The notes beneath the pieces are model-generated. The model did no database searches, was not told the DNA's origin, and saw nothing but the letters and a program-made list of their open reading frames with translations. Both the position numbers and the translations under genes were made by a program. A DNA stretch of 64,000 nucleotides from contig CAMDDL010000003.1 in the NCBI GenBank assembly GCA_945891505.1, positions 62,001-126,000 of the forward strand, written 5' to 3'. Below are positions 1-64,000 of the stretch, piece by piece (position 1 is the first letter of the stretch; each line of letters starts with the position of its first letter). The DNA comes from Maricaulis salignorans (lineage in GTDB: Bacteria; Pseudomonadota; Alphaproteobacteria; Caulobacterales; Aquidulcibacteraceae).

Positions 1-519
1 AAGAATGTCCCGGACGAGACTGTTTGCAGCGCGCAGCACAGCTTCTCGAACGGCATTGATGTCGTTTAAAAAGCGGGCGGAGAAGGCCCCTGAAGGCTCA
101 GCGCTGAGGCGGGCGAAATCCAAGGTCAATAACTTGGCAAACAAGTCCTGTTGCAGCTTGGTGGTCGCAGCCAGCGCTACTCGATTGGTTAAGACCGTCG
201 AACCATACAGCGCGATCCCTTTGATCAGAGTTGCGGCAATAATCGCCAAAGGCCCAATCGTGGCCATGGCGGCGGGGGTTAGCCAATTGGATGAACTATG
301 AGGAGCCGGACCAGAACTTGCGCTCAACGCAGCCAAAGCATCGATGACTTGACCAAATAGCCACGGATAGGAAGCAGAAGCGGCGGCGACCACCGCCATT
401 AATAGGGTGGCGAGGCACAATATATTGGTATGCGGTGTCAGCCAGCCCGACCAAAACCGCTTGATCAGATCGGTACTTTGTACCGACTGGGTGTCAACGC
501 CTTTAGTGATCGTCTTCAT
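1..519 (-). CDS. ABC exporter (MsbA-type), N-terminal part only
   Basis: The 173 codons seen are the start of the transmembrane half of an ABC exporter; the gene runs off the left edge, so no nucleotide-binding domain is visible. Hydrophobic segments lie at about residues 32-58 and 84-110. The stretch FARLSAEPSGAFSARFLND followed by INAVREAV (about 135-161) is the intracellular-loop pattern of MsbA/lipid A exporters. The ATG at 519 overlaps the end of the DUF4170 gene by 17 bases, so the two are probably translated together. In many alphaproteobacteria this position, beside a DUF4170 gene and an inositol-monophosphatase-like gene, belongs to lipid A/Kdo genes, so export of an LPS precursor is a reasonable inference. 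The substrate cannot be read from the sequence. A peptide or drug exporter is the alternative. Confidence 0.8.
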   Translation of the reverse strand, partial: MKTITKGVDTQSVQSTDLIKRFWSGWLTPHTNILCLATLLMAVVAAASASYPWLFGQVIDALAALSASSGPAPHSSSNWLTPAAMATIGPLAIIAATLIKGIALYGSTVLTNRVALAATTKLQQDLFAKLLTLDFARLSAEPSGAFSARFLNDINAVREAVLRAANSLVRDIL

Positions 520-763
520 CCGGGGTTGGGCCGTTGGGATCGATCAAACGGTGGGCGTGGATCACGAAGTAACGCATATGAGCGTTATCGACCGTGCGCT
601 GGGACGCGCTTTTCCAAGCGTCCCGGGCTTCGGCATAATTGGGATAGGCCCCAACAAAGTCCATCGCCTTCAGATCGCGAAACTCCACATCCTCTAGGTC
701 TTGAACTTCCCCACCAACCACGATGTGGAGCAATTGTTTCTTTGGGGCGGCTTTACGTTCCAT
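503..763 (-). CDS. DUF4170 family small protein
   Basis: An 86-residue protein recognised as DUF4170, a family of unknown function found almost only in alphaproteobacteria, usually beside LPS genes. The core is a GGEV segment (17-20), FRDLKAMDFVGAYPNYAEA (28-46) and RYFVIHAHRL (64-73), as in other members; the tail is acidic. It has no signal peptide or membrane segment and is probably cytoplasmic. GAGGAAG lies just before the ATG. It starts 7 bases after the phosphatase stop and overlaps the downstream ABC exporter, so it sits inside an operon. Its molecular role is unknown. Confidence 0.85.
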   Translation of the reverse strand: MERKAAPKKQLLHIVVGGEVQDLEDVEFRDLKAMDFVGAYPNYAEARDAWKSASQRTVDNAHMRYFVIHAHRLIDPNGPTPDEDDH

Positions 764-770
764 TTCTTCC

Positions 771-1559
771 TCACGACAGTTTTACATGGTGGACGCGATC
801 AATGAGTAAGGGATGTAAGGGCTTTCCCGCGACCACCAGACTTTGTTGAAGTGGTACTAGCTGATTGTAAACAAAAGCTGCACCTTCATGCGTGGTTGCC
901 AGCGCGCCTGCCTCGTTCACGATCACATGTGCGGCAGCTAAGTCCCAGTCGCTTTTGGCCGAGAGAGCAATTGCACCATCATAATGACCTGCCGCCACGA
1001 GGCACATGCGATAGGCAATCGAATTGCGCGACACCACATCCATTTCGGGCCAAGGCGTCGGCCAAGCTGGGTGTAGGAACATGGCCGGGTCACCCAGCAT
1101 AGCACAGCCTTCCAACTGATCTACGATGCTGGGTTCGATCGCGACACCATTGAGGCGCGCCCCGCCGCCTTGAAATGCATCAAACATCTCACCAGTCGCA
1201 GGATTGAACACCACCCCTAAAACGGGCTGACTGTCGGCTAAAAGGCCAATACAAATTGTGAAATGCGGCTTAGCCTTAATAAAGGCACGTGTGCCATCAA
1301 TTGGGTCGACAACCCAACAGAAGCGGGCGGATTGTCGCGATTGATCATCAACGGTCTCTTCCGACAGCCAACCATAATCGGGCCGCTTAGCCAACAAGCG
1401 CTCTTTCAACAAGGCATCTATCGCCAAATCGGCATCACTGACCGGATTATTGGGTGACTTATCGCGCACATCCATTTGCGTACCAAAATAGCGCATCGCA
1501 ACGGCGCCCGCCTCTGTGGCGGCGTCCAATGCAAGTGCCAGATCAGCCGCCAAATTCAT
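771..1559 (-). CDS. inositol monophosphatase-family phosphatase (CysQ/3'(2'),5'-bisphosphate nucleotidase-like)
   Basis: A 262-residue Mg2+/Li+-sensitive phosphatase. The metal-site motifs are intact: WLSEE at 64-68, DPIDGT at 85-90 and WDLAAAHVIVNEAGA at 205-219. Length is normal for the family. Substrates in the family include 3'-phosphoadenosine 5'-phosphate, inositol-1-phosphate and fructose-1,6-bisphosphate; the motifs do not separate these. The neighbourhood (pmbA upstream, DUF4170 and an ABC exporter downstream) is a conserved alphaproteobacterial order in which the gene is usually annotated as a 3'(2'),5'-bisphosphate nucleotidase or inositol monophosphatase. It starts 3 bases after the pmbA stop, so the two are probably cotranscribed. 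Confidence 0.87.
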   Translation of the reverse strand: MNLAADLALALDAATEAGAVAMRYFGTQMDVRDKSPNNPVSDADLAIDALLKERLLAKRPDYGWLSEETVDDQSRQSARFCWVVDPIDGTRAFIKAKPHFTICIGLLADSQPVLGVVFNPATGEMFDAFQGGGARLNGVAIEPSIVDQLEGCAMLGDPAMFLHPAWPTPWPEMDVVSRNSIAYRMCLVAAGHYDGAIALSAKSDWDLAAAHVIVNEAGALATTHEGAAFVYNQLVPLQQSLVVAGKPLHPLLIDRVHHVKLS

Positions 1560-1562
1560 ACC

Positions 1563-2900
1563 CTATGCCCCCGCAATCGTCATGGCTGGGATCAAAAGAC
1601 TGGGGCATTGCAGCGATGCGCGACCATCATAGTCGTTGCCTGGGATCAGCTTAGAGTACATGTCCAGCATATTACCAGCGACTGTGATTTCATTGACGGG
1701 GCGCACAATTTTGCCGTTCTCAAACCAAAGACCCGAAACACCTACGGAGTAGTCACCGGTGTTTTGGTTGAAACTGGGAGACAAGGTTTCGATAACCACC
1801 AAGCCATTGCCTGCTTGCGCCTGTAATCCCGCGAGGTCATGTCGGCCCAGCATTACGGTTACGTTGCTTGAGCCAATTCCCGGTGCCCCGCCCGGGTTCA
1901 TGCTGGCATGGCCGGTTGACTTCAGACCTAATTGTCTTGCGCTGGCTGTATTGAGCAACCAAGTTTGCAGCACACCGTCAATTACCAGATCGCGGGCTGC
2001 TACCGGCAGGCCTTCACCATCAAACGGGTGAGAAGACCAACCCCCCTTTTCCAAGGGATTATCGGTAATTCGGATGTTGGACGCAAACACCTGCTGGCCC
2101 AACTTATCGCGCAGGAAGGAAACACCACGCGCCACCGAGGCCCCGGAGATGGCACCTAGAAAGAAGCTGATCAGACGGCTGGCCACCCTATTTTCGAAGA
2201 TGACCGGCGCGACACAGCTTTCAAGTTTGGTAGCACCCAAGCGTGCCAACGTGCGCTCGCCTGCATTGCGGCCGATGGTAGCAGACGCCTTCAAGTCCTT
2301 TAAAAAGCGGCTGGAGTCGCTGTCCCAATCGCGCTCTTTATGGTCACCGCGTTCCGCAATGGCGGACAGACCTAGGCCCCAAGATGTACCGCGATAGCCG
2401 CCCCGAAACCCGTTGCTTGCGCCATATACGACTTGGCTTGCGCCCCATTCAGCGCCAGAGCCCCCGGAATTGGTGATACCTGCAAGGTCCAAAGCAGCGG
2501 CCTCGCTCTCCAAGGCGCGGGCTTCAAGATCGGTTATATCGGCTTCTGTGTCGTCCCAAAGCTCGAGATCAGCTTGGTCTTTAGCCAAGTCTCCAGCGTC
2601 GGGCAGCCCACACCAAGGGTCCTCTGCTGCGGCCTTCGCCATGGCCACAACCCGTTCTGCCAAGGCATCTAGAGCGGCTAAGCTAAAGTCGGACGTTGAA
2701 GCGCCGGCTTGTTTCTTGCCGATCAAGACACGTAAGCCAGCTGAGCGGCTCTCTTCACTTTCAACTGATTCTAACTGGCCGAGCCGCACGGAGACGGACA
2801 GGCTTTTGCGGTCCAAACAAGCCGCATCGGCCGCTTCAGCACCTAAGAATTTTGCGCGGGACAGGAGCCGATCAACGGCTGCATCAAGATTTGAGCTCAT
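1563..2900 (-). CDS. pmbA: TldE/PmbA metalloprotease subunit
   Basis: A 445-residue member of the TldD/TldE family. In characterised bacteria TldD and TldE (PmbA) form a heterodimeric zinc protease that matures or degrades unfolded peptides. The C-terminal signature NQNTGDYSVGVSGLWFENG, followed shortly by NEITVAGNM, is typical of the TldE side. I see no HExxxH zinc motif, which fits TldE, because the zinc ligands sit in TldD. No tldD is visible in the window, so the partner must lie elsewhere. The ATG at 2900 is followed downstream by the phosphatase gene after only 3 bases. It is cytoplasmic, with no signal peptide. Confidence 0.92.
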   Translation of the reverse strand: MSSNLDAAVDRLLSRAKFLGAEAADAACLDRKSLSVSVRLGQLESVESEESRSAGLRVLIGKKQAGASTSDFSLAALDALAERVVAMAKAAAEDPWCGLPDAGDLAKDQADLELWDDTEADITDLEARALESEAAALDLAGITNSGGSGAEWGASQVVYGASNGFRGGYRGTSWGLGLSAIAERGDHKERDWDSDSSRFLKDLKASATIGRNAGERTLARLGATKLESCVAPVIFENRVASRLISFFLGAISGASVARGVSFLRDKLGQQVFASNIRITDNPLEKGGWSSHPFDGEGLPVAARDLVIDGVLQTWLLNTASARQLGLKSTGHASMNPGGAPGIGSSNVTVMLGRHDLAGLQAQAGNGLVVIETLSPSFNQNTGDYSVGVSGLWFENGKIVRPVNEITVAGNMLDMYSKLIPGNDYDGRASLQCPSLLIPAMTIAGA

Positions 2901-2942
2901 AGATTACTTCTAAAGCGGGTTTGACTCGATGCGAAGTCAATT

Positions 2943-2964
2943 GCGCACAAAAGCTTCAGTGCGC
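2943..2964 (-). terminator. possible weak hairpin between the anti-sigma gene and pmbA
   Basis: GCGCAC (2943-2948) and GTGCGC (2959-2964) can pair around a 10-base loop, in the 106-base gap after the anti-sigma stop and before pmbA. There is no clear T-run on the minus strand after the stem, so this may be a weak or Rho-assisted stop, or chance. Confidence 0.3.
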
Positions 2965-3006
2965 CCATTTTAGATTCTAATAGCCCCGCCCTGATAAACG
3001 AGGCCC

Positions 3007-3309
3007 CTACAGCGCGGAGTCGAGATCGGTGCTGAGCAATTGTTCGGCAAAAGCGTCCGCATCAGCCGTCAACGCCTTCTGTTCGCTCTGCCAAGACTGA
3101 TAATAGACAAAGCCACCGACACCTAGAACCAAGCTCGCAGCCAAAGCGCCGAAGGTCTTGACCCAATCAGGACGCGATGCCGTCTGTGCGCTGAAAGCAG
3201 CCATGGCAGCCGCTTCGATGCGAGCAGAAGGCATCTCTGGCACTGGACTGGCGTGATTTAACACGTATGCCAAAGCCTTATTCAGCGGGTGATGATCTAG
3301 GATACTCAT
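3007..3309 (-). CDS. probable anti-sigma factor, small single-pass membrane protein
   Basis: A 100-residue protein with one transmembrane segment at about 51-70, a 50-residue N-terminal region and a short C-terminal tail. Its ATG overlaps the sigma-factor stop (ATGA, 3306-3309), so the two are translationally coupled. That arrangement and size are typical of an anti-sigma factor holding an ECF sigma at the membrane. I cannot see the HxxxCxxC zinc motif of ZAS-type anti-sigmas, so the assignment rests on context and topology. The helical region around ARIEAAAMAAFS (29-40) could be the sigma-binding part. The alternative is an unrelated membrane protein of the same operon. Confidence 0.6.
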   Translation of the reverse strand: MSILDHHPLNKALAYVLNHASPVPEMPSARIEAAAMAAFSAQTASRPDWVKTFGALAASLVLGVGGFVYYQSWQSEQKALTADADAFAEQLLSTDLDSAL

Positions 3310-3899
3310 GCTGCATGTCCTTCCACGGACGCTTGTAACAAATCGGCCTTCTCAGGCGCAAGGGCCAGCCGCAAGGCGCGTCGGCCTCGAGCCAGAAGTG
3401 ATTCCACGGCATCAACACTAATGCCTAAGACTTCACCAACGTCTTTGGCGGCCAGTTCCTCATAATGGGTGAGGACAATGGCAGCCCGTTGGCGATCGGG
3501 TAAGCTCGCGAGGGCAGCATCAACGCAATCGCGCAAGGCGGATTGATGCAACCGTGCGTCGGGCATTGGCCCGGGATCGAGCGGCTCAGGCGCTTGGTCT
3601 TCATCCACAAAGCGCCCAGCTTTTCGCAGACGGTCAAAGCAAAGATTGGTGGTCACTTGGTGCAGCCAAGTCTCAACCCTTGCCCGACCAGTTTGCCAAG
3701 TTGGCAGGACCTTCCATAGACGGATCAGCGCTTCTTGCGTCACATCTTCCGCCTCTGCGGCATCTCGCAAGAGGCGCCAGCTGATCCGCCACAGCTTAGG
3801 TGAGACAGCTTTGACCAAAGCGGCAGCCGCGGCGCGGTCACCGCGGCCTGCTTTGGCGATCAAGCCCGCCAGGGGATCAAAGACGAGGGGGTTGGACAC
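3306..3899 (-). CDS. ECF-type RNA polymerase sigma factor
   Basis: A 197-residue group 4 sigma factor. Region 2 is seen in the LRDAAEAEDVTQEALIRLWK stretch (about 42-61) and the following WLHQVTTNLCFDRLRK (about 77-92). Region 4 is at about 120-165, with LPDRQRAAIVLTHYEEL and the helix-turn-helix AKDVGEVLGISVDAVESLLARGR. It starts with GTG at 3899. The EF-hand protein gene lies 21 bases upstream and the probable anti-sigma overlaps its end, so the three read as one operon. I infer a response to an envelope or ion signal. The regulon is unknown, and no sigma-specific promoter could be assigned by eye. Confidence 0.92.
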   Translation of the reverse strand: MSNPLVFDPLAGLIAKAGRGDRAAAAALVKAVSPKLWRISWRLLRDAAEAEDVTQEALIRLWKVLPTWQTGRARVETWLHQVTTNLCFDRLRKAGRFVDEDQAPEPLDPGPMPDARLHQSALRDCVDAALASLPDRQRAAIVLTHYEELAAKDVGEVLGISVDAVESLLARGRRALRLALAPEKADLLQASVEGHAA

Positions 3900-3920
3900 G
3901 CAAGGAGACCCTGTTCTAAT

Positions 3921-4652
3921 TTACCAAGGGCGACCGGGTCCACGACGCGGTCCACCTTCGCGGCCTTGACGGGCAGCAGCAGCAGCTTCTTCGCGGGTCA
4001 AGCGACCATCCTTATTGGCATCAGCACGCTCAAACATCGGATCAGGGCGACCAATCCATTCGTCGCGGCTAATCTTACCGTCCTTGTTGACGTCGTAGGC
4101 CCCAGTAGGTGGCGGTGGAGGCGGCCCATCGCGGCGATCCTTCTTCCGGTCACCCATTTTGCCGCGCATGGCATCGAGCTCATCGCGAGTGACACGACCA
4201 TCCTTATTCGCATCGAGGCGGGCGAACATCTCAGCCGAGCGCTCTTGCATTTTGGTTTGCTTTTCTTGCATGCGGGCAGCCATCGCGGCGTCAAACTCTG
4301 CCCGCGTGACCGCACCATCCTTGTTGGCGTCAGCAAGGCTCATTAAATCGCGGCCCTCCCGGGGTTCACGCGGCGGTCCTTGCATGCCATCTGGACGAGG
4401 TGGACGGGGCGGACGGGCAGCGCGCATTTCTTCGTCGGTGACAAAACCGTCTTTATTCTTATCAGCCCGATCAAACATGGCCGTGCGCGCTTTGCGCACT
4501 TCGTCCATGGTAATGGCACCATCCTTATTCAGGTCCGCGCGCTCAAAAAAGCCTGGACCTTCCCCTGAAGGGGGCGTTGGGCCTTGTTGGGCTAAAACGG
4601 GGGTTGCCAACATCATCAAGCCAGCGGTGGCAAGAACTATCTTTAAACGCAT
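3921..4652 (-). CDS. secreted EF-hand protein with six calcium-binding loops
   Basis: A 243-residue exported protein: signal peptide 1-21 (hydrophobic core, then ALA-type cleavage before QQG). It has six EF-hand loops of the DxNxDGxxxxxE pattern at 40-51, 64-75, 108-119, 147-158, 187-198 and 211-222, all with acidic residues at loop positions 1, 5 and 12. Linkers are rich in Pro, Arg and Gly (80-100, 168-183, 226-243). It should bind Ca2+ in the periplasm. It sits directly upstream of an ECF sigma gene and a membrane anti-sigma, so it may be the sensor or the target of that regulon; this is inference. glnE ends 81 bases upstream, so it may have its own promoter or be read through from glnE. 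Confidence 0.9.
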   Translation of the reverse strand: MRLKIVLATAGLMMLATPVLAQQGPTPPSGEGPGFFERADLNKDGAITMDEVRKARTAMFDRADKNKDGFVTDEEMRAARPPRPPRPDGMQGPPREPREGRDLMSLADANKDGAVTRAEFDAAMAARMQEKQTKMQERSAEMFARLDANKDGRVTRDELDAMRGKMGDRKKDRRDGPPPPPPTGAYDVNKDGKISRDEWIGRPDPMFERADANKDGRLTREEAAAAARQGREGGPRRGPGRPW

Positions 4653-4733
4653 GATCTGGTTCCTCTATGCAGCTGACCTCGGGGGAGAAGGCCACGCTTG
4701 TTTGTGATCTGCTTTTCAAACGCGGCTGGAAGT

Positions 4734-7544
4734 CTATTCCGTCGAAACGCCTGCAATCTCATTAAAATGATGGAGAATAAGGGCGCGCGCATCATCATAC
4801 ATTGCGATCGCTGTCTGGAAGTCTGGTGCATCAAGGCAGTGCGCGACGGCTTGGGTTAGGCCAGCAGCTGCCGTGATCGGGTCGAAATCAGAGCCTGCAG
4901 CGACGGCGAGGAGTTGTCGCACATTCTGTAGGACAGAGCCCGCCTTGACCAAGCGCCCTGCCTCTTCGGGGTCCAGAAACCCATAATGTGCGAGCGCTTG
5001 GATTGCTTCAACCGTGTTGGCGCGAATGATAGGTTTGCCGGAACTTGCAGCCGCTAACTGATGATATTGCGCAAAGAACTCAAGATCGATCAGCCCGCCA
5101 CGCTGCCGCTTCACATCCCAGCCGCCGCGCACCGGATGGGCGGCAACCATTTTTTCGCGCATGGCAACGATTTCGTTGGCCAAAGTCTCAATTGGCCGCG
5201 GCTTTTGTAAAACCTTCTCCGCGAGACCCGCGATCTCAGCCATAAGACTTGCATCCCCTGCCACTGGGCGCAGCCGCGTTAAGGCCTGAAATTCCCACGT
5301 CCAAGCTTGGCTGTCATAGTAGCGCTCTAGCGCAGAAAGTCGCACCGCGACTGGGCCTGCCCTACCAGATGGCCTTAGCTGCATATCCACTTCATAAAGG
5401 CTGCCTTCGGCGGTCTGTACCGACAGGGCTGAAACCAAGCGCTGGGTAAGCCGCGTATGCCATTGCTCGCCACTGATCGGGCGCTTGCCATCAGACTCAC
5501 CGTCTGCATCGGCAACATCATAGACAATCATCAAGTCGAGATCGGAATCTGCAGCCAATTCCAGCCCGCCAAGCTTCCCCCATGCACAGATCGCCACCCG
5601 TCCAGGGATACGGCCATGGGCTTCTGCCAAAGCTTCGTAGGCAACTGGCAGAAGCGCAGAAATGCTCGCTTCGGCGAGGTTTGAATAAGCAATTCCTGCC
5701 TCCTCCGCCTTGGCGCGGCCGTGCAACACCTGAAAGCCAATTCGGAACATTTCCTCGCGGTGGGCGCGGCGCACGGCATCGAGACATTCTTCAAAGCCAT
5801 GCGCTTGCGTTAGGCTAGCGTGCAAAACCTCCAAACGTGTCTGAGGTTCATCCATAGAAAGCGGTGCCGAGAAACGCGGCGAGAGCATCGCATCCAAAAT
5901 GGCCGGTCGTTGTGCGAGCACAACGCCTAACCGCGGGGCCAGCGCCAAAGTCGCGCATGTCTCTTTTAAGATGCGTGGCTCAGCCTTAAACAAAGACAGG
6001 ACCTGAACGCCCGCAGGCAGTGCAGCAAAAAAGTCCTGAAAGCGCACGAAACCCGTGTCGGCTTCCCCGGTTGCCGCGATGGCTTGCAATAAATCCGGTG
6101 TCAGGGCCGTTAAAAGCTCACGCGCTCGAGCAGTTCGTGTTGCGGGCACATGGCCATGGTGCCATGCGCGAATGGTGCGGGCAATCTGGCTGGGCTCGCT
6201 AAAGCCCGATGACGCGATGGTCTCAATTGTCTCGGGGTCGTCCTCCACGCCGGTGAACACCAACGAACCCAATGGGCTGGATAACGGTGTACTGTCTGGA
6301 AACAATTCCCGCACACGGGTTCGCACCATCTCGCGACAGGCTCTAATGTCTCGGTCGAGCGCTGCAAGGTCTGCGTGGCCTGACAAAGCTGCAACGCGGG
6401 CACGCCGGTTTGGATCATGCGGTAATTTATGGGTCTGCTCATCATCGAGCATTTGGATTCGGTGCTCAATTGTACGCAGGAAACGATAGCCTAATGCCAA
6501 ATCATCGCGGGCAAGCGCATCGACCCGGCCAGCAGCAACAAGTGCATCAAGAGCCTGCAGCGTTCCCCGTACCCGTAAACTGGGGTCGCGACCGCCTAGA
6601 ATAAGTTGCTGGGTCTGGGCAAAAAACTCAATCTCGCGAATACCACCCCGACCTAGTTTCACGTCAAAAGCTGGATCGTCTAAGTCGGTGGAGCGGCGGA
6701 CCGCGTGGATTTGACGAAGAATAGATTGCACGTCGTCAATCGCGGCAAAGTCTAAATTCTTGCGCCAAATGAAGGGCAGCAAATGCGTCAAAAGACTGCC
6801 AGCCGCTTCAAAATCCCCACCAATCGCGCGCGCCTTGATAAAGGCTGCTCGCTCCCAGTTCTGGCCGACACTTTCATAATAGGCTTCCGCCGCGCGCAAG
6901 GACACGGCAACTGGGGTTGAGGCTGGGTCTGGGCGCAAACGCCAGTCCACCCGAAAGACATAGCCCTCTGCTGTTACCTCCTCGAGAATGCGGGAGACGG
7001 CCTGCACTTGGCGGACACACACACCACTGGCAGCATCTCGATCGTCTGGACGGAAAGCATCTCGATCAAAAAACGCGGCAAGATCAATGTCGCTCGAATA
7101 ATTGAGTTCCTGCGCGCCATGCTTGCCCATCGCAATGATGAAGAGACCCGGGACCTGATCGGGCGTCAGGAAGCTTGCCAGATCACGACTAGCAGCAGAC
7201 CGACTGGCCAAAATCATGGCGGTTTGGGTGGCTTGGTCGGCTAAATCGGACAACGCTAGGGTCACCGCGCCCAAGTCCAACTGCCCACTCAAATCGCCAA
7301 GCGCACAGGCTAGGTGCGTATCGGCTTTCGCTTGACGTAGCGCTGCCATGGCTTCTGCAACACCAAGCTCGGCCGCCTTCTGGGCACTAATCAGACTGGC
7401 AGCAAGGACTTCAGTGACTTGACCAGACAAGAGGGCACTGGCCGCAACTGGTCGCCTTTGGCTCAAACGATCAAGATAGGGGGCAACAAGGCGCGCTGCC
7501 GCTAAGGCATCTGGCAAAGAGCCTATGGACTTAACCCCGACCAT
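4734..7544 (-). CDS. glnE: bifunctional glutamine synthetase adenylyltransferase/deadenylyltransferase
   Basis: A 936-residue GlnE, close to the usual length. It adds AMP to glutamine synthetase or removes it, in response to PII proteins and glutamine. The two nucleotidyltransferase halves are both intact: NYSSDIDL at 148-155 (deadenylylating half) and ADSDLDLMIVYD in the C-terminal half (around 660), each followed by a helical PII/GS-interaction region. The ATG overlaps the upstream kinase stop as TGATG, so translation is coupled. A degP-response regulator-kinase-glnE order is, from memory, seen in Caulobacter relatives. No sign of damage. Confidence 0.96.
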   Translation of the reverse strand: MVGVKSIGSLPDALAAARLVAPYLDRLSQRRPVAASALLSGQVTEVLAASLISAQKAAELGVAEAMAALRQAKADTHLACALGDLSGQLDLGAVTLALSDLADQATQTAMILASRSAASRDLASFLTPDQVPGLFIIAMGKHGAQELNYSSDIDLAAFFDRDAFRPDDRDAASGVCVRQVQAVSRILEEVTAEGYVFRVDWRLRPDPASTPVAVSLRAAEAYYESVGQNWERAAFIKARAIGGDFEAAGSLLTHLLPFIWRKNLDFAAIDDVQSILRQIHAVRRSTDLDDPAFDVKLGRGGIREIEFFAQTQQLILGGRDPSLRVRGTLQALDALVAAGRVDALARDDLALGYRFLRTIEHRIQMLDDEQTHKLPHDPNRRARVAALSGHADLAALDRDIRACREMVRTRVRELFPDSTPLSSPLGSLVFTGVEDDPETIETIASSGFSEPSQIARTIRAWHHGHVPATRTARARELLTALTPDLLQAIAATGEADTGFVRFQDFFAALPAGVQVLSLFKAEPRILKETCATLALAPRLGVVLAQRPAILDAMLSPRFSAPLSMDEPQTRLEVLHASLTQAHGFEECLDAVRRAHREEMFRIGFQVLHGRAKAEEAGIAYSNLAEASISALLPVAYEALAEAHGRIPGRVAICAWGKLGGLELAADSDLDLMIVYDVADADGESDGKRPISGEQWHTRLTQRLVSALSVQTAEGSLYEVDMQLRPSGRAGPVAVRLSALERYYDSQAWTWEFQALTRLRPVAGDASLMAEIAGLAEKVLQKPRPIETLANEIVAMREKMVAAHPVRGGWDVKRQRGGLIDLEFFAQYHQLAAASSGKPIIRANTVEAIQALAHYGFLDPEEAGRLVKAGSVLQNVRQLLAVAAGSDFDPITAAAGLTQAVAHCLDAPDFQTAIAMYDDARALILHHFNEIAGVSTE

Positions 7545-9001
7545 CAGACTTTAAGCGGCAGGATCAGCCGCGCCTCGAGGCCGAAGTCATCGCCGCTTGG
7601 CAGGCCATCAGCCAAAACAAGCCGCCCGCCGTGTAATTCCGCAATCGCCACCGCTAAGGACAGGCCAATGCCAGACCCCGGCAAGGAGCGCGCACTATCT
7701 AGGCGTACAAATCGCTCTAACACATGGTCGCGCTGGTTGACCGGTATGCCGCTTCCACTATCGCAGACGCTTATCGACATTTGATTAGCAGGTAGGCGCT
7801 TAGCAGAAAGCCGCACCTCGCCTTCACGTGTATATTTGACGGAATTATCCAAGAGATTGGAGATGGATTGCGCTAAGAGGGATCTGTCCGCCATAATCAT
7901 AAGTTCAGGCTCAATTTCAGCTGTAAAGACCAAGCCCGCTTCTTCGATCACCGGCTCAAACAAGTCAGCCAATTGGCCAATCAAGAGGCTGACATCCAAG
8001 GGCTCGAGCTTACCACCTTCACCCGCTTCTAGGCGAGAAAGGCGCAGCACAGCATTAAACGTCGCGACGACACCGTCCAACTGGATCAAGGCGTCTTCAA
8101 TCGCATCGCGCAAGTCTTCGGTTGTTTGCGCTTTTGCGGCCGCCCCTTCTAAGCGTGCCCGCAGCCGTGTGAGTGGGGAGCGCAAGTCATGCGCAATGGA
8201 ATCCCCCGTGGTGCGCGCGGCCGCGACCAAGCGGTCAATTCGCTCCAACATCGCGTTGAGGTCTTCGGTTAGATCATCAAATTCATCGCCGTCACCGGGC
8301 CTAATCGTCCGTACGGCCGCCCGACGCTTCAAGTCGCCAGCCATAACAGCGCGCGTCGTACGCGTCAGTTCATCAACGCGCCCAGCGGCCTGTCGTGCAG
8401 CCAGAAAGCCACCAATCAGCGCAAAAGCTAACACCCCTGCCCCACCCATCCAGATAACTCGCGCCACATGGTCTGCGATCTGCAAGCCGGGGCCCAAATC
8501 GCGGGCAACAAACAGGCCAAATCCGTCGGGTCCTGCCAAAAACAAGCCCCGCGCCCGTCTGCGCTCAACTTTGCCTGTCTCCAGATCGGGGCGCTCATAA
8601 CTAAAGCCTGAGGAGACAGCACGCTCGGGCTGGAGCGCGCTATTTGGGTCTGGTTTGCTGATTTGGGAGAGGTCGAGAGGGACGACGTCAATATTGCCCG
8701 AAAGGACTTGGCCGTCGGGCTGGACCAACACATAAAGGGAGTCACTGGCCCGCGCCGCGCGCTGGATGACTTCCATATTGAGGCCGTCGACATTCTGGCG
8801 CTGCCAGATATCAGCCAGCTGTGTCAGCTCTTGGCGGGCAAACCGATCTGCCTCCAAGCCCAGTCGACCGACGGTAGTGGCATAGAGGAAGCCCAGCAGC
8901 AGGATCGCGAAGCCCGCGAAGAGACCTGCAAATGCCATAGCGACGCGAAACGTCGTGGTGCGCATCAGCGACCGCAATGGCAAGAGCAGCTTTTTGATCA
9001 T
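7544..9001 (-). CDS. sensor histidine kinase (HAMP, HisKA, HATPase)
   Basis: A 485-residue membrane kinase. Transmembrane segments at about 17-42 and 182-202 flank a periplasmic sensor of about 140 residues; a HAMP linker follows at about 203-262. The phosphoacceptor box is IAHDLRSPLTRLR with H271; the ATP-binding N box (SNLLDNSVKYTREG) and G boxes (DSGSGIPV, PGSGIGLSLAV) are present. It lies 5 bases after the OmpR-type regulator gene, its likely partner, and the pair follows degP. A role in envelope stress or in control of the protease is therefore plausible but not shown. The signal is unknown. Confidence 0.93.
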   Translation of the reverse strand: MIKKLLLPLRSLMRTTTFRVAMAFAGLFAGFAILLLGFLYATTVGRLGLEADRFARQELTQLADIWQRQNVDGLNMEVIQRAARASDSLYVLVQPDGQVLSGNIDVVPLDLSQISKPDPNSALQPERAVSSGFSYERPDLETGKVERRRARGLFLAGPDGFGLFVARDLGPGLQIADHVARVIWMGGAGVLAFALIGGFLAARQAAGRVDELTRTTRAVMAGDLKRRAAVRTIRPGDGDEFDDLTEDLNAMLERIDRLVAAARTTGDSIAHDLRSPLTRLRARLEGAAAKAQTTEDLRDAIEDALIQLDGVVATFNAVLRLSRLEAGEGGKLEPLDVSLLIGQLADLFEPVIEEAGLVFTAEIEPELMIMADRSLLAQSISNLLDNSVKYTREGEVRLSAKRLPANQMSISVCDSGSGIPVNQRDHVLERFVRLDSARSLPGSGIGLSLAVAIAELHGGRLVLADGLPSGDDFGLEARLILPLKV

Positions 9002-9006
9002 GGGGT

Positions 9007-9678
9007 TCAGGCTTCGAGCCGATACCCGGCACCACGCACCGTGTGCAGCATGGGCTTATCGAACTCACGATCAATTTTTGAGCGCAAGCGCGAGACATGG
9101 ACGTCGATCACATTGGTCTGTGGATCAAAATGATAGTCCCACACTTTTTCTAACAGCATGGTGCGGGTCACCACTTGATTGGCATTGCGCATTAGATATT
9201 CCAGCAGTCGAAACTCGCGCGGCTGAATATCGATCTTACGGCCTTCGCGCCGGACGACGCGGGCCAACAAATCCATCTCTAACTCACCAACCTTGAGGTG
9301 GGTAGAGGGTGCACCGCCTTCGTGGCGACGTCCCAAGGCTTCAACGCGGGCAATCAGTTCGCTGGCGGCATATGGCTTTGCTAGATAATCATCGCCACCA
9401 GCCTTTAGGCCTTCCACCCGATGCTCGACATCGCCCAAGGCCGACAAGAACAACACAGGGGTTGCGATGCCGGCCGTGCGCAAGTCTGCAACAACACTCA
9501 GGCCATCTTTCTGCGGCAGCATGCGGTCAAACACCAGAACATCGAATGCCCCACCGCGCGCCATCAACTCACCAGTTGGACCGTCTGCGGCCAAATCAAC
9601 AACATGGCCGGCTTCTTCCAGAGCACGCCGCATGTAGAGTGCGCTATCTCCAGCATCTTCAACAATGAGAACACGCAT
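9007..9678 (-). CDS. OmpR-family response regulator
   Basis: A 223-residue receiver plus winged-helix regulator. The receiver has the acidic pocket VED (6-8), D51 as the phosphorylation site (VFDRMLP) and the conserved LAKPY lysine. The C-terminal DNA-binding domain includes the PREFRLLEYLM and VIDVHVSRLRSKID patterns of the OmpR/PhoB group. I choose the ATG at 9678 rather than an upstream in-frame start at 9702, because it starts the canonical MRVLIVED and has a GGGGGA ribosome site just before it. It lies 24 bases after degP and 5 before the kinase gene, so one operon is likely. Confidence 0.93.
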   Translation of the reverse strand: MRVLIVEDAGDSALYMRRALEEAGHVVDLAADGPTGELMARGGAFDVLVFDRMLPQKDGLSVVADLRTAGIATPVLFLSALGDVEHRVEGLKAGGDDYLAKPYAASELIARVEALGRRHEGGAPSTHLKVGELEMDLLARVVRREGRKIDIQPREFRLLEYLMRNANQVVTRTMLLEKVWDYHFDPQTNVIDVHVSRLRSKIDREFDKPMLHTVRGAGYRLEA

Positions 9679-9702
9679 CGGATTCCCCCCTGATGGCGCC
9701 AA

Positions 9703-11319
9703 TTACTTTTTAGGCTGTGACTTAGATGCTGCTCCCAAGGGCAGAGGCACAAACCCGCCACCGCCATTTTGGCTTTGCACAAAGAGCCCGATGAAAGAGC
9801 GACCTGCAGCACGAGCAGCTTCGATGGCTGTATCGAGTTCTTCGGCAGAGCGAACTTCCTCGTCATTGGCGGTCAAAATGGCATCGCCAGCGCGAATGCC
9901 CCGCTCTGCTGCGCGAGACTCTGGATCAACCTCCAAGATCAATACACCAGCTTCGTTTGCAGGAAGCCGCAGACGGGTGCGAGCTTGTGCCGACAACGGA
10001 CCAACACTTAAACCAAGGACATTGGTTGCAGGGCTTGCTGGTTGGGTTGCATCTGCACCGGCTACTGGGTCAGCTTGGCTCAATTGCTGCTCAGAAGGAC
10101 GGGCCGCAATGGTTACCTGAACGGTGCGACGAACACCTTTTGCGCCTGCTACATCCAAGCGAACCACATCACCGACGCGGGTTTGGCCGACGCGGCGGGT
10201 CAAATCGGAAGACCCTTCAATCTTTGTACCGTTGAACGCCACGACAACATCGCCACGCTTCAGACCCGCTTTAGCCGCTGGGGCACCTAGTGTGACGCTT
10301 CCAATCATTGCACCTTTGACATCGCTGCCTAAGCCCCAGCTGTCAGCCATTTCACGGCTGACATCTTGGATGACAACGCCCAGCCAACCGTAGGTAACTT
10401 TACCTTGCTCAATGATTTGCTTGGTCGTCCTGTCAGCCAAGGAGGCTGGAATTGCAAAGCCAATACCGACATTGCCGCCCGAACGGGAGAAGATCGCCGT
10501 ATTCACGCCAATCACACGCCCGCTCATATCAAAGGTCGGACCGCCAGAATTGCCGGGGTTAATCGGCGCGTCGACCTGAATAAAGTCAGCAATATTGCCT
10601 TCATTGCGAATGTCGCGACCCAAGGCCGAGACGATCCCTGCAGTCGCCGTGCCGCCTAGACCAAACGGGTTGCCGATCGCGACCACCCAATCACCAACGC
10701 GGACACGGGCTTCAGGGGCAAATTGCACATAAGGGAAGCTTTTGCCTTCGACCTTCAGCACCGCTAGGTCTGTTCGCTCATCACGGCCGATAACGGTTGC
10801 CTTCAATTCGCGACCATCTTTCAAAGTTACGTTGATTTCCTTGGCCTTTTCCACCACATGGTTGTTGGTGACGATATGGCCAGTCGATGTAATAAAGAAG
10901 CCAGAGCCGCCGCCGCGCTGCTCACGCGGGCGGGCTTGATTGCCGCGTTGGTTTGGCATTTGTTCGAAGAACCGACGCCATTGCGGCGGCATACCCTCTA
11001 GATCATCTGCAGATGGACGTTGAGTGTCCTCGTCGGCAAGTGCGACCACTTCCAACGACACCACTGCAGGCGATACGCGCTCAACCAGATCGGCAAAGCC
11101 AGGCAGCATCGCAGCAGCTTTAGGCGCTTCTGTTTTGATTTGTTGGGCGGTAGATACGCTTGGCGACAAAATCTGACCGGCACCAAACGCCGCCACAGCT
11201 AAAGCCAGCGCCGCAGCCCCAGTCAGGACCGGACGACGCAAAAAACGATGTGCTCTGGTCTTCTGCGCCGCAGGGCCAGAAAGTGTGGTCGGGTCTTCAC
11301 CGTGCTTATCCAACGACAT
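9703..11319 (-). CDS. degP: DegP/HtrA-family periplasmic serine protease
   Basis: A 538-residue Do-like protease. An N-terminal membrane-targeting or signal segment lies at about 30-50. The trypsin-like domain has the full triad: H154 (TNNHVV), D184 (RTDLAVLKV) and S258 (GNSGGP). Two PDZ domains follow, at about 300-400 and 425-525. It degrades or refolds damaged envelope proteins. The N-terminus has a basic cytoplasmic stretch before the hydrophobic segment, so it may stay membrane-anchored. It heads the operon with the response regulator, kinase and glnE, which suggests feedback control of envelope stress. Both DegP and DegQ labels fit; the sequence does not decide between them. Confidence 0.93.
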   Translation of the reverse strand: MSLDKHGEDPTTLSGPAAQKTRAHRFLRRPVLTGAAALALAVAAFGAGQILSPSVSTAQQIKTEAPKAAAMLPGFADLVERVSPAVVSLEVVALADEDTQRPSADDLEGMPPQWRRFFEQMPNQRGNQARPREQRGGGSGFFITSTGHIVTNNHVVEKAKEINVTLKDGRELKATVIGRDERTDLAVLKVEGKSFPYVQFAPEARVRVGDWVVAIGNPFGLGGTATAGIVSALGRDIRNEGNIADFIQVDAPINPGNSGGPTFDMSGRVIGVNTAIFSRSGGNVGIGFAIPASLADRTTKQIIEQGKVTYGWLGVVIQDVSREMADSWGLGSDVKGAMIGSVTLGAPAAKAGLKRGDVVVAFNGTKIEGSSDLTRRVGQTRVGDVVRLDVAGAKGVRRTVQVTIAARPSEQQLSQADPVAGADATQPASPATNVLGLSVGPLSAQARTRLRLPANEAGVLILEVDPESRAAERGIRAGDAILTANDEEVRSAEELDTAIEAARAAGRSFIGLFVQSQNGGGGFVPLPLGAASKSQPKK

Positions 11320-11400
11320 GAAACTTCATCCTGCAGTGTGCATCGACCCGCCATTCGAGCCGTGTGTTCGATACACTATGACAGGGCTAAGATGGCCAGA

Positions 11401-11428
11401 CCATGGCCAAAACATTACAATGTTGTAA
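11401..11428. promoter_or_regulatory. overlapping palindromes upstream of degP
   Basis: The 150-base gap between ccmH and degP holds TTACAA-TG-TTGTAA (11415-11428), overlapping a second inverted repeat AACAT-TACA-ATGTT (11411-11424). A doubled ATGGCCA lies just beside them (11391-11409). They are about 95 bases upstream of the degP ATG, in the right place for an operator. No binding protein can be named. Confidence 0.35.
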
Positions 11429-11469
11429 GAAAGCAGCTTGGCGGATGAACATGCTGTTAGAATAAAGCC

Positions 11470-11952
11470 TCAGTCTTTGGAGGCCTTGTTTTCAAACTCT
11501 TTCAGGGCTGCCATTGCCTGCGCGTTATCCACTGCCGGGGCCGACATCGGTGCTGCTTGGGAGCGCCGGCTTGCCAAGTAAAGACCTAGCCCCCCAAGCA
11601 GTAGCAAGACCAATGGCGCGCCCCAAAGCGCAAAGGTATCGATCCCGATTCGCGGTCGAAGCAGAACAAACTCGCCATAGCGGTCGGCAAAGAAGCGCCG
11701 AACTTGGGCATCGCTATCGCCAGCGGCAATGCGTTCGCGAATGGCTTTGCGCATATCGACTGCAATCTCAGCGGACGACAGGGCCACCGGCTCGTTCTCG
11801 CACACAACACAACGAATCTCGCGGGCGAGGCTCTGTGCGCGGACTTCCAACACGGGGTCACTCAGAGGCGCTTCAACCGCTTGCACACCTTGGGGTGTGG
11901 CCAGCAAAGCCAGCCATCCAATCACGACGAGCGATAGCAGCGCGCGTCTCAT
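11470..11952 (-). CDS. ccmH: cytochrome c-type biogenesis protein CcmH/CycL
   Basis: A 160-residue thiol-reducing subunit of the System I heme lyase. A signal peptide (1-25) is followed by the periplasmic RCxxC motif IRCVVCENEPVA with C48 and C51, which keeps apocytochrome cysteines reduced, then one C-terminal transmembrane segment at about 108-126. Length fits the short alphaproteobacterial CycL form. Its ATG overlaps the ccmF stop (11949-11952), so it is the last gene of the ccmI-E-F-H operon. The motif reads CENEPVALSSAE where most family members have CQNQSIADSNA, a mild divergence that leaves both cysteines intact. Confidence 0.94.
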   Translation of the reverse strand: MRRALLSLVVIGWLALLATPQGVQAVEAPLSDPVLEVRAQSLAREIRCVVCENEPVALSSAEIAVDMRKAIRERIAAGDSDAQVRRFFADRYGEFVLLRPRIGIDTFALWGAPLVLLLLGGLGLYLASRRSQAAPMSAPAVDNAQAMAALKEFENKASKD

Positions 11953-13973
11953 TTAGCAGCTACGCCAACATTGGTGGGGTCAACTGGGGACGTCACACCA
12001 TTGCCACGCTTCGGCTTCGCGGGCTGGGGTGCGCCAATACGCAATCGGCGATCGGTCAAGCTGATGCTTCCACCCAGCGCCATGAGGAAGGCTCCACCGA
12101 AAATCGCAAGCACCAATGGGTTCCAGTAAAGTCGTACGGTCCAAGCCATACGACCGTTGATCTCAGCTGGGTCTCCTAATGCCGCATAGACATCGCCAGC
12201 TAAAGAAGAACGCAAAGCAACTTCCGTAGTCGGCATTCGCGCGGCGGGATAAAAGCGCCGTTCTGGGGCCAGCGTGATTTCTCGCGTGCCATCCGTGACT
12301 ACCAATTGCGCGCGGTCAGCGTAGTAATTGGGGCCTTCTTCGGCGGTGACTGCTTTCAAAGTTACGGTGCGTCCCGCAAAACGTGTGGTCTCACCCAAGC
12401 CTAAGGAAGCAGTGTGCTCAACACGGAAGGCGGTTTCAGAAACCGCACCCAACACAAATACGCCCATGCCCAAATGCGCGACAGTCATGCCCCACGCCGC
12501 GCGCTGCAGCCCTTTGACACGGGCCCAGACTTGAGCTGCCGGCAACTTACCAAAGCGGACCCGGTCGAGCACTTCGGCAATCGCACCACAAACCAGCCAA
12601 GTTCCAAGACCAATCCCGATTGCTGCCAAGGCTTTCCCGCCCATCAAAGCCCAGCTCAAGGTGATCGCCAGCGCAGTCAGAGCGGCTGCCACCCAAAGGC
12701 GCTGCAGCACGGCCATCAAGTCCCCGCGCTTCCACGCAAGATAGGGCGCGACCGGCAAAGCCAAGAGCACGAGGGCCATTAGAGGGGTGAAAGTCAGATT
12801 GAAATAGGGCGGGCCAACAGACAAAGCGCGCTTGAACAGAGCCTCACCCAAAAGCGGGTAAAGCGTACCAACCAAGACGGTGGCGGTTGCGACAGTTAGA
12901 AACAAATTGTTCAAAACCAAAGCCCCTTCCCGACTGATCGGAGCAAAGAGGCCGCGATCAGAGCCTAAGCTGGGACCGCGCCAAGCGAACAGGCTCAAAG
13001 CGCCACCGGTAAAGACGGCAAGGATCATCAGGATGATGAAGCCGCGCTCTGGATCGAGTGCGAAGGCGTGAACCGAAGTCAAGACGCCAGAGCGAACGAG
13101 AAAGGTGCCCAATAAGGACAAGGAGAAGGTTAGGATCGCTAGCAGCACGGTCCAACTGGCAAGCCCGCCGCGCTTTTCGGTTACAATAGCAGAATGCAAC
13201 AGCGCTGCGCCCAGAAGCCAAGGCATGAAGCTGGCATTTTCAACAGGGTCCCAGAACCACCAACCGCCCCAACCGAGCTCATAATACGCCCAGTAAGAGC
13301 CTAAGGTGATGCCAATCGTCAAAAATGTCCAAGAGGCCAAAGCCCAAGGCCGAACCCAACGTGCCCAAGCTGCATCGACGCGGCCCTCCAACAAGGCTGC
13401 CACCGCTAATGAAAAGACCACCGACGAGCCGACATAGCCCAGATAAAGGAAAGGTGGATGGGCCGCGAGAGCTGGGTCCTGCAGCAAGGGATTAAGGCCC
13501 GCCCCTTGCAATGGTGCAGGGTCCAAGCGGACAAATGGGTTAGAAGCAAAGGCCAAATAGGCCATCATGACTGCGGTCAAAAGACCTTGGACGCCGATAG
13601 CCCGGGACCGCAAATCCCACCGCAACCCTTTGGAGAAATGGGCCAACATCCAGCCAAATCCGGCCGAGATGAGGCACCACAATACCATCGAGCCTTCATG
13701 GCTGCCCCAAGTTCCCGCAACTTTGTAAAGCAGTGGTTTCAAGGTGTGACTGTTGGTGGCCACATTCTGGACGGAGAAGTCAGACCGAATGAAGGCGCTC
13801 ATCAGTGCAAAGAAGGCCAGAGCGATCGCAAAAAAGGAGATATCGGAAGCCGCCTTTGCCATAGCGGCAAATCGGCCATCACGGGCGTGGCCGCCCCACA
13901 ATCCAGTTGCCGCTTGGGCAAAGGCTGCAAAAAGCGCGAGGAAGATAAGGAAGTGTCCGAGTTCTGCGATCAT
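11949..13973 (-). CDS. ccmF: heme lyase CcmF/CycK
   Basis: A 674-residue polytopic membrane protein that transfers heme from CcmE to apocytochrome c. The periplasmic tryptophan-rich WWD segment (WGGWWFWDPVENASFMPWL, about 235-253) is intact, as are the conserved histidines in WGSHEGSMVLW (about 89-99) and AAHPPFLYLGY (about 170-180). The ATG at 13973 is preferred over a TTG two codons earlier. It lies between ccmE and ccmH, the normal alphaproteobacterial order; ccmG is commonly elsewhere in this group, with ccmABCD. Confidence 0.96.
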   Translation of the reverse strand: MIAELGHFLIFLALFAAFAQAATGLWGGHARDGRFAAMAKAASDISFFAIALAFFALMSAFIRSDFSVQNVATNSHTLKPLLYKVAGTWGSHEGSMVLWCLISAGFGWMLAHFSKGLRWDLRSRAIGVQGLLTAVMMAYLAFASNPFVRLDPAPLQGAGLNPLLQDPALAAHPPFLYLGYVGSSVVFSLAVAALLEGRVDAAWARWVRPWALASWTFLTIGITLGSYWAYYELGWGGWWFWDPVENASFMPWLLGAALLHSAIVTEKRGGLASWTVLLAILTFSLSLLGTFLVRSGVLTSVHAFALDPERGFIILMILAVFTGGALSLFAWRGPSLGSDRGLFAPISREGALVLNNLFLTVATATVLVGTLYPLLGEALFKRALSVGPPYFNLTFTPLMALVLLALPVAPYLAWKRGDLMAVLQRLWVAAALTALAITLSWALMGGKALAAIGIGLGTWLVCGAIAEVLDRVRFGKLPAAQVWARVKGLQRAAWGMTVAHLGMGVFVLGAVSETAFRVEHTASLGLGETTRFAGRTVTLKAVTAEEGPNYYADRAQLVVTDGTREITLAPERRFYPAARMPTTEVALRSSLAGDVYAALGDPAEINGRMAWTVRLYWNPLVLAIFGGAFLMALGGSISLTDRRLRIGAPQPAKPKRGNGVTSPVDPTNVGVAAK

Positions 13974-14056
13974 AACCAACTATGTACCCCGCAGCTCTTT
14001 AGGTTCAACCTGTTTCCTCTGCTCAAACCACGTTTCGAAAGCAAGACGGGGTGAAA

Positions 14057-14575
14057 CTATTTCGACCCTGTGTAGGTTGGGTTCGCCAAATTGGCACCAG
14101 TTCCCAAATTAGATTGGTTGCTGGTTTGATTCACTGGCAGAGGCGCGTCGCGCCACTGGCCAGAGGCCTTCAAGGAATCCGCCACTTCTTTGGGCATATA
14201 GTTTTCATCGTGTCGGGCAAGGATCGTGCGCGCCTCAAACGTATCAGGTGATGTGAACTTGCCCTCTGCGACAACACCTTGGCCTTCGCGGAACAAGTCA
14301 GGCAGCACACCGCGATAGCTGACGCGCATGTCGGCGTTCATATCCGTCACAACGAAATTGACTTTGCCATTATCGCCCCGCACCACAGTTCCCTTGGCGA
14401 CAAGACCGCCAATGCGGGCTTGTGTCCCTGCTTGGGGCTTTTTGGCTTGAGCATCTGTGGGCGAATAGAAGAAAGAGGCGGTTTGCCTCAAGGCCACGCT
14501 GGCAACCGCAGTTGCGCCTAGCAGGACAATTCCTGCGGCAGAAATCAGAAGAAGGCGGCGGTCACGTCTGCGCAT
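14057..14575 (-). CDS. ccmE: heme chaperone CcmE/CycJ
   Basis: A 172-residue periplasmic heme chaperone anchored by an N-terminal transmembrane helix (about 8-29). The OB-fold core contains the heme-binding motif HDENY at 122-126: H122 binds heme covalently and Y126 is an axial ligand in characterised CcmE. It hands heme to CcmF, encoded 83 bases downstream. Length and motif are canonical; the C-terminal 40 residues are low-complexity (many N, T, P), as in other CcmE proteins. Confidence 0.96.
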   Translation of the reverse strand: MRRRDRRLLLISAAGIVLLGATAVASVALRQTASFFYSPTDAQAKKPQAGTQARIGGLVAKGTVVRGDNGKVNFVVTDMNADMRVSYRGVLPDLFREGQGVVAEGKFTSPDTFEARTILARHDENYMPKEVADSLKASGQWRDAPLPVNQTSNQSNLGTGANLANPTYTGSK

Positions 14576-14649
14576 GGTTCTTACTCGATCTTTCGCTTAA
14601 CCTACTGCGTCACATCCCGAATGGAAAGCAACCTTTCCCTCACTTACAC

Positions 14650-15831
14650 TCACCTTTTCGGCATCGCCGCTGGAGTTGACGCGCCTGATGCTCGAGACGC
14701 AGGGGCACTTTCCAGTGCCAAACCATAGACCGCCGAAAGCAGAGGATCGCTTGCCTCCTGCTTCTGCCCAACCAGCAAGACGTCTCTGGCTTCTTTGAGT
14801 TTGCCGGTCATGATCAAGACGCGCGCCGCAGATAGGCGCAGAGATGGATCAGTTGGGTTTTCTGCCAATCGGTCAACGCGCTTGGCAATCATGGTTTCAA
14901 TGAAGGCCTTTTGCGCAGCAGGTCCAGCATTGGCCATTGCGGCCATTGGCCCGCCGCCATCTTCACCGGGGCCTCGATCCAATTGTGAGAGGATTTCAGC
15001 AACCTGCACCACGAGCTGCATTTGGCCTTGGGCATCCTTGGCATTGACCACATAAGCTGCGCGCCATGCGGCCAATGCCTCTGACTTCTTACCCGCCTGC
15101 CAATCGGCAAGCCCCAAATAGAAGCGTGCCGATACTGAATTTGGCTTGAGCTGAAGCGCAGCATCAAAGGCAGATTTGGCATCTGCACCGACCACGCCTT
15201 CGTTGATGCGCATTAACACGGCCCCAGTCTCGGCGATTAAGTCCGCATTCTTGGGGTCCCGACGCAAGGCAGCTTGAAACGCGCGAAGGGCATCTTGATC
15301 GCGCCCCGCACTGGCTAACACTTGCGCCATCAAGGCGTGCGGCATTGGATCTTCTGGTGCCTTTTTTGCCTGCTCTTGAAGCAGAAGCATGATTTCATCT
15401 TCGCTCAAGGTTTCAGGCGGGCGAGAAAGTAGTTCCGCCTCACGCTGAACAAAAGGCTGATCGGACTTTTGGGGAGAACCATAGATGAGGTATAACCCAC
15501 CAGCCCCTAACGCGATGACGGCGGCCACACTGGTCATTACCAGTTTCCCCAGTCGCGGCCCCTCACCCAAAGTGCGGTCGCGAGCTTGGACAAGTCTGCG
15601 CCCTATCTCTAGCTTACCGGCTTGGGCAGCTTCTTCAGATATTCGACCCTGTGCCAAATCGCGGTCGACCTCGGCAATTTGGTCCTGATAGACTTGCAGG
15701 TCGGCGCGGTCACTTTCTAGTGCGCCGCCGCGCGCGCCAGCCCGCAGCACCCACCAAGCGGCTCCGACAAGGGCAACCAGAAGCGCAAGCCAAAAGATTC
15801 CAGTAACAAGAACGGGGGGGATTAGAGTCAT
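14650..15831 (-). CDS. ccmI: cytochrome c maturation protein CcmI/CycH (TPR)
   Basis: A 393-residue membrane-anchored apocytochrome chaperone. Two N-terminal hydrophobic segments (about 7-28 and 98-116) flank a cytoplasmic loop with a heptad-like pattern (QVYQDQIAEVDRDLAQG), as in CycH; a periplasmic TPR region follows at about 150-330. I choose the ATG at 15831 because a reading from the TTG at 15906 adds an atypical 25-residue head before the first membrane helix. CcmI presents apocytochrome c to the CcmFH lyase. It heads the ccmI-E-F-H operon. Confidence 0.92.
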   Translation of the reverse strand: MTLIPPVLVTGIFWLALLVALVGAAWWVLRAGARGGALESDRADLQVYQDQIAEVDRDLAQGRISEEAAQAGKLEIGRRLVQARDRTLGEGPRLGKLVMTSVAAVIALGAGGLYLIYGSPQKSDQPFVQREAELLSRPPETLSEDEIMLLLQEQAKKAPEDPMPHALMAQVLASAGRDQDALRAFQAALRRDPKNADLIAETGAVLMRINEGVVGADAKSAFDAALQLKPNSVSARFYLGLADWQAGKKSEALAAWRAAYVVNAKDAQGQMQLVVQVAEILSQLDRGPGEDGGGPMAAMANAGPAAQKAFIETMIAKRVDRLAENPTDPSLRLSAARVLIMTGKLKEARDVLLVGQKQEASDPLLSAVYGLALESAPASRASGASTPAAMPKR

Positions 15832-15928
15832 GATGGGGGCGACATGCACGCTCCCACCGGCGGGTTCAAGACTTGGGGGTGAAAATGTCGCAGGCAGACA
15901 CTTCAAGCTTACGCGATTAATCGCGGTC

Positions 15929-17335
15929 TCAGGCAGCTCTTTTCATCATCGAGGTAATCCGGCGCTCAAAATTCTTGGCCGGCAATGGACCGTCAAGCGC
16001 ATTGATGAGGGTCGAAGTAGCATTTATCCAATCTTGGAAGTGCGGCGAGGTTTCGCCCTCACGCGCGGCTCTAACCAAGCCTTCACAAATCGCATCCAAT
16101 TGGCCAACGGACGTCCGGCTCGCATTGTCACGGAAGCCGCCAAAGCCCGCGAGCGGCGCGAGGAGGCGCGATGCGACCAAAAACTGCATGTGGCAACGCG
16201 CTACTTCTACTTTTACAGGGTCAATTGCTGAGCCATAACGAGGTTCAGTCAACATGCCCGCATTCTTTTTTCGAACCATGCCCATTGGCAAAGCTCGGTC
16301 GAGTGACTTAACGGCGGCGTGACAAATCATTTCCAGCCTTGACCCGACCTGGCCGCGAATGGCCGTTAGTTCTTGACTCCATGGGCCATTGGGAACCATG
16401 ATTGCGTCGCGGGTCATACCTTGGACAAGTTTGTTATGGCGGTCGATAGCAGCCTTGACCACGTCCACGTCAAAGGTGCCGCCCATCGCAGCATGTTCAA
16501 TGACGGCGCTTTCGCGCCGCAAAAGCGCAATTACGCGCCGTCCGACAACGGCAAAATGGGTTGTATCAAGCTTTCGATCATCCACGCCGCGCGAAACACG
16601 TTGCAAGACGCGCAGGGCTTGATAGGGTTTTGGCAAAATCGACATCGTCAGCAACAAAATCTCTGTTGCTGTTTGCGGATTGACGTTTTCAGCTTCCTTT
16701 ACAGCGGTGGCCAAACGCAAGATTGATTGCTCATGCATATCCCCGCGCAGGCTTTGCACGCCGGTCCAAGTCTCACGCCCCACTTTTTCAGCAGACAAAA
16801 GTGGGATCAATCGACCGAGGATATGCGAGGCTTCCGGCATCTTCGACAAAGCACTCAGTCGCTCTGGAGCAATTTCTTGAATATTGTCCAAAAGCTCTGA
16901 CCGCATTTTTTCGGCATACTCGCGGGCTTGGGTCATATCGCCGCGCAGGCTGGCTGCTGTACCTAAGGGCTCAAGATCGACATAAGCATCGGGTGCAAGT
17001 TGGCCTATGATCAGCTTCCAAACCGGGCCTAATCCAATCCGCGGCAACGAGCCTGGCATCAGCCGATGTAAGGGGCCATTCTCAAAAAGATTTTCAAAGG
17101 GTTCGAAGAACAGCCGGTCAAAACTGAGGATGCGCATATGAGCTTTTCCGGTCGCAAAGCCGGCGGGAATGCCTGCTTCGCGCATGGCGTCGAGCAATTC
17201 ACCAGTTGGAATAGATTGGACGCCTTGGACTTTCATGCGCTCTAAAAGCGCCCACAACTTCCCTGCCGTGGCTGGCGGGGTCGATAGCAACAATGCCTTT
17301 AAGGCTGCAATCTTGTCGTCGGTTAGAACTGTCAT
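15929..17335 (-). CDS. hypothetical protein, large, mostly helical
   Basis: I do not recognise this 468-residue protein. It has no signal peptide, no obvious membrane helix and no familiar catalytic motif. It looks largely alpha-helical, with repeated short hydrophobic runs, and has a basic, methionine-rich C-terminus (RRITSMMKRAA). The N-terminal 65 residues (MTVLTDDKIAALKALLLST and onward) resemble a small separate helical unit. Codon use is ordinary, with no sign of decay, and the ATG at 17335 is good, so it is a real gene. It stands alone between the ccm operon and a two-component system, with a 119-base gap upstream that could hold its promoter. Confidence 0.78.
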   Translation of the reverse strand: MTVLTDDKIAALKALLLSTPPATAGKLWALLERMKVQGVQSIPTGELLDAMREAGIPAGFATGKAHMRILSFDRLFFEPFENLFENGPLHRLMPGSLPRIGLGPVWKLIIGQLAPDAYVDLEPLGTAASLRGDMTQAREYAEKMRSELLDNIQEIAPERLSALSKMPEASHILGRLIPLLSAEKVGRETWTGVQSLRGDMHEQSILRLATAVKEAENVNPQTATEILLLTMSILPKPYQALRVLQRVSRGVDDRKLDTTHFAVVGRRVIALLRRESAVIEHAAMGGTFDVDVVKAAIDRHNKLVQGMTRDAIMVPNGPWSQELTAIRGQVGSRLEMICHAAVKSLDRALPMGMVRKKNAGMLTEPRYGSAIDPVKVEVARCHMQFLVASRLLAPLAGFGGFRDNASRTSVGQLDAICEGLVRAAREGETSPHFQDWINATSTLINALDGPLPAKNFERRITSMMKRAA

Positions 17336-17454
17336 TGGCGGTTACTCAGGTCGGCATTCTTCTGAAGCCACATCATCTGCAACTCTCAAGCACACTGTCG
17401 TAACAAAAATGGGTTAATTTGGAGTTTGCAAGTTCAAACGCAATAAAACTAATT

Positions 17455-18840
17455 CTAAACTGCAGTTTCGGCGGCTGGCAGCAATAATCTAGCGCGTAAA
17501 CCACCCAAATCAGATCGATCAAGCTTCAAGCTACCACCATAGGCGCGCGCCAATTCATCACAAATCGACAAGCCAAGTCCTGAGCCTGGCAGAGTCTCAT
17601 CCAAACGTGCGCCGCGCTTGAGGGCTGCGACCAAAGCGTTGCCCTCCAAGCCCTCCCCATCATCATCAATGGTGATCTCAATCTGCCCAGTCGCAGCCAG
17701 ACGCGCTTCAATCTCCACGAGTCCACCGCCATACTTGCAGGCATTTTCAGACAGATTGCCAATCAGATCTTCCAAATCTTCTTTCTCGCCACGAAAGACC
17801 AAATTATCCTCAAAACTGGCTGTGACTTTCACGCCTTCTGCTTTAAACAGGCGTCCCAATGTGCGGCTCACATCGTCAATCACAGGCCCGAGCGGGGTGC
17901 GTGCGCCCAAGGATTCTGCACGCGCCGCAGCGGAAGCACGCTTCAGATAATGCTCCACTTGGCGGGTCATGGCTTGAGCCTGTCGCGCGACCAAATCTTC
18001 AAACTCCCCCTTATGTTGGCGCGATTCATTGAGTAGGACAGATAGGGGCGTTTTCAATGCATGCGCTAAATTTCCAACATGGGTACGCGCCCGCTCTACC
18101 ACTTCTTGGTTATGCGAAATGAGAGCATTAAGCTCCCCTGCCAAAGGCGCAAGCTCTCGCGGCGCATCTTCATCCAAACGGTCACGCTCACCATTGCGGA
18201 TCATCGCAAGCTCGCGACCCATTCGGCGTAAGGGCTCGAGGCCTAATTGGACTTGCAAGAAGATGGCCCCTAACAGACCGAGTGCCAGAGCCAATAGTCC
18301 CAGCGAAAGCGCCAAATTGAACCGATCGCCGGCGGCGACCGCTTCACCGATATCTGCCCCAACCATCAATAGGGTCTGACTGTTGCGGGAAGGCAGTTGC
18401 ACCAAGCGGGCTGCAACCCTCAAACGCTCCTTATTGCGGTTCATTTCTAGGGTCTGAGTGGTGCCGGGCTGGGCTAGGACTTGTTCGACCAAGAGCACTG
18501 GCGGTTCGAACGGCTCGTCCCAAACAGAACGCGAACTCACACCTTGACCTAACAACTTGGGCCCAGCCATCACATCGACAACACGCCAATAATGACCCGA
18601 AAGTGGGCGAACAAAGCGCGGATCTGTTGGGGCACGCGGCACCCGTAACTGCCCCTGCTCGTCGGTTTCAATGGTTGCAGCCAACGCATCAACCGAGACT
18701 GTTAGCTCTCGATCAAACGCTTCAAAAACTGAATTGCGAAACAACGCGGACAGGCCATAACCCGTTGCGACCAACACCAAGGCCGACCAAATGGCCGCGA
18801 CAGCGACCAGTCGTCCTGCGAGGGAGCGCTGAGACCTCAC
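17455..18840 (-). CDS. sensor histidine kinase (PhoQ-like architecture)
   Basis: A 461-residue two-pass membrane kinase. Transmembrane helices at about 9-31 and 174-197 enclose a periplasmic domain of about 140 residues. The phosphoacceptor H260 is in LAHALKTPLSVLL; the N box (NLSENACKYGG) and G boxes (DDDGEGLEG, PGSGLGLSICDELA) are intact. It starts with GTG overlapping the regulator stop (GTGA, 18837-18840), so expression is coupled. The upstream PepSY protein and OmpR-type regulator suggest a PhoPQ-like envelope or cation sensor; the signal is unknown. Confidence 0.93.
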   Translation of the reverse strand: MRSQRSLAGRLVAVAAIWSALVLVATGYGLSALFRNSVFEAFDRELTVSVDALAATIETDEQGQLRVPRAPTDPRFVRPLSGHYWRVVDVMAGPKLLGQGVSSRSVWDEPFEPPVLLVEQVLAQPGTTQTLEMNRNKERLRVAARLVQLPSRNSQTLLMVGADIGEAVAAGDRFNLALSLGLLALALGLLGAIFLQVQLGLEPLRRMGRELAMIRNGERDRLDEDAPRELAPLAGELNALISHNQEVVERARTHVGNLAHALKTPLSVLLNESRQHKGEFEDLVARQAQAMTRQVEHYLKRASAAARAESLGARTPLGPVIDDVSRTLGRLFKAEGVKVTASFEDNLVFRGEKEDLEDLIGNLSENACKYGGGLVEIEARLAATGQIEITIDDDGEGLEGNALVAALKRGARLDETLPGSGLGLSICDELARAYGGSLKLDRSDLGGLRARLLLPAAETAV

Positions 18841-19523
18841 CCCTTACCTGATTGGCTGGAGGCGTCTGGGTCAAGCAATTGGTAGCCGAGGCCGCGCACC
18901 GTCGAGATACGATCTTGACCGATTTTCTTGCGTAGCCGACCAACAAAGACTTCGATTGTGTTGGAATCCCGGTCAAAGTCTTGATCGTAAATATGTTCGA
19001 TCAATTCCGAGCGGGGGACAACGCGACCGACATGGTGCATCAAATAGGTCAATAGACGAAGCTCGTGGCTGGTCAATTTCACGGGGTCGCCCGCTACCGT
19101 GGCGCGCTGAGCGCGTGGGTCAAGTCGCAGGTCACCACACTCAAGCGCTGGCGTTGCATGGCCCGCGGCGCGGCGGACCAGCGCGCGCAAACGCGCGAGC
19201 AATTCTTCGATGTGAAACGGCTTGGTGAGATAATCGTCCGCCCCGACGTCAAAGCCTGCAACCTTTTCACTCCAGCGATCGCGCGCGGTTAGAATCAGCA
19301 CAGGCACAACTTTTCCTGCATTGCGCCACCGCTCCAACACCGTAACACCATCGATCAACGGCAGCCCTAAATCTAAGACAATAACGTCATAGGGTTCTGT
19401 GTCGCCAAGAAAGTGCCCTTCCTCGCCGTCGGCGGCAACATCAACGGCATAGCCGGAATCATGCAGGGCGCGCTCAAGCTGACGACGTAAATCGGGATCA
19501 TCTTCCACTACCAGACAACGCAT
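18837..19523 (-). CDS. OmpR-family response regulator
   Basis: A 228-residue receiver plus winged-helix protein. Acidic pocket EDD (7-9), phosphorylation site D51 (VLDLGLPLIDG) and the conserved KPF lysine are present, and the DNA-binding domain ends with the VEVFVGRLRKKIG-type recognition helix pattern. The ATG at 19523, which starts MRCLVVED, is preferred to an upstream start at 19568; it has GAGGAG at good spacing. Partner of the overlapping kinase gene and 66 bases after a PepSY gene, an arrangement found in PhoPQ-like systems of proteobacteria. Confidence 0.93.
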   Translation of the reverse strand: MRCLVVEDDPDLRRQLERALHDSGYAVDVAADGEEGHFLGDTEPYDVIVLDLGLPLIDGVTVLERWRNAGKVVPVLILTARDRWSEKVAGFDVGADDYLTKPFHIEELLARLRALVRRAAGHATPALECGDLRLDPRAQRATVAGDPVKLTSHELRLLTYLMHHVGRVVPRSELIEHIYDQDFDRDSNTIEVFVGRLRKKIGQDRISTVRGLGYQLLDPDASSQSGKG

Positions 19524-19589
19524 CCGCCTCACTCCTCTCACAAAATCCTGTCGCCATTCCGTTAACACGGGGCTGCAAGCGCAGGCAGC

Positions 19590-19940
19590 CTAACCTTGTC
19601 GGCCGACAATTTGCCCAGACTGAGCATCGACCTTAAAAATCATGATCCGGCCACGAGAAGCCTGCCAGCGTACAATATAAAATGGTCGCCCATTCTCGGT
19701 TACAATCCGGGTATCTAATTGATTGCCGGGCTCGATAGCGTTGATCATCTCCAAGACTTGACTCAAGGGGACGGTTTGGCTGGCCAACTGAAACAGGCCG
19801 CCATTGCGCGTATCTTCGCGAAACACCGAGCCCGATAGGCTGGGTGGTGCAGCACTGGTCCTGCCTGCTTGCGCTGGCTCTACCAGACTTAAGCTAGCCA
19901 AGAGGGACGTGCTCAATAGAAAGGCGAACAGCTTTTTCAT
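19590..19940 (-). CDS. small exported PepSY-domain-like protein
   Basis: A 116-residue exported protein: a signal peptide (MKKLFAFLLSTSLLASLSLV, cleavage near AQA at 23-25) and a C-terminal PepSY-like half with PFYIVRWQASRGRIMIFKVD and a closing GQIVGR turn. The ATG at 19940 is chosen because it starts the signal peptide; an upstream in-frame start at 20036 would bury it. PepSY proteins often sit beside PhoPQ-like two-component genes and are thought to modulate a partner in the periplasm. It is the first gene of a set with the regulator and kinase downstream. Confidence 0.75.
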   Translation of the reverse strand: MKKLFAFLLSTSLLASLSLVEPAQAGRTSAAPPSLSGSVFREDTRNGGLFQLASQTVPLSQVLEMINAIEPGNQLDTRIVTENGRPFYIVRWQASRGRIMIFKVDAQSGQIVGRQG

Positions 19941-20079
19941 GGGGCCAAGAATACTTGCATGGTTCTGAACGTGGACTAAACGGGATCGATCAGTTTCATT
20001 CATAGAGACCGCCGATCCCCATTCCTTTACCTGCACTCTTTAGCCTGTAACAATCCGGTAAGCCTGCGAAAAAACTGTT

Positions 20080-20820
20080 TTACAGGGTCAAAGGCTGTAA
20101 TCGGCTCGCTTTTGCCCATTCAAGCGTGGCTGCAACAAACGCTTTGAATAGCGCGTCGGCATCGGCGGTTTCGTCGATCAAACGTTCAGGATGCCATTGC
20201 ACCCCCATCGCGAAGCGCCGGTCAGGGCGCTCAATCGCCTCAACCAAGCCATCGTCGGAAAAGCCAGAAACGATCACTTGATCGCTGATTTCCACCAAGG
20301 CCTCGCGGTGAAAGCTGTTGACCTGCAGATAGTCAAGGCCAGTGATGGCATGGAGTTTGGTGCTTGGTGTGACCTTCAGGCCATGACGGGTTGATCGATC
20401 ATCATGGGCAATGCTGCCATCAGTATAGGACTTCGCATCCCCGCTCATCCGACAACCAGACAGGCAACCCAGCATTTGCATGCCATTACAAATACCGAAA
20501 TAGGGCCGATCTTCCGCCAAAAAAGTTTCTACCAAGGCCCGCTCTATCGCAAAGCGATCAGACTGCGGTGCATAGCTTTCTTGACCCGGAACATACCACT
20601 CAGAGGGAAACTTGATCCGCGCGCCGGTCGACATCAGACCGGCACAATGTGCGCGCGCAAAGTCTAATGAATCTGGAGCATAGGGCAGTCCTAAAGCGAC
20701 TCCACCGGCTTTCTCAATCGCGCGAAAATAGCCTTTACCCGTTTCATAGGAGGCCCCACCTTGGCTGGTGTTTTCGTCCAAAATGATGCCGATAATCGGC
20801 TTATCCCCCACTAGACCCAT
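20080..20820 (-). CDS. class I glutamine amidotransferase-like gamma-glutamyl hydrolase (peptidase C26)
   Basis: A 246-residue class I GATase-fold hydrolase resembling PuuD-type gamma-glutamyl-gamma-aminobutyrate hydrolases. The nucleophile is C111 in FGICNGMQML, and the His/Glu pair is H210 and E212 in GVQWHPERL. The early GIILDENTSQGGASYETGKGY stretch carries the family's substrate-side residues. It stands alone, with no putrescine-catabolism genes beside it, so its substrate is uncertain: another gamma-glutamyl amide or peptidoglycan-derived compound is possible. The ATG at 20820 is well placed. Cytoplasmic. Confidence 0.88.
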   Translation of the reverse strand: MGLVGDKPIIGIILDENTSQGGASYETGKGYFRAIEKAGGVALGLPYAPDSLDFARAHCAGLMSTGARIKFPSEWYVPGQESYAPQSDRFAIERALVETFLAEDRPYFGICNGMQMLGCLSGCRMSGDAKSYTDGSIAHDDRSTRHGLKVTPSTKLHAITGLDYLQVNSFHREALVEISDQVIVSGFSDDGLVEAIERPDRRFAMGVQWHPERLIDETADADALFKAFVAATLEWAKASRLQPLTL

Positions 20821-20844
20821 GACCCCTCATCCCAGTTTTTTGGC

Positions 20845-21798
20845 CTAACGCTTTGGCGGCTCGTCCCGCCTGGACCATGTTGCCAGAAGCGCCTTCAATT
20901 CCCCATTATCACCATCGGGCAAGCCCAAGATCAACCGAATAAACAAGTCCCCCGGCGCACCGGGACGCGCCACCCCCTTGCCCTTCAACCGCAAGACTGT
21001 GCCGGAATTAGAGCTTGGCGGGATGGTAAGCGAGACTGTGCCATTGGGAATGGTTGCCTCAACCCGCCCGCCTTCGAGAATCTCAGTCAAAGAGACGGGC
21101 AAATCCATGCGAACATCATCACCGTCGCGGTTAAACACTGGATGGGGCTTTACCGTAACTGTCACCATTAAATCACCGGCTGGCATCCCACCTTGGCCGG
21201 GGCCACCTTGTCCGCGCAGCCTAAGTGTTCGACCCGTTTCAACACCAGCCGGAATGGTCACATCGATCAAACGATCGCCCACATTCACCCGTTGCTTGGC
21301 ACCAGAAATGGCATCTTCAAAGTCAATCTTAAGGGTGGTCTGAATGTCTTGGCCTTTTGTGCCCGGTTGAAAGCCAGGCCGTGCACCACCGCCTCTGGCT
21401 CCAAAGGCTGCACCAAAGAGGTCGCCAAACATGTCTTCAAATTCGGGTTGGCCGGGTCCAGTCTGCCGCCGGCCTGCCCCTGCCCCACCAAACGGACCAC
21501 CGGGACCGAAGGGATCTCCACCGCCGAAAGGCCCGCGTCCGCCGGCACTCCCGCCAAAGCCCGCAAACTTTGGATTGCCGTCGGCATCAATCTCGCCACG
21601 ATCATACTTGGCTTTGCGCTCTGGGTCGTCGAGAAATGTGAAGGCCGCTGACACGCGCTTGAAGCGCTCTTCAGCCACTTTATTGTTCGGGTTCGCGTCT
21701 GGATGCAATTCCTTGGCGAGCTTGCGATAGACTTTTCGAACCTCGGCAAATGGGGCTCCGCGCGCAACGCCAAGCACTGCATAAGGTTCTTCTGCCAC
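20845..21798 (-). CDS. DnaJ-class chaperone lacking the zinc finger (CbpA-like)
   Basis: A 317-residue J-protein. The J domain at 4-65 carries HPD at 32-34. A Gly/Phe-rich linker (about 72-145, many GGxGPFGG repeats) follows, then two C-terminal beta domains with LKIDFEDAISGAKQRVNV and the peptide-binding signature. There is no CxxCxGxG zinc finger, so it is CbpA-like rather than DnaJ proper. It should stimulate DnaK ATPase. It starts with GTG at 21798, preceded by GGGAGA. Confidence 0.91.
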   Translation of the reverse strand: MAEEPYAVLGVARGAPFAEVRKVYRKLAKELHPDANPNNKVAEERFKRVSAAFTFLDDPERKAKYDRGEIDADGNPKFAGFGGSAGGRGPFGGGDPFGPGGPFGGAGAGRRQTGPGQPEFEDMFGDLFGAAFGARGGGARPGFQPGTKGQDIQTTLKIDFEDAISGAKQRVNVGDRLIDVTIPAGVETGRTLRLRGQGGPGQGGMPAGDLMVTVTVKPHPVFNRDGDDVRMDLPVSLTEILEGGRVEATIPNGTVSLTIPPSSNSGTVLRLKGKGVARPGAPGDLFIRLILGLPDGDNGELKALLATWSRRDEPPKR

Positions 21799-21913
21799 GC
21801 CTTGATCTCCCGAATTCCAGCCTAATTCGCGGGCTTAGCCAAACTTAAATTTTGAGGCCCGGCACCACGTATACCAAAGACTTAGGCGCTCTCCACTTGC
21901 GGCGAAAGGGGGG

Positions 21914-22243
21914 CTAGCCATTGTGTTGCACGCTTATTCGCTGTTCGAGGCGATAACCCAACCGACCAGCGGGCCCAAGTTGGCAGACAGACACCGTTAT
22001 CTGGGTCTGCAAGGCACCAAAGTCCGCAAGTTCCTCAACCGCGGGATAAAGAAATGACGGCCCTTGGACCTCAGATGTACGCAGCGGGGTGCCTGCAGAA
22101 TTCAGGACGGATATAGAATAACCTTCAGCAGCGATCGGCTGCGGCACATTTGGCAAGGCCCAGCTATCGCCATCACCGCTAGCCCGTCTCACCCACGACA
22201 ATTGGATGCCACTTTGGGTACCGGTTTGTTTTGCGGGTCGCAC
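21914..22243 (-). pseudogene. probable C-terminal fragment of a gene-transfer-agent/phage tail (Gp15/TIM-barrel) protein
   Basis: A 109-codon open frame with a TGA three codons before its GTG. Its middle (LSWVRRASGDGDSW, then a VPQP and EGYSISVLNS run, LRTSEV, FLYPAVEELADFG, and VSVCQLG) closely follows the pattern I know from the C-terminus of alphaproteobacterial GTA Gp15 proteins, where W(V/I)RR, GDSW, an Ala/Glu-Tyr run, LRT and ADFG occur in that order. The full proteins exceed a thousand residues; here only the last ~105 remain, and no neighbouring GTA gene is visible. I read this as a remnant. The family match is from memory, so a search is needed. A small intact gene is the alternative. 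Confidence 0.5.
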
Positions 22244-22344
22244 TGCCTGTCACGTCGCATGTCTTTCTCCAAAAGTGCCTGCCGGCACGGGCCGTTGATG
22301 GCGAAGACAAGAATGACTGATTGCAGGGGTCGGTCTGAGAGAAA

Positions 22345-22371
22345 GCGGGGCTTAGTGTTCACTCACCCCGC
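22345..22371. other. hairpin in the gap before the class A PBP gene
   Basis: GCGGGG (22345-22350) and CCCCGC (22366-22371) pair around a second short stem AGTG/CACT with a TT loop. On the minus strand the stem is followed by TTTCTCTC, so it could be a leftover terminator of the tail fragment; on the plus strand no T-run follows. The rest of 22244-22494 shows no gene or promoter I can defend. Confidence 0.25.
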
Positions 22372-22494
22372 CAAAAGCCCGAAAATTGGGGATTTTGATC
22401 GCCCCGGATGCCGGTTTCTACATGGATAAAGCTTGACCCGTCGGGCGGATCAGCGGCGTTCTGCGGCTTCATTTTAAGGACGGGTTTCAGGCTG

Positions 22495-24516
22495 ATGCAG
22501 GGCGTCTTTCGCGCGGACCTATTGGAGCGCAAAGCGAAGATAAAAGCCTATAACATGCGCTTACTGACCATTCTGGCCGTCAGCGTATTCGTTTTGGTTT
22601 GCCTGACATCTTACGCAACGTGGCGGCACTTTCTATCGGATTTGCCCAAGATTGTTTCAAACGAAGAAATCTGGACAGCCAATCGTAAGCCCAGTCTAGA
22701 AATGGTCGATGCCACTGGCGAAACCATCACAATCCGCGGACCGCGCTATGGACGCAGGGTCAGCGTGGATGCCCTGCCCGCCCATGTGTTGCAGGCGTTT
22801 CTGGCAGTCGAGGATGCGCGCTTTTTTGAACATGGTGGTGTCGACTTATGGTCGATTGGTCGGGCGGTGTTTGAGAACTTGACCGCCGGCCATACCGTCC
22901 AGGGCGCTTCGACCATCACGCAGCAATTGGTCAAAAACGTTTATCTAAGTCCCGAGCAGACCTTTAAGCGTAAGCTACAGGAAATGGTTTTGGCGTGGCA
23001 GATCGATAGCCGCCTGACGAAGAAGCAAATCCTCGAAATCTACCTAAACCGTATTTATTTCGGCCAGAATGCGTACGGGATTGATGCGGCCGCCTGGCGC
23101 TTCTTCTCCAAGCATCCTAGCAAGCTGACGCTGTCGGAGGCTGCCATGCTGGCAGGTCTGCCCAAGGCGCCCGGTCGTCTGGCTGTGGACTTGACCGCAG
23201 CACCGGCAATTGAGCGACGCGCGGTCGTGCTACAGCGTATGGTGGCAGCGGGCTTTATCACCCAAGCCCAAGCGGACGCCACCATGCGCACGCCAGTCGC
23301 CCTACGCGTTACACCTGACATTCCCGAAGGCCAAATGGGCTATGTCATTGATATGGCAAAAAAAGAGGTTGAAAGCGTCGGCAAAGAAGTTGCCCCAGAC
23401 CGCATACTGCGCTTGACCGTCGACGCCAAAATGCAGGCTGCGGCCGTGCAAGCTGTACAAGCTCTGGTTGGTGACGGCACCGGCACCGGCGTGACCCAAG
23501 CCGCCTTGATTGCGATGGATCGGCAAGGGCGCATCCTCGCCATTGTCGGCGGCCGCAATTATGATGAAAGCAAGTATAATCGCGCCACGATGGCCAAGCG
23601 CCAGCCCGGTTCCAGCTTTAAGCCCTTTGTATACGCTGCCGCCCTGGAAAAGGGCATGACGCCCGATACCATTCGAGTGGATAAGCCGATCAGTCTTGGC
23701 GGTTGGCGGCCCCGCAACTTCAATGGCGGCTATTCCGGCGCCATGAGCCTGTCGACAGCACTTACCCGCTCAACCAACACAATTGCCGTCCAATTAGCCT
23801 CCGAAGTTGGGATTGACCGCCTGATCCTCTTGGCCCAGCGCCTTGGGATTGACAGTGAGCTCCCGCGCAATCTGTCGATCTCGTTGGGTGCGGGTGAAGT
23901 GACTTTGCTGGACATGACCCGGGCCTATGCCACCCTCGCCAATGATGGGGTGCGGGTTGATCCCTATTTGATTGAGCGGATCGATACGACGCGCGGTACT
24001 GTCGCGTTCCAGCGCGAGAATAAAGCCCCAGTTCAAGTTTATGAGCCTTTGCGCGCCCGACAAATGACTGCGATGCTCGCCGACGTGGTTGCCTTTGGCA
24101 CAGGTAAGCGCGCGCGCCTGCCCGGTGGTCGCGAAGCCGCTGGCAAAACGGGCACCTCGCAGAATTTTCGCGACGCTTGGTTTGTCGGCTATACGTCTGA
24201 CATCATTTGTGGTGTCTGGGTTGGCAATGACAGCTCTAGCCCAATGAATGGCGTTACGGGTGGCACCTTGCCCGCGCTAATCTGGGAGGACTTCATGGCC
24301 GCCGCCCATGAAGGCAAGCCACTTTCGCCGCTACCCACTTTGGATGATTTGAAGCGGCCAAGCCCCAACACCTTGGCGGCCTTTTATGAGAGTTTGGCCG
24401 ATATGTTCGCTGCAGCGGGCGGGCAGGATGTGGCTGCCCTGCCCGCATTACGTAAATTGCCCAGTCCGAATGCCCCTAGTCCGGCACCCACACCAGTCAC
24501 CAACATCGGTCGCTAA
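22495..24516 (+). CDS. class A penicillin-binding protein (PBP1-type)
   Basis: A 673-residue bifunctional peptidoglycan synthase. One N-terminal membrane anchor at about 22-44 is followed by the GT51 transglycosylase, with the catalytic Glu in VEDARFF (E106) and STITQQLVKN, then the transpeptidase, with the active-site SxxK in QPGSSFKPF, the SxN motif in TRSTNTI and KTGT in AGKTGTSQNF. All are intact. The start is uncertain: ATGs at 22408, 22495 and 22555 are in frame, and the first adds a non-coding-looking stretch, so I take 22495. It converges on the GMC gene with only two bases between the stops. Confidence 0.93.
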   Translation: MQGVFRADLLERKAKIKAYNMRLLTILAVSVFVLVCLTSYATWRHFLSDLPKIVSNEEIWTANRKPSLEMVDATGETITIRGPRYGRRVSVDALPAHVLQAFLAVEDARFFEHGGVDLWSIGRAVFENLTAGHTVQGASTITQQLVKNVYLSPEQTFKRKLQEMVLAWQIDSRLTKKQILEIYLNRIYFGQNAYGIDAAAWRFFSKHPSKLTLSEAAMLAGLPKAPGRLAVDLTAAPAIERRAVVLQRMVAAGFITQAQADATMRTPVALRVTPDIPEGQMGYVIDMAKKEVESVGKEVAPDRILRLTVDAKMQAAAVQAVQALVGDGTGTGVTQAALIAMDRQGRILAIVGGRNYDESKYNRATMAKRQPGSSFKPFVYAAALEKGMTPDTIRVDKPISLGGWRPRNFNGGYSGAMSLSTALTRSTNTIAVQLASEVGIDRLILLAQRLGIDSELPRNLSISLGAGEVTLLDMTRAYATLANDGVRVDPYLIERIDTTRGTVAFQRENKAPVQVYEPLRARQMTAMLADVVAFGTGKRARLPGGREAAGKTGTSQNFRDAWFVGYTSDIICGVWVGNDSSSPMNGVTGGTLPALIWEDFMAAAHEGKPLSPLPTLDDLKRPSPNTLAAFYESLADMFAAAGGQDVAALPALRKLPSPNAPSPAPTPVTNIGR

Positions 24517-24518
24517 GC

Positions 24519-26162
24519 TTAGGCAGCCTGACGTGCGGCGAGGATCATGTCGGAGGCTTTTTCTGCGATCATGATTGTTGGCGCATTGGTATTGCCCGAA
24601 ATCAGTCGGGGCATGATGGAGGCGTCAACAACGCGGAGCCCCTCTACTCCGATCACCCGAAGCTGGGGATCTACCACCGCCATCGGGTCGCGCCCCATTT
24701 TAGCGGTGCCAACCGGGTGATAGATCGTCGATCCGGTTTCACGGGCATAGGCTAAGAATTGCTCGTCACTGACAACACCATTGCCCGGCTCCATCTCCGC
24801 TTCGATGAGGCCAGCCAAGGACGGTGCTTCAGCCATACGGCGACCAATCTTCAGGCCTTCGACAATGGTTTGTTGGTCAAGGCTATCGGCCAGATAATTT
24901 GGCCAGATGCCGGCATGCTGACTGGGATCAGCCGACTTGATTTGAATGCGGCCTGTGCTCTCAGGACGCAATTGGCAAGGTGCAATGGTCAGGCCGGGTT
25001 GATCTTCCAACACCATTTTCTGTTCTTCAAACAGCTTCTTCTGATCCATCGTCGCAGGCAGAATGTGATATTGCACATCTGGGGTTTCGAGGTCAGGCCG
25101 CGTCTTTACAAAGGCTGCGATATGAGCCGCCGATAAGGTCAACAGGCCTTTGCGTTGGAACAAAAACTTGAAAACCTCGCCAACAAAGGTCAAGCCCTTG
25201 GTCATCTCGTTGACCGACTTCACGCCCGCTTTCAGGCGATAGCGCATGCCCACAACATAATGGTCGCGCAAATTCTCTCCGACGCCCGGCGCATCGACTT
25301 TGACTTCAATGCCATGGCTTTGGAGCAAGGCGGCCGGGCCGATGCCCGACAATTGCAACAATTGCGGCGAATTGATCGCCCCACCCGACAGAATTACCTC
25401 ATGCTTGGCAGAAGCCTTGATCATGTCGCCATCGACAGAAAATAGCACCCCGGTCGCCCGCTTGCCGTCAAACAAGACCTTATGCGCCAGAGCATGGGTT
25501 CGGATTGTCAGATTTGGCCGGTGCTTGACTGGATTGAGATAAGCTACAGCCGCAGAGCAGCGCATGCCGTTTTTTACGGTCAATTGGTAATAGCCAATAC
25601 CCTCTTGGTTCTCGCCATTGACGTCATCATTGCGGGGTATCCCTGCCTCAATCCCTGCCTGAATGACCGCGTCGGAGACCGGATGCCTTTGGGTGACATC
25701 AGACACGTTTAAGGGCCCGCCGGTGGCATGACCGTCCATGCCGGACCGTTCTTGGTTTTGCGATTTGAGGAAATAGGGCGCGCAATCATCCCAGCCCCAG
25801 CCTTCACAACCCAATTGCCGCCAAATATCGTAATCGCGCTGCTGGCCGCGGATATAGAGAAGGCCATTGATCGAGCTCGACCCACCCAGAACCTTACCGC
25901 GTGGCCAAACATGTTGGCGACCATTGGTGCCGGGGTCTTCTTCTGTCTGATAGAGCCAATTGACTTTGGGGTCTTTCAAGGTCTCGGCATAGCCTACCGG
26001 GATATGAATCAGCGGCGAAGTATCTTTCCCGCCTGCTTCCAAGAGCAAAACCCGAATTTTTGGATCAGCGGTGAGACGATTTGCCAAAACACAACCTGCG
26101 CTGCCCGCGCCAATGATGATGTAGTCATAGGTGTCGCCCGCAGGTAGATTGGCTTCGCTCAT
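24519..26162 (-). CDS. GMC-family FAD oxidoreductase (choline/alcohol dehydrogenase-like)
   Basis: A 547-residue glucose-methanol-choline family flavoenzyme. The N-terminal FAD fold has the [10 protein letters not shown] dinucleotide motif (residues 15-24) and LLLEAGG; the GMC signatures [11 protein letters not shown] (near 95) and [18 protein letters not shown] (near 260) are present. The C-terminal catalytic histidine sits in [13 protein letters not shown]. It oxidises a primary alcohol or choline-like substrate with FAD. No betaine-pathway gene (betB, betI) is beside it, so an alcohol dehydrogenase role is as likely as choline oxidation. GAGGAT precedes the ATG. Confidence 0.94.
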
Positions 26163-26261
26163 CCCAGTATCCTCTTTTTTTGCTTTGATCTGGCTTTAGC
26201 TTAGACAAGACCGACCCAAATGAAAGGGCTTTCTAGCTTTCTCCGCAAAAAATGACACTGC

Positions 26262-26326
26262 CGTCAACATGACGTAACGTAAACTTTGTGCTTGACGTCA
26301 CGGAAATCCGTTTTATTTGTTATAAC
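26262..26326 (+). promoter_or_regulatory. putative tonB control region with TGACG boxes
   Basis: The 212-base gap between the divergent GMC and tonB genes holds CGTCA-ACA-TGACG (26262-26274) and a perfect 8-base palindrome TGACGTCA (26293-26300), the latter overlapping a TTGACG element. Downstream is AT-rich sequence with TATAAC (26321-26326). Spacing between TTGACG and TATAAC is 23, too long for a standard promoter, so the true -10 is unclear. Repeated TGACG half-sites suggest an operator. Confidence 0.4.
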
Positions 26327-26374
26327 ACTGACCAGCAAATCAGCTGTTCAGCTCCAGCTTTAGGAGATAGCGTT

Positions 26375-27091
26375 ATGACACAGTCCCAAGCCCTCGCACC
26401 AACAACCCAAAAAATGCTCTACCGCACGGCCGCTCTTACAGGGTCTGGGATTCTCTGGCTCGGTCTCGGCTATCTTGCCCTGACCTATGTTCCAACGATC
26501 CAAAAGCTGCAATTGCCCGAACCGCCTCCGATCGACATGGCCCCGCGCGTCCCGCCGAAGCCTATCATTCCGCCCAAGCGCGAACCTGATAAGCCCGTCA
26601 AAAATCGGCAAATGCAACAAACCTCAAACGACACGCCGACGGTGACAGAGCGGCCTACTACCGAAGTCGTGCCGCTTGGTCCTGTTGATAGCCTGCCGAT
26701 TGGGCCCGTTGGTGATCGGCCTGTGGCCTTCGCGGGTGGTGATGCGACATTGGGGCCAACTGTAGACACCCTGCCGCCAGAGGTAGAGGCTGAAACGCCG
26801 CCTGCTCCCCGCTTGATCATCAACCCAGTCCGGCAAGCAGGTGCTAATCCAGCTTTCCCGAGAAAGGCACTCGACCGGGAAATCTCCGGCGAAGTGACCT
26901 TGAGCTTCACCGTTACCGCCCAGGGCAAGGTCGCCAATCTCATGGTGGTGAATGAGGCCCCCAAGGGCTATGGGTTTGCCGAGGCCGCACGAAAGGCAGT
27001 GGAGGCTTGGACTTTCCAACCCCAAACAATCGACGGCATCGCGGTTGCTTATCCTGCTCGTTATACGATCAGCTTTAAGCTTGAGAACTAA
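26375..27091 (+). CDS. tonB: TonB energy-transducing protein
   Basis: A 238-residue TonB. One N-terminal membrane anchor (about 18-39) precedes a proline-rich periplasmic spanner (residues 45-150, with PEPPPIDMAPRVPPKP and PIGPVGD patterns). The C-terminal TonB domain (150-238) has the NPAFPRKALDREISGEVTLS, VVNEAP and AVEAWTFQP features that contact outer-membrane receptors. It would power TonB-dependent receptors such as the one at 59.5-62.7 kb. AGGAGA precedes the ATG at 26375; an upstream in-frame start at 26288 lies in the promoter. No exbB/exbD partner lies beside it. Its stop overlaps the convergent beta-lactamase stop. Confidence 0.89.
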   Translation: MTQSQALAPTTQKMLYRTAALTGSGILWLGLGYLALTYVPTIQKLQLPEPPPIDMAPRVPPKPIIPPKREPDKPVKNRQMQQTSNDTPTVTERPTTEVVPLGPVDSLPIGPVGDRPVAFAGGDATLGPTVDTLPPEVEAETPPAPRLIINPVRQAGANPAFPRKALDREISGEVTLSFTVTAQGKVANLMVVNEAPKGYGFAEAARKAVEAWTFQPQTIDGIAVAYPARYTISFKLEN

Positions 27092-28545
27092 CTCTTAGCC
27101 AAGCGGGTCATGGCTTCGGCCGAAGCTGCAGCCATGACCCGCCCCAGCGCTTCGCCTGCGTCGAAACGATTGGCTGCCGCAGCGATGGCCATTGGCTTCT
27201 CAGGATCAAAACTCAACTCCGCCAGCCAATAGGTATTAGACCCATTGTGCCACAGACTGCCGTCCTCACGCTCCACCCAACCAAAGGCATAATTGGCCGC
27301 AGGTGGCGGCGTGTGGAGAGCGCGCCAAGTTTCTGTCTTGAGGTAATCCGTTCGCTGGCCTTGGTGGCCTAGGCTATGCGCGAGGCCAAAGGCAAGAAGG
27401 TCTGGGATAGAGATGTGGACGCCACCCGCCGGGGCCATAGAAGCGGGATTATCCGCCCCCGCACCGAACCCTACAGCCATTAAGCGGCCACCCAGCAAGG
27501 CTTTCCGGTGACCTTGAGGATTGCCTTGCCCTGGCGGACCAAAGCCAGCAGTGGAAAGCTTCAGCGGCTTAAAGACCTCCTCGACCATCAAGTCCTCATA
27601 CGCTTTATCCGTGACGGCCTCGCACAAGGCTCCGGCCAAGACATAGCCATTATTGGGATAAACCATGCCGCTCTGAGGCGGCAGAGCAAAGGCTTTTCTA
27701 ACCCAAGTCGCACGGCCGTCCCTAGGCGAATTGGCACCAGACTGGGCCATCATGTCGAAGGGCGACAAATTGGTCGGCATACCAGTTTGACCCGTCATCA
27801 AATGGGCCAGCGTCCTGTCGCGATAAGCTGGCAGCATATCGGGCGCGAGTGTGCCGAAGGCGTCGCCCAATTTCATTTCCCAAGAAAGCAGACCACGCTC
27901 CACAAGGCGGGCAACCAAAGTCGCGGTCATGGATTTGGTAATGGACCCCACATGCCAAAGCTGGCCTTCGCGTGCGGGCGTGGTGTCGGTCACAGTCAAA
28001 GTTCCGGCAACAACTTCGTGGCCTTCTTGAGCTTTTCCACGCAGGATCTGGAACCCACCCACGAGGGCCGGGACTTGATACTTCGTTTGGCCCACCGTCA
28101 CTTCTGCAGATAAGTCACTGAGGTCTTTCAGCGCGCTTTTTTCGGGGATGGCCCCTTCTGCCAAGCGCGACAAGGTCAACGGCAGCGCCCCGCCTTGCGA
28201 CCACGTGCCTTCCAAAAGACCCTTGTCAGATAGTTTAAGCATGAGGCGGCCCTTGATGGCGGAAAAGGTCACATCCAGCGCCGTTTCACTGACCGTCCCG
28301 GCATCTGCGGGGATCGGCTGGTTACCTTGATCAACAGAGTAAAGGATCGGCAATTGCCCGTCTTGCACCACCAAGACCAGTCGCAGCGTTGTGGAGCCCG
28401 CAACCAATTGCCCGCCCCAACGACCTAGCAAGCCGGCGGCAGGCTTTGCTTGTGCGGATTTCAAAGGCCCAAACAGCGAGGCAACAAAAGGAATGGAAGC
28501 AACCAACGACTTTAGCGAGGTGCGACGCGAAACCATATAATCCAT
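27088..28545 (-). CDS. Tat-exported serine beta-lactamase-fold hydrolase
   Basis: A 485-residue protein with a twin-arginine signal (SRRTSLK at 6-12, then a hydrophobic core) and a C-terminal beta-lactamase/D-aminopeptidase domain. The active-site serine is S201 in the SITK motif (HVGSITKSM); YPNNGY stands in the YxN position. Between them and the signal lies a long domain of about 140 residues (approximately 45-165) with a lipocalin-like pattern. It may be an esterase or peptidase as easily as an antibiotic-resistance enzyme: the fold is shared. The ATG at 28545 is chosen because it starts just before the Tat motif; ATG at 28536 is an alternative. Its last bases overlap tonB. Confidence 0.85.
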   Translation of the reverse strand: MDYMVSRRTSLKSLVASIPFVASLFGPLKSAQAKPAAGLLGRWGGQLVAGSTTLRLVLVVQDGQLPILYSVDQGNQPIPADAGTVSETALDVTFSAIKGRLMLKLSDKGLLEGTWSQGGALPLTLSRLAEGAIPEKSALKDLSDLSAEVTVGQTKYQVPALVGGFQILRGKAQEGHEVVAGTLTVTDTTPAREGQLWHVGSITKSMTATLVARLVERGLLSWEMKLGDAFGTLAPDMLPAYRDRTLAHLMTGQTGMPTNLSPFDMMAQSGANSPRDGRATWVRKAFALPPQSGMVYPNNGYVLAGALCEAVTDKAYEDLMVEEVFKPLKLSTAGFGPPGQGNPQGHRKALLGGRLMAVGFGAGADNPASMAPAGGVHISIPDLLAFGLAHSLGHQGQRTDYLKTETWRALHTPPPAANYAFGWVEREDGSLWHNGSNTYWLAELSFDPEKPMAIAAAANRFDAGEALGRVMAAASAEAMTRLAKS

Positions 28546-28574
28546 CCTAAATCTGTAGACAGGCCACTCTGTCC

Positions 28575-29297
28575 TCAATCCATACCTAAAAACGCATTTA
28601 CCGTCAGCCGTCCCGTGCTTGGATTTGGATCAAAAACAAATTCTTTTGGGATAGAAGCACAGTGTAAGCTGGAACTCAGATAGACGATCATGCGGTTATG
28701 GCGCGCCTGAACGCGGCCAATCATCTCATAAATCGGGCTGTTCTCGTCAATATAGGCGGCATCCGGCAGGCCGAACCTTGCCACATCAGCATTAAGCGCT
28801 GCTTCAAAGGCTGAAAAGCGGCCTGCATCCACGCTTTCAAACCCGGTGCTGCGTTGCCGGTAAAAGGCCGTGCCACCTTGGTTCTCGCCTTGGCAAAGGT
28901 AGAGTAAAGCAGCGACGCGGCCATATTCGAGGCTGTCGAAGTGCGGCAAGCGCTGGATCGGCTGAAGCTGCTCTGAGGGCGTGGTCACAAGGGAGAAATT
29001 GCATTCTCTCAGACCGGCTCGACCCGTATAGTCAAAACAGCGGGGCAAGATTTCCGATAGCGGACCCAATAGGGTTTGAAAGAATGACGGCGGCACAGGC
29101 GCGCGGATCCCCGGATAGAACGGCCCATTTGGTGCAAAACTTGGCCCGTTGACAGCCAAATCAATAATTGCTGCAGGGTCAGACAGATAATCATCCAACA
29201 CGACCACTTTGATGGGCTCTTGCCCAAAGTGATACACCTGTGCCGAACGCCCATGCGTTTCAAAAACCTCGACCGGAAATTGCTGCAGATCGTCCAT
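28575..29297 (-). CDS. DUF6445 family protein (2-oxoglutarate/iron oxygenase-like fold)
   Basis: A 240-residue protein I recognise as DUF6445, whose members often occur near tryptophan-halogenase-family and TonB-receptor genes; the function is not established. An HxD-like pattern (LPHFDSLEY, about 117-125) and a later histidine in SSLHCASIP could bind iron as in 2-oxoglutarate oxygenases; that is inference. It lies in tandem with the beta-lactamase gene (29 bases downstream) and overlaps the DUF1254 gene upstream, so it is part of the 28.5-31.3 kb minus-strand run. It is about 33 kb from the halogenase at the window end, so a shared operon is not suggested. Confidence 0.75.
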   Translation of the reverse strand: MDDLQQFPVEVFETHGRSAQVYHFGQEPIKVVVLDDYLSDPAAIIDLAVNGPSFAPNGPFYPGIRAPVPPSFFQTLLGPLSEILPRCFDYTGRAGLRECNFSLVTTPSEQLQPIQRLPHFDSLEYGRVAALLYLCQGENQGGTAFYRQRSTGFESVDAGRFSAFEAALNADVARFGLPDAAYIDENSPIYEMIGRVQARHNRMIVYLSSSLHCASIPKEFVFDPNPSTGRLTVNAFLGMD

Positions 29298-29851
29298 TAC
29301 ATCCCGTCTGTAACAATGCGACAGAAATCTTGGGCACGCTCAGCTTGCACGCGCTTGAACGCCTCCGCGGTTGGTGCCAGACGGCGGACCAGCAAGAGCC
29401 CCTTGTCACTCGGCAGGCTAACCACCTCTTCGCCAGGCTTTGCCGCAATCGGTGAGCGAGCCGATACGATCATGATATGGGCACCCTCTGGCCCGATTTT
29501 GCGGTCATTCAGGGTGAAGACATTGTCTGTATTGCCGGCATAGAAAGCCGCGGACGTGTAATCTGCGCCTTTACCGATGAACACCCGAACCGGCCCCTTG
29601 GTGAGATCAAGGGCACAGGTGGAATAGGCAAGATCAGGTGAAGAACGCACGATTTGCTGGTTTTGCGGGGTGACCATATTGCCATGAGCGAGGCGATTAA
29701 TGCCACCGGAAGCTTCAGCGATGCGCTTCATCGCGATGTTCATAATGGCACTTGGGATAAGGCCGATGGTCAATAAATGACCCAGAACCGCCAGCAACAC
29801 ACCGAAGGCCAAAGGCTTTAGCCAGCCGGGCTTCTTTTTGTCTTGAGCCAT
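29297..29851 (-). CDS. DUF1254-type membrane-anchored protein
   Basis: A 184-residue protein with one N-terminal transmembrane segment (about 14-34) and a periplasmic domain that resembles DUF1254 (SPDLAYSTCALDLTKGPVRVF, about 70-90). Its ATG overlaps the DUF1214 stop upstream (TAATG), and its stop touches the DUF6445 start, so the three are coupled. In larger bacterial proteins DUF1254 and DUF1214 are fused; here they are split into two adjacent genes. Function unknown. Confidence 0.7.
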   Translation of the reverse strand: MAQDKKKPGWLKPLAFGVLLAVLGHLLTIGLIPSAIMNIAMKRIAEASGGINRLAHGNMVTPQNQQIVRSSPDLAYSTCALDLTKGPVRVFIGKGADYTSAAFYAGNTDNVFTLNDRKIGPEGAHIMIVSARSPIAAKPGEEVVSLPSDKGLLLVRRLAPTAEAFKRVQAERAQDFCRIVTDGM

Positions 29852-30450
29852 TAGTTTGCCCCTCCTGTAGCTGGAGTTTGGGTACAGGAAATTTTCTTGA
29901 TGCTTGGAAGCTTCAAGGCCTGCAGGGCCGACTTCTCAACCGATTGCGGGTTGTAAAGGCGGATCGTCAAAGAATAGGTGCCGCCGCCCTTGCTAGACAG
30001 CCAAGGGCCGGGGGTTGCTGGCCGTGTCGCGCTCAATGTCCCAGTCCAAGTTGTTGCAGGCGCGACAAGCGCGCGCGTGGCATCAATGGAGCTCGCCCCA
30101 TCGGTATTGACGGGCAACATTTGATCGGCCCCGTAAATCGTGATCGACCACCAACGCGTCGGGATCGCCTCACCGCTAAGGGCATAGGTGCAGCCTTCAA
30201 TAAACTTCGCTCCATCATCATCGACGTCGCGGTTGAAATAGACTGTCTCTTCCTTGGTCAGCGCCAAGAAGCCGACACGGGCAATCGTGGCTCGAACCCA
30301 AGGGTTGGCCGCTGCGGCACCCACGGTTGGGTCAGTCGACCAGCGGCCAGACGTGATGTTGGCGTCGCTAAACAAACCGCCAGAAATGCTGAGCGCTGAG
30401 CCCACACCAATTCCTAAGCCCAAGACGCCGCAGATAAGCCACCGCCACAT
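29851..30450 (-). CDS. DUF1214-type exported protein
   Basis: A 199-residue protein with an N-terminal membrane segment (about 3-25) and a DUF1214 domain with FNRDVDDDG, TRWWSITIYG and YSLTIRLYNPQ patterns. I choose the ATG at 30450 because it begins the membrane segment and has GGGAGGG just upstream; a longer reading from 30543 adds an atypical basic head. It is coupled to the DUF1254 gene. A role with lipids or envelope stress has been suggested for the family but is not shown here. Confidence 0.76.
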   Translation of the reverse strand: MWRWLICGVLGLGIGVGSALSISGGLFSDANITSGRWSTDPTVGAAAANPWVRATIARVGFLALTKEETVYFNRDVDDDGAKFIEGCTYALSGEAIPTRWWSITIYGADQMLPVNTDGASSIDATRALVAPATTWTGTLSATRPATPGPWLSSKGGGTYSLTIRLYNPQSVEKSALQALKLPSIKKISCTQTPATGGAN

Positions 30451-30539
30451 AGGCACCCTCCCCCTGATTTTTAGTCTTGGGGTCAGCTTAAGCAACTGGG
30501 CAGGAAAGAATAGGGGCTCTTTGCACTTTTGGGTGCGGC

Positions 30540-31337
30540 TCAAGACTTAGCGATAGCGAGGCATAACTCTCGACCAATCAAGGCCGCGGTGCCAACGTCC
30601 CCACGATCCCAACGCAGGACAAGCGCTTTTGCGCGTAAGCTTAGGAACGGGGCCTCACCGCCTGCCGCAGACATGGCCAATGCAGGCCCAAGCCTTGCAG
30701 ACCAGAGAAGCGCTGGGTCGCGGTCTGTTGACCATGCCAAGCCATCCACACCACCGGGAGCCGGCACTGGGGTAAGGGTGCCATCGGAAGGCAAGGCAAA
30801 GGGCCAAGGGGCAGCCTTAGGGGCAAAGATCAGACTGAGGGGGACGGCTTGCTTCAGCCGAATAACAAGGAACACCTGCCCGCCGGATTGAACCGCGGCC
30901 ATAGCCAGACCTTGTACCCGCCCCGTCATCGCATCTTGTGCGTCGCGAGGTACAAGTGCGCGCAAGCCTGCATCTTCGGCGTCTGACAAGGCGGCTTGAA
31001 TAGCGGCGTCATTGACGATGGTCGTGGCTTGAACCCGTGCGCCACCACCCTCACGCGCACCCGCCACCATCAACCGCCAGAGCGCAACGGCCCCCGCCCC
31101 CGTTGAGGCCAAAACCAGCAACAGGACAAAAGCCCCGGCGCCATAGGACACAAAGCTCGGCGCATTAAGTGCTAAAGGTGCCAACAAAGCGAGTAAGAGA
31201 AAGGCCAAGATTAGCCCGCCTGCAGACAAGGCGATCAATCCCCCTTCATGACCCGTACGCGCTTTGGCCGCGTCAAAGCCATCGCGCAAATTCTGTAGGA
31301 GAAACTTAGGGTTCAAAAGGAGAGGTGTGCGCGCCAT
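30540..31337 (-). CDS. unknown inner-membrane protein
   Basis: I do not recognise this 265-residue protein. Two predicted transmembrane helices lie close together at about 34-60 and 65-90, followed by a soluble region of about 170 residues (100-265) with no known motif. The C-terminus carries LRWDRGDVGTAALIGRELCLAIA. It starts at ATG 31337 and stops at 30540, 89 bases before the DUF1214 gene, and may belong to the same operon. No sign of decay. Confidence 0.67.
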   Translation of the reverse strand: MARTPLLLNPKFLLQNLRDGFDAAKARTGHEGGLIALSAGGLILAFLLLALLAPLALNAPSFVSYGAGAFVLLLVLASTGAGAVALWRLMVAGAREGGGARVQATTIVNDAAIQAALSDAEDAGLRALVPRDAQDAMTGRVQGLAMAAVQSGGQVFLVIRLKQAVPLSLIFAPKAAPWPFALPSDGTLTPVPAPGGVDGLAWSTDRDPALLWSARLGPALAMSAAGGEAPFLSLRAKALVLRWDRGDVGTAALIGRELCLAIAKS

Positions 31338-31392
31338 GGCGTAGTGATGACGTGACTCTGCGCGTTTGTGAAATCTAATGCTTCAGACAGCT

Positions 31393-32547
31393 TCAGACGC
31401 GGGCAAAATAGCGCTCCAGCACGCCTTCATAAATGTCGGTTAAGGTCTCTATATCGCGGGTCTCCACCCGTTCATTGACCTGATGCATGGTCGCGCCAAC
31501 CAAGCCAAACTCACAGACAGGGCAATAATCCTTGATGAAGCGCGCATCCGATGTGCCGCCCGTAGTCGACAGCTCAGGCCTGCGGCCTGTCACCGCCTCA
31601 CAAGATTCTTGGATAAGGTGGGTCAAAAGACCTGGCGGGGTGAAAAAGGCTTCACCTGAAACCATGATGGACAAATCAATCTTGCCGTTGAACCCCAATT
31701 CAGCGCGCTGGGCTTCGGCCCGCAGCCAGGTGGAGAGGCTTTCTCCCGTATGGGCGGTGTTGAAGCGAATATTGAAGCGTGCTGTGGCCTTTTCTGGGAT
31801 CACATTGGTCGCTGGATTGCCGACATCCATTGTCACCACTTCCAAATTGGACGGCTGGAAGCCTTCGGCCCCGTCATCCAATTTATGGCTTTGGATTTGG
31901 TGCAAGAAGCCAATCAACGCGCGCACAGGATTGGCTGCCTTGTGGGGATAGGCCACATGGCCCTGAATGCCTGTCACTGTGACAGTGCAGTTAAGCGAGC
32001 CACGGCGCCCATTTTTGATCATATCGCCCATGGCGTCTGGATTGGTCGGCTCGCCTACCAAGCATTGATCCAGAACTTCACCTTCAGCGGTAATGGCTTG
32101 AAGTAGTTTCTTGGTGCCATGCAAGGCGACGCCTTCTTCGTCCCCAGTGATCAGGAAAGAGATGGAGCCCTTGGGCTTTGGGTGCTTTTCTAAATAGCGA
32201 GCTGTGGCCGCGATAAAGGCCGCGATACCGCCCTTCATGTCGGCGGCGCCCCGCCCGATCAGCAACCCGTCTTGTAGCGCCGCTTCAAACGGATCGACCT
32301 TCCACTGGGCCAAGTCCCCTGTAGGGACCACATCGGTATGTCCAGCGAAACAGAAATTTGGGCCCTCTGTGCCAAAACGCGCATACAGATTGTCGATGTC
32401 TTCAAAGGGATAGCGCTTGACCCCAAACCCAAGCCCCTCCAGCGCTTTTTGAACAACGTCGAGCGCGCCAAGATCAGCCGGCGTGACGGAGGGTTTGCGG
32501 ATCAAGTCGCAGGCAAGACGGATGGGGTCGATGGTGTTTGCGGTCAT
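31393..32547 (-). CDS. dapE: succinyl-diaminopimelate desuccinylase
   Basis: A 384-residue M20 metallohydrolase that converts N-succinyl-LL-diaminopimelate to LL-diaminopimelate, for lysine and cell wall synthesis. The dinuclear zinc site is seen: H70 and D72 (AGHTDVVPTGD), D103 (AADMKGG) and the E137-E138 pair (TGDEEG), with GGTSDARFI near the C-terminus. Normal length. It lies in the dapD-argB block, 28 bases after a Gfo/Idh oxidoreductase gene. Confidence 0.96.
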   Translation of the reverse strand: MTANTIDPIRLACDLIRKPSVTPADLGALDVVQKALEGLGFGVKRYPFEDIDNLYARFGTEGPNFCFAGHTDVVPTGDLAQWKVDPFEAALQDGLLIGRGAADMKGGIAAFIAATARYLEKHPKPKGSISFLITGDEEGVALHGTKKLLQAITAEGEVLDQCLVGEPTNPDAMGDMIKNGRRGSLNCTVTVTGIQGHVAYPHKAANPVRALIGFLHQIQSHKLDDGAEGFQPSNLEVVTMDVGNPATNVIPEKATARFNIRFNTAHTGESLSTWLRAEAQRAELGFNGKIDLSIMVSGEAFFTPPGLLTHLIQESCEAVTGRRPELSTTGGTSDARFIKDYCPVCEFGLVGATMHQVNERVETRDIETLTDIYEGVLERYFARV

Positions 32548-32575
32548 ACCACCAATCTAGGGCAGATTGGTGGCT

Positions 32576-33547
32576 CTAGCCAGTGGCCGCCACCCTGCGG
32601 ATCGCAGCCATGGCCGCGGCATTCGCGATCAGGTCGGCCCCTTCCGTCCAAACTGGATTTCCGGTCAGAATGGCGTCCACAATACCGTCGAACTGGTAGG
32701 CATAGGATGACCGCCGCGGGAACGTTTCGCGTGTTTTCTGTCCATCTGCAGTCAGGATCAATTCTGAGCCATATTGGGGTGCCAGCGGGTTGTCGATATC
32801 AAGTCGGCCTTTTGTCCCAACAAGCTCTAGCCGCGGAGGCTTGCGGCCGCCGACGGGGTCCATGTCACAGATTACGTCGGCTTGAAGACCATTTGGAAAC
32901 GAGAAATGCGCCGTTGTCCGTCGATCTGTTCCATCAGGCTCAAGGTCTTGATGTGCCGCTGTGACTTCAGGCTCTTCTCCTGCCAATTGGCGCAGCCAGC
33001 TGACCGGATAGCAGCCGAGATCGGCTAAGGCCCCACCGCCTTGTGCGGCCTGCCACCGAAATTCCTGCGCCCTGCGGACGATAGGCGCAGAAAACTCAGC
33101 CTCCGCTGAAACGAGCTCCCCCAATTGACCGGATTGAACAATCTCCATCGCCCGATTGAACAAGGGATGCCAGCGATAGTGAAACGCCTCAATCAACCGC
33201 TTTCCAGCCTTATTCGCCGCTTTCACCAAGGCCCGAGCGTCAGCCTCGTTCACAGTCGCGGGTTTTTCCAGAAAGACATGCTTGCCCGCTTCAAGGGCTT
33301 TCAGGCTCCACTCAAAGTGACCGGCTGGCGGCAATGCATTATAGACGACGTCGACATCGTCGCGCGCAACCACGTCTTCATAGGATCCAGCATTTGGGAT
33401 CGAGTGCGTCATAGCATATTCAAGCGCGCGCTCTCGCGTTGATGCCCCGATCGCCACCAGCGTCGCATCTGGATTTTCTGACAAGGGGTCAATCAAGGCA
33501 GGTTTGGCGATGCGCGCTGCACCCAGAATAGCGAACCGAAGAGCCAT
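32576..33547 (-). CDS. Gfo/Idh/MocA-family NAD(P)-dependent oxidoreductase
   Basis: A 323-residue dehydrogenase. The N-terminal Rossmann fold starts with FAILGAARIAKPAL; the family motif EKPATVNEADA (about 94-104) carries the conserved lysine, followed by the catalytic-histidine region AFHYRWHPLF. Substrates in the family are usually sugars or inositols, and the sequence does not name one. It sits between dapE and the DUF3291 gene, where it interrupts the usual dapD/dapE neighbourhood, and may be an insertion into that block. ATG at 33547. Confidence 0.9.
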   Translation of the reverse strand: MALRFAILGAARIAKPALIDPLSENPDATLVAIGASTRERALEYAMTHSIPNAGSYEDVVARDDVDVVYNALPPAGHFEWSLKALEAGKHVFLEKPATVNEADARALVKAANKAGKRLIEAFHYRWHPLFNRAMEIVQSGQLGELVSAEAEFSAPIVRRAQEFRWQAAQGGGALADLGCYPVSWLRQLAGEEPEVTAAHQDLEPDGTDRRTTAHFSFPNGLQADVICDMDPVGGRKPPRLELVGTKGRLDIDNPLAPQYGSELILTADGQKTRETFPRRSSYAYQFDGIVDAILTGNPVWTEGADLIANAAAMAAIRRVAATG

Positions 33548-33728
33548 CTACTTCCAATTCTTAAAAACGTACATTTGCAATAAATGAACTTATTTTTCAT
33601 CCGAATCGACAAAAATGCAACCATTACATTGTGGTTCAGTTCAACAATGGGTCAAGGCTCTTACATCACAGAAACGTGATAATTGTGACGAAGCATCAGG
33701 AATTTTACATTGCCCGGCAAAAGTAGGG

Positions 33729-34211
33729 CTAACCGCAGCGTTTGGAGCGCCATTCAGCAACTTGAGGCAAGCTCTCCCAGCCGAAAGCGGCTTCGCTTGG
33801 GCCATTGGCTCGCAATATTTCTAGGCGCGCTATGCCTTCGTCATAGGTGGGAATATGCCCAATTGGCACCCACCAAAAGGCCATATGGGCGGTGCCAAGG
33901 GAAGGAAACCATTCGGCCTTTTGATTGTAAACTTTGACGTGCGCCGTCTTCCACACAAAGTCCTCCAAAGCCCGCGCCGTTGTCCAAACGCTCATATTGA
34001 TCAGGAAGCGGGGGTCTTCGGAAGCGCGGATATCCATGGCGCTGCCGGCATCGGACTTAAGCCGCCAAACAAACCCCTCAGCCCGCTCAGCAATCGCATT
34101 CACAGCATCAATGCGGCTCGTGAAACCTGCAAAGCGCGGGTCATCCTGATCATAACGCGCGACCGACACATTGATCTGGGCCAAATAATGGCCCTCAGGC
34201 TGGGGAAACAT
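33729..34211 (-). CDS. DUF3291 family protein
   Basis: A 160-residue protein recognisable as DUF3291: the N-terminal AQINVSVARY, the middle WTTARALEDFVW and the MAFWWVP signature are typical. It resembles an antibiotic-monooxygenase-like ferredoxin fold, but no activity is known. Cytoplasmic, no signal peptide. It starts 8 bases after the dapD stop, so it is probably cotranscribed. The C-terminus is short and basic. A 181-base gap follows, before the Gfo/Idh start at 33547. Confidence 0.8.
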   Translation of the reverse strand: MFPQPEGHYLAQINVSVARYDQDDPRFAGFTSRIDAVNAIAERAEGFVWRLKSDAGSAMDIRASEDPRFLINMSVWTTARALEDFVWKTAHVKVYNQKAEWFPSLGTAHMAFWWVPIGHIPTYDEGIARLEILRANGPSEAAFGWESLPQVAEWRSKRCG

Positions 34212-34219
34212 CGTGGATC

Positions 34220-35083
34220 CTAATCGCGTAACAGCTCATTGATACCTGTTTTGGAGCGGGTTTGCGCATCGACGGTCTTGACGATGACCGCACATGACAA
34301 GCTAGGCCCACCCTTGGGATCTGGCAGTGAGCCCGGCACAACCACGGCATAGGACGGTACTTCACCGCGATAAAAGGTCCCCGTCGCGCGGTCGATGATT
34401 TTGGTGGATGCGCCTAAAAAGACGCCCATGGAGATCACGGCTCCTTCGCGAACGATAACGCCTTCAGCGACCTCTGAGCGCGCGCCGACGAACACATTGT
34501 CCTCAATGATCACAGGGCCTGCTTGCAAAGGTTCGAGCACGCCACCAATACCGGTACCACCCGAAATATGGACATTGGCCCCGATCTGGGCGCAAGAACC
34601 AACGGTCGCCCAGGTGTCAATCATGGTGTTTTCGCCAACATAGGCCCCGATGTTCACAAAGCTGGGCATCAGAACTGCACCCTTCGCGATGAAGCTGCCC
34701 CGGCGTACGACCGAACCTGGCACCATGCGGAAACCTGCCTGACGGAAATCTGGCTCTAGCCAGCGTGCGGTTTTCAGCGGCACTTTATCAAAGGCGCGCC
34801 CAGCATGTTGGACCGGGTGGAGATCATGCTCTGGGTCGATCAAGTAATTGTCGTTGAGCCGGAAAGACAGAAGCACCGCCTTCTTCAGCCATTGGTGCGT
34901 TGTCCATTGTCCGTCAGCGCCACGCGAAGCTACGCGCACGACACCTTGATCCAACAAAGTCAAAGCTTCCCCCACCGCATCGCGAACGGCCCCAGTCGTC
35001 TCAATCGAGATGGTGGTCCGGTCTTCCCACGCAGCGTCAATGGTGGCTTCAAGTTGGTTAAGATCAGTCATGTGCGTGGTCAT
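34220..35083 (-). CDS. dapD: tetrahydrodipicolinate N-succinyltransferase
   Basis: A 287-residue left-handed beta-helix acyltransferase that succinylates tetrahydrodipicolinate, the step before aminotransfer and DapE. The hexapeptide repeats run from about 125 to 220 ([20 protein letters not shown] and beyond, with the [10 protein letters not shown] loop). Two ATGs, at 35083 and 35071, are possible; I keep the first. Normal length. Together with dapE and argB this marks the amino-acid block. Confidence 0.96.
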
Positions 35084-35173
35084 TTTCAGCTAGCGGGTTT
35101 GGCCATAAGGCCTTTTGCTATGCCCGTGCTTGAACTGTCACGCAATCGCTTGCGGCACTAGAAACAGCCAGAA

Positions 35174-35545
35174 TTAGAACAAGCGTCCACCATTCGGCAC
35201 GTTTTGATCGGGCGCAAAGAGCACGACTTCGCCATTTGGATCGGGAAAGCCCAAAGTAAGCACCTCAGAACGGATCGGACCAATCTGGCGCGGTGGGAAA
35301 TTGACCACCGCTGCGACTTGACGACCGACCAATTCCTCAAGGCGATAATGGGAGGTGATCTGGGCGGAGGATTTCTTCACGCCCAAAGTTGGACCAAAGT
35401 CGATCATCAAAATATAGGATGGCTTACGCGCCGCCTCAAAAACCTCCGCTGACACAATGGTGCCAACGCGAATATCCACCTTCAATAAGTCGTCGAAGGT
35501 GATGGGCTCCGCAGCAGGGGCTAGGGGGTCGTGCAGGTGGTGCAT
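35174..35545 (-). CDS. tRNA-binding OB-fold protein (CsaA-like)
   Basis: A 123-residue protein with a CsaA/Trbp111-like OB fold: KVDIRVGTI near the start, AQITSHYRLEELVGRQV, and VVNFPPRQIGPI near the end. CsaA of Bacillus acts as an export chaperone and binds tRNA; a role in this organism is not shown. It starts 8 bases after the cupin gene stop, and dapD follows 90 bases on. No signal peptide. Confidence 0.86.
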   Translation of the reverse strand: MHHLHDPLAPAAEPITFDDLLKVDIRVGTIVSAEVFEAARKPSYILMIDFGPTLGVKKSSAQITSHYRLEELVGRQVAAVVNFPPRQIGPIRSEVLTLGFPDPNGEVVLFAPDQNVPNGGRLF

Positions 35546-35553
35546 GGGCTAAC

Positions 35554-35871
35554 CTAGATCGAACCCTTTTCCTCAACCACCAGAATCCGGGCGGCACCCA
35601 CAGGGCTCGCAATATGCTCATCGCCAATTTGGGCGACAAAAACATCATTCGGGCCAAGACGTACGGTCTTTTCGACGCCTTCTGTGCGATAAGACATGTC
35701 GACATAGCCATCGACAACCATAAAAACTTCTACGCCGGTATTGGTGTGCCAGATGTAGGGCTTGTCCGTCCAATGCAGGCGGACTGTAGCCCCGGCAATC
35801 TCAGCCAAGTCACGCGCACCCCAAGCCCGCTCTGCGGTAAATTGGGTGATGTCTTGATGGATTTCAGCCAT
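35554..35871 (-). CDS. small cupin-domain protein
   Basis: A 105-residue single-domain cupin. The sequence IWHTNTGVEVFMVVDGYVDMSYR (split over 41-63) holds the conserved HxnxxE-type metal pattern and the GxV turn. The function is unknown; small cupins are diverse. I prefer ATG 35871 to a TTG at 35892. It overlaps the end of the pyrimidine nucleotidase gene by 8 bases, so translation is coupled. Confidence 0.85.
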   Translation of the reverse strand: MAEIHQDITQFTAERAWGARDLAEIAGATVRLHWTDKPYIWHTNTGVEVFMVVDGYVDMSYRTEGVEKTVRLGPNDVFVAQIGDEHIASPVGAARILVVEEKGSI

Positions 35872-36586
35872 GTTGGGTTCCAGCTTCGACAACTGCTTCC
35901 AAGAAAGCGGTTAGGTCGTTGGTCATGTGATGCACATGATCGGGCGTTTCATCGACGGGTCCGGCAGGGCGACCATCCAAGGGCTCATGGCTCCAATCCT
36001 TCCAAGACCAGACGAGGATGGTGGAAAAACCTAGATCATGGGCGGTTAGCAAATTGCGCGACAAATCTTCAACCATGACGGCCTTGGTAGGCTCAACCAC
36101 ATGGCGGTCAATCAGAACATCAAACGCTTCACGCTTGGGCTTGGGCACATAGCCGGTGGCCTCAATGTCAAACAAATCGTGGAAGACGTTCTCTAAGCCC
36201 AAAGCTATCAGCGTGCGCTCTGCATGGCCACGAGAGCCATTGGTGAACACCATCTTCCGGCCCGGCAAAGCCTCAATTGCCGCCCGCAATTTCGGGGCGG
36301 GCACGACAGGGCTGTAGTCGAGATCATGGACGTAATCGAGGAAGGCGCTGGCGGGCATATTATGCTCGCGCATCATGCCGTTCAACGTCGTGCCATAGGT
36401 CGTGTAATAATGCTTCTGCTTGGCCTTTGCCGTGTCATAGTCGAGACCCAGATAGCTGCCGACAAATTCAGTCATGCGCTCGTCAATTTGGGCGAATAAA
36501 TCACATTCGGCGGGATAAAGCGTATTGTCGAGATCAAAGACCCAATCTTCGGCCTCATAAAGTCGGGTCAGGGGGCGTGTGGTCAT
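35864..36586 (-). CDS. HAD-family pyrimidine 5'-nucleotidase
   Basis: A 240-residue HAD hydrolase. Motif I is D18-L-D20-NTLYP with the Asp nucleophile, motif II is the [10 protein letters not shown] region, and motif IV is [12 protein letters not shown]. It resembles yeast Sdt1-like pyrimidine nucleotidases, and this argB neighbour is conserved in Caulobacterales. The ATG overlaps the argB stop (ATGA, 36583-36586). Cytoplasmic. Confidence 0.89.
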
Positions 36587-37512
36587 GAGCGAATAAGGGT
36601 TCCAGAGCCTGAGTCAGTGAAAAGTTCGTTGAGGATGGCGTGGGGCGTGCGGCCATCGAGAATAACCACGGCCTCAACGCCCGATTCAATTGCCGTGATG
36701 GCTGTCTCTAATTTAGGGATCATCCCGCCATTCGCAACGCCAGACGCCATCAAGGCCCGCGCGTCCGCAATCGTCATTTCCGGGATCAGATTGCCATTGC
36801 CATCCTTCACCCCTTCAATATCGGTCAATAACAAGAAGCGCTTAGCATGGAGCGAGCCTGCCAGTGCCCCAGCAGCCGTATCGGCATTGATATTAAACGT
36901 GGCACCCGCTGGGTCCACGCCGATGGGCGCAACAACCGGCACATAATCCTGCTCGGCCTTAATTAAGGTCATGACCAATTGGGCGTCGACTTCTTTTGGA
37001 TCGCCGACAAAGCCCAGATCGACCACTTGCTCAATCCGGCTTTCAGGGTCCTTGCGCGTACGCACGACCTTTTCGACCGTGAATAGGCGTGCATCCTTGC
37101 CCGAAAGGCCAACGCCGCGCACGTCGGCTTCCCGGCCTGCTTGGGTGATCAAATGCGCCAATTGCTTATTGACCGCACCCGACAGCACCATTTCCGCGAT
37201 TTCCATCGTGGCCGTATCGGTGACGCGCAGGCCGTCAACAAACTCAGACTTCACCCCTGCCCGGTTCAGCATAGCGCTAATTTGTGGCCCCCCGCCATGC
37301 ACGACAACCGGGTGAATGCCGACGAGCTTCAATAACACCACATCCGCCGCAAAGCGCTGGGCAGTCGCTTCATCGCCCATCGCATGGCCGCCATATTTGA
37401 TCACCACCGTCTCGCGGTCATAGCGTTGAATAAAGGGCAGCGCCTCGGCCAAGGTTTTGGCGGTTGCAAAAGCAGTCTCAGCTTTGCTGGGGGCGGCAGT
37501 ATCAGCAGTCAT
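36583..37512 (-). CDS. argB: N-acetylglutamate kinase
   Basis: A 309-residue amino-acid kinase, the second step of arginine synthesis. KYGGHAMGD (about 39-47) and [13 protein letters not shown] (about 70-82) form the phosphate and substrate sites; [15 protein letters not shown] carries the later conserved part, and [11 protein letters not shown] is near the end. Length is typical of the arginine-sensitive form. It is the first gene of the argB-nucleotidase-cupin-csaA-dapD run. Confidence 0.96.
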
Positions 37513-37620
37513 AGGCGTTAGATTCCCAAAGGGCTCAAAGGCAGGGCGATCGCTTTAGCGGGCTACGCCCCTCACGCCAAGCTGTTTGGGCGTTTGAGTC
37601 ATGATGCCCGGCATACAGGT

Positions 37621-38487
37621 TTAGCGAAACGTCTTCACCTCAAAACGCCCCGTATGGGTCGCAATTCCCCGCTTCATGCCTTCGCTGACATAAGGCGTGG
37701 AGACATTGCCCATGGCGTCCACGGCGATCAGGCCACCGTCGCCGCCTTGGGTTTCCATGTCGGCTAAAGCTCCGGCGCAAGCTGAAGCCAAGGTCTGGCC
37801 ACCATAGCGGACGCGGGCGGAGATGTCGGCGGCAACGGCGGCGCGCATGAAATATTCGCCTTGGCCGGAACAAGAAACTGCGACGCGCTCATCCGCCCAA
37901 GTCCCGGCCCCGATCAAAGGCGTATCGCCGACACGACCGGGCATTTTGTTTAGGAGGCCACCGGTTGAAGTAGCCGCCGCCAAGCGGCCCGCAATATCGC
38001 GCGCCACAGCACCGACCGTGCCATGCGCCAACTCGCCGGGTTCAACCGGTCGGCGAACGGCTGGGGTGTAGTAGGCGGCAGGGTCTTCGATCTCTTCGAG
38101 GCCCATCTCGTGCGCGAAAGCCTTAGCCCCAGTGCCAACCAGCAACACATGCGGCGTCTTGTCCATCACCGCACGGGCAGCCATGATCGGCGAGCGAAAA
38201 CCAACCAAAGCCCCAACCGCCCCTGCGCGTCGAAGCGCGCCGTCCATCACGGCAGCATCGAGCTCGTACTCGCCATTGGCATTGGCCGAGGCACCCTTGC
38301 CCGCAACGTGGAAGCCGGAGTCTTCCAACTCCCGCACCATGGAGACCACCACGTCGAGCGCGGACAGGCCTTCTTCCAGCATATCTGCGCCACGCTTGAG
38401 AACTTCCGCCATATGGGCTTCTTCCCGGTCATAGGTGCGTCCGCGAGCAGGCCCTGCGCCGCCATGAAGTGCCAATGCCCAAGCCAT
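37621..38487 (-). CDS. isoaspartyl peptidase/L-asparaginase (Ntn hydrolase)
   Basis: A 288-residue plant-type asparaginase precursor. Autoprocessing should occur before T157 in GELAHGTVGAVARD; most family members have HDTVG, so the Gly at 156 is a small variation. The N-terminal HGGAGPA and the later GNVSTPYVSEGMKRG substrate region are intact. It cleaves isoaspartyl peptides or asparagine. It has its own promoter region upstream (128 bases), shared with the divergent quinone oxidoreductase. Confidence 0.91.
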   Translation of the reverse strand: MAWALALHGGAGPARGRTYDREEAHMAEVLKRGADMLEEGLSALDVVVSMVRELEDSGFHVAGKGASANANGEYELDAAVMDGALRRAGAVGALVGFRSPIMAARAVMDKTPHVLLVGTGAKAFAHEMGLEEIEDPAAYYTPAVRRPVEPGELAHGTVGAVARDIAGRLAAATSTGGLLNKMPGRVGDTPLIGAGTWADERVAVSCSGQGEYFMRAAVAADISARVRYGGQTLASACAGALADMETQGGDGGLIAVDAMGNVSTPYVSEGMKRGIATHTGRFEVKTFR

Positions 38488-38615
38488 GAAACGCTCCTTA
38501 TGCGCTGGGTGCCAGAGGGGTCACCCAAGAAAAATGAGAAATGAGACATGATCCTCTAGTGCGAAGCGTCAGGCTTCGCTATGCCTTTCAAAACAGATTG
38601 CTCAGGAGAAACATC

Positions 38616-39611
38616 ATGAAGGCGCTTTTGTCCCACACCCCCGGTATGCCCGAGACCCTCAGCTTGGCGGAATTGCCCGATCCAGTTGCTGGCAAAGGCG
38701 ACGTTATCCTCGATGTGAAAGCAGTTGGCATCAATTATCCTGACGTTTTGATCATTCAGGACAAGTACCAGTTCAAGCCAGAGCGCCCGTTTGCACCCGG
38801 TGGGGAAGTCTCCGGCGTCGTCTCGGTTGTTGGCGAAGGCGTCACCCACCTCAAAGTTGGTGACCGCGTGATTGGCTCGACCGGTTGGGGCGGCTTGGCA
38901 GAAAAAATTGCTTTGCCAGCCGCGCGCTGCATTCCCATCCCTGACACCATGCCGTTTGATGAGGCCGCTGCCTTCATCATGACCTATGGCACCAGCCATT
39001 ATGGCCTGAAGGATCGTGGCCACCTGAAGGCTGGCGAGACATTGCTGGTTCTAGGTGCAGCTGGCGGGGTTGGCCTTGCTGCGGTTGAGCTTGGTAAAGC
39101 CATGGGCGCGAAAGTGATTGCTGCCTGCTCCACCCAAGAAAAAGTCGACGTCTGCCTCGCCCATGGCGCAGATGAAGGCATTGTCTATCCAACTGGTGAA
39201 TTTGACGCTGAAGGCAAAAAGGCCTTGGCAGACCTGTTCAAAAAAGCCTGCGGCCCTAATGGCGCGGATGTGATTTATGATGGCGTTGGTGGAGCCTATG
39301 CTGAGGCCAGCTTGCGCGCCATTGGATGGGAAGGCCGTTTCTTGGTCATCGGCTTCCCAGCTGGCATTCCTTCCATTCCGCTGAACCTCACCCTTTTGAA
39401 GTCCTGCCAGATTGTTGGTGTCTTCTGGGGCGCATTTACTGCGCGCAACCCAAAGGCGAATCAGGAGAACATCGCCGAACTGATGGCGCTGTATGCGGCA
39501 GGCAAAATCAAACCGCATGTCTCTGCACACTTCCCATTGGATAAGGGCGCTGAAGCGATTCGCCATTTGATGGATCGGAAGGCCACTGGAAAGGTTGTTG
39601 TAACTTTATGA
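38616..39611 (+). CDS. NADPH:quinone oxidoreductase-like MDR protein
   Basis: A 331-residue zinc-free medium-chain dehydrogenase. The N-terminal half carries VGINYPDVLIIQDKYQ and PFAPGGEVSGVV; the Rossmann motif LGAAGGVGLAAVEL follows at about 145-158. CAGGAGAA precedes the ATG at 38616; an in-frame start at 38541 lies in the promoter. It overlaps the small monooxygenase gene (ATGA), so the two form an operon with the SDR and transporter genes downstream. The substrate is unknown. Confidence 0.91.
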   Translation: MKALLSHTPGMPETLSLAELPDPVAGKGDVILDVKAVGINYPDVLIIQDKYQFKPERPFAPGGEVSGVVSVVGEGVTHLKVGDRVIGSTGWGGLAEKIALPAARCIPIPDTMPFDEAAAFIMTYGTSHYGLKDRGHLKAGETLLVLGAAGGVGLAAVELGKAMGAKVIAACSTQEKVDVCLAHGADEGIVYPTGEFDAEGKKALADLFKKACGPNGADVIYDGVGGAYAEASLRAIGWEGRFLVIGFPAGIPSIPLNLTLLKSCQIVGVFWGAFTARNPKANQENIAELMALYAAGKIKPHVSAHFPLDKGAEAIRHLMDRKATGKVVVTL

Positions 39612-39931
39612 CCGAACCAAAGCCTCCCGGCGCTGTAATTGTCGCCGGGACTTTTCGGGCAAGGCGGGGTGTTACCTTGCCCGTTCTGGCAGCGATGGCA
39701 GCTATGTCGACAGCATCGCGCGCCGAAGAAGGGTGTGAACTTTATACCTATGCTGTTGATGCGTTTGATCCAATGACCATTCGCGTCTTTGAAATCTGGA
39801 CAGATATGGCGTCGTTTATACGCCATCGTGAAGCCAATCACACAAAGATCTGGCGTGGAAAGTGGAATGATCTTGGACTTGGCGATGCCAATCTGACCTC
39901 GTACGAGATCGACGAAAAAGCACCGCTTTAG
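39608..39931 (+). CDS. antibiotic biosynthesis monooxygenase-fold protein (ABM)
   Basis: A 107-residue ferredoxin-like fold protein. The ABM pattern is seen in VIVAGTFRARRG near the start, CELYTYAVDAFDP in the middle, and the W-D-x-FIRHRE helix. Family members are cofactor-free monooxygenases acting on quinols or heme. It overlaps the MDR gene start-to-stop and is 31 bases before the SDR, so the three are likely cotranscribed. Specific activity unknown. Confidence 0.77.
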   Translation: MTEPKPPGAVIVAGTFRARRGVTLPVLAAMAAMSTASRAEEGCELYTYAVDAFDPMTIRVFEIWTDMASFIRHREANHTKIWRGKWNDLGLGDANLTSYEIDEKAPL

Positions 39932-39962
39932 ACGGTGTCTCATAAACTCAGGGAGTGAAGCC

Positions 39963-40817
39963 ATGGTTGGACGCGTGAAGGACAAGGTTATTGTCGTGAC
40001 AGGGGCTGCCAGTGGCATCGGCCTCGGCACGGTCGAACGCTTGATAGAAGAAGGTGCCTTTGTTTTGGCGGCCGACATCCAAGATGAAAAAGGCGCGAAC
40101 CTAGAAGCCCGTTTCAAAGACAAGCTGATCTATCGCCATTGCGATGTCACCGATGAAGCCCAAGTCAAAGCCATTCTAGACCAAGCGGCAGACCATTTTG
40201 GCGGTGTCGACGGCCTGTTCAACAATGCAGGCTCAGCCGGCGTCATGAGCCCCTTGGAAGAGGTTGAGTCCAAGGACTGGAAAGCGATTTTCGACATACT
40301 CGTCACCTCGGTCTTTTACGGCACCAAGCATGCCGTGCCACATCTGGCCAAGCGCGGCGGCGGCGCGATCGTCAACACTGCCTCCATCGCGGGCCTTGAG
40401 GCTGGTTGGGGTCCGATTGCCTATTCCACAGCAAAGGCGGCTGTGATCCATTTCAGCAAAGTCGCCGCTGCCCAGTTGTGTACGAAAAATATCCGGGTCA
40501 ATGCGATCTGCCCGGGCCTGATCGCCACCTCAATCTTTGGCACTGCCCTTGGTATGCCACGCGAACAAGCCGATCAATTGGCGGCTCTCATCGCCCATCA
40601 AGGTGGTGCTGCTCAACCGATTGGCCGGGCAGGTCAGCCGAGTGATATTGCTGAAGCCGTCCTCATGTTCATGAGTGATGCGGGCAGCTTTATGACGGGT
40701 ACGCATCTGATTGTTGACGGCGGCATCACGGTTGGTCCGCGCCACGCCTGGGACCCCGCTGCCCCCTCCCCCATGGCTTCGATCTTTGGTGATGCCGTAC
40801 CGACACCACAGGGCTAG
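39963..40817 (+). CDS. short-chain dehydrogenase/reductase
   Basis: A 284-residue classical SDR. The cofactor motif TGAASGIG is at 13-20, NNAG at 87-90 and the catalytic pair Y154/K158 in YSTAK. The DxD-like acidic residue after beta 2 (DIQDE) suggests NAD over NADP. An AGGGAG site precedes the ATG. It lies in an operon with the MDR reductase, ABM protein and EamA transporter. The substrate is unknown. Confidence 0.91.
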   Translation: MVGRVKDKVIVVTGAASGIGLGTVERLIEEGAFVLAADIQDEKGANLEARFKDKLIYRHCDVTDEAQVKAILDQAADHFGGVDGLFNNAGSAGVMSPLEEVESKDWKAIFDILVTSVFYGTKHAVPHLAKRGGGAIVNTASIAGLEAGWGPIAYSTAKAAVIHFSKVAAAQLCTKNIRVNAICPGLIATSIFGTALGMPREQADQLAALIAHQGGAAQPIGRAGQPSDIAEAVLMFMSDAGSFMTGTHLIVDGGITVGPRHAWDPAAPSPMASIFGDAVPTPQG

Positions 40818-40829
40818 TTCAGATACGCG

Positions 40830-41759
40830 ATGGATCAGACCGCTAGCCCAGCCAAAAAACTGCCGCTCTCACCTAATGGCATTGGCGCACTTTGGATGTT
40901 GGGATCCGCGGTCGGGTTCTTGATCATGGCAGTATTGGCCAAAGGCCTTGGCTCGACGACCAGTGTTGCCATGCTGATTTTTTGGCGATCCTTGGCTGGC
41001 GTGGTGGCGGTTTTGCCGTTTGCCCTGATGGCCGGGCCAAAGGTTTGGAAGACCAGCAGGCCCGGCAAGCTTTTGCTGCGCTCTAGCTATGGCACGATTG
41101 GTTTTTTTGCGGGCTTTTACGCCCTCGTGCATTTGCCTCTGGCGCAAAGCCAAGCTTTGAGCTTTTCACGCACCCTGTTCATGACCATTCTGGCGGTCGT
41201 AATCTTGAAGGAAAAAGTGGCTTGGCGGCGCTGGACCGCCGTCGGGATAGGCTTCCTTGGTATCTTAATGATGACCAAGCCAGACTTCTCTAGCCATGCG
41301 ACCGCCGTTGATCCGGCAACCTTGGCAGCACTTGTCTCGGCACTTGCCTTCGCGTTTGCTCTAGTAACCGTCAAGGATCTGACCAAGGATCATTCGTCGC
41401 TGACCCTGGTGGTCTATGGCAATGTGTTCACGACTTTGGCTGGTCTACCTTTCCTCATCCTCGACCCGGTTTTGCCAGATATGAAGACGATGGCCCTTCT
41501 GATCGCGATGGGCTTTGCTGGGGTTGCCGCGCAATCCTGCTATGTGCGTGCCTTGTCAACTGGGGACGCCTCTCTGATGGGCCTGATTGATTATATTCGC
41601 TTGCCCTTGGTGGCCGGGGCTGGGGTGATTTTCTTCAACGAAATCCCCGACGCATTGGCGATGGTCGGCGCGGCGATTGTCATTATCTCCACCCTTTACA
41701 TTACCATTCGCGATGGGCGAACCAACTCAGTCAAGCCGCCTGCCCCGCCACCAGCCTAG
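40830..41759 (+). CDS. EamA/DMT-superfamily transporter
   Basis: A 309-residue transporter with about ten predicted transmembrane helices and two EamA repeats, each followed by a hydrophobic helix pair. The N-terminus has a short cytoplasmic lead (MDQTASPAKKLPLSPNG). Members export metabolites or amino acids. It follows the SDR by 12 bases, so it is probably in the same operon. Its last 29 bases overlap the end of the lysoplasmalogenase gene on the other strand. Confidence 0.89.
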   Translation: MDQTASPAKKLPLSPNGIGALWMLGSAVGFLIMAVLAKGLGSTTSVAMLIFWRSLAGVVAVLPFALMAGPKVWKTSRPGKLLLRSSYGTIGFFAGFYALVHLPLAQSQALSFSRTLFMTILAVVILKEKVAWRRWTAVGIGFLGILMMTKPDFSSHATAVDPATLAALVSALAFAFALVTVKDLTKDHSSLTLVVYGNVFTTLAGLPFLILDPVLPDMKTMALLIAMGFAGVAAQSCYVRALSTGDASLMGLIDYIRLPLVAGAGVIFFNEIPDALAMVGAAIVIISTLYITIRDGRTNSVKPPAPPPA

Positions 41760-42435
41760 AACCCCACTCGTTTAGAATGCCCAGCGTAATCAGGGCTTGG
41801 CCACCATAATAGAGGGTCCAGACGGCAGGGCTGGTTACTCGGTGCCACGGCGATTCTAGGCTCAGCGCGAACATTTCCACGCCCAAGATCATGTCCGAAG
41901 TCGCAAAAGCGATCACGCCAATCACGACATAAGTAACGTACGGCCCGGTAGGCAGAGCGAGGGCGGAAAAGCACATGCCTAAAATGATCAGGAAGTAGAT
42001 GGTCAGCGGGCCTTTCATGGCGCCTAAATGCGGCCACAAGACCCTAAACAAGAGACTGGCACTGGTTAGCAGCAAAGCAAGCGCGGCGGCGATCTGCCAA
42101 GCCCCAAAGCCGTCCTTAAACGCACCAAACTCAAGAAACAGCGGGATGTAACAGCCATGCGCAATCGCAAAAGCAACTACCCCAGCCATAAAGCGCTTCT
42201 CGCCCGGCCCTGCCAGCAACAAGTCTCCCACCGCACTGGCAGCCAAAGCAAACAATAGGAAGCTTGGGCCCTGCGCTTGCCACACGACCAAGGCAAGGCC
42301 CGCAACCGCAGCTGTCTTCATGAAGCTTCGAACCGGATTAGCCGCCTGCTTGTTGAAGACGAGGCCATAGAGCACCGCTGCAACGGCCGAGAACAGCCAC
42401 AACCAAACCATGGGTTCCGAAAAGTTAACTAGCAT
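41731..42435 (-). CDS. lysoplasmalogenase-like (YhhN/TMEM86) membrane protein
   Basis: A 234-residue protein with about eight transmembrane helices and the YhhN pattern. In the middle lies GDLLLAGPGEKRFMAGVVAFAIAH, and near the end SDMILGVEMFALS. Family members hydrolyse lysoplasmalogens or related ether lipids. I choose ATG 42435, which has GGAGG at good spacing; upstream starts lie in the SDR gene. It is 4 bases after the SDR stop, so the two are coupled. Confidence 0.86.
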   Translation of the reverse strand: MLVNFSEPMVWLWLFSAVAAVLYGLVFNKQAANPVRSFMKTAAVAGLALVVWQAQGPSFLLFALAASAVGDLLLAGPGEKRFMAGVVAFAIAHGCYIPLFLEFGAFKDGFGAWQIAAALALLLTSASLLFRVLWPHLGAMKGPLTIYFLIILGMCFSALALPTGPYVTYVVIGVIAFATSDMILGVEMFALSLESPWHRVTSPAVWTLYYGGQALITLGILNEWGSRLVAGQAA

Positions 42436-42439
42436 AGTC

Positions 42440-43192
42440 TCAGCCTCCAACGCGGAGGGACAGGCCACCATCGACGGAAAGACCTTGGCCGGTGATAAAT
42501 CCCGCGTCATCGCTGGCAAGAAAAAGCGCGACTTTGGCGATATCGTTGGGTTCGCCCAAGCGGCGCAAGACGGCCTTGTTTGCCCACGTATCTGCAATCT
42601 CTGGCCGTTTATCCCAAAGGCCTTGGGTCATGCCGGTTCGAATAGCACCGGGCAGCAACCAATTGGCGGTGACACCAAATTTGCCGAGCTCAATGGCCAA
42701 AGCGCGGGTAAAGCCTTGCACGCCAGATTTAGAGGCAGAGTAGGCGGCAAGCCCCATACCGCTGCCTTCAGCCATAACAGATGCCGTGTTGATGATGCGG
42801 CCAGCTTGACTGGTTTTCAGATCGGGGATGGCGGCACGCGTGAGGCGGAACATCGCGCGGAGGTTCACGTCCAGGGTGCGATCCCAGTCCTCATCGCTGG
42901 TTCTCTCAACCAAGCTATTGGTCGCAATGCCGGCGTTGTTGAACAAGATGTCGACACCGCCCAGATGCGTGCGCGCCGCCTGTAGGATTTGGTCTGGTGC
43001 ATCAGCATCGGCCACCGATTGGCCGTGCGCGGTGATTCCTGAGCCTTGAAAGGCTGCATCCAAACGCTCGCCCGGCAAGTCTACGGCGAGGACGGCTGCC
43101 CCTTCGCTGGCAAACAAATGCGCGGTAGCCAATCCAATGCCAGAGGCTGCCCCCGTAATAATGGCCCGACGGCCAGCCAATCGTTGAGTCAA
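42440..43192 (-). CDS. short-chain dehydrogenase/reductase with a probable TTG start
   Basis: A 250-residue SDR. The cofactor motif TGAASGIG is at 13-20, NNAG at 85-88 and the catalytic Y151/K155 in YSASK. The best start is TTG at 43192, giving MTQRLAG, because AAGGGA sits 8 bases upstream; an earlier TTG at 43219 has no clear ribosome site. The substrate is unknown. It precedes the lysoplasmalogenase-like gene by 4 bases. Confidence 0.89.
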   Translation of the reverse strand: MTQRLAGRRAIITGAASGIGLATAHLFASEGAAVLAVDLPGERLDAAFQGSGITAHGQSVADADAPDQILQAARTHLGGVDILFNNAGIATNSLVERTSDEDWDRTLDVNLRAMFRLTRAAIPDLKTSQAGRIINTASVMAEGSGMGLAAYSASKSGVQGFTRALAIELGKFGVTANWLLPGAIRTGMTQGLWDKRPEIADTWANKAVLRRLGEPNDIAKVALFLASDDAGFITGQGLSVDGGLSLRVGG

Positions 43193-43269
43193 AAAAATAT
43201 CCCTTCTCTGCGTCTGCAAAGAAGGGATAGTAGATTAGTTCGCAGTGTCGATGGAAAAAAACGTATGCG

Positions 43270-43359
43270 TCGGTTGAACTGCAGTCCGCAGACCCTGGAG
43301 GGGGGCTGGGGGGGCTGTTGGGAAACCAGAACCTGCGAGATGTTCTGCTGTCCAACCGA
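43270..43359. other. structured G-rich intergenic region, possible RNA or DNA element
   Basis: The 323-base gap between the divergent SDR (start 43192) and dapF (start 43516) has no gene I can support. It holds an inverted repeat TCGGTTG (43270-43276) with CAACCGA (43353-43359), an inner hairpin CAGAAC (43327-43332) with GTTCTG (43342-43347), and G-runs at 43300-43305, 43308-43314 and 43320-43322 that fit a G-quadruplex. It may be a small RNA or regulatory fold, or chance. Confidence 0.35.
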
Positions 43360-43515
43360 CAATGACGTTATCGACCCCGCTTGTGGCGCGATCTGGGTGC
43401 AAATGCGGCGGAACCGGGGCATTGCATTAATTATTTGTCATTTAACATCACCAAAGCATGAAGATGGTTTCTACTTGGTGCTTTACTTCAAGTCAAATGA
43501 GCCTAAACACACGAC

Positions 43516-44349
43516 ATGAAATTCGCAAAAATGAATGGTCTTGGTAATGAGATCGCCGTGTTAGATGCGCGCGACCGCCCACTGACCTTAAATGCCAGCG
43601 CGGTGGAGGCCCTAGCCGTTCCCGGAAAAGGAATTGGCTTTGACCAGCTAATGGTCCTCCTGCCGCCCAAAAACCCGCTGGCAGACGTCTATACTGAGAT
43701 TTGGAATGCCGACGGGTCCAAGGTTGCCGCGTGCGGCAACGGCTTTCGCTGTGTCGCATGGTATGTGATGCGGGAGATGAACCGAGAGAATCTGGTGATC
43801 GAGACAGAGGCCGGCCTTCTGGGAGCAATCAGTGTCGGCCCCAATAGGATCAGCGTCGATATGGGTGAACCTATTTTTGACTGGGAGCGTGTTCCCATGT
43901 CTGAACGCATGGATACAGTCCGTATTGAGCTGCAAGTTGGCCCGATCGACGATCCAGTCTTGCATGGCCCGGGCGTGGTCAGCATGGGCAACCCCCACTG
44001 CGTCTTTTTCGTCCAAGATGCGGAGCTCGCCCCGGTCGAAGCCGTTGGGCCGATGATTGAGTATCACCCCCTATTCCCTGAGCGCACCAATGTTGGCTTT
44101 GCAGAGATTGTGGCGCGCGATCATATTCGCCTGCGGGTTTGGGAACGCGGCGCTGGCCTGACGAAAGCCTGCGGCACCGGGGCGTGTGCGGCGCTGGTGG
44201 CCGCGGTGAGGCGTCGTCTATGCGACCGTACCGCCACCGTACAGGTTGATGGCGGCATGCTTCAGATCGAATGGCGGGAGAGCGACAATCACGTCATCAT
44301 GACCGGGGCAGTTGCCCTTGAATCTGAAGGCACCCTAAGCGGAAATTAG
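43516..44349 (+). CDS. dapF: diaminopimelate epimerase
   Basis: A 277-residue epimerase converting LL- to meso-diaminopimelate, the last common step to lysine and peptidoglycan. The two catalytic cysteines are C73 (AACGNGFRC) and C219 (KACGTGACAA). Normal length. Purine gene purA follows 76 bases later. dapD and dapE lie about 8-11 kb away in the amino-acid block, so the pathway is split. The ATG is at 43516; the ribosome site is weak. Confidence 0.96.
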   Translation: MKFAKMNGLGNEIAVLDARDRPLTLNASAVEALAVPGKGIGFDQLMVLLPPKNPLADVYTEIWNADGSKVAACGNGFRCVAWYVMREMNRENLVIETEAGLLGAISVGPNRISVDMGEPIFDWERVPMSERMDTVRIELQVGPIDDPVLHGPGVVSMGNPHCVFFVQDAELAPVEAVGPMIEYHPLFPERTNVGFAEIVARDHIRLRVWERGAGLTKACGTGACAALVAAVRRRLCDRTATVQVDGGMLQIEWRESDNHVIMTGAVALESEGTLSGN

Positions 44350-44425
44350 GCAGATCGCAGCCTGATAGCTTGACGAGTTCGCCCTCAGACCCCAAGCACC
44401 CCGCGCAAGCAGGGAGTTTAGACTC

Positions 44426-45715
44426 ATGGCGAATGTGGTGGTTGTCGGTGCCCAATGGGGCGACGAAGGCAAAGGCAAGATTGTTGATTGGTTGAGCGAC
44501 CGCGCCGATGTGGTGGTCCGCTTCCAAGGCGGTCACAATGCCGGCCATACATTGGTCGTGGGCGACAAGGTCTATAAGCTCTCGCTGCTGCCCTCAGGCG
44601 TTGTCCAAGGGAAATTGTCGGTGATCGGCAATGGCGTTGTGGTAGACCCCCATGCGCTCTTAGATGAAATCAAACGCGTAAGCGACCAAGGCGTGGTGAT
44701 TGACCCGTCAATCCTGATCTTGGCCGACAATGCCACTCTGATCTTAGCGTTGCACCGCGACTTAGATGGTGCACGTGAAGCACAAGCCGGTGCTGGCAAG
44801 ATTGGCACCACCGGTCGCGGTATTGGACCAGCTTATGAAGATAAAGTCGGCCGTCGCGCCATTCGAGTTGCCGACTTGGCCGACCCCGATGCGTTGGACG
44901 CCAAGATCGACCGCTTGTTGGCGCATCATACGGCCCTGCGCAAAGGCCTCGACCTACCAGAACTCGATGGCGCTGCTATTAAAGCCGAACTCACCAGCCT
45001 CGCCCCACAAATCCTGCCCTATGCTCAGCCTGTCTGGAAGGTGCTGGAAGAGACCCGCCGCCGGGGCCGCCGTATCCTGTTTGAGGGCGCACAAGGCACG
45101 CTGCTCGACATTGACCATGGCACCTATCCCTATGTCACATCCTCCAACACGGTTTCAGGCCAAGCCTCAGCAGGTACCGGCATGGGCCCGAATTCACTGG
45201 GATATGTGTTGGGCATTTGCAAAGCCTATACGACGCGGGTTGGCGAAGGCCCCTTCCCGACTGAATTGTTCGACGAGGTGGGCAAGCGCATCGGCGAGCG
45301 TGGGCATGAGTTTGGCACCGTGACAGGGCGTCCGCGCCGCTGTGGCTGGTTTGACGCCGTATTGGTGCGCCAAGCGGCCATCGTCGGCGGCATTAGCGGC
45401 CTCGCTCTGACCAAGCTGGATGTGCTCGACGGCTTTGAGCAACTCAAAGTCTGCGTTGGCTATCGGATTGGCGACCGCGCCTTGGATTGGTTCCCGGCTG
45501 GCCTGAAAGATCAAGCCAGTGTTGAGCCGATCTTTGAGTATTTCGACGGCTGGCAAGAAACCACACGCGGCGCGCGCTCGTGGAAGGACCTGCCTGCGAA
45601 TGCGATCAAATATGTGCGACGCATCGAAGAATTGGTGACCCGGCCCGTCGCCCTCCTCTCCACCAGCCCAGAGCGGGACGACACAATCTTGGTGCGTGAT
45701 CCATTTGAGGGGTAA
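44426..45715 (+). CDS. purA: adenylosuccinate synthetase
   Basis: A 429-residue enzyme joining IMP and aspartate with GTP, the first step from IMP to AMP. The P-loop-like [11 protein letters not shown] is at 11-21 and GGHNAGHT follows; the C-terminal GTP-binding NTKLD-type motif reads [14 protein letters not shown] precedes the ATG. A small membrane protein gene starts 6 bases after the stop. Fully intact. Confidence 0.97.
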
Positions 45716-45721
45716 GGGCTG

Positions 45722-45943
45722 ATGGACCAAAAGCCACTGCCCCCGGATGCTGAAAACGCCCCCAACCCAGACCGGGATGACGAGGACATTGATGAAGCCC
45801 CGCGCGAGCTAACACCCGAAGAACAGGCCTTGCATCAGGAAAATATGGCCAAGCTCGGCCGGATTATGCGGGCCTATGGCATTTTGAAATTTGGCGTCAC
45901 TGCGCTGTTAGTCGTAATCGTAATCAAGTTTTTCGGGCGCTGA
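45722..45943 (+). CDS. small single-pass membrane protein of unknown function
   Basis: A 73-residue protein. The first 40 residues are acidic and proline-rich (PPDAENAPNPDRDDEDIDEAP, a soluble lead); one transmembrane helix follows at about 53-69, with a basic FFGR end. An AAGGG site precedes the ATG, and purA ends 6 bases upstream, so it is likely cotranslated. I cannot name a family. Its stop is 3 bases from the stop of the convergent CpcT-like gene. Confidence 0.68.
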   Translation: MDQKPLPPDAENAPNPDRDDEDIDEAPRELTPEEQALHQENMAKLGRIMRAYGILKFGVTALLVVIVIKFFGR

Positions 45944-45946
45944 ACC

Positions 45947-47158
45947 CTAGCGCCATAGCGCACGGGGGTCGCGCGTGCAGCTTAGCTGGGTCCCACCTAC
46001 ATCCAGCGCCAAACGATTGGCGGTGGGCTCTCCCCAAGCATAGCCTTCGGCCCGATCATCGCCATCAACCAAGAGATAGAGCGTCAGCGAAGGTCGGTTC
46101 TGGCCAATCGGCCATTCCACATTGCGTAGCCGGAGGCGAAGTTTTGCGGGTGACCCGCCCGCAAACTCAGCGCTCGCCATACCGCCTTGATCATGCACAA
46201 CAAGGTCGGTCACAATCGCGCGTTCTGCCCCTTTTGCAACGGAAGCCCAGCACGAGAAAGTCCTAGCGCGCTTCAACCGGGTTGGCGGCAAATCACTGCC
46301 ACCAAAGACGCGGACACCGCGCTCGTCAACGCCAACATCGCGCACTTCCCACACATTGGCAGAAAGGTCATGCTGTTCGCTGACCGATAGAACCCGTTTG
46401 TCGGCATTGGTCACGAGCTTGCAGGTTGCCGGACGGGTCGCGCCACTGAAGCCTTCGCCGCGCCGGCGCCAAATGATGTCGCAGCCTGCAACTTCGGTAA
46501 AGGCTTCTTTTTTCACCTGATCGGGCTTTAGGCCCTCTGCCCCTTCAATTTGACGCCAAGCCCCTTCCAGTGGTTTGCCGTCTTTGGGCGCAAAGCCTGC
46601 GAGGCGCACCGCCCCAAGCTCTTGATCGACGCTTAGGGTCCAAATTCGTTGGCGGACAACGGGGCCGGCTTCACCGCCCTTTCGGTATTCAACATAGAAG
46701 CTAACAGGGCCAAACTCTGGTGCCACGACTGGCTTGACGACCGCATGTAGCCTTTCATGGCGCAAAGGCAGAGGCACATTGAGCTCGGGCTCAAAAAAGC
46801 TCTGCAGCTCATTATCCCAGCGCCCAGCCAAAAGGTCGGCCAAGTCCAACACGTCTTTCTCGAGGACTTCCTTCATGGCTGGTGCCAACAGCTTAACCGG
46901 CACAGGAACTGGAGGCGGAGATGAAACAGACTTGGCTGGCAGTGTGGCTGAAAGGTCTGGCAGGCCAGCCTGTTCTGCGATCAATTGGTTGACCATGTCC
47001 GTCAGGATGCCCTCAGGCGTCAACTCTGCCGGTAGCGACTGTGCTGTGTTAGTGGGCTTGGATAAAGCTTGCGCCCAGCCAAAATTTGGGGAGAGGACGG
47101 CAAGGCATGCCACAAGGACGGCGGCGTTGTTCTGGTAGTGGCGTGTCGAAATCGGCAT
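45947..47158 (-). CDS. secreted CpcT/CpeT-like protein with an extra C-terminal domain
   Basis: A 403-residue exported protein: signal peptide 1-29 (cleavage near GWA/QA). The middle (about 105-255) fits the CpcT/CpeT fold: LLAGRWDNELQSFF, FYVEYRKGG, RQRIWTL and CDIIWRRRGEGFSGATRP with a later paired Cys. In cyanobacteria the fold attaches bilins to phycobiliproteins, but homologues in other bacteria exist without phycobilisomes and are not assigned. About 145 further residues (260-403) resemble nothing I know. A secreted lipid- or pigment-binding role is only a guess. Confidence 0.67.
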   Translation of the reverse strand: MPISTRHYQNNAAVLVACLAVLSPNFGWAQALSKPTNTAQSLPAELTPEGILTDMVNQLIAEQAGLPDLSATLPAKSVSSPPPVPVPVKLLAPAMKEVLEKDVLDLADLLAGRWDNELQSFFEPELNVPLPLRHERLHAVVKPVVAPEFGPVSFYVEYRKGGEAGPVVRQRIWTLSVDQELGAVRLAGFAPKDGKPLEGAWRQIEGAEGLKPDQVKKEAFTEVAGCDIIWRRRGEGFSGATRPATCKLVTNADKRVLSVSEQHDLSANVWEVRDVGVDERGVRVFGGSDLPPTRLKRARTFSCWASVAKGAERAIVTDLVVHDQGGMASAEFAGGSPAKLRLRLRNVEWPIGQNRPSLTLYLLVDGDDRAEGYAWGEPTANRLALDVGGTQLSCTRDPRALWR

Positions 47159-47251
47159 GTCCAGTCCCTGTTTTCCCTTATGAGGAGAAGGACTATGTCA
47201 TGATTTTGTCCGTCTTTGCCAGTCCTTGCTCTGCCATACCTGAAGGTAGGC

Positions 47252-50200
47252 TTAGGACGCTAATGCCCTTGGTAACGTTGGGGCTGCTGGGGCTGCTTGG
47301 GCGGTTTGGGCGGTTGGGGCGCTGGTGCTGATTAGGGACGGGGTGGCGCTCGACGGCGTTGGGGCCAAGAGACGAACAAATTCGCTGGCGACCATAGGCT
47401 TGCCAAACAGATAGCCTTGCAACGTATGGACGCCCGCAGCTTTTAGAACAGCATGCTGCGTAGCCGTCTCGACGCCTTCGGCGACCACTTCGCGGCCCAA
47501 GGCCCGGCCGATACTGGAGACAGCTTGGATGATCGCCAAAGCCTCACGCGAGGTTTTCGGATCAAGATCGAGACTGGTCACAAACTCGCGGTCGATCTTG
47601 ATCTTGTCAAACGGGAAGCGGTGTAGGGAGGTCAAACTGGAATAACCGACACCGAAGTCATCCAGCGCCAGTTTGCAGCCCATGGACTTGATCTGGGCAA
47701 ACAGTTGTCGCACGCGATCAGGGTCACCCAAGAAGGCCGTTTCCGTCACTTCCAACACCACACGGGCGGGATTAAAACCGGTCTCGGCAAACAGCTCCTT
47801 CAGATCGCCGACAAAATTTTCGTCAATCAATTCAAGTGGTGACACGTTAAGTGCGATCGGCAGATTGCCCCAATCCGCGGTATCATTAAAAACGGCCTGG
47901 CGGACAAAGTGGCCGATGTGCGCAATGAAGCCCGATTTCTCGGCAATTGGAATAAAGACGTCTGGGCCAACACGCGCCCGACCGCCGCGATCCCAACGCA
48001 GAAGCGCTTCTGCCGACACGACCTGATTGCCGGTGCGGTCGTAGAGCGGCTGATAGACCATGCTAAGTGCACCGGTTTCCAGATCGGCCTCCAACTCATC
48101 GCGCAAGGCTTTTTCGTCTGGCGACAGAATGGCCGTGTTGAACACTTCGACGACTGTTGGCTTCACTTCGGCCTTAATCTCGAGTGCTGGTTCCTCAGGT
48201 AAGTCAGACTCCATCAGGACAGCGAGACGGTCGAGGGTCATGTGCAAAACCGCAATGGCACGCTCAATCTCAGACTGCGCAATCGGCGTGTTGTGGATGC
48301 GGACCGCAGCCTCAATCGTGCCAGCTAGTTTCGCTATGGCACTTGCACCAATGTTAAGGCTCATCGACTTCAGCGAGTGTGCAGCCTTCGCGATACGGTC
48401 CCGATCACCGGCGTTTAAGGCCTCTTGCAGTTCGATCAATGTGCTGGGGGCGTGGTTGCGATACAGGCCAACCACACGCACAAAGAAATCGCGACGGTGT
48501 GTCTTCAGATCGCGCAGGAAGGGCAGAATTACGGCTTCGTCAAACAAACCGCCTTCGGCTGAGCCCCCGGTCGTTTCCGACGCTTCCCACGTTTGATTAT
48601 CCGAGCGCGCGTCAATCATTTCGAGCGCCTTGGTTGCCAAATGCGCGGGCAGATTAGCTTTCAGGATTTCACCCAAAGCCACCAGCGTGAACGGCTTGTG
48701 CAATACTCCGTCCATCCCGCATTCCGACCAAGCATTTGCAGCCGTACCCACGACATGGGCTGTCAGGGCAACTATGGGCATAGGCTTGCGGCCTTCTTTG
48801 GCTTCAAGAGCGCGGATGGCGCGCGTGGCTTCATAGCCGTCCATAACAGGCATCGAGCCGTCCATAAGCACCAGATCGAAGTCTTTAGTCGCGAGAACGT
48901 TCAAGGCATCTTGGCCATCAACGGCCACATCAGCCTTAATTTCAAAGCGCGACAGGGCTTCCACCGCGACCTCGCGATTGACCTCACCATCGTCGACGAC
49001 CAAGACGCGGGCATCAGGAAAGGCCACCGTGATGGCTTGGTTCATCACACCGCCTTGGCTGAGGGCAAAACTGGTCCCATTACGGAGTGCCAAGATCAAA
49101 TGGTCAATATCAGCGTGGCGGACGGGGCGTTGCAATGCAGCAATTGCTTGACCAGCGCGCACCATGGCATCGGCGGCGGAATCATCGGCGTCGGCAATCA
49201 GCACCAGCTTTTTGGGATTAAAGCCGGGTGGCAATTCAGTGCGATTGACTTTGTCTGCAATCAGCAAGTCCGGCCGCAGAGCATCTGTTTGACCAATCAC
49301 AGCCCCCGCCGTAGCTAAGCGGCGACTGATCGCCCAAGATTCGACTTGGCCGTCGACAAAAATCTTGACGCATGAGGGCACGTCGCCCTCTTCCAGCTTG
49401 GGCGGGGCAGCTAAGACGCGTGCCTCACCCGTCAAGGCCGGCAAGCGTACATGAAAGCTGGTGCCGTGGCCCTGTTTACTGGTCGCGCCAATCTGGCCGC
49501 CCATGGCTTCCACCAAGCGCTTGGAGATCGACAAGCCAAGACCTGTGCCACCAAAACGGCGAGTGGTGGTTTGGTCTTCTTGGGAGAAGGCTGAAAAGAT
49601 CCCGGAAATCTTATCTTCAGCAATCCCGATGCCGGTATCCTGCACAATCAAGCGCCAAAACTGACTATCTGGGTCCGGCTCCAACCGAACAAGCACGTGG
49701 CCGGTCTCGGTAAATTTCAAAGCGTTGGAAACGAGGTTTGAGATCACTTGGCCAAGACGGACGGAATCAGCAGGAATCATCTTGGGGGCTTGTGGGTGAG
49801 CCGAAGCGACCAGCTCCAAGCCCTTTTCCCGAGCTTTTGTGTGGAATAGGGCCAAAACATCATCGACCAAGTCCAGCACATTGATCTCGCAAATCTCCAC
49901 TTCTAGCTTGCCAGCTTCAATCTTGGAGAAGTCGAGAATATCGTTGATCACGGCCAGCAAGCTACGGCCAGATTTCACGATTGTATCGGCATGGCGCTTG
50001 GCTTTGGCGGGCAAGGATTCCGCCGCCAACAATTCCGCCATCACCATCACACCATTCATTGGCGTACGGATTTCGTGGCTCATGGTCGCCAAAAAGTCTG
50101 ACTTGGCGGCGTTGGCACGCTCTGCTGAGTCTCGAGCCACCAGATAGTCGCTCGTCCGCGCAGCCACTTCAGCTTCCAGACCGCGCATATGGGCCTCAAT

Positions 50201-50980
50201 GCGGCGATCCCGCTCACCAATGGCTTCCAACATGGCATTGAAGCCTGTCACCAGCGTGCCGACTTCGTCCGTGGTGGTTGCCTCCACCCGTTGCGAAAAA
50301 TCGCCTTTCTCACCAATTGCGGCCACTGACTTGGTCAGATCGGTCAAGGGCTCGGTCAACGCGCGTTGAATGCGACGAGAAATCCCCAACGACATCAGGA
50401 GGGCCAAAAAGGCGATCCCCAACACGCTGCCAATGGAACGCAGCAAGGGTGCCAAGAAGTCGTTAGCCATATGGACCACGACGACGCGCCCGAGAACCCT
50501 ACCGCCCAACTCAATCGGCGAGACGACTTCCACCGATTTGGTGGTGATCAGCGCCAGAAGGTTTGGATCGGCGCTTTCACTGTCCAAGCGCACGTCGTTG
50601 CGCAGGCGGGTACCAGAGCCGTTTTCAGCCAAGGACATGCCATTAGCAAGTTCGACCCGGGCATAGACGATCCCTGGGCTGCGCGAGATCGCACGAATAG
50701 CGATAAAGGCGCGTTGGCGATCTTCGTCATCTGCTGCTTCCGCCGCACTGCTGGCCAAAACTTGCGCTGCCGTCCGCATCTCAGACCAGCGCGCCTCTGC
50801 ATGGCGCGTCATATCCTGATAGGCGAAAATCATAGTGACCGGCACAACCGAGAAAATCACCGAACCGAGCACAAGCGCCGCCAACCGGGACCGGATGGAG
50901 CTTGGCTTTTTGGCCTTTTGGACTTTCTGTTTAGGAGGCTTCGTCTGAGATTTCACCTGATCAAACCTAGGGGCTAGCAT
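47252..50980 (-). CDS. hybrid sensor kinase with receiver, HPt and EAL (c-di-GMP phosphodiesterase) domains
   Basis: A 1242-residue signalling protein. In order: transmembrane helices at about 31-55 and 183-201 around a periplasmic domain; HAMP (about 202-256); HisKA with H302 (MSHEIRTPMNG); HATPase (N box NALKFTE, G box GGTGLGLS); receiver with D707 (LMDGSMPVMDG) and lysine in HKPF; HPt with H868 (AAHSLKS); and a C-terminal EAL domain with EALLRW, LNVSP, EVTET, LDDFG, KIDREFV and AEGVET, all catalytic residues present. No GGDEF domain. ATG 50980 has AGGAAG upstream. It stands divergent from a receiver-kinase gene. A full phosphorelay fused to a phosphodiesterase is uncommon. Confidence 0.95.
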   Translation of the reverse strand: MLAPRFDQVKSQTKPPKQKVQKAKKPSSIRSRLAALVLGSVIFSVVPVTMIFAYQDMTRHAEARWSEMRTAAQVLASSAAEAADDEDRQRAFIAIRAISRSPGIVYARVELANGMSLAENGSGTRLRNDVRLDSESADPNLLALITTKSVEVVSPIELGGRVLGRVVVVHMANDFLAPLLRSIGSVLGIAFLALLMSLGISRRIQRALTEPLTDLTKSVAAIGEKGDFSQRVEATTTDEVGTLVTGFNAMLEAIGERDRRIEAHMRGLEAEVAARTSDYLVARDSAERANAAKSDFLATMSHEIRTPMNGVMVMAELLAAESLPAKAKRHADTIVKSGRSLLAVINDILDFSKIEAGKLEVEICEINVLDLVDDVLALFHTKAREKGLELVASAHPQAPKMIPADSVRLGQVISNLVSNALKFTETGHVLVRLEPDPDSQFWRLIVQDTGIGIAEDKISGIFSAFSQEDQTTTRRFGGTGLGLSISKRLVEAMGGQIGATSKQGHGTSFHVRLPALTGEARVLAAPPKLEEGDVPSCVKIFVDGQVESWAISRRLATAGAVIGQTDALRPDLLIADKVNRTELPPGFNPKKLVLIADADDSAADAMVRAGQAIAALQRPVRHADIDHLILALRNGTSFALSQGGVMNQAITVAFPDARVLVVDDGEVNREVAVEALSRFEIKADVAVDGQDALNVLATKDFDLVLMDGSMPVMDGYEATRAIRALEAKEGRKPMPIVALTAHVVGTAANAWSECGMDGVLHKPFTLVALGEILKANLPAHLATKALEMIDARSDNQTWEASETTGGSAEGGLFDEAVILPFLRDLKTHRRDFFVRVVGLYRNHAPSTLIELQEALNAGDRDRIAKAAHSLKSMSLNIGASAIAKLAGTIEAAVRIHNTPIAQSEIERAIAVLHMTLDRLAVLMESDLPEEPALEIKAEVKPTVVEVFNTAILSPDEKALRDELEADLETGALSMVYQPLYDRTGNQVVSAEALLRWDRGGRARVGPDVFIPIAEKSGFIAHIGHFVRQAVFNDTADWGNLPIALNVSPLELIDENFVGDLKELFAETGFNPARVVLEVTETAFLGDPDRVRQLFAQIKSMGCKLALDDFGVGYSSLTSLHRFPFDKIKIDREFVTSLDLDPKTSREALAIIQAVSSIGRALGREVVAEGVETATQHAVLKAAGVHTLQGYLFGKPMVASEFVRLLAPTPSSATPSLISTSAPTAQTAQAAPAAPTLPRALAS

Positions 50981-51080
50981 CGGACTTCCTAAGTAGCGCG
51001 GACACATTAAGTGCGGGTTAAACCAACAGAATTTGGCCGTTGCTGAACGTAAGGGCATAGCTGCTTCACGTATGGTTAGT

Positions 51081-51112
51081 TTGACGAGCGGTTAACCGAT
51101 TTAAGCTATAAA
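51081..51112 (+). promoter_or_regulatory. possible promoter with a palindrome in the spacer
   Basis: TTGACG (51081-51086) and TATAAA (51107-51112) are separated by 20 bases, longer than usual, and the spacer holds the perfect palindrome CGGTTAACCG (51089-51098). It lies in the 237-base gap between the divergent hybrid kinase and the receiver-kinase gene, about 100 bases before the latter's ATG. Long-spacer promoters with an internal operator are known for MerR-type activators; nothing here names the regulator. Confidence 0.4.
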
Positions 51113-51217
51113 CTGCTGGCAACAGGAGTCTAACAGACGTGCTCAAAGCCGTTTTAATCCATCATTACAGGCAAGCTGAAATCGCGTTTGTCCGCCGTTT
51201 TGACAAGGTCGCACCCT

Positions 51218-52354
51218 ATGAGTGACTTTGGCACAGTGGCGGCATCGCAATTTGTAGCGACGGATAATGCGCGGATTTTGGTGGTCGACGACGATCCAAT
51301 CCTGCGGGAGTTTGCGGGCGTTTATTTGTCTAGCCCGACGATGGAAGTTGAAGTCGCAGAAGATGGCCACGCCGCTTTGGAGCGCCTGAAGCAAGGTGGG
51401 ATCGACATTGCCTTAGTCGATCTGGAAATGCCCATCATGGATGGGTTTGAACTGATCGCTGCCGTGCGCGCCGAACCCAGCCTCGAGGACTTGCCCATTG
51501 TGGTCATCACAGGCCGCGAAGACATGGAAGCAATCGACCGTGCTTATGGCACAGGGGCGACCTCGTTTGCGATCAAGCCGCTGAACTGGCGCTTGGTCAG
51601 CCACCAATTGTCCTATGTGCTGCGCAATAGCCGCGCCAATGCTAAACAGCGCCAAGGACGCCGCTTAGCAGAACAAGCCGATGGCTTGAAAACCAACATC
51701 CTGCGCCTAATGCGGCACGAATTTAATACGCCCTTCAATGTCATCCTAGGCTTTGGTAAGCTCATTGAGGGCCATAGCGACAATTTAGCCATTCAAGGAC
51801 ATGCCCGCCAGATTCTGAACGCCGCTGAGAAATTCAAGCGAATGCATGATCAATTGATGGAATCCGCCCGCATTCTCTCTGGCGATATTGAGGTCACCAA
51901 AAAGGTGTTCTCAGTTGCCGATTTGATTAAAGCCGCAGCGCGTGAAGCCCTCCGCGCGGGTGGCAAGTCGACCGATCTGAAACTGGCCGATCGGACTGGC
52001 AACTCTGAAATAACTGGCGATTATGATTTGCTGCTGACGGCTTTGCGCAATTTGATTGAAAACGCATTTGCCCATGGCCAAGCCCCGATCCATGTGATCG
52101 GCCAACGAACAGCCAATGGCCGGGTAGCCATCCGCGTCTCAGATGCGGGTCAAGGCATGGACCAAACCAGCTTCGCCCTTGCAATCCAGGCCTTTAAGCA
52201 AGGCAACAACGTGCTGCAGCGCACAGAAAATGGGCTAGGATTAGGCTTGGCCACGGCTGTTGGTAGCTTGAAAGCTGTTGGTGGTGAAATACACCTTATC
52301 AACGGTGAAGATGTCGGCTTTGTTATTGAGATGGAATTTCCACTCGAATTGTAA
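51218..52354 (+). CDS. receiver-histidine kinase hybrid (receiver first)
   Basis: A 378-residue soluble protein: receiver domain (about 18-135) with D68 in LVDLEMPIMDG and KPL as the conserved lysine, then a HisKA domain with H167 (LMRHEFNTPFNVILGFG) and an HATPase domain with the N box NLIENAFAHG and the G box NGLGLGLATA. No membrane segments. The unusual order, receiver before kinase, means it can take phosphate from another protein and act on a kinase partner. The ATG at 51218 follows AAGG. It is divergent from the hybrid kinase-EAL gene, so the pair likely forms a relay. Confidence 0.92.
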   Translation: MSDFGTVAASQFVATDNARILVVDDDPILREFAGVYLSSPTMEVEVAEDGHAALERLKQGGIDIALVDLEMPIMDGFELIAAVRAEPSLEDLPIVVITGREDMEAIDRAYGTGATSFAIKPLNWRLVSHQLSYVLRNSRANAKQRQGRRLAEQADGLKTNILRLMRHEFNTPFNVILGFGKLIEGHSDNLAIQGHARQILNAAEKFKRMHDQLMESARILSGDIEVTKKVFSVADLIKAAAREALRAGGKSTDLKLADRTGNSEITGDYDLLLTALRNLIENAFAHGQAPIHVIGQRTANGRVAIRVSDAGQGMDQTSFALAIQAFKQGNNVLQRTENGLGLGLATAVGSLKAVGGEIHLINGEDVGFVIEMEFPLEL

Positions 52355-52505
52355 TAATTCAGAATTCAATTCTCAATTCTATGAATATAAAAGCATTGTA
52401 TATTGAATGAATAATTTCGATTAATAAGTGCATCACATGCTTCAATTTAATCGACTGTTTAGCTCATTGGCCTACAAACTGCAGACTGTGAGGAGGCGTG
52501 CAAGA
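52355..52505. other. AT-rich gap with short interrupted palindrome
   Basis: The gap after the receiver-kinase gene is very AT-rich (52355-52432). It holds AGAATT-C-AATTCT (52361-52373) and a further AATTCT (52375-52380). It could be the promoter region of the TadG-like gene; no clear -35/-10 pair can be defended. Confidence 0.35.
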
Positions 52506-53723
52506 ATGTTCGACCGACTAAATGGCAAGAAATCTCGGCGGGGCAATGTAACGCTGATTACTGCTTTGGCGTTGGCACCGTTGAGTTATGCGGTCTTGTG
52601 CGGTGTCGAAATTGCCGGGATCGCCCAAAGTAAAGCCAATTTGCAAGCAGCCGTAGACGCAGGCGCTTTAGCCGGCGCCGGTGAATTGAGCGTGTCCACC
52701 CGCGGTGATGACGGCATAAGAAGCACCGCGATTGCCCTCGCTACCAATGCGGTCAGTGGCATGCCTGACATCACGCAACCAAGTTTCGACGTCGCCATTG
52801 ATCGCGAAGGTGGCACCGTCAGCGTTACAGCACGAGCGCAGTTTCAATCGATGTTTTCAGGCCTCGTGACCGATAAAACACCGCTGGTGGTCAAATCGAC
52901 GGCAGAAACGTTGAGCAAGACGCCACTTTGTGTGCTCCAAATTGACCAAGCCGCTGACATTGGCGCAAATGTCATGGATAGTGCCATCATTCGGGCACCT
53001 GGCTGTTTGGTTCAGTCGAATTCAGGAATCTCGGTTGTGAATTTGGGGCGCATTGAAGCGGGCTCAGTACAAGCGGTAAAAAGCGCAAGCGGCACCATCT
53101 CTCCTGCAGCCAGCATTGGTGCTTTGCCGATGGATGACCCCTTTGTCGACTTGGACTTAACCTCGCCTAATTGTGTCAATGCACTGGAGAATGTGGTCCA
53201 TGGCGGAAATGCGATGATCAGTCTTCCCGCTGGCGTGCATTGTGAGAATTATAAAGTTACCGGCAACGCGACATTGATACTCGAGCCCGGCGAACATTAT
53301 TTCAAAGGACAATTGGAGTTTAACGGAAACTCTAAATTACGTGGCGATGATGTCGCGTTGATCTTTGACCCCGACCGCGCATTCTCATTTGATCAAAAGG
53401 CCGATATCGAATTAACCGCGCGCAAGTCGGGCCCACTTGCTGGCTTTTTGATTGCCACAGGACGCAACAATACAAAGCGCTTTACGATTTCTTCAAGTAA
53501 AGTCCGAGAATTATTGGGCACGATTTATATCCCAGGAAGCGAATTTTACATTTCTTCTTCTGGAAACGTGGCCCAAGACTCGGCGTGGAGTGTGATCGTC
53601 GCAAAGTCGCTTACTTTGGACAATAACCCGGTCTTGGTGATCAATAACAACTATGCAGGGTCGAATGTGCCCGTTCCCGAAGGGGTTGGTCCATCGTCTG
53701 GGGTACCCAGACTGGCGCGCTAG
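52506..53723 (+). CDS. TadE/TadG-like Flp pilus-associated protein
   Basis: A 405-residue protein with the N-terminal TadE/TadG pattern: a basic lead (KKSRRGNVTLI), one transmembrane segment at about 15-38, then the helix AQSKANLQAAVDAGALAGAGEL. The long C-terminal part (about 140-405) has many short beta-like repeats, with polymer-forming or right-handed-helix character, and two cysteines near 140 and 165. AGGAGG precedes ATG 52506. No other tad genes lie in the window, so it is solitary. Pilus, adhesin or surface roles are possible. Confidence 0.76.
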   Translation: MFDRLNGKKSRRGNVTLITALALAPLSYAVLCGVEIAGIAQSKANLQAAVDAGALAGAGELSVSTRGDDGIRSTAIALATNAVSGMPDITQPSFDVAIDREGGTVSVTARAQFQSMFSGLVTDKTPLVVKSTAETLSKTPLCVLQIDQAADIGANVMDSAIIRAPGCLVQSNSGISVVNLGRIEAGSVQAVKSASGTISPAASIGALPMDDPFVDLDLTSPNCVNALENVVHGGNAMISLPAGVHCENYKVTGNATLILEPGEHYFKGQLEFNGNSKLRGDDVALIFDPDRAFSFDQKADIELTARKSGPLAGFLIATGRNNTKRFTISSSKVRELLGTIYIPGSEFYISSSGNVAQDSAWSVIVAKSLTLDNNPVLVINNNYAGSNVPVPEGVGPSSGVPRLAR

Positions 53724-53732
53724 ACCTCGGCG

Positions 53733-54671
53733 TCAACCGAAGTTTTGCGTAGCAGCCATGGCCCCCATCCGACCAGCAATAAAGTGAAACTCTGCAACGG
53801 TTTCTTCGATAATGTCGCATGCAGACTTGATCTCGTCGATGAGCCCCGATGTTTGACCAGCGAGACCCACGGCAGCCTCCATATCGCCACCAAAATAGAG
53901 ATCGAGAATGCCCTTGAACGTATCGGGCGGCATAACACCAGCGTCATAGATCGCAGCGGTTCTTTGGGTCTTCAACGCACGAATACACGGGCTCGCCTTT
54001 TTATTAAGGACATAAGTTCCCGTTTCCTTGGCATCGAGAATGGCTTGCTTGTAATTGTGATGAACCGGGCTTTCAGCGCAACTAACAAAGCGCGTGCCCA
54101 TTTGGACAGCTTCTGCCCCTAAAGCGAAAGCTGCAGCCATGCCCTTGCCGTCACAAATGCCACCGGCAGCGACCAAGGGCACATCGGTGACCTTGCGGAT
54201 CGCCTGTAAGAGCACGAGGGTGGAGACTTCCTCAGGGTTTTTGAAACCGCCGCCTTCTGCGCCTTCGACGACCAAGCCATCGATCCCTGCCTCAACGCAT
54301 TTCAGCGCAGCATCGACCGTTGGCACGGCATGATAGACGACGATCCCGGCGGCCTTGAGGGGTGCGATGAACTTCGCGGGGCTGCCCGCAGAAGTGGTGA
54401 CAAATTTGACGCCAGACTCACAGATGAACTGCAAAATCGCGTCATTTTTCAAAAACATGATAGGAAGATTGACACCAAATGGAGCGGACGTCAGCGTCTT
54501 CATTTTCAGGATTTCCGCTTGGCAATTCTCTGTTTCACCAGAGGACGTTTCAATCACGCCAAGCCCGCCTGCTTCACACACAGCTGAAGCCAATTGCGAG
54601 CGGGCGATCCAGCCCATTGGCGCTTGGACGATGGGATATTTTGCACCCGTGTGGGCCAAGAAGCGGTTCAT
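53733..54671 (-). CDS. nitronate monooxygenase/2-nitropropane dioxygenase-like flavoprotein
   Basis: A 312-residue FMN-dependent TIM-barrel enzyme. The N-terminal IVQAPMGWIARSQLA with VCEAGGLGVIE, the VVEGAEGGGF phosphate-binding segment and GAEAVQMGTRF near the end are typical of class II nitronate monooxygenases or related enoyl-reductase-like flavoenzymes. No signal peptide. ATG at 54671; it follows the acylase start-to-stop gap by 23 bases and is likely cotranscribed with it. Confidence 0.88.
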   Translation of the reverse strand: MNRFLAHTGAKYPIVQAPMGWIARSQLASAVCEAGGLGVIETSSGETENCQAEILKMKTLTSAPFGVNLPIMFLKNDAILQFICESGVKFVTTSAGSPAKFIAPLKAAGIVVYHAVPTVDAALKCVEAGIDGLVVEGAEGGGFKNPEEVSTLVLLQAIRKVTDVPLVAAGGICDGKGMAAAFALGAEAVQMGTRFVSCAESPVHHNYKQAILDAKETGTYVLNKKASPCIRALKTQRTAAIYDAGVMPPDTFKGILDLYFGGDMEAAVGLAGQTSGLIDEIKSACDIIEETVAEFHFIAGRMGAMAATQNFG

Positions 54672-54694
54672 AGCGATTTCCTTCCTTCAGGTGT

Positions 54695-56809
54695 TTAGCG
54701 GCCGGGCCGATAGCTGCGCTCAATCTGACCAGCAAGGTCGGCACGATTAAACAGAACGGGCTTTGTCTTCATCTCGACAAACAGCTTGCCCTGATCGGCA
54801 TAGTGGGGTGAGGCTTTGTCCAAAGTGGCGGAGCCATACTGATGGATGCTTTGCGACGATAATTTGCCCGCCTTATCCCAGCTGACGAACATGATGAACG
54901 TATCGCCGCCATTTGCTGTCAGCGTGCCATCCTTCTGCGTCTCGCCATAGACGGCACGAAAAACGTCTGGGCCGCCGTCGACGGGTAGGTCTAACGTGCC
55001 ACGCCGATAGCGATTTACCTCCCCCCAAGTGGGATCAAGACGCCCGAAATTGGTTTTGAGTTGGGTGATGGCGGCATCTAAAGCTGGCCGCAACGGAGGT
55101 AAAGGCTCTCCATTTTCAGCTGCCCGGCCAATTGGCTGGCCCATCAGGACGGCCAATGCCGCCCCGCGGCTGGTGCGATCCGTGCTCAGGTCCCACGCCT
55201 TTAGGACTTTTTGCGCTTCGGCTAAATCAGGATTGCCGGTGGCATCATAGGTCAAAGCTTCGCGAATAAGGCCTGCTAGGATCCCCTTCTCACTATAGGC
55301 GAGATCATACTTATAGGCCTCAAACTCTTCGGCTGAGATAGACGGGTCTAGGGCATAGGTTTCCAGCACACGGTACGCCCGATTGGTCATATTAGTTTGT
55401 AGGCCCAGGTGCGCGCCAAGGGTTTCAGGACGAATATTGTCTGGGCCATCTGTGGCAATTAGTGGATTATTGTTAGAATTGAAAACCAAACCTGATTGCG
55501 GGTTCCAAAGCTGGGGCAGCTTGTCGAATGGCACGCGGTCCTTCCACAAAAGGTCGCTGCGATCACCGGGCAATATGCCTTGCCAATCCACACCATCCTT
55601 GCGGACTGGAAATTGCCCGTTGGAGAGATAGCCGACATTGCCCGCTTCATCGGCATAGATGAAGTTGATGCTAGGCAGGGCTTGCATCGCCATGGCCGCG
55701 CGCCACTCAGTAAGATTTTTCGCCTTATTGATCGCCATATATTGGTTTGGCTGGCGTAATTCCCCTTGCCCGGCATAACTGACAGCAAAAATTCCACGAT
55801 CGGTCTCTAAGGCAGGGCCATGCACCGACCACAATAGATCGCGCTTCACGGTCCACAGAATAGGGCCCCAAACTTTCACTTTGAATGTGGCGACCTTTTT
55901 TTCAAAGGGCACCCATTTGCCGTCTAGCAAATATTGCCCAGGCTTCTTCGGGTCGGTCGTGAGGCGGTAAACGTCTGCTAGATCAGGCTTATTGACGGTA
56001 CTGGCCCAGCCCAAATGTGCATTATGCCCGTGCAACATAAAGGGGGAGCCCGGGAAAAAGCCGCCCGCGACATGCCAACCTTCACCGCTATCCAACACAG
56101 CTTCATACCACGCCACCATGCCATCATAGGGCTGGTGCGAATTGACCAAGAGACGGGTTGCGCCATCGGCGGAACGTTTGGGCGCGATGGCAATCCCGTT
56201 AGAACCTTTAGGGGGGGCTTTGTCGGGTGCAGGCGCAGGGTCTAGGATCGACTTGAAAACTTTATCCAGCCCATAGAAAAATGGCCCCCGAAACACGGTG
56301 CCCGCTGCCACATCCTTGCCGGACAAAGGCAAAAGACCACTGGGCACTTTGGTTGGGTTTTGTGCGGCATACAAGTTCACCCCATCGGCATAGGCTTGCA
56401 TGATCGCGCGCGCTTCTGGCGTAATGTCGCGTTCGTAGCCGGCATCCACACTGTCCCAGACTCTCAGCAATTGCACCAGATAATCACCAATGGCCGCATC
56501 CTTGCCCTTAGTCTCGCTCATGGTGCCGCGTGTGGCCAGGACGGCTTCAGTGATCGTGGCAAAGTCATCTTCGGAGTGCGCATAACCCATACCAAACGCG
56601 ACATCGACATCGCGCGGCCCTGAGATATGAGGCACGCCAAATTTATCGCGCTCGACCAACGCATTATAAGTCTTGGCTTTTTCAAGATAGGGGGCCGGAT
56701 TGATCGCCTCAGGGAACAAGGCCAGTCGAACGCCAGCCGCATGGGCCCCACCGGCCAAGATAAGGATCAAGAGACCAGCCGCCAAGCCGATCTTGCCAAT
56801 TTTGCCCAT
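54695..56809 (-). CDS. penicillin acylase-family Ntn hydrolase (AHL acylase-like)
   Basis: A 704-residue exported Ntn hydrolase precursor: signal peptide 1-24, alpha subunit to residue 202, then the beta subunit beginning at S203 (KGSNGIAIAP), the autocatalytic nucleophile. The SNGIA pattern and the HxxxLGW-type region (HNAHLGWASTVNKPDLAD) match the penicillin G acylase/PvdQ superfamily. Homologues cleave beta-lactams or acyl-homoserine lactones, so quorum quenching is possible but not shown. It is divergent from the MDR dehydrogenase. Confidence 0.92.
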   Translation of the reverse strand: MGKIGKIGLAAGLLILILAGGAHAAGVRLALFPEAINPAPYLEKAKTYNALVERDKFGVPHISGPRDVDVAFGMGYAHSEDDFATITEAVLATRGTMSETKGKDAAIGDYLVQLLRVWDSVDAGYERDITPEARAIMQAYADGVNLYAAQNPTKVPSGLLPLSGKDVAAGTVFRGPFFYGLDKVFKSILDPAPAPDKAPPKGSNGIAIAPKRSADGATRLLVNSHQPYDGMVAWYEAVLDSGEGWHVAGGFFPGSPFMLHGHNAHLGWASTVNKPDLADVYRLTTDPKKPGQYLLDGKWVPFEKKVATFKVKVWGPILWTVKRDLLWSVHGPALETDRGIFAVSYAGQGELRQPNQYMAINKAKNLTEWRAAMAMQALPSINFIYADEAGNVGYLSNGQFPVRKDGVDWQGILPGDRSDLLWKDRVPFDKLPQLWNPQSGLVFNSNNNPLIATDGPDNIRPETLGAHLGLQTNMTNRAYRVLETYALDPSISAEEFEAYKYDLAYSEKGILAGLIREALTYDATGNPDLAEAQKVLKAWDLSTDRTSRGAALAVLMGQPIGRAAENGEPLPPLRPALDAAITQLKTNFGRLDPTWGEVNRYRRGTLDLPVDGGPDVFRAVYGETQKDGTLTANGGDTFIMFVSWDKAGKLSSQSIHQYGSATLDKASPHYADQGKLFVEMKTKPVLFNRADLAGQIERSYRPGR

Positions 56810-56985
56810 GATGTTGCCCCCTTGAGCGCTTATGAAGCCGCGCTCTTAATCCATCTTGGTAACGCAATTGTGGGCAATGTCTATGGGGGTGAGAGGGTAG
56901 ATTATCTGCGCTCTGCGATTTTCCGCGACAAGTCCGCCGGTGTGCGTTAGCAAAGATCAAAACCATAACTTGCGGAGAAAACACC

Positions 56986-58116
56986 ATGAGCGACACCCAA
57001 CTGCACGGCCTTGAATTGCGGTCTACCGTTACGTCTGAAGGCCAATTGATCCTGAATCTCGAACCTGTCGCAATCGATGCACCGGGCCCTGATGAAGTGA
57101 TTGTTCAAGTTGAAGCTTCGCCAATCAATCCCTCTGATCTAGGGCTGCTGTTAGGGCCCGCAGACATGGCGACCTTGGTGGCCAGTGGCACGCCAGACCG
57201 GCCTGTTCTGACCGCAACCATCCCGCCAGCTCGCATGGGGATGATGAAGCCCCGTTTGGATGCCTCTATGGCCGTCGGCAATGAAGGCGCTGGGACCGTT
57301 GTCCGCGCTGGGGCCAATGTTGCTGGCATGCTGGGCAAGAAAGTCGGCATGTTTGGCGGCTCAATGTATGCCACGTATCGCAAGCTGTTGGCCCGCGATT
57401 GCTCGCCTCTGCCAGAAGGTGCAACCTCCGCTGATGGAGCCTCGATGTTTGTGAACCCCCTCACTGCTCTGGCCATGGTGGAGACGATGAAGCGCGAAGG
57501 TCATGTCGCGCTCGTCCACACCGCCGCCGCGTCCAATCTTGGCCAAATGCTGAACAAAATCTGCCTCGCCGATGATGTCCCCTTGGTCAATATCGTCCGA
57601 AGTGCGGAGCAAGCCCAAATCCTCAAAGATATTGGTGCGAAATACGTGGTCGATTCGACTTCGGAAACCTTCCAAGCAGACCTGACCGACGCCGTCACTG
57701 AAACCAAAGCCACCATCGCTTTTGACGCGATTGGCGGTGGACGTTTGGCCAATTCGATCTTGCACGCGATGGAAGCGGCGGCTAACCGCAATGCCAAGGA
57801 ATACAGCCGCTATGGCTCATCCACCTTCAAGCAAGTCTATATCTACGGCGGCCTCGATTTGCGCCCAACCGAATTAGATCGCGGCTTTGGCCTATCGTGG
57901 AGCGTGAGTGGCTTCTTGTTGACGCCTTTCTTGCAGAAGATTGGCCTTGAAGCCGCACTGGGTCTGCGCCAACGGGTAGCACTCGAGCTAACCACCACTT
58001 TCGCAAGCCACTATACCTCGACCTTGTCCTTGGCCGAGGCCCTGCACCCGGATCATGCGCGTGCTTATGCCCGCAAAGCGACAGGCGAGAAATACTTGAT
58101 CAATCCAAGTATTTAG
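56986..58116 (+). CDS. zinc-free MDR alcohol dehydrogenase/quinone oxidoreductase
   Basis: A 376-residue medium-chain dehydrogenase without the zinc-ligand cysteines. The N-terminal lobe has VQVEASPINPSDLGLLLGP; the Rossmann part lies at 160-230 (VALVHTAAASNLGQML). The substrate loop after residue 270 is long and hydrophobic. GGAGA precedes the ATG. Its stop overlaps the stop of the convergent LacI gene (58113-58116). Substrate unknown. Confidence 0.89.
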   Translation: MSDTQLHGLELRSTVTSEGQLILNLEPVAIDAPGPDEVIVQVEASPINPSDLGLLLGPADMATLVASGTPDRPVLTATIPPARMGMMKPRLDASMAVGNEGAGTVVRAGANVAGMLGKKVGMFGGSMYATYRKLLARDCSPLPEGATSADGASMFVNPLTALAMVETMKREGHVALVHTAAASNLGQMLNKICLADDVPLVNIVRSAEQAQILKDIGAKYVVDSTSETFQADLTDAVTETKATIAFDAIGGGRLANSILHAMEAAANRNAKEYSRYGSSTFKQVYIYGGLDLRPTELDRGFGLSWSVSGFLLTPFLQKIGLEAALGLRQRVALELTTTFASHYTSTLSLAEALHPDHARAYARKATGEKYLINPSI

Positions 58117-59159
58117 AATTTAGGCGGAGCAGTGCTTGCGCGTTCAACAAGCGAACCCGGCACCAAATAGGGGTGTTCGCTTGGTGAGGTGGCTTGATGG
58201 ATCAACAGTTCAACGGCCTTAGAGAAAGTGGCTGCGATCGGTTGATCCACGGCTGTCAATTGTGGCGTTGTGAACCGAACGACCGGCGTGTTGTCAAAGC
58301 TGATAATCGACAGATCGCCCGGCACGGCCAGATTGCGCTCATGGGCGATGTCCAAAGTCGCTAGAGCCATTTGATCATTGCTGGCGATGATGGCGGTGGG
58401 TGCGGGATCAAGGTTGAGAAGCGCTAATGCGGCCTCGCGACCACTCTCATAGCTAAAGTCCCCCGGGACGCATAAGCCCGCATCTTGCAGGCCCGCTTGC
58501 GCCATAGCCTGCCGCCAACCCTCGACGCGCCAGTGCGACAAATTATAGTCGGGCGCGCCAGCAATAAAGCCGATCCTTTTATGACCAAGTCCGATCAAGT
58601 GCTGGGTTGCCTGAGCAGCCGATCCTGCATCACCCATATGGATGGCGAAGCCACTGCCCGGCGACAAAGAACCAATCCGCGCAAACGGTATTTTGCGCTC
58701 ATCCAAAAGTTTGGTGATTAAAGGGTTCTCAGAGTGCGGCGGTGTTAGGATTATACCATCGGGCTGAAGGGCCGCGATGGTGCCACTTAATTCGCGCTCA
58801 ACATGGTCATTATGGGTGTCGACGAGTTCAAAGATCATCCGATAGCCATGCTCAGCGCTCGTCAGCATGCCCCCTAAAAGCATCTGGTCAACCCAGTCCG
58901 CGCCACGACGCGCGCGCCATTCAGAGATCGTCCGCTCCCGGTCATTGATGACCAAAATGAGGTAGGAACGCGAGCCACTCATGCGTTGGGCGGCGATGGA
59001 GGGGACATAGTGCAGCTTCTCAATCGAGGCTTGCACCCGCGCCTTCATTTCAGGGCGGACATTCGGTTCATTATTGATGACACGGCTGACCGTCTGCAAC
59101 GAGACGCCCGCATCTGCTGCGACATGGGAGATGGTAACCGATTGATTCCGGCGCGCCAT
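58113..59159 (-). CDS. LacI-family transcriptional regulator
   Basis: A 348-residue regulator. The N-terminal helix-turn-helix is VTISHVAADAGVSLQTVSRVINN (7-29) with the hinge RPEMKARVQASIEKLHYVPSIAAQRM; the C-terminal periplasmic-binding-like domain (about 60-330) has a sugar-type ligand fold. LacI proteins usually bind sugars, so a carbohydrate effector is likely. It lies directly beside the TonB-dependent receptor gene and is the obvious candidate to bind the palindrome in the receptor/halogenase promoter. ATG at 59159. Confidence 0.94.
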   Translation of the reverse strand: MARRNQSVTISHVAADAGVSLQTVSRVINNEPNVRPEMKARVQASIEKLHYVPSIAAQRMSGSRSYLILVINDRERTISEWRARRGADWVDQMLLGGMLTSAEHGYRMIFELVDTHNDHVERELSGTIAALQPDGIILTPPHSENPLITKLLDERKIPFARIGSLSPGSGFAIHMGDAGSAAQATQHLIGLGHKRIGFIAGAPDYNLSHWRVEGWRQAMAQAGLQDAGLCVPGDFSYESGREAALALLNLDPAPTAIIASNDQMALATLDIAHERNLAVPGDLSIISFDNTPVVRFTTPQLTAVDQPIAATFSKAVELLIHQATSPSEHPYLVPGSLVERASTAPPKF

Positions 59160-59462
59160 AAGCTACCCCCTTACCACCTGCATAAGCGCAGACTTTACGC
59201 GCAGGTCGGCGTCAAAAAGCAGCAGGGTATCTCCAGAATGCAATGGAATGCCTTTCATGAAAATCGACACAATCTTGATAACCGGAAACAAATTCGGAGC
59301 ACTACCCCTAGAGGTTAAGTCACGAACAATCAAAAGGTATAACAAATCTACACTGAAAATTGATTGATCGCCAAAAGGTTAGCTTGTCCGCGCATCAAGT
59401 GGAAGCTCTCTTCAACCAATTACGAGTTAAAGCCGTACTTGAAGCTAAAACAACGGGCGAAA
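59160..59462. other. intergenic region between lacI and the receptor, no gene
   Basis: About 300 bases upstream of the LacI gene and downstream of the receptor. I see no open frame with support. The first half likely carries the LacI promoter on the minus strand; the terminator listed next closes the receptor transcript. Confidence 0.5.
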
Positions 59463-59494
59463 AGCGAGCCTTGGGGATTAATCCAAGGCTCGCT
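59463..59494 (-). terminator. intrinsic-type hairpin after the TonB-dependent receptor gene
   Basis: AGCGAGCCTTGG (59463-59474) pairs perfectly with CCAAGGCTCGCT (59483-59494) around an 8-base loop, 13 bases past the receptor stop. On the minus strand the stem is followed by a short TTT and TTGTTTT, so it should stop receptor transcription. It is the only strong hairpin terminator I found in the window. Confidence 0.75.
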
Positions 59495-59507
59495 CGTGCC
59501 GGATAGA

Positions 59508-62500
59508 TTAGAACTCTACCCGCGCCATCAAGGTGAAGCGACGGTCGTTGCGGAAGGCCGAACGCGTCACCCGTGTGCCTTTGAAGTCAATAACCTGACT
59601 GGTCTGAGTAACTTCATCCAGCAAGTTCACGCCTTGGATCCCGAACTTAACCCGTGGCGTCCACGAGTAGAAGATTGAGCCGTCTAGTTGACCTGTCTCC
59701 TCGCCATAAATGGGCGAGAACGGGAAGATCACATCGCGCGGTGTCTGCAAGAACTCTGACCGCCAATTATAGGCCAGACGCATCGCAATCGGGCCCTTTT
59801 CATAGAAGCCGACCGCGTTGATCGTGTGTTCCGAGACCCCTGCCAGTGGCGTATTACCCGCAAATGGGCTCTGCTCTGCGCCGAGGTTTGAGTTACTGAA
59901 GTCGCCCGCATCCACATAAGTATAGGTGAATTGGGTACCAAGTCCGCTCAACAGGCCGGGCAAGAAGTCGTAGGTCTGCTGATAGGAAACCTCGACCCCT
60001 TTCAAGATGCCGCCATCGCTATTGACTGGACCATTGACCAGAACATCGGTGGAGACGCCCTTTGGACTGGTGAACTTACGAACCGTAGCCCCACCATTCA
60101 CAATGCCCTGAATGTCCTTCATGAAGGCCGAAACCGCGACATAGCCCACTTTGGCAAAATACCATTCGTATGACAGGTCGTAGTTCCAAGATTCAACTGG
60201 ACGCAGGAGACGGTTACCTGTGCCAATCTGGAAGAGCGGCCCTGTTGCCAAGGTACCGCCAGCTTTCAGGCTTGCGGTATTGTCTGAAATACCGCCGCCC
60301 GTTGCGAAAGCATTCAGGTCTGGCCGCGAAATACCCTTTGAGATTGCCATGCGTACCAGCATGCCATTGCCAAAGTCGGCCTTCGCATTGAAGCTTGGCA
60401 GAACATGGTCGAACTCAATGTCGGCACTGTCGTCAATCTCTTCGCCGGTAAAGACCGCGGCAAATTCAGCCAGTCGTGTGGTCGAGAGGCCGCAATAGCC
60501 CGGAGCAACTTGGCCGACTTGAACCCGGCTGCAGGCATTCTGCAACTCAGCGACACTAACCTTACCGTCGCCATTACCACCCGATCCAGCAGAATCGAAG
60601 AATTCGCCCGTTGGTAGTTTGATCGCGCCGGCACTTTGCACGGTGGTCTTCACATAGCGCAGGCCAATATTACCCGTGATCTTGAGGTCACTGGAAAAAT
60701 CTTTGCCAAAGTCCACGCGGGCGAAGGCGGCCGAGGTCAATTCTTCCACGTCCGAAATTTCACCAACGGTCCAAGGACCACCTGCCACATTGCCCGAACG
60801 CACAGAAATTGGGAACCAAGCGTTCGGGGTGAGGGTCGATGCGGTGATCGCATTCGCTTGCCTGCGGATTTCGCCGCTCAGATAGTCGCGAACGGTGTTG
60901 TCGCCGCCGAAGAAGAAGGCAGAGCCATCACCCAAAGGCACCGGCACATTGCCGCGCTGGAAGTTGTTGCCGAATGGATTGCGAACGTTGGAGGAACCAG
61001 GGAAGTCCTTGGCATAAGCACCACCGCACCCGAAAGCTTGGAAGTCACCGCAGTTCCAATTGCCGCCGCGACCAGTCCAAGGTGCACCCAAATTGCCCCA
61101 GTTAGAGAAGTTGGCGTTGCGCGTGATACGCGAGCGATCACCCCAACGTGCGCCAAATCGCACACCCTTGAAGAAGCCGTCTTCTTTCAAGTCATAAGCA
61201 CCGTCGAGACGCACGCTGGTCATCTCGCCTTCGTTATAGACTTGGTTGTCCAGCAAGAACCAATAGAAGGTCTTGGATGGATCGGTGAAATAGCTCGCTG
61301 GCGAAGTGGCCAGACCGGGTTGCAGGAACTGCACCAGAGGGGTCTCGCCGGTATTGTCGATATAGACATCGCTATAAGTCTGCATCGCCGAGATCAAGCC
61401 ATTCTCGGTGCGGTCCGATGCGATGTGCTGGGCTTCGAAGTTGAAGCGCAAGCGGTCGGTTGGACTGAACTTTACAGTCAGCGACACGTCTTCGGTCGAG
61501 GCTTCATCTTCGCGCTGGAAGCGCAGCAACTCGGTTGGAATACCACGGCCGCCTGTGAAGGGCTGAAGCTGGGTCAACGTACCTTTGGCGAACTGATTGC
61601 CAGCAAACGTCGCGGTCGTTCCGGGGGCGATGACTGGGAATAAGCCGTCGTCATTGACCAAAGCCAAAGCCGAGAATTCTTCCAAAGTCGCTTCCGTGGT
61701 TGCCTTCAAGTATTCAAGCGTGGCCAACCAGCGCTTGTCATTGCTTTCCCACTGCCCGACAATCGACATCGCATCGCGGTCACGGGTTAGATCGGTCGTA
61801 CGTACGCCTGCGCCCTTTGGTACAAAGACAGCATTGGTCGGTGGGAAATTCGATGCGTTAAACGCTTGCCCGCCGCTGAAACCGCCAGAACCCACAGCAC
61901 GCACACGGATACAGGCCGTAGTCAGCGACGCATCGCGGTAGCACGGGTCGGTAATCTGGGATGCATCTGTCTTGGTCACCAATTGCGATTGGGCATAGGC
62001 AACTTGCACACCAAAGGTGCCGACTTCAGTTTCATAGGTGTTGGAACCCAAGAAGGAGAAGCCAGGCGACCATTTTTTTGCCATGTCGCCGTAATTGCTT
62101 TCAAGCGTGCCTGCGAAGCGTGGGCCCTTTTTGTCGAGCGGCTTCCGCGTGACGAGATTGACCGTGCCAGAGATGCCGCCGTCAATCATGTCTGCGGTGG
62201 CATTCTTGAACACTTCCACGCGGCCCAAAAGCTCTGGCGAGACGTCGTTGAACGAAAGTTCGCGGCCGCCGTTTGCGGAGAAGATATCGCGGCCATTCAA
62301 CTCAGAACGCACGTAAGGCAAGCCGCGGATGATGACGCCAGAACCTTCGACCGAGAAACGGTCTGGGTCATTGCGCTGCTCAAAGCGGGAAATGTTGATG
62401 CCTGGAATACGCTGCAGGGCTTCTGCCACCGAACGGTCTGGCAAAGCGCCAATGTCTTCAGCGGTAACCACATCCACGAAAGTGTCGAGATTGCGCTTGA

Positions 62501-62738
62501 TCGATTGCGCATTTTGCAACGAGCGGCGGAAGCCCGTTACCACGATGACTTCGGCAGGCGCTTCTGCTTCCTGCGTTGCAGGGGGAGAGGTTTCGGCTGG
62601 CTTAGCCGGCTCTGCTGCTGTCTGCGCGAATGCAGGCTGCGAAACCAGCGCCAAAAGGGCGAGACTGGATGCGGTCGTCAAAGCGGTAAACCGCCGAGAC
62701 CGAGACGTGGTTGTGCCTGCGTTGAGTTGATAGGCCAA
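59508..62738 (-). CDS. large TonB-dependent receptor (TonB-Xanth-Caul type)
   Basis: A 1076-residue outer-membrane receptor. The signal peptide (about 17-39, ending AFAQ) is followed by a TonB box and plug with VIVVTGFRRSLQNA and PDRSVAEALQRIPGI, then a beta barrel ending in Phe (LMARVEF). This TonB-Xanth-Caul class is associated with polysaccharide-derived ligands. I choose the TTG at 62738 because AGGGGAGGAA lies 5 bases upstream and a -10-like element lies just beyond; the ATG at 62783 falls inside that promoter element. It is divergent from the halogenase gene and next to the LacI gene. Confidence 0.93.
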   Translation of the reverse strand: MAYQLNAGTTTSRSRRFTALTTASSLALLALVSQPAFAQTAAEPAKPAETSPPATQEAEAPAEVIVVTGFRRSLQNAQSIKRNLDTFVDVVTAEDIGALPDRSVAEALQRIPGINISRFEQRNDPDRFSVEGSGVIIRGLPYVRSELNGRDIFSANGGRELSFNDVSPELLGRVEVFKNATADMIDGGISGTVNLVTRKPLDKKGPRFAGTLESNYGDMAKKWSPGFSFLGSNTYETEVGTFGVQVAYAQSQLVTKTDASQITDPCYRDASLTTACIRVRAVGSGGFSGGQAFNASNFPPTNAVFVPKGAGVRTTDLTRDRDAMSIVGQWESNDKRWLATLEYLKATTEATLEEFSALALVNDDGLFPVIAPGTTATFAGNQFAKGTLTQLQPFTGGRGIPTELLRFQREDEASTEDVSLTVKFSPTDRLRFNFEAQHIASDRTENGLISAMQTYSDVYIDNTGETPLVQFLQPGLATSPASYFTDPSKTFYWFLLDNQVYNEGEMTSVRLDGAYDLKEDGFFKGVRFGARWGDRSRITRNANFSNWGNLGAPWTGRGGNWNCGDFQAFGCGGAYAKDFPGSSNVRNPFGNNFQRGNVPVPLGDGSAFFFGGDNTVRDYLSGEIRRQANAITASTLTPNAWFPISVRSGNVAGGPWTVGEISDVEELTSAAFARVDFGKDFSSDLKITGNIGLRYVKTTVQSAGAIKLPTGEFFDSAGSGGNGDGKVSVAELQNACSRVQVGQVAPGYCGLSTTRLAEFAAVFTGEEIDDSADIEFDHVLPSFNAKADFGNGMLVRMAISKGISRPDLNAFATGGGISDNTASLKAGGTLATGPLFQIGTGNRLLRPVESWNYDLSYEWYFAKVGYVAVSAFMKDIQGIVNGGATVRKFTSPKGVSTDVLVNGPVNSDGGILKGVEVSYQQTYDFLPGLLSGLGTQFTYTYVDAGDFSNSNLGAEQSPFAGNTPLAGVSEHTINAVGFYEKGPIAMRLAYNWRSEFLQTPRDVIFPFSPIYGEETGQLDGSIFYSWTPRVKFGIQGVNLLDEVTQTSQVIDFKGTRVTRSAFRNDRRFTLMARVEF

Positions 62739-62778
62739 ATTTTCCTCCCCTGACTCCCTTCTTTTTTGAAGGAAGCTA

Positions 62779-62805
62779 ATCATATTGAGTGACGCATAAC
62801 CGCAA
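62779..62805 (-). promoter_or_regulatory. putative promoter of the TonB-dependent receptor gene
   Basis: TATGAT on the minus strand (62779-62784) with TTGCGG 15 bases before it (62800-62805) resembles a sigma-70 promoter with a short spacer. The predicted start lies about 34 bases before the TTG start codon, a fitting leader length with the strong ribosome site. The ATG at 62783 would lie inside this element, which supports the TTG. Confidence 0.45.
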
Positions 62806-62812
62806 TTGAGAG

Positions 62813-62840
62813 CGTTCACAAGAAAAAATGAACGTTCACA
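62813..62840. promoter_or_regulatory. operator-like palindrome and half-site, likely LacI-type
   Basis: TGAACGTTCA (62829-62838) is a perfect 10-base palindrome with a central CG, as in many LacI-family operators. A second copy of its half, CGTTCACA, is at 62813-62820 and again at 62833-62840, 20 bases apart. It lies in the 165-base divergent gap between the receptor (start 62738) and the halogenase (start 62904), so it could control both. The LacI protein encoded next to the receptor is the natural candidate. Confidence 0.5.
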
Positions 62841-62903
62841 TTTGCGTCATCCGTGTTAGATGGCAAGAAAATACAGTTAAAGTGAATCCGGGGGTAATGA
62901 GAC

Positions 62904-64000
62904 ATGGCAATTGAAACGATCGTAATCGTAGGTGGTGGCACGGCGGGCTGGATGGCCGCAGCCGCATTGTCGCGCCTGCGTGCGGGCAAGCTAGTCAATG
63001 TCATCGTCATCGAATCAGAACAAATCGGCACGGTTGGCGTTGGCGAAGCCACCATTCCCCCCTTCCTCGACTTCAACCGTCTGTTGGAAATTGACGAGGC
63101 AGAGATGCTGTCTGCCGTGCAGGGCAGCTTCAAACTTGGCATTCAGTTCGTCAATTGGGGCAAAATTGGCGACAGCTATATCCACCCCTTTGGCAATTAC
63201 GGCTATCAAGTCGATGGCGTGTCCTTCCACCATATTTGGCACAAATTCAAAGAGGCAGGTGATAAACGGCCGATCCAAATCTTTAACATCGAAACCATGG
63301 CCGCCCATTATGGCCGCTTTGCTCGGACTGAAGACTATCAGCGCGACGACCTGCCCCCCATCAATTACGCCTATCACCTCGATGCCGGCCGCTATGCCAA
63401 ATATTTGCGCGCTTATGCGGAGAAGCGCGGCGCAATCAGGATCGAAGGCAAGGTCAATGATGTCGCTTTGGATGGCGAGACAGGCTTTGTAACCTCTGTC
63501 ACCATGGATAATGGCGTTGTTATCGAGGGTGATTTGTTCGTCGATTGCTCCGGCTTCCGGGGCCTGTTGATCGAGCAAACGCTAAAGACCGGCTATGATG
63601 ACTGGTCAAACTTTTTGCCGTGCAATCGCGCGGTCGCTTTGCCCTGTAAGCGCGACGATGGCAGCCCACCCCCGCCTTATACCCGCGCCACCGCTCACCG
63701 CGCTGGCTGGCAATGGCAAGTGCCGTTGCAGCACCGTAATGGCAACGGCCACGTCTATTGCAGCGAGTTCATGGGCGACGATGAAGCACTCGACATCCTC
63801 GTCAATAATATTGCGGGCAAACCTCAGGCAGAGCCGAATTTCCTGCGCTTTGTAACTGGGCGGCGCAAGAAGTTCTGGAACAAAAATGTGGTAGCCTTGG
63901 GTCTGGCTGCAGGCTTTATGGAGCCTTTGGAATCGACCTCTATCCATCTGATCAACACTGGCATCAATAAGCTGATCGCGCTTTTATCGCTCGATGGCAT
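62904..64000 (+). CDS. flavin-dependent tryptophan-halogenase-family protein, C-terminus cut off
   Basis: The first 365 residues of a PF04820-type flavoenzyme; the right edge cuts it. The FAD motif GGGTAGW (10-16) and the GVGEATIPPF segment are intact; K77 (SFKLG) is the catalytic-lysine position, E343 (EPLESTSIH) the conserved Glu, and the halogenase WxWxIP signature reads WQWQVP (269-274). Such genes in Caulobacterales often sit with LacI regulators and TonB receptors rather than antibiotic clusters, so the substrate may not be tryptophan. No flavin reductase is visible beside it. Confidence 0.93.
   Translation, partial: MAIETIVIVGGGTAGWMAAAALSRLRAGKLVNVIVIESEQIGTVGVGEATIPPFLDFNRLLEIDEAEMLSAVQGSFKLGIQFVNWGKIGDSYIHPFGNYGYQVDGVSFHHIWHKFKEAGDKRPIQIFNIETMAAHYGRFARTEDYQRDDLPPINYAYHLDAGRYAKYLRAYAEKRGAIRIEGKVNDVALDGETGFVTSVTMDNGVVIEGDLFVDCSGFRGLLIEQTLKTGYDDWSNFLPCNRAVALPCKRDDGSPPPPYTRATAHRAGWQWQVPLQHRNGNGHVYCSEFMGDDEALDILVNNIAGKPQAEPNFLRFVTGRRKKFWNKNVVALGLAAGFMEPLESTSIHLINTGINKLIALLSLDG

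Follow-up and report, generated by a model that had tools for sequence, protein, structure and literature searches.

A Caulobacterales hybrid histidine kinase fused to an EAL domain, with a conserved receiver gene alongside: a candidate phosphorelay with two outputs

The closest described systems pass phosphate from an Hpt domain to a REC-EAL regulator: VieS/VieA of Vibrio cholerae (PMC4352251), and RocS1/RocR of Pseudomonas aeruginosa and ArrS/ArrR of Aeromonas veronii (PMC11841396). As far as the available text of the reports goes, each has a membrane hybrid kinase of the HK-REC-Hpt type whose Hpt serves a receiver, and the output includes c-di-GMP hydrolysis by an EAL domain (PMC4352251, PMC11841396, PMC12051241). 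VieB, a receiver protein, is described there as inhibiting VieS (PMC4352251). A different system, ShkA of Caulobacter crescentus, has the order kinase, pseudo-receiver, receiver; in the available text its Hpt is carried by another protein, ShpA, and no EAL domain is described (PMC7010744).

In the Caulobacterales, c-di-GMP is reported to drive the change from motile to sessile cells (PMC3764195, PMC12700997, available text). The available text of a census by Koppenhofer and Lang (2022, PMC9756655) places EAL proteins associated with HisKA, Hpt, HAMP and HATPase in Caulobacterales and one Rhizobiales cluster; it reports which domains occur together and describes neither a locus nor a partner or mechanism. 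The legend to a domain figure of C. crescentus GGDEF/EAL proteins names just REC, coiled-coil, PAS, MHYT and Chase4 besides GGDEF and EAL (PMC3764195). By this legend, the model organism seems to lack the fused class.

The window, the 64,000-nucleotide stretch of Maricaulis salignorans DNA analysed here, contains a hybrid sensor kinase fused to an EAL domain (47252-51058, minus strand; a 1268-aa open reading frame supported by Pfam and orthologues). Like VieS and RocS, the protein combines HK, REC and Hpt with intact relay residues. In contrast to the three systems as they are described, its EAL lies behind the Hpt rather than on a separate REC-EAL regulator, its sensor is CHASE8-like rather than a periplasmic binding fold, and the neighbouring regulator is a REC-HK. 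Its single chain contains HAMP, HisKA, HATPase, Hpt and EAL, and it very likely belongs to the class in the census (PMC9756655), as far as the text available defines that class. Met27 of the frame (nt 50980) is the first residue of a 1242-aa form. In the orthologue G006 a TAG lies upstream and the frame opens just four codons ahead of the Met27 equivalent, so Met27 is favoured as the likely start, giving a predicted 1242 aa. Residues are numbered here on the 1268-aa frame; H328, D733 and H894 correspond to H302, D707 and H868 of the shorter form.

Pfam placed six domains above their cut-offs, all on the minus strand: HAMP (aa 231-280, 50219-50368), HisKA with the conserved phospho-acceptor His328 (aa 318-383, 49910-50107), HATPase_c (aa 431-541, 49436-49768), Response_reg with the conserved Asp733 (aa 685-798, 48665-49006), Hpt with the conserved His894 (aa 862-945, 48224-48475) and EAL (aa 987-1221, 47396-48100). 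GGDEF was not found by Pfam in the 1268-aa frame. This agrees with the original prediction of sensor, kinase, receiver, HPt and EAL, with no GGDEF, in one chain. The sensor is a CHASE8-like periplasmic domain (aa 92-195, 50474-50785, minus strand), assigned from a profile score below the cut-off (19.9 bits; cut-off 27) and a structural model. CHASE8 scored above the cut-off in one of four orthologues scanned (L015, 32.9 bits). The modelled domain runs from a long helix through a mixed beta unit to a second long helix; its top fold match, an integrative model of WalK, was of little use. The full series is CHASE8-like sensor, HAMP, HisKA, HATPase, degenerate receiver, receiver, Hpt and EAL. The CHASE8-like domain, the degenerate receiver and a TadE/G-like gene described below had been overlooked in the original prediction.

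The degenerate (pseudo-) receiver (about aa 563-660, 49079-49372, minus strand) lies between HATPase and REC, an order shared with ShkA. Pfam did not recognise it there; it was identified with AlphaFold2, Foldseek and alignment. It has a receiver-like fold, and in the alignment the conserved Lys is substituted; an Asp is present at an acceptor-like position in the window protein and in only part of the family. The AlphaFold2 model of the receiver pair had a pLDDT of 89.8 and a pTM of 0.57. Foldseek with this pair ranked full-length ShkA (6qrj) first, covering both domains, followed by PleD tandem receivers. The profile of the degenerate receiver alone matched ShkA REC1 (6qrl) weakly (E 0.033), and the VIA-align rows spanned the true receiver only and so carry no information on the degenerate one.

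The rank of ShkA in Foldseek and the proposal of pseudo-receivers as ligand sites (PMC7010744, available text) would fit a feedback in which c-di-GMP bound by the degenerate receiver, in the manner of ShkA, sets kinase activity while the EAL domain removes the ligand. We regard such feedback as improbable. The position of ShkA Tyr338, as mapped through the weak profile match, is Ala in the window protein and variable across the family; Arg324 could not be matched clearly to any residue, and the linker contains no DDR motif. On these residues ShkA-type c-di-GMP sensing was rejected. The degenerate receiver also had the highest dN/dS among the domains in 2 of 4 same-genus pairs.

The EAL domain looks catalytically intact, as originally predicted. 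Ten positions commonly listed as catalytic (E1017, N1071, E1103, E1106, D1133, D1134, K1154, E1194, E1197 and Q1214) are present in the window protein and invariant in the alignment of fused proteins (32/32). Its alignment to solved EAL proteins spans the whole domain, and comparison of four same-genus pairs gave EAL dN/dS values of 0.007-0.025. It is a predicted phosphodiesterase. The full-length protein was present in 9/9 sampled genomes of the genus, which together with strong purifying selection rules out an assembly artefact or a chance fusion. Plasmid searches gave just generic kinases and regulators among the matches listed.

The fusion with EAL was found in at least 31 of 398 genomes of the order, and the core without EAL was matched in at least 52. 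Scoring covered the leading candidates of each genome (up to 5, or 2), so these counts may miss weaker or second copies. Caulobacter ginsengisoli DSM 18695 (L037) is among the strains with the locus. Loci were fetched for all 31 EAL-containing genomes, the window's own included, and for 28 of the 52 without EAL. The fusion, called uncommon in the original prediction, is no isolated case: it recurs in the order, and the domain combination is known from the census. The literature searched, which left out most subscription papers, yielded no characterised protein with the same architecture. New are the conserved receiver-gene partner, the putative direction from Hpt to partner, the REC-EAL layout of a related family and a decayed relative, each described below.

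The relay of the fusion protein is intact and widely conserved. His328 was kept in 62/62 aligned orthologues, Asp733 in 61/62, and His894 in all 61 rows having sequence there. The three residues and the ten EAL positions were jointly kept in 31/32 fused proteins. Joint conservation, an EAL domain that follows the Hpt through a poorly conserved linker of 41 aa, and the example of VieB inhibiting VieS (PMC4352251, available text) would all suit a relay that stays within the molecule, where phosphorylated REC or Hpt alters the EAL dimer in cis and the neighbouring receiver protein is a sink for phosphate or a brake. We consider this a less likely alternative. Against it, the receiver of the fusion protein is not directly ahead of the EAL domain, in contrast to RocR- or VieA-type regulators.

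A receiver-first kinase had been predicted to be transcribed away from the fusion gene, and we found REC-HisKA-HATPase_c at 51188-52354 on the plus strand, with probable acceptor Asp78 (388-aa numbering). Its REC (aa 30-133, 51275-51586) was identified by Pfam; HisKA (aa 168-231, 51689-51880) scored 23.9 bits, slightly below the cut-off of 26.9, and HATPase_c (aa 277-387, 52016-52348) was above cut-off. If the fusion protein begins at Met27, an intergenic region of 50981-51187 separates the starts of the two genes. Downstream on the plus strand, 74 bases behind the partner, is a gene for a TadE/G-like protein (52428-53723; Pfam Tad), with a homologue in 41/62 fetched loci.

The two divergent genes belong together. 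A gene encoding a receiver was found at the kinase in 60/62 orthologous loci, with and without EAL alike, and was labelled divergent in 56/62. L038, which matches L218 in place and scores, was left out of these counts. One locus (L133) was labelled convergent because of an over-long open reading frame; the receiver itself is upstream on the opposite strand. The acceptor Asp was kept in 60/60 partners, which argues against a relay that ends in cis.

The original prediction also allowed for the receiver-kinase feeding the HPt of the fusion protein. The partner's HATPase is above cut-off, its HisKA nearly so, and the genes are divergent neighbours. Of the 60 partners, however, 20 are bare receivers with no kinase part, and kinases do not usually phosphorylate Hpt domains directly without a receiver. 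We therefore consider phosphate flow from Hpt to partner the more likely direction, judging from the gene content of these loci, and phosphorylation of the Hpt by the partner very unlikely.

Our results are most consistent with a re-partitioned VieSA/RocSR-like relay with two outputs, in which the sensor protein itself carries the phosphodiesterase and a separate gene encodes the terminal receiver. We think this reading probable. The domains, the residue conservation, the conserved partner and the constraint on EAL are observed; from the sequences we infer the phosphotransfer steps, the EAL activity and any effect of the relay state on EAL in cis. The CHASE8-like domain of this membrane hybrid kinase would sense a cue, and HAMP would convey the signal and set kinase or phosphatase mode. 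Within the chain, phosphate would then pass from His328 through Asp733 to His894, which would in turn pass it to Asp78 of the divergent partner. In the same membrane complex the C-terminal EAL domain would hydrolyse c-di-GMP, giving a single sensor two outputs: phosphorylation of its partner and a local breakdown of c-di-GMP. Some details of the partners count against this re-partitioned relay. At two EAL-containing loci, L127 and L123 (the latter at the end of its contig), none adjoins the kinase; the usual receiver Thr/Ser is kept in only 50/60 partners; and the kinase part is weak in L207 (50 bits). In addition, no EAL was seen in the fetched flanks of the 19 loci that pair an EAL-less kinase with a REC-HK partner, which places EAL outside the core.

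Related families place the phosphodiesterase differently. In family f2 of the same order, an EAL-less kinase adjoins a REC-EAL regulator in 10/10 loci (by profiles, with Pfam on 5/10), which is the VieS-VieA/RocS-RocR layout in two proteins. This supports a link of the relay family to c-di-GMP breakdown. On contigs of Thauera and Rubrivivax MAGs, a kinase shows similarity up to and including the Hpt region, at about 34 and 38% identity, and is directly followed by a REC-GGDEF-EAL gene. In a Cellvibrionales MAG (L070), a single chain combines a kinase with an Hpt, two receivers, a GGDEF and an EAL. It resembles the window protein in carrying the entire relay and EAL on one polypeptide, and differs in its sCache_4 sensor, in a GGDEF before the EAL, and in a second receiver, placed between Hpt and GGDEF on the basis of a gap. 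These arrangements, together with the low dN/dS of EAL, favour the re-partitioned relay. Against it, the f2 REC-EAL receivers scored 30-48 bits versus 153-199 for the partner's receiver family, and belong outside that family. The EAL tree separated fused from f2 EALs, but an AU test run without rows L003, L005 and L070 did not reject a single clade (p = 0.173). Both trees were built by a quick method, and alignment A4 excluded L203. Literal transfer of EAL from a REC-EAL regulator to the kinase was rejected as unproved, given the split in the tree.

One relative has a decayed relay. The fused protein of genome G005 is 81% identical to that of the window in EAL, 47% in REC, 31% in the sensor and 20% in HAMP. 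It has lost the G2-box glycines and the receiver Asp and Lys, so that its kinase and receiver are predicted not to work, and it retains the Hpt His. The gene lies at a contig end. The best match to the partner in this genome scored 62 bits, versus 668 in G002 and 337 in G013, and nothing matched the acylase found beside the locus elsewhere; loss of the partner gene is likely, not certain.

Retention of the Hpt His and EAL here suggests that EAL may not need the relay, and counts against both cis switching and the re-partitioned relay. It would be expected of a constitutive local c-di-GMP eraser, independent of phosphorylation, whose fusion merely positions EAL at a sensor or membrane site. Against this, none of the other 31 of 32 fused proteins has lost the Hpt His, the receiver residues or the kinase boxes that were checked, so selection maintains the relay together with the EAL domain. 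We consider such an eraser unlikely, a little more so than switching in cis.

The re-partitioned relay remains our preferred reading. A stronger form, in which the His-Asp-His relay directly gates the receiver-less EAL and the same Hpt loads a receiver acting with the TadE/G-like surface protein, is possible, with the balance leaning against it. If true, a single sensor would divide its signal between two branches, one carrying phosphate and the other a second messenger. The fusion kinases are a little-studied Caulobacterales family with a matching receiver gene alongside, and the locus supplies a concrete candidate partner for the Hpt. The varied placement of EAL among related families is a natural experiment on the wiring of phosphorelay and second messenger. 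Since the EAL can be part of the kinase or of the regulator, or be missing altogether, and one relative has a naturally dead relay, the family would offer a ready-made test of how such a branch is gained or uncoupled.

We found that the predicted kinase-receiver-Hpt-EAL chain is encoded by a single ORF (47252-51058, minus strand), in which the HAMP, HisKA, HATPase_c, receiver, Hpt and EAL domains each scored above the Pfam cut-off and no GGDEF domain was detected with Pfam. All the domains named in the original prediction were present. It had overlooked two others: a CHASE8-like periplasmic domain, whose score stays under the cut-off for the window protein but exceeds it in one of four scanned orthologues, and a degenerate receiver between the HATPase and the true receiver. 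Residues are numbered on the 1268-aa ORF; numbers for the 1242-aa form proposed originally are lower by 26. The 1242-aa start is the better one, because in genome G006 the orthologue has an upstream TAG and an open frame that begins four codons ahead of that Met.

The two receiver-like domains were modelled as a pair, and local confidence was good (pLDDT 89.8, pTM 0.57). The best Foldseek match across both was full-length ShkA (6qrj), followed by the tandem receivers of PleD. The degenerate receiver lacks the receiver Lys, and the Asp at its acceptor-like place in the window protein occurs in only part of the family. ShkA-like sensing of c-di-GMP by this domain is not supported. By a residue mapping taken from a weak profile match, Ala stands at the place of ShkA Tyr338, Arg324 lacks a clear counterpart and the DDR motif is absent.

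The fused EAL domain is a predicted phosphodiesterase, judging from conservation of the checked residues. Its alignment with EAL proteins of solved structure covers the whole domain, and the motifs are intact, as predicted: ten checked positions were invariant in 32/32 fused proteins. Three of the 32 have Ser in place of Arg1021, which adjoins the EAL motif. The dN/dS of the domain (0.007-0.025, four same-genus pairs compared) was among the lowest of the domains.

Full-length orthologues of the fused protein were present in 9/9 sampled genomes of the genus. With an Hpt-EAL profile, Hpt and EAL were found in a single stretch in 31/398 genomes of the order (E <= 3.5e-115). The next among the matches listed (1.2e-90 or weaker) cover part of Hpt at most, because they begin at profile position 38 at the earliest. 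A full-length profile recovered the whole protein in 30/398 order genomes among the matches listed; G011, where it is split across contigs, makes 31. In the class sample (385 genomes), full-length matches among those listed came only from the window's genome and G042, both of the order, and in the phylum sample the fusion was found in 5/398 genomes, all five of the order. The core without EAL was found in 52/398 order genomes (713-938 bits with the full-length profile, among the matches listed; next match listed, 523 bits). Some of these 52 matches are interrupted by contig ends, and in three (G205, G231 and G240) the match stops ahead of Hpt.

The predicted divergent receiver-first kinase was also found: the partner gene (51188-52354, plus strand) encodes a receiver, HisKA (Pfam match just below the cut-off) and HATPase_c. 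The window's genome encodes a second protein (G000:C33:15254-16387, plus strand) that is 40% identical to this receiver-kinase over residues 18-386.

We compared 62 loci: those of all 31 order genomes with the fusion, 28 of the 52 with the EAL-less core, and three named loci (L036, L037, L039); L038, a duplicate of L218, was left out. A receiver-encoding partner was present in 60/62 loci (56 divergent, three on the same strand, one mislabelled because of an over-long ORF). The exceptions were L127, where a 48% homologue was found on a different contig of the genome, and L123, which lies at the end of a contig. Partners at the 33 loci with the fusion were REC-HK (11) or REC alone (20); those at the 29 EAL-less loci were REC-HK (19) or REC-EAL (10). 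No locus among the 62 had EAL on both kinase and partner. The partner acceptor Asp was kept in 60/60 and the usual Thr/Ser in 50/60. REC-only and REC-HK partners belong to a common receiver family, scoring 153-199 bits against the partner profile, unlike the receiver within the kinase and others nearby, which reached at most 72 bits. Receivers of the REC-EAL regulators scored only 30-48 bits and are a different family. The EAL domain is not essential to the core, because no EAL was found in the fetched flanks of those 19 EAL-less loci whose partner is REC-HK (mostly family f5). Eight f3 loci have an extra stand-alone receiver gene, distinct from the partner receiver, directly 3' of the kinase-EAL gene and in the same orientation (L128:8427-8870; L133:8021-8665; L196:8387-8791; L198:4772-5182; L199:4699-5121; L200:4634-5071; L203:8514-8948; L206:8346-8723).

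Phosphate would most likely pass from His328 to Asp733, His894 and then Asp78 of the partner. The partner is more likely an acceptor than a donor because 20/60 partners have no kinase part, which also makes the direction originally offered, from receiver-kinase to Hpt, less likely. The precedents are VieS/VieA, RocS1/RocR and ArrS/ArrR, in which an HK-REC-Hpt kinase is reported to serve a REC-EAL regulator. In those systems the receiver is on the EAL regulator (VieA, RocR, ArrR), whereas the window family has no receiver ahead of EAL, so REC or Hpt would have to mediate any control in cis. The sign of any relay control over EAL cannot be guessed, since phosphorylation of ArrR reportedly hindered its phosphodiesterase. 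A Cellvibrionales MAG encodes sCache_4, HAMP, HisKA, HATPase, Hpt, two receivers, GGDEF and EAL in a single chain of 1493 aa (L070:1405-5883, plus strand).

Control of EAL may not pass through REC or Hpt at all, and the relay-degenerate fused protein of G005 (L123 = G005:C11, 4309-8049, minus strand) is a warning. It has lost G2-box glycines (G504D, G506S). Its receiver lacks the acceptor Asp (D733G), the Lys (K788R) and one of the acidic residues (D690T), and T766S is a further substitution. Hpt His894 and every checked EAL residue are retained, indicating that EAL can persist when the relay no longer works. Identity to the window protein is 81% for EAL, 64% for HisKA, 59% for HATPase and 57% for Hpt, and lower for REC (47%), sensor (31%) and HAMP (20%). 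The kinase gene is at a contig end, and no convincing partner was found in the G005 genome (best match, 62 bits).

A TadE/G-like gene (52428-53723, plus strand) begins 74 bases past the partner gene on the same strand. It occurs in 41/62 loci (three copies in L221), accompanies the receiver partner and in part of the loci stands between kinase and partner, a possible link of the relay to a surface structure. Behind the kinase gene is a gene for a CpeT/CpcT-family protein (PF06206; 45947-47158, minus strand), a family best known from phycobiliprotein lyases of cyanobacteria. A homologue adjoins the kinase in 9/9 genomes of the genus, whereas none was detected when 16 further loci were searched.

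In a core tree (quick method, 62 rows), EAL presence switches once (SH-aLRT 99). In an EAL tree, the fused EALs cluster together (support 80), separately from those of the f2 REC-EAL regulators (87). Both trees placed three f2 genomes with the fusion (G306, G318 and G396) within the f3 group. Their loci (L204, L202 and L201, respectively) have an f3-type cassette in which the receiver and TadE/G-like genes are rearranged onto the kinase strand. Because the partner receiver and TadE/G-like gene are present at these loci too, the results suggest that the cassette moved between f3 and f2 by lateral transfer.

No characterised protein of this architecture was found in the literature searched; for the C. 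crescentus GGDEF/EAL proteins, the domain-figure legend names no kinase or Hpt domain (PMC3764195). As far as that literature goes, the conserved partner, the alternative REC-EAL layout, the cassette transfer and the natural relay-dead variant are new.

The two EAL groups are separate in the tree, yet forcing them into one was not rejected (p 0.173), so the kinase family became linked to an EAL either twice or through a domain move. Either reading ties the kinase family to c-di-GMP breakdown.
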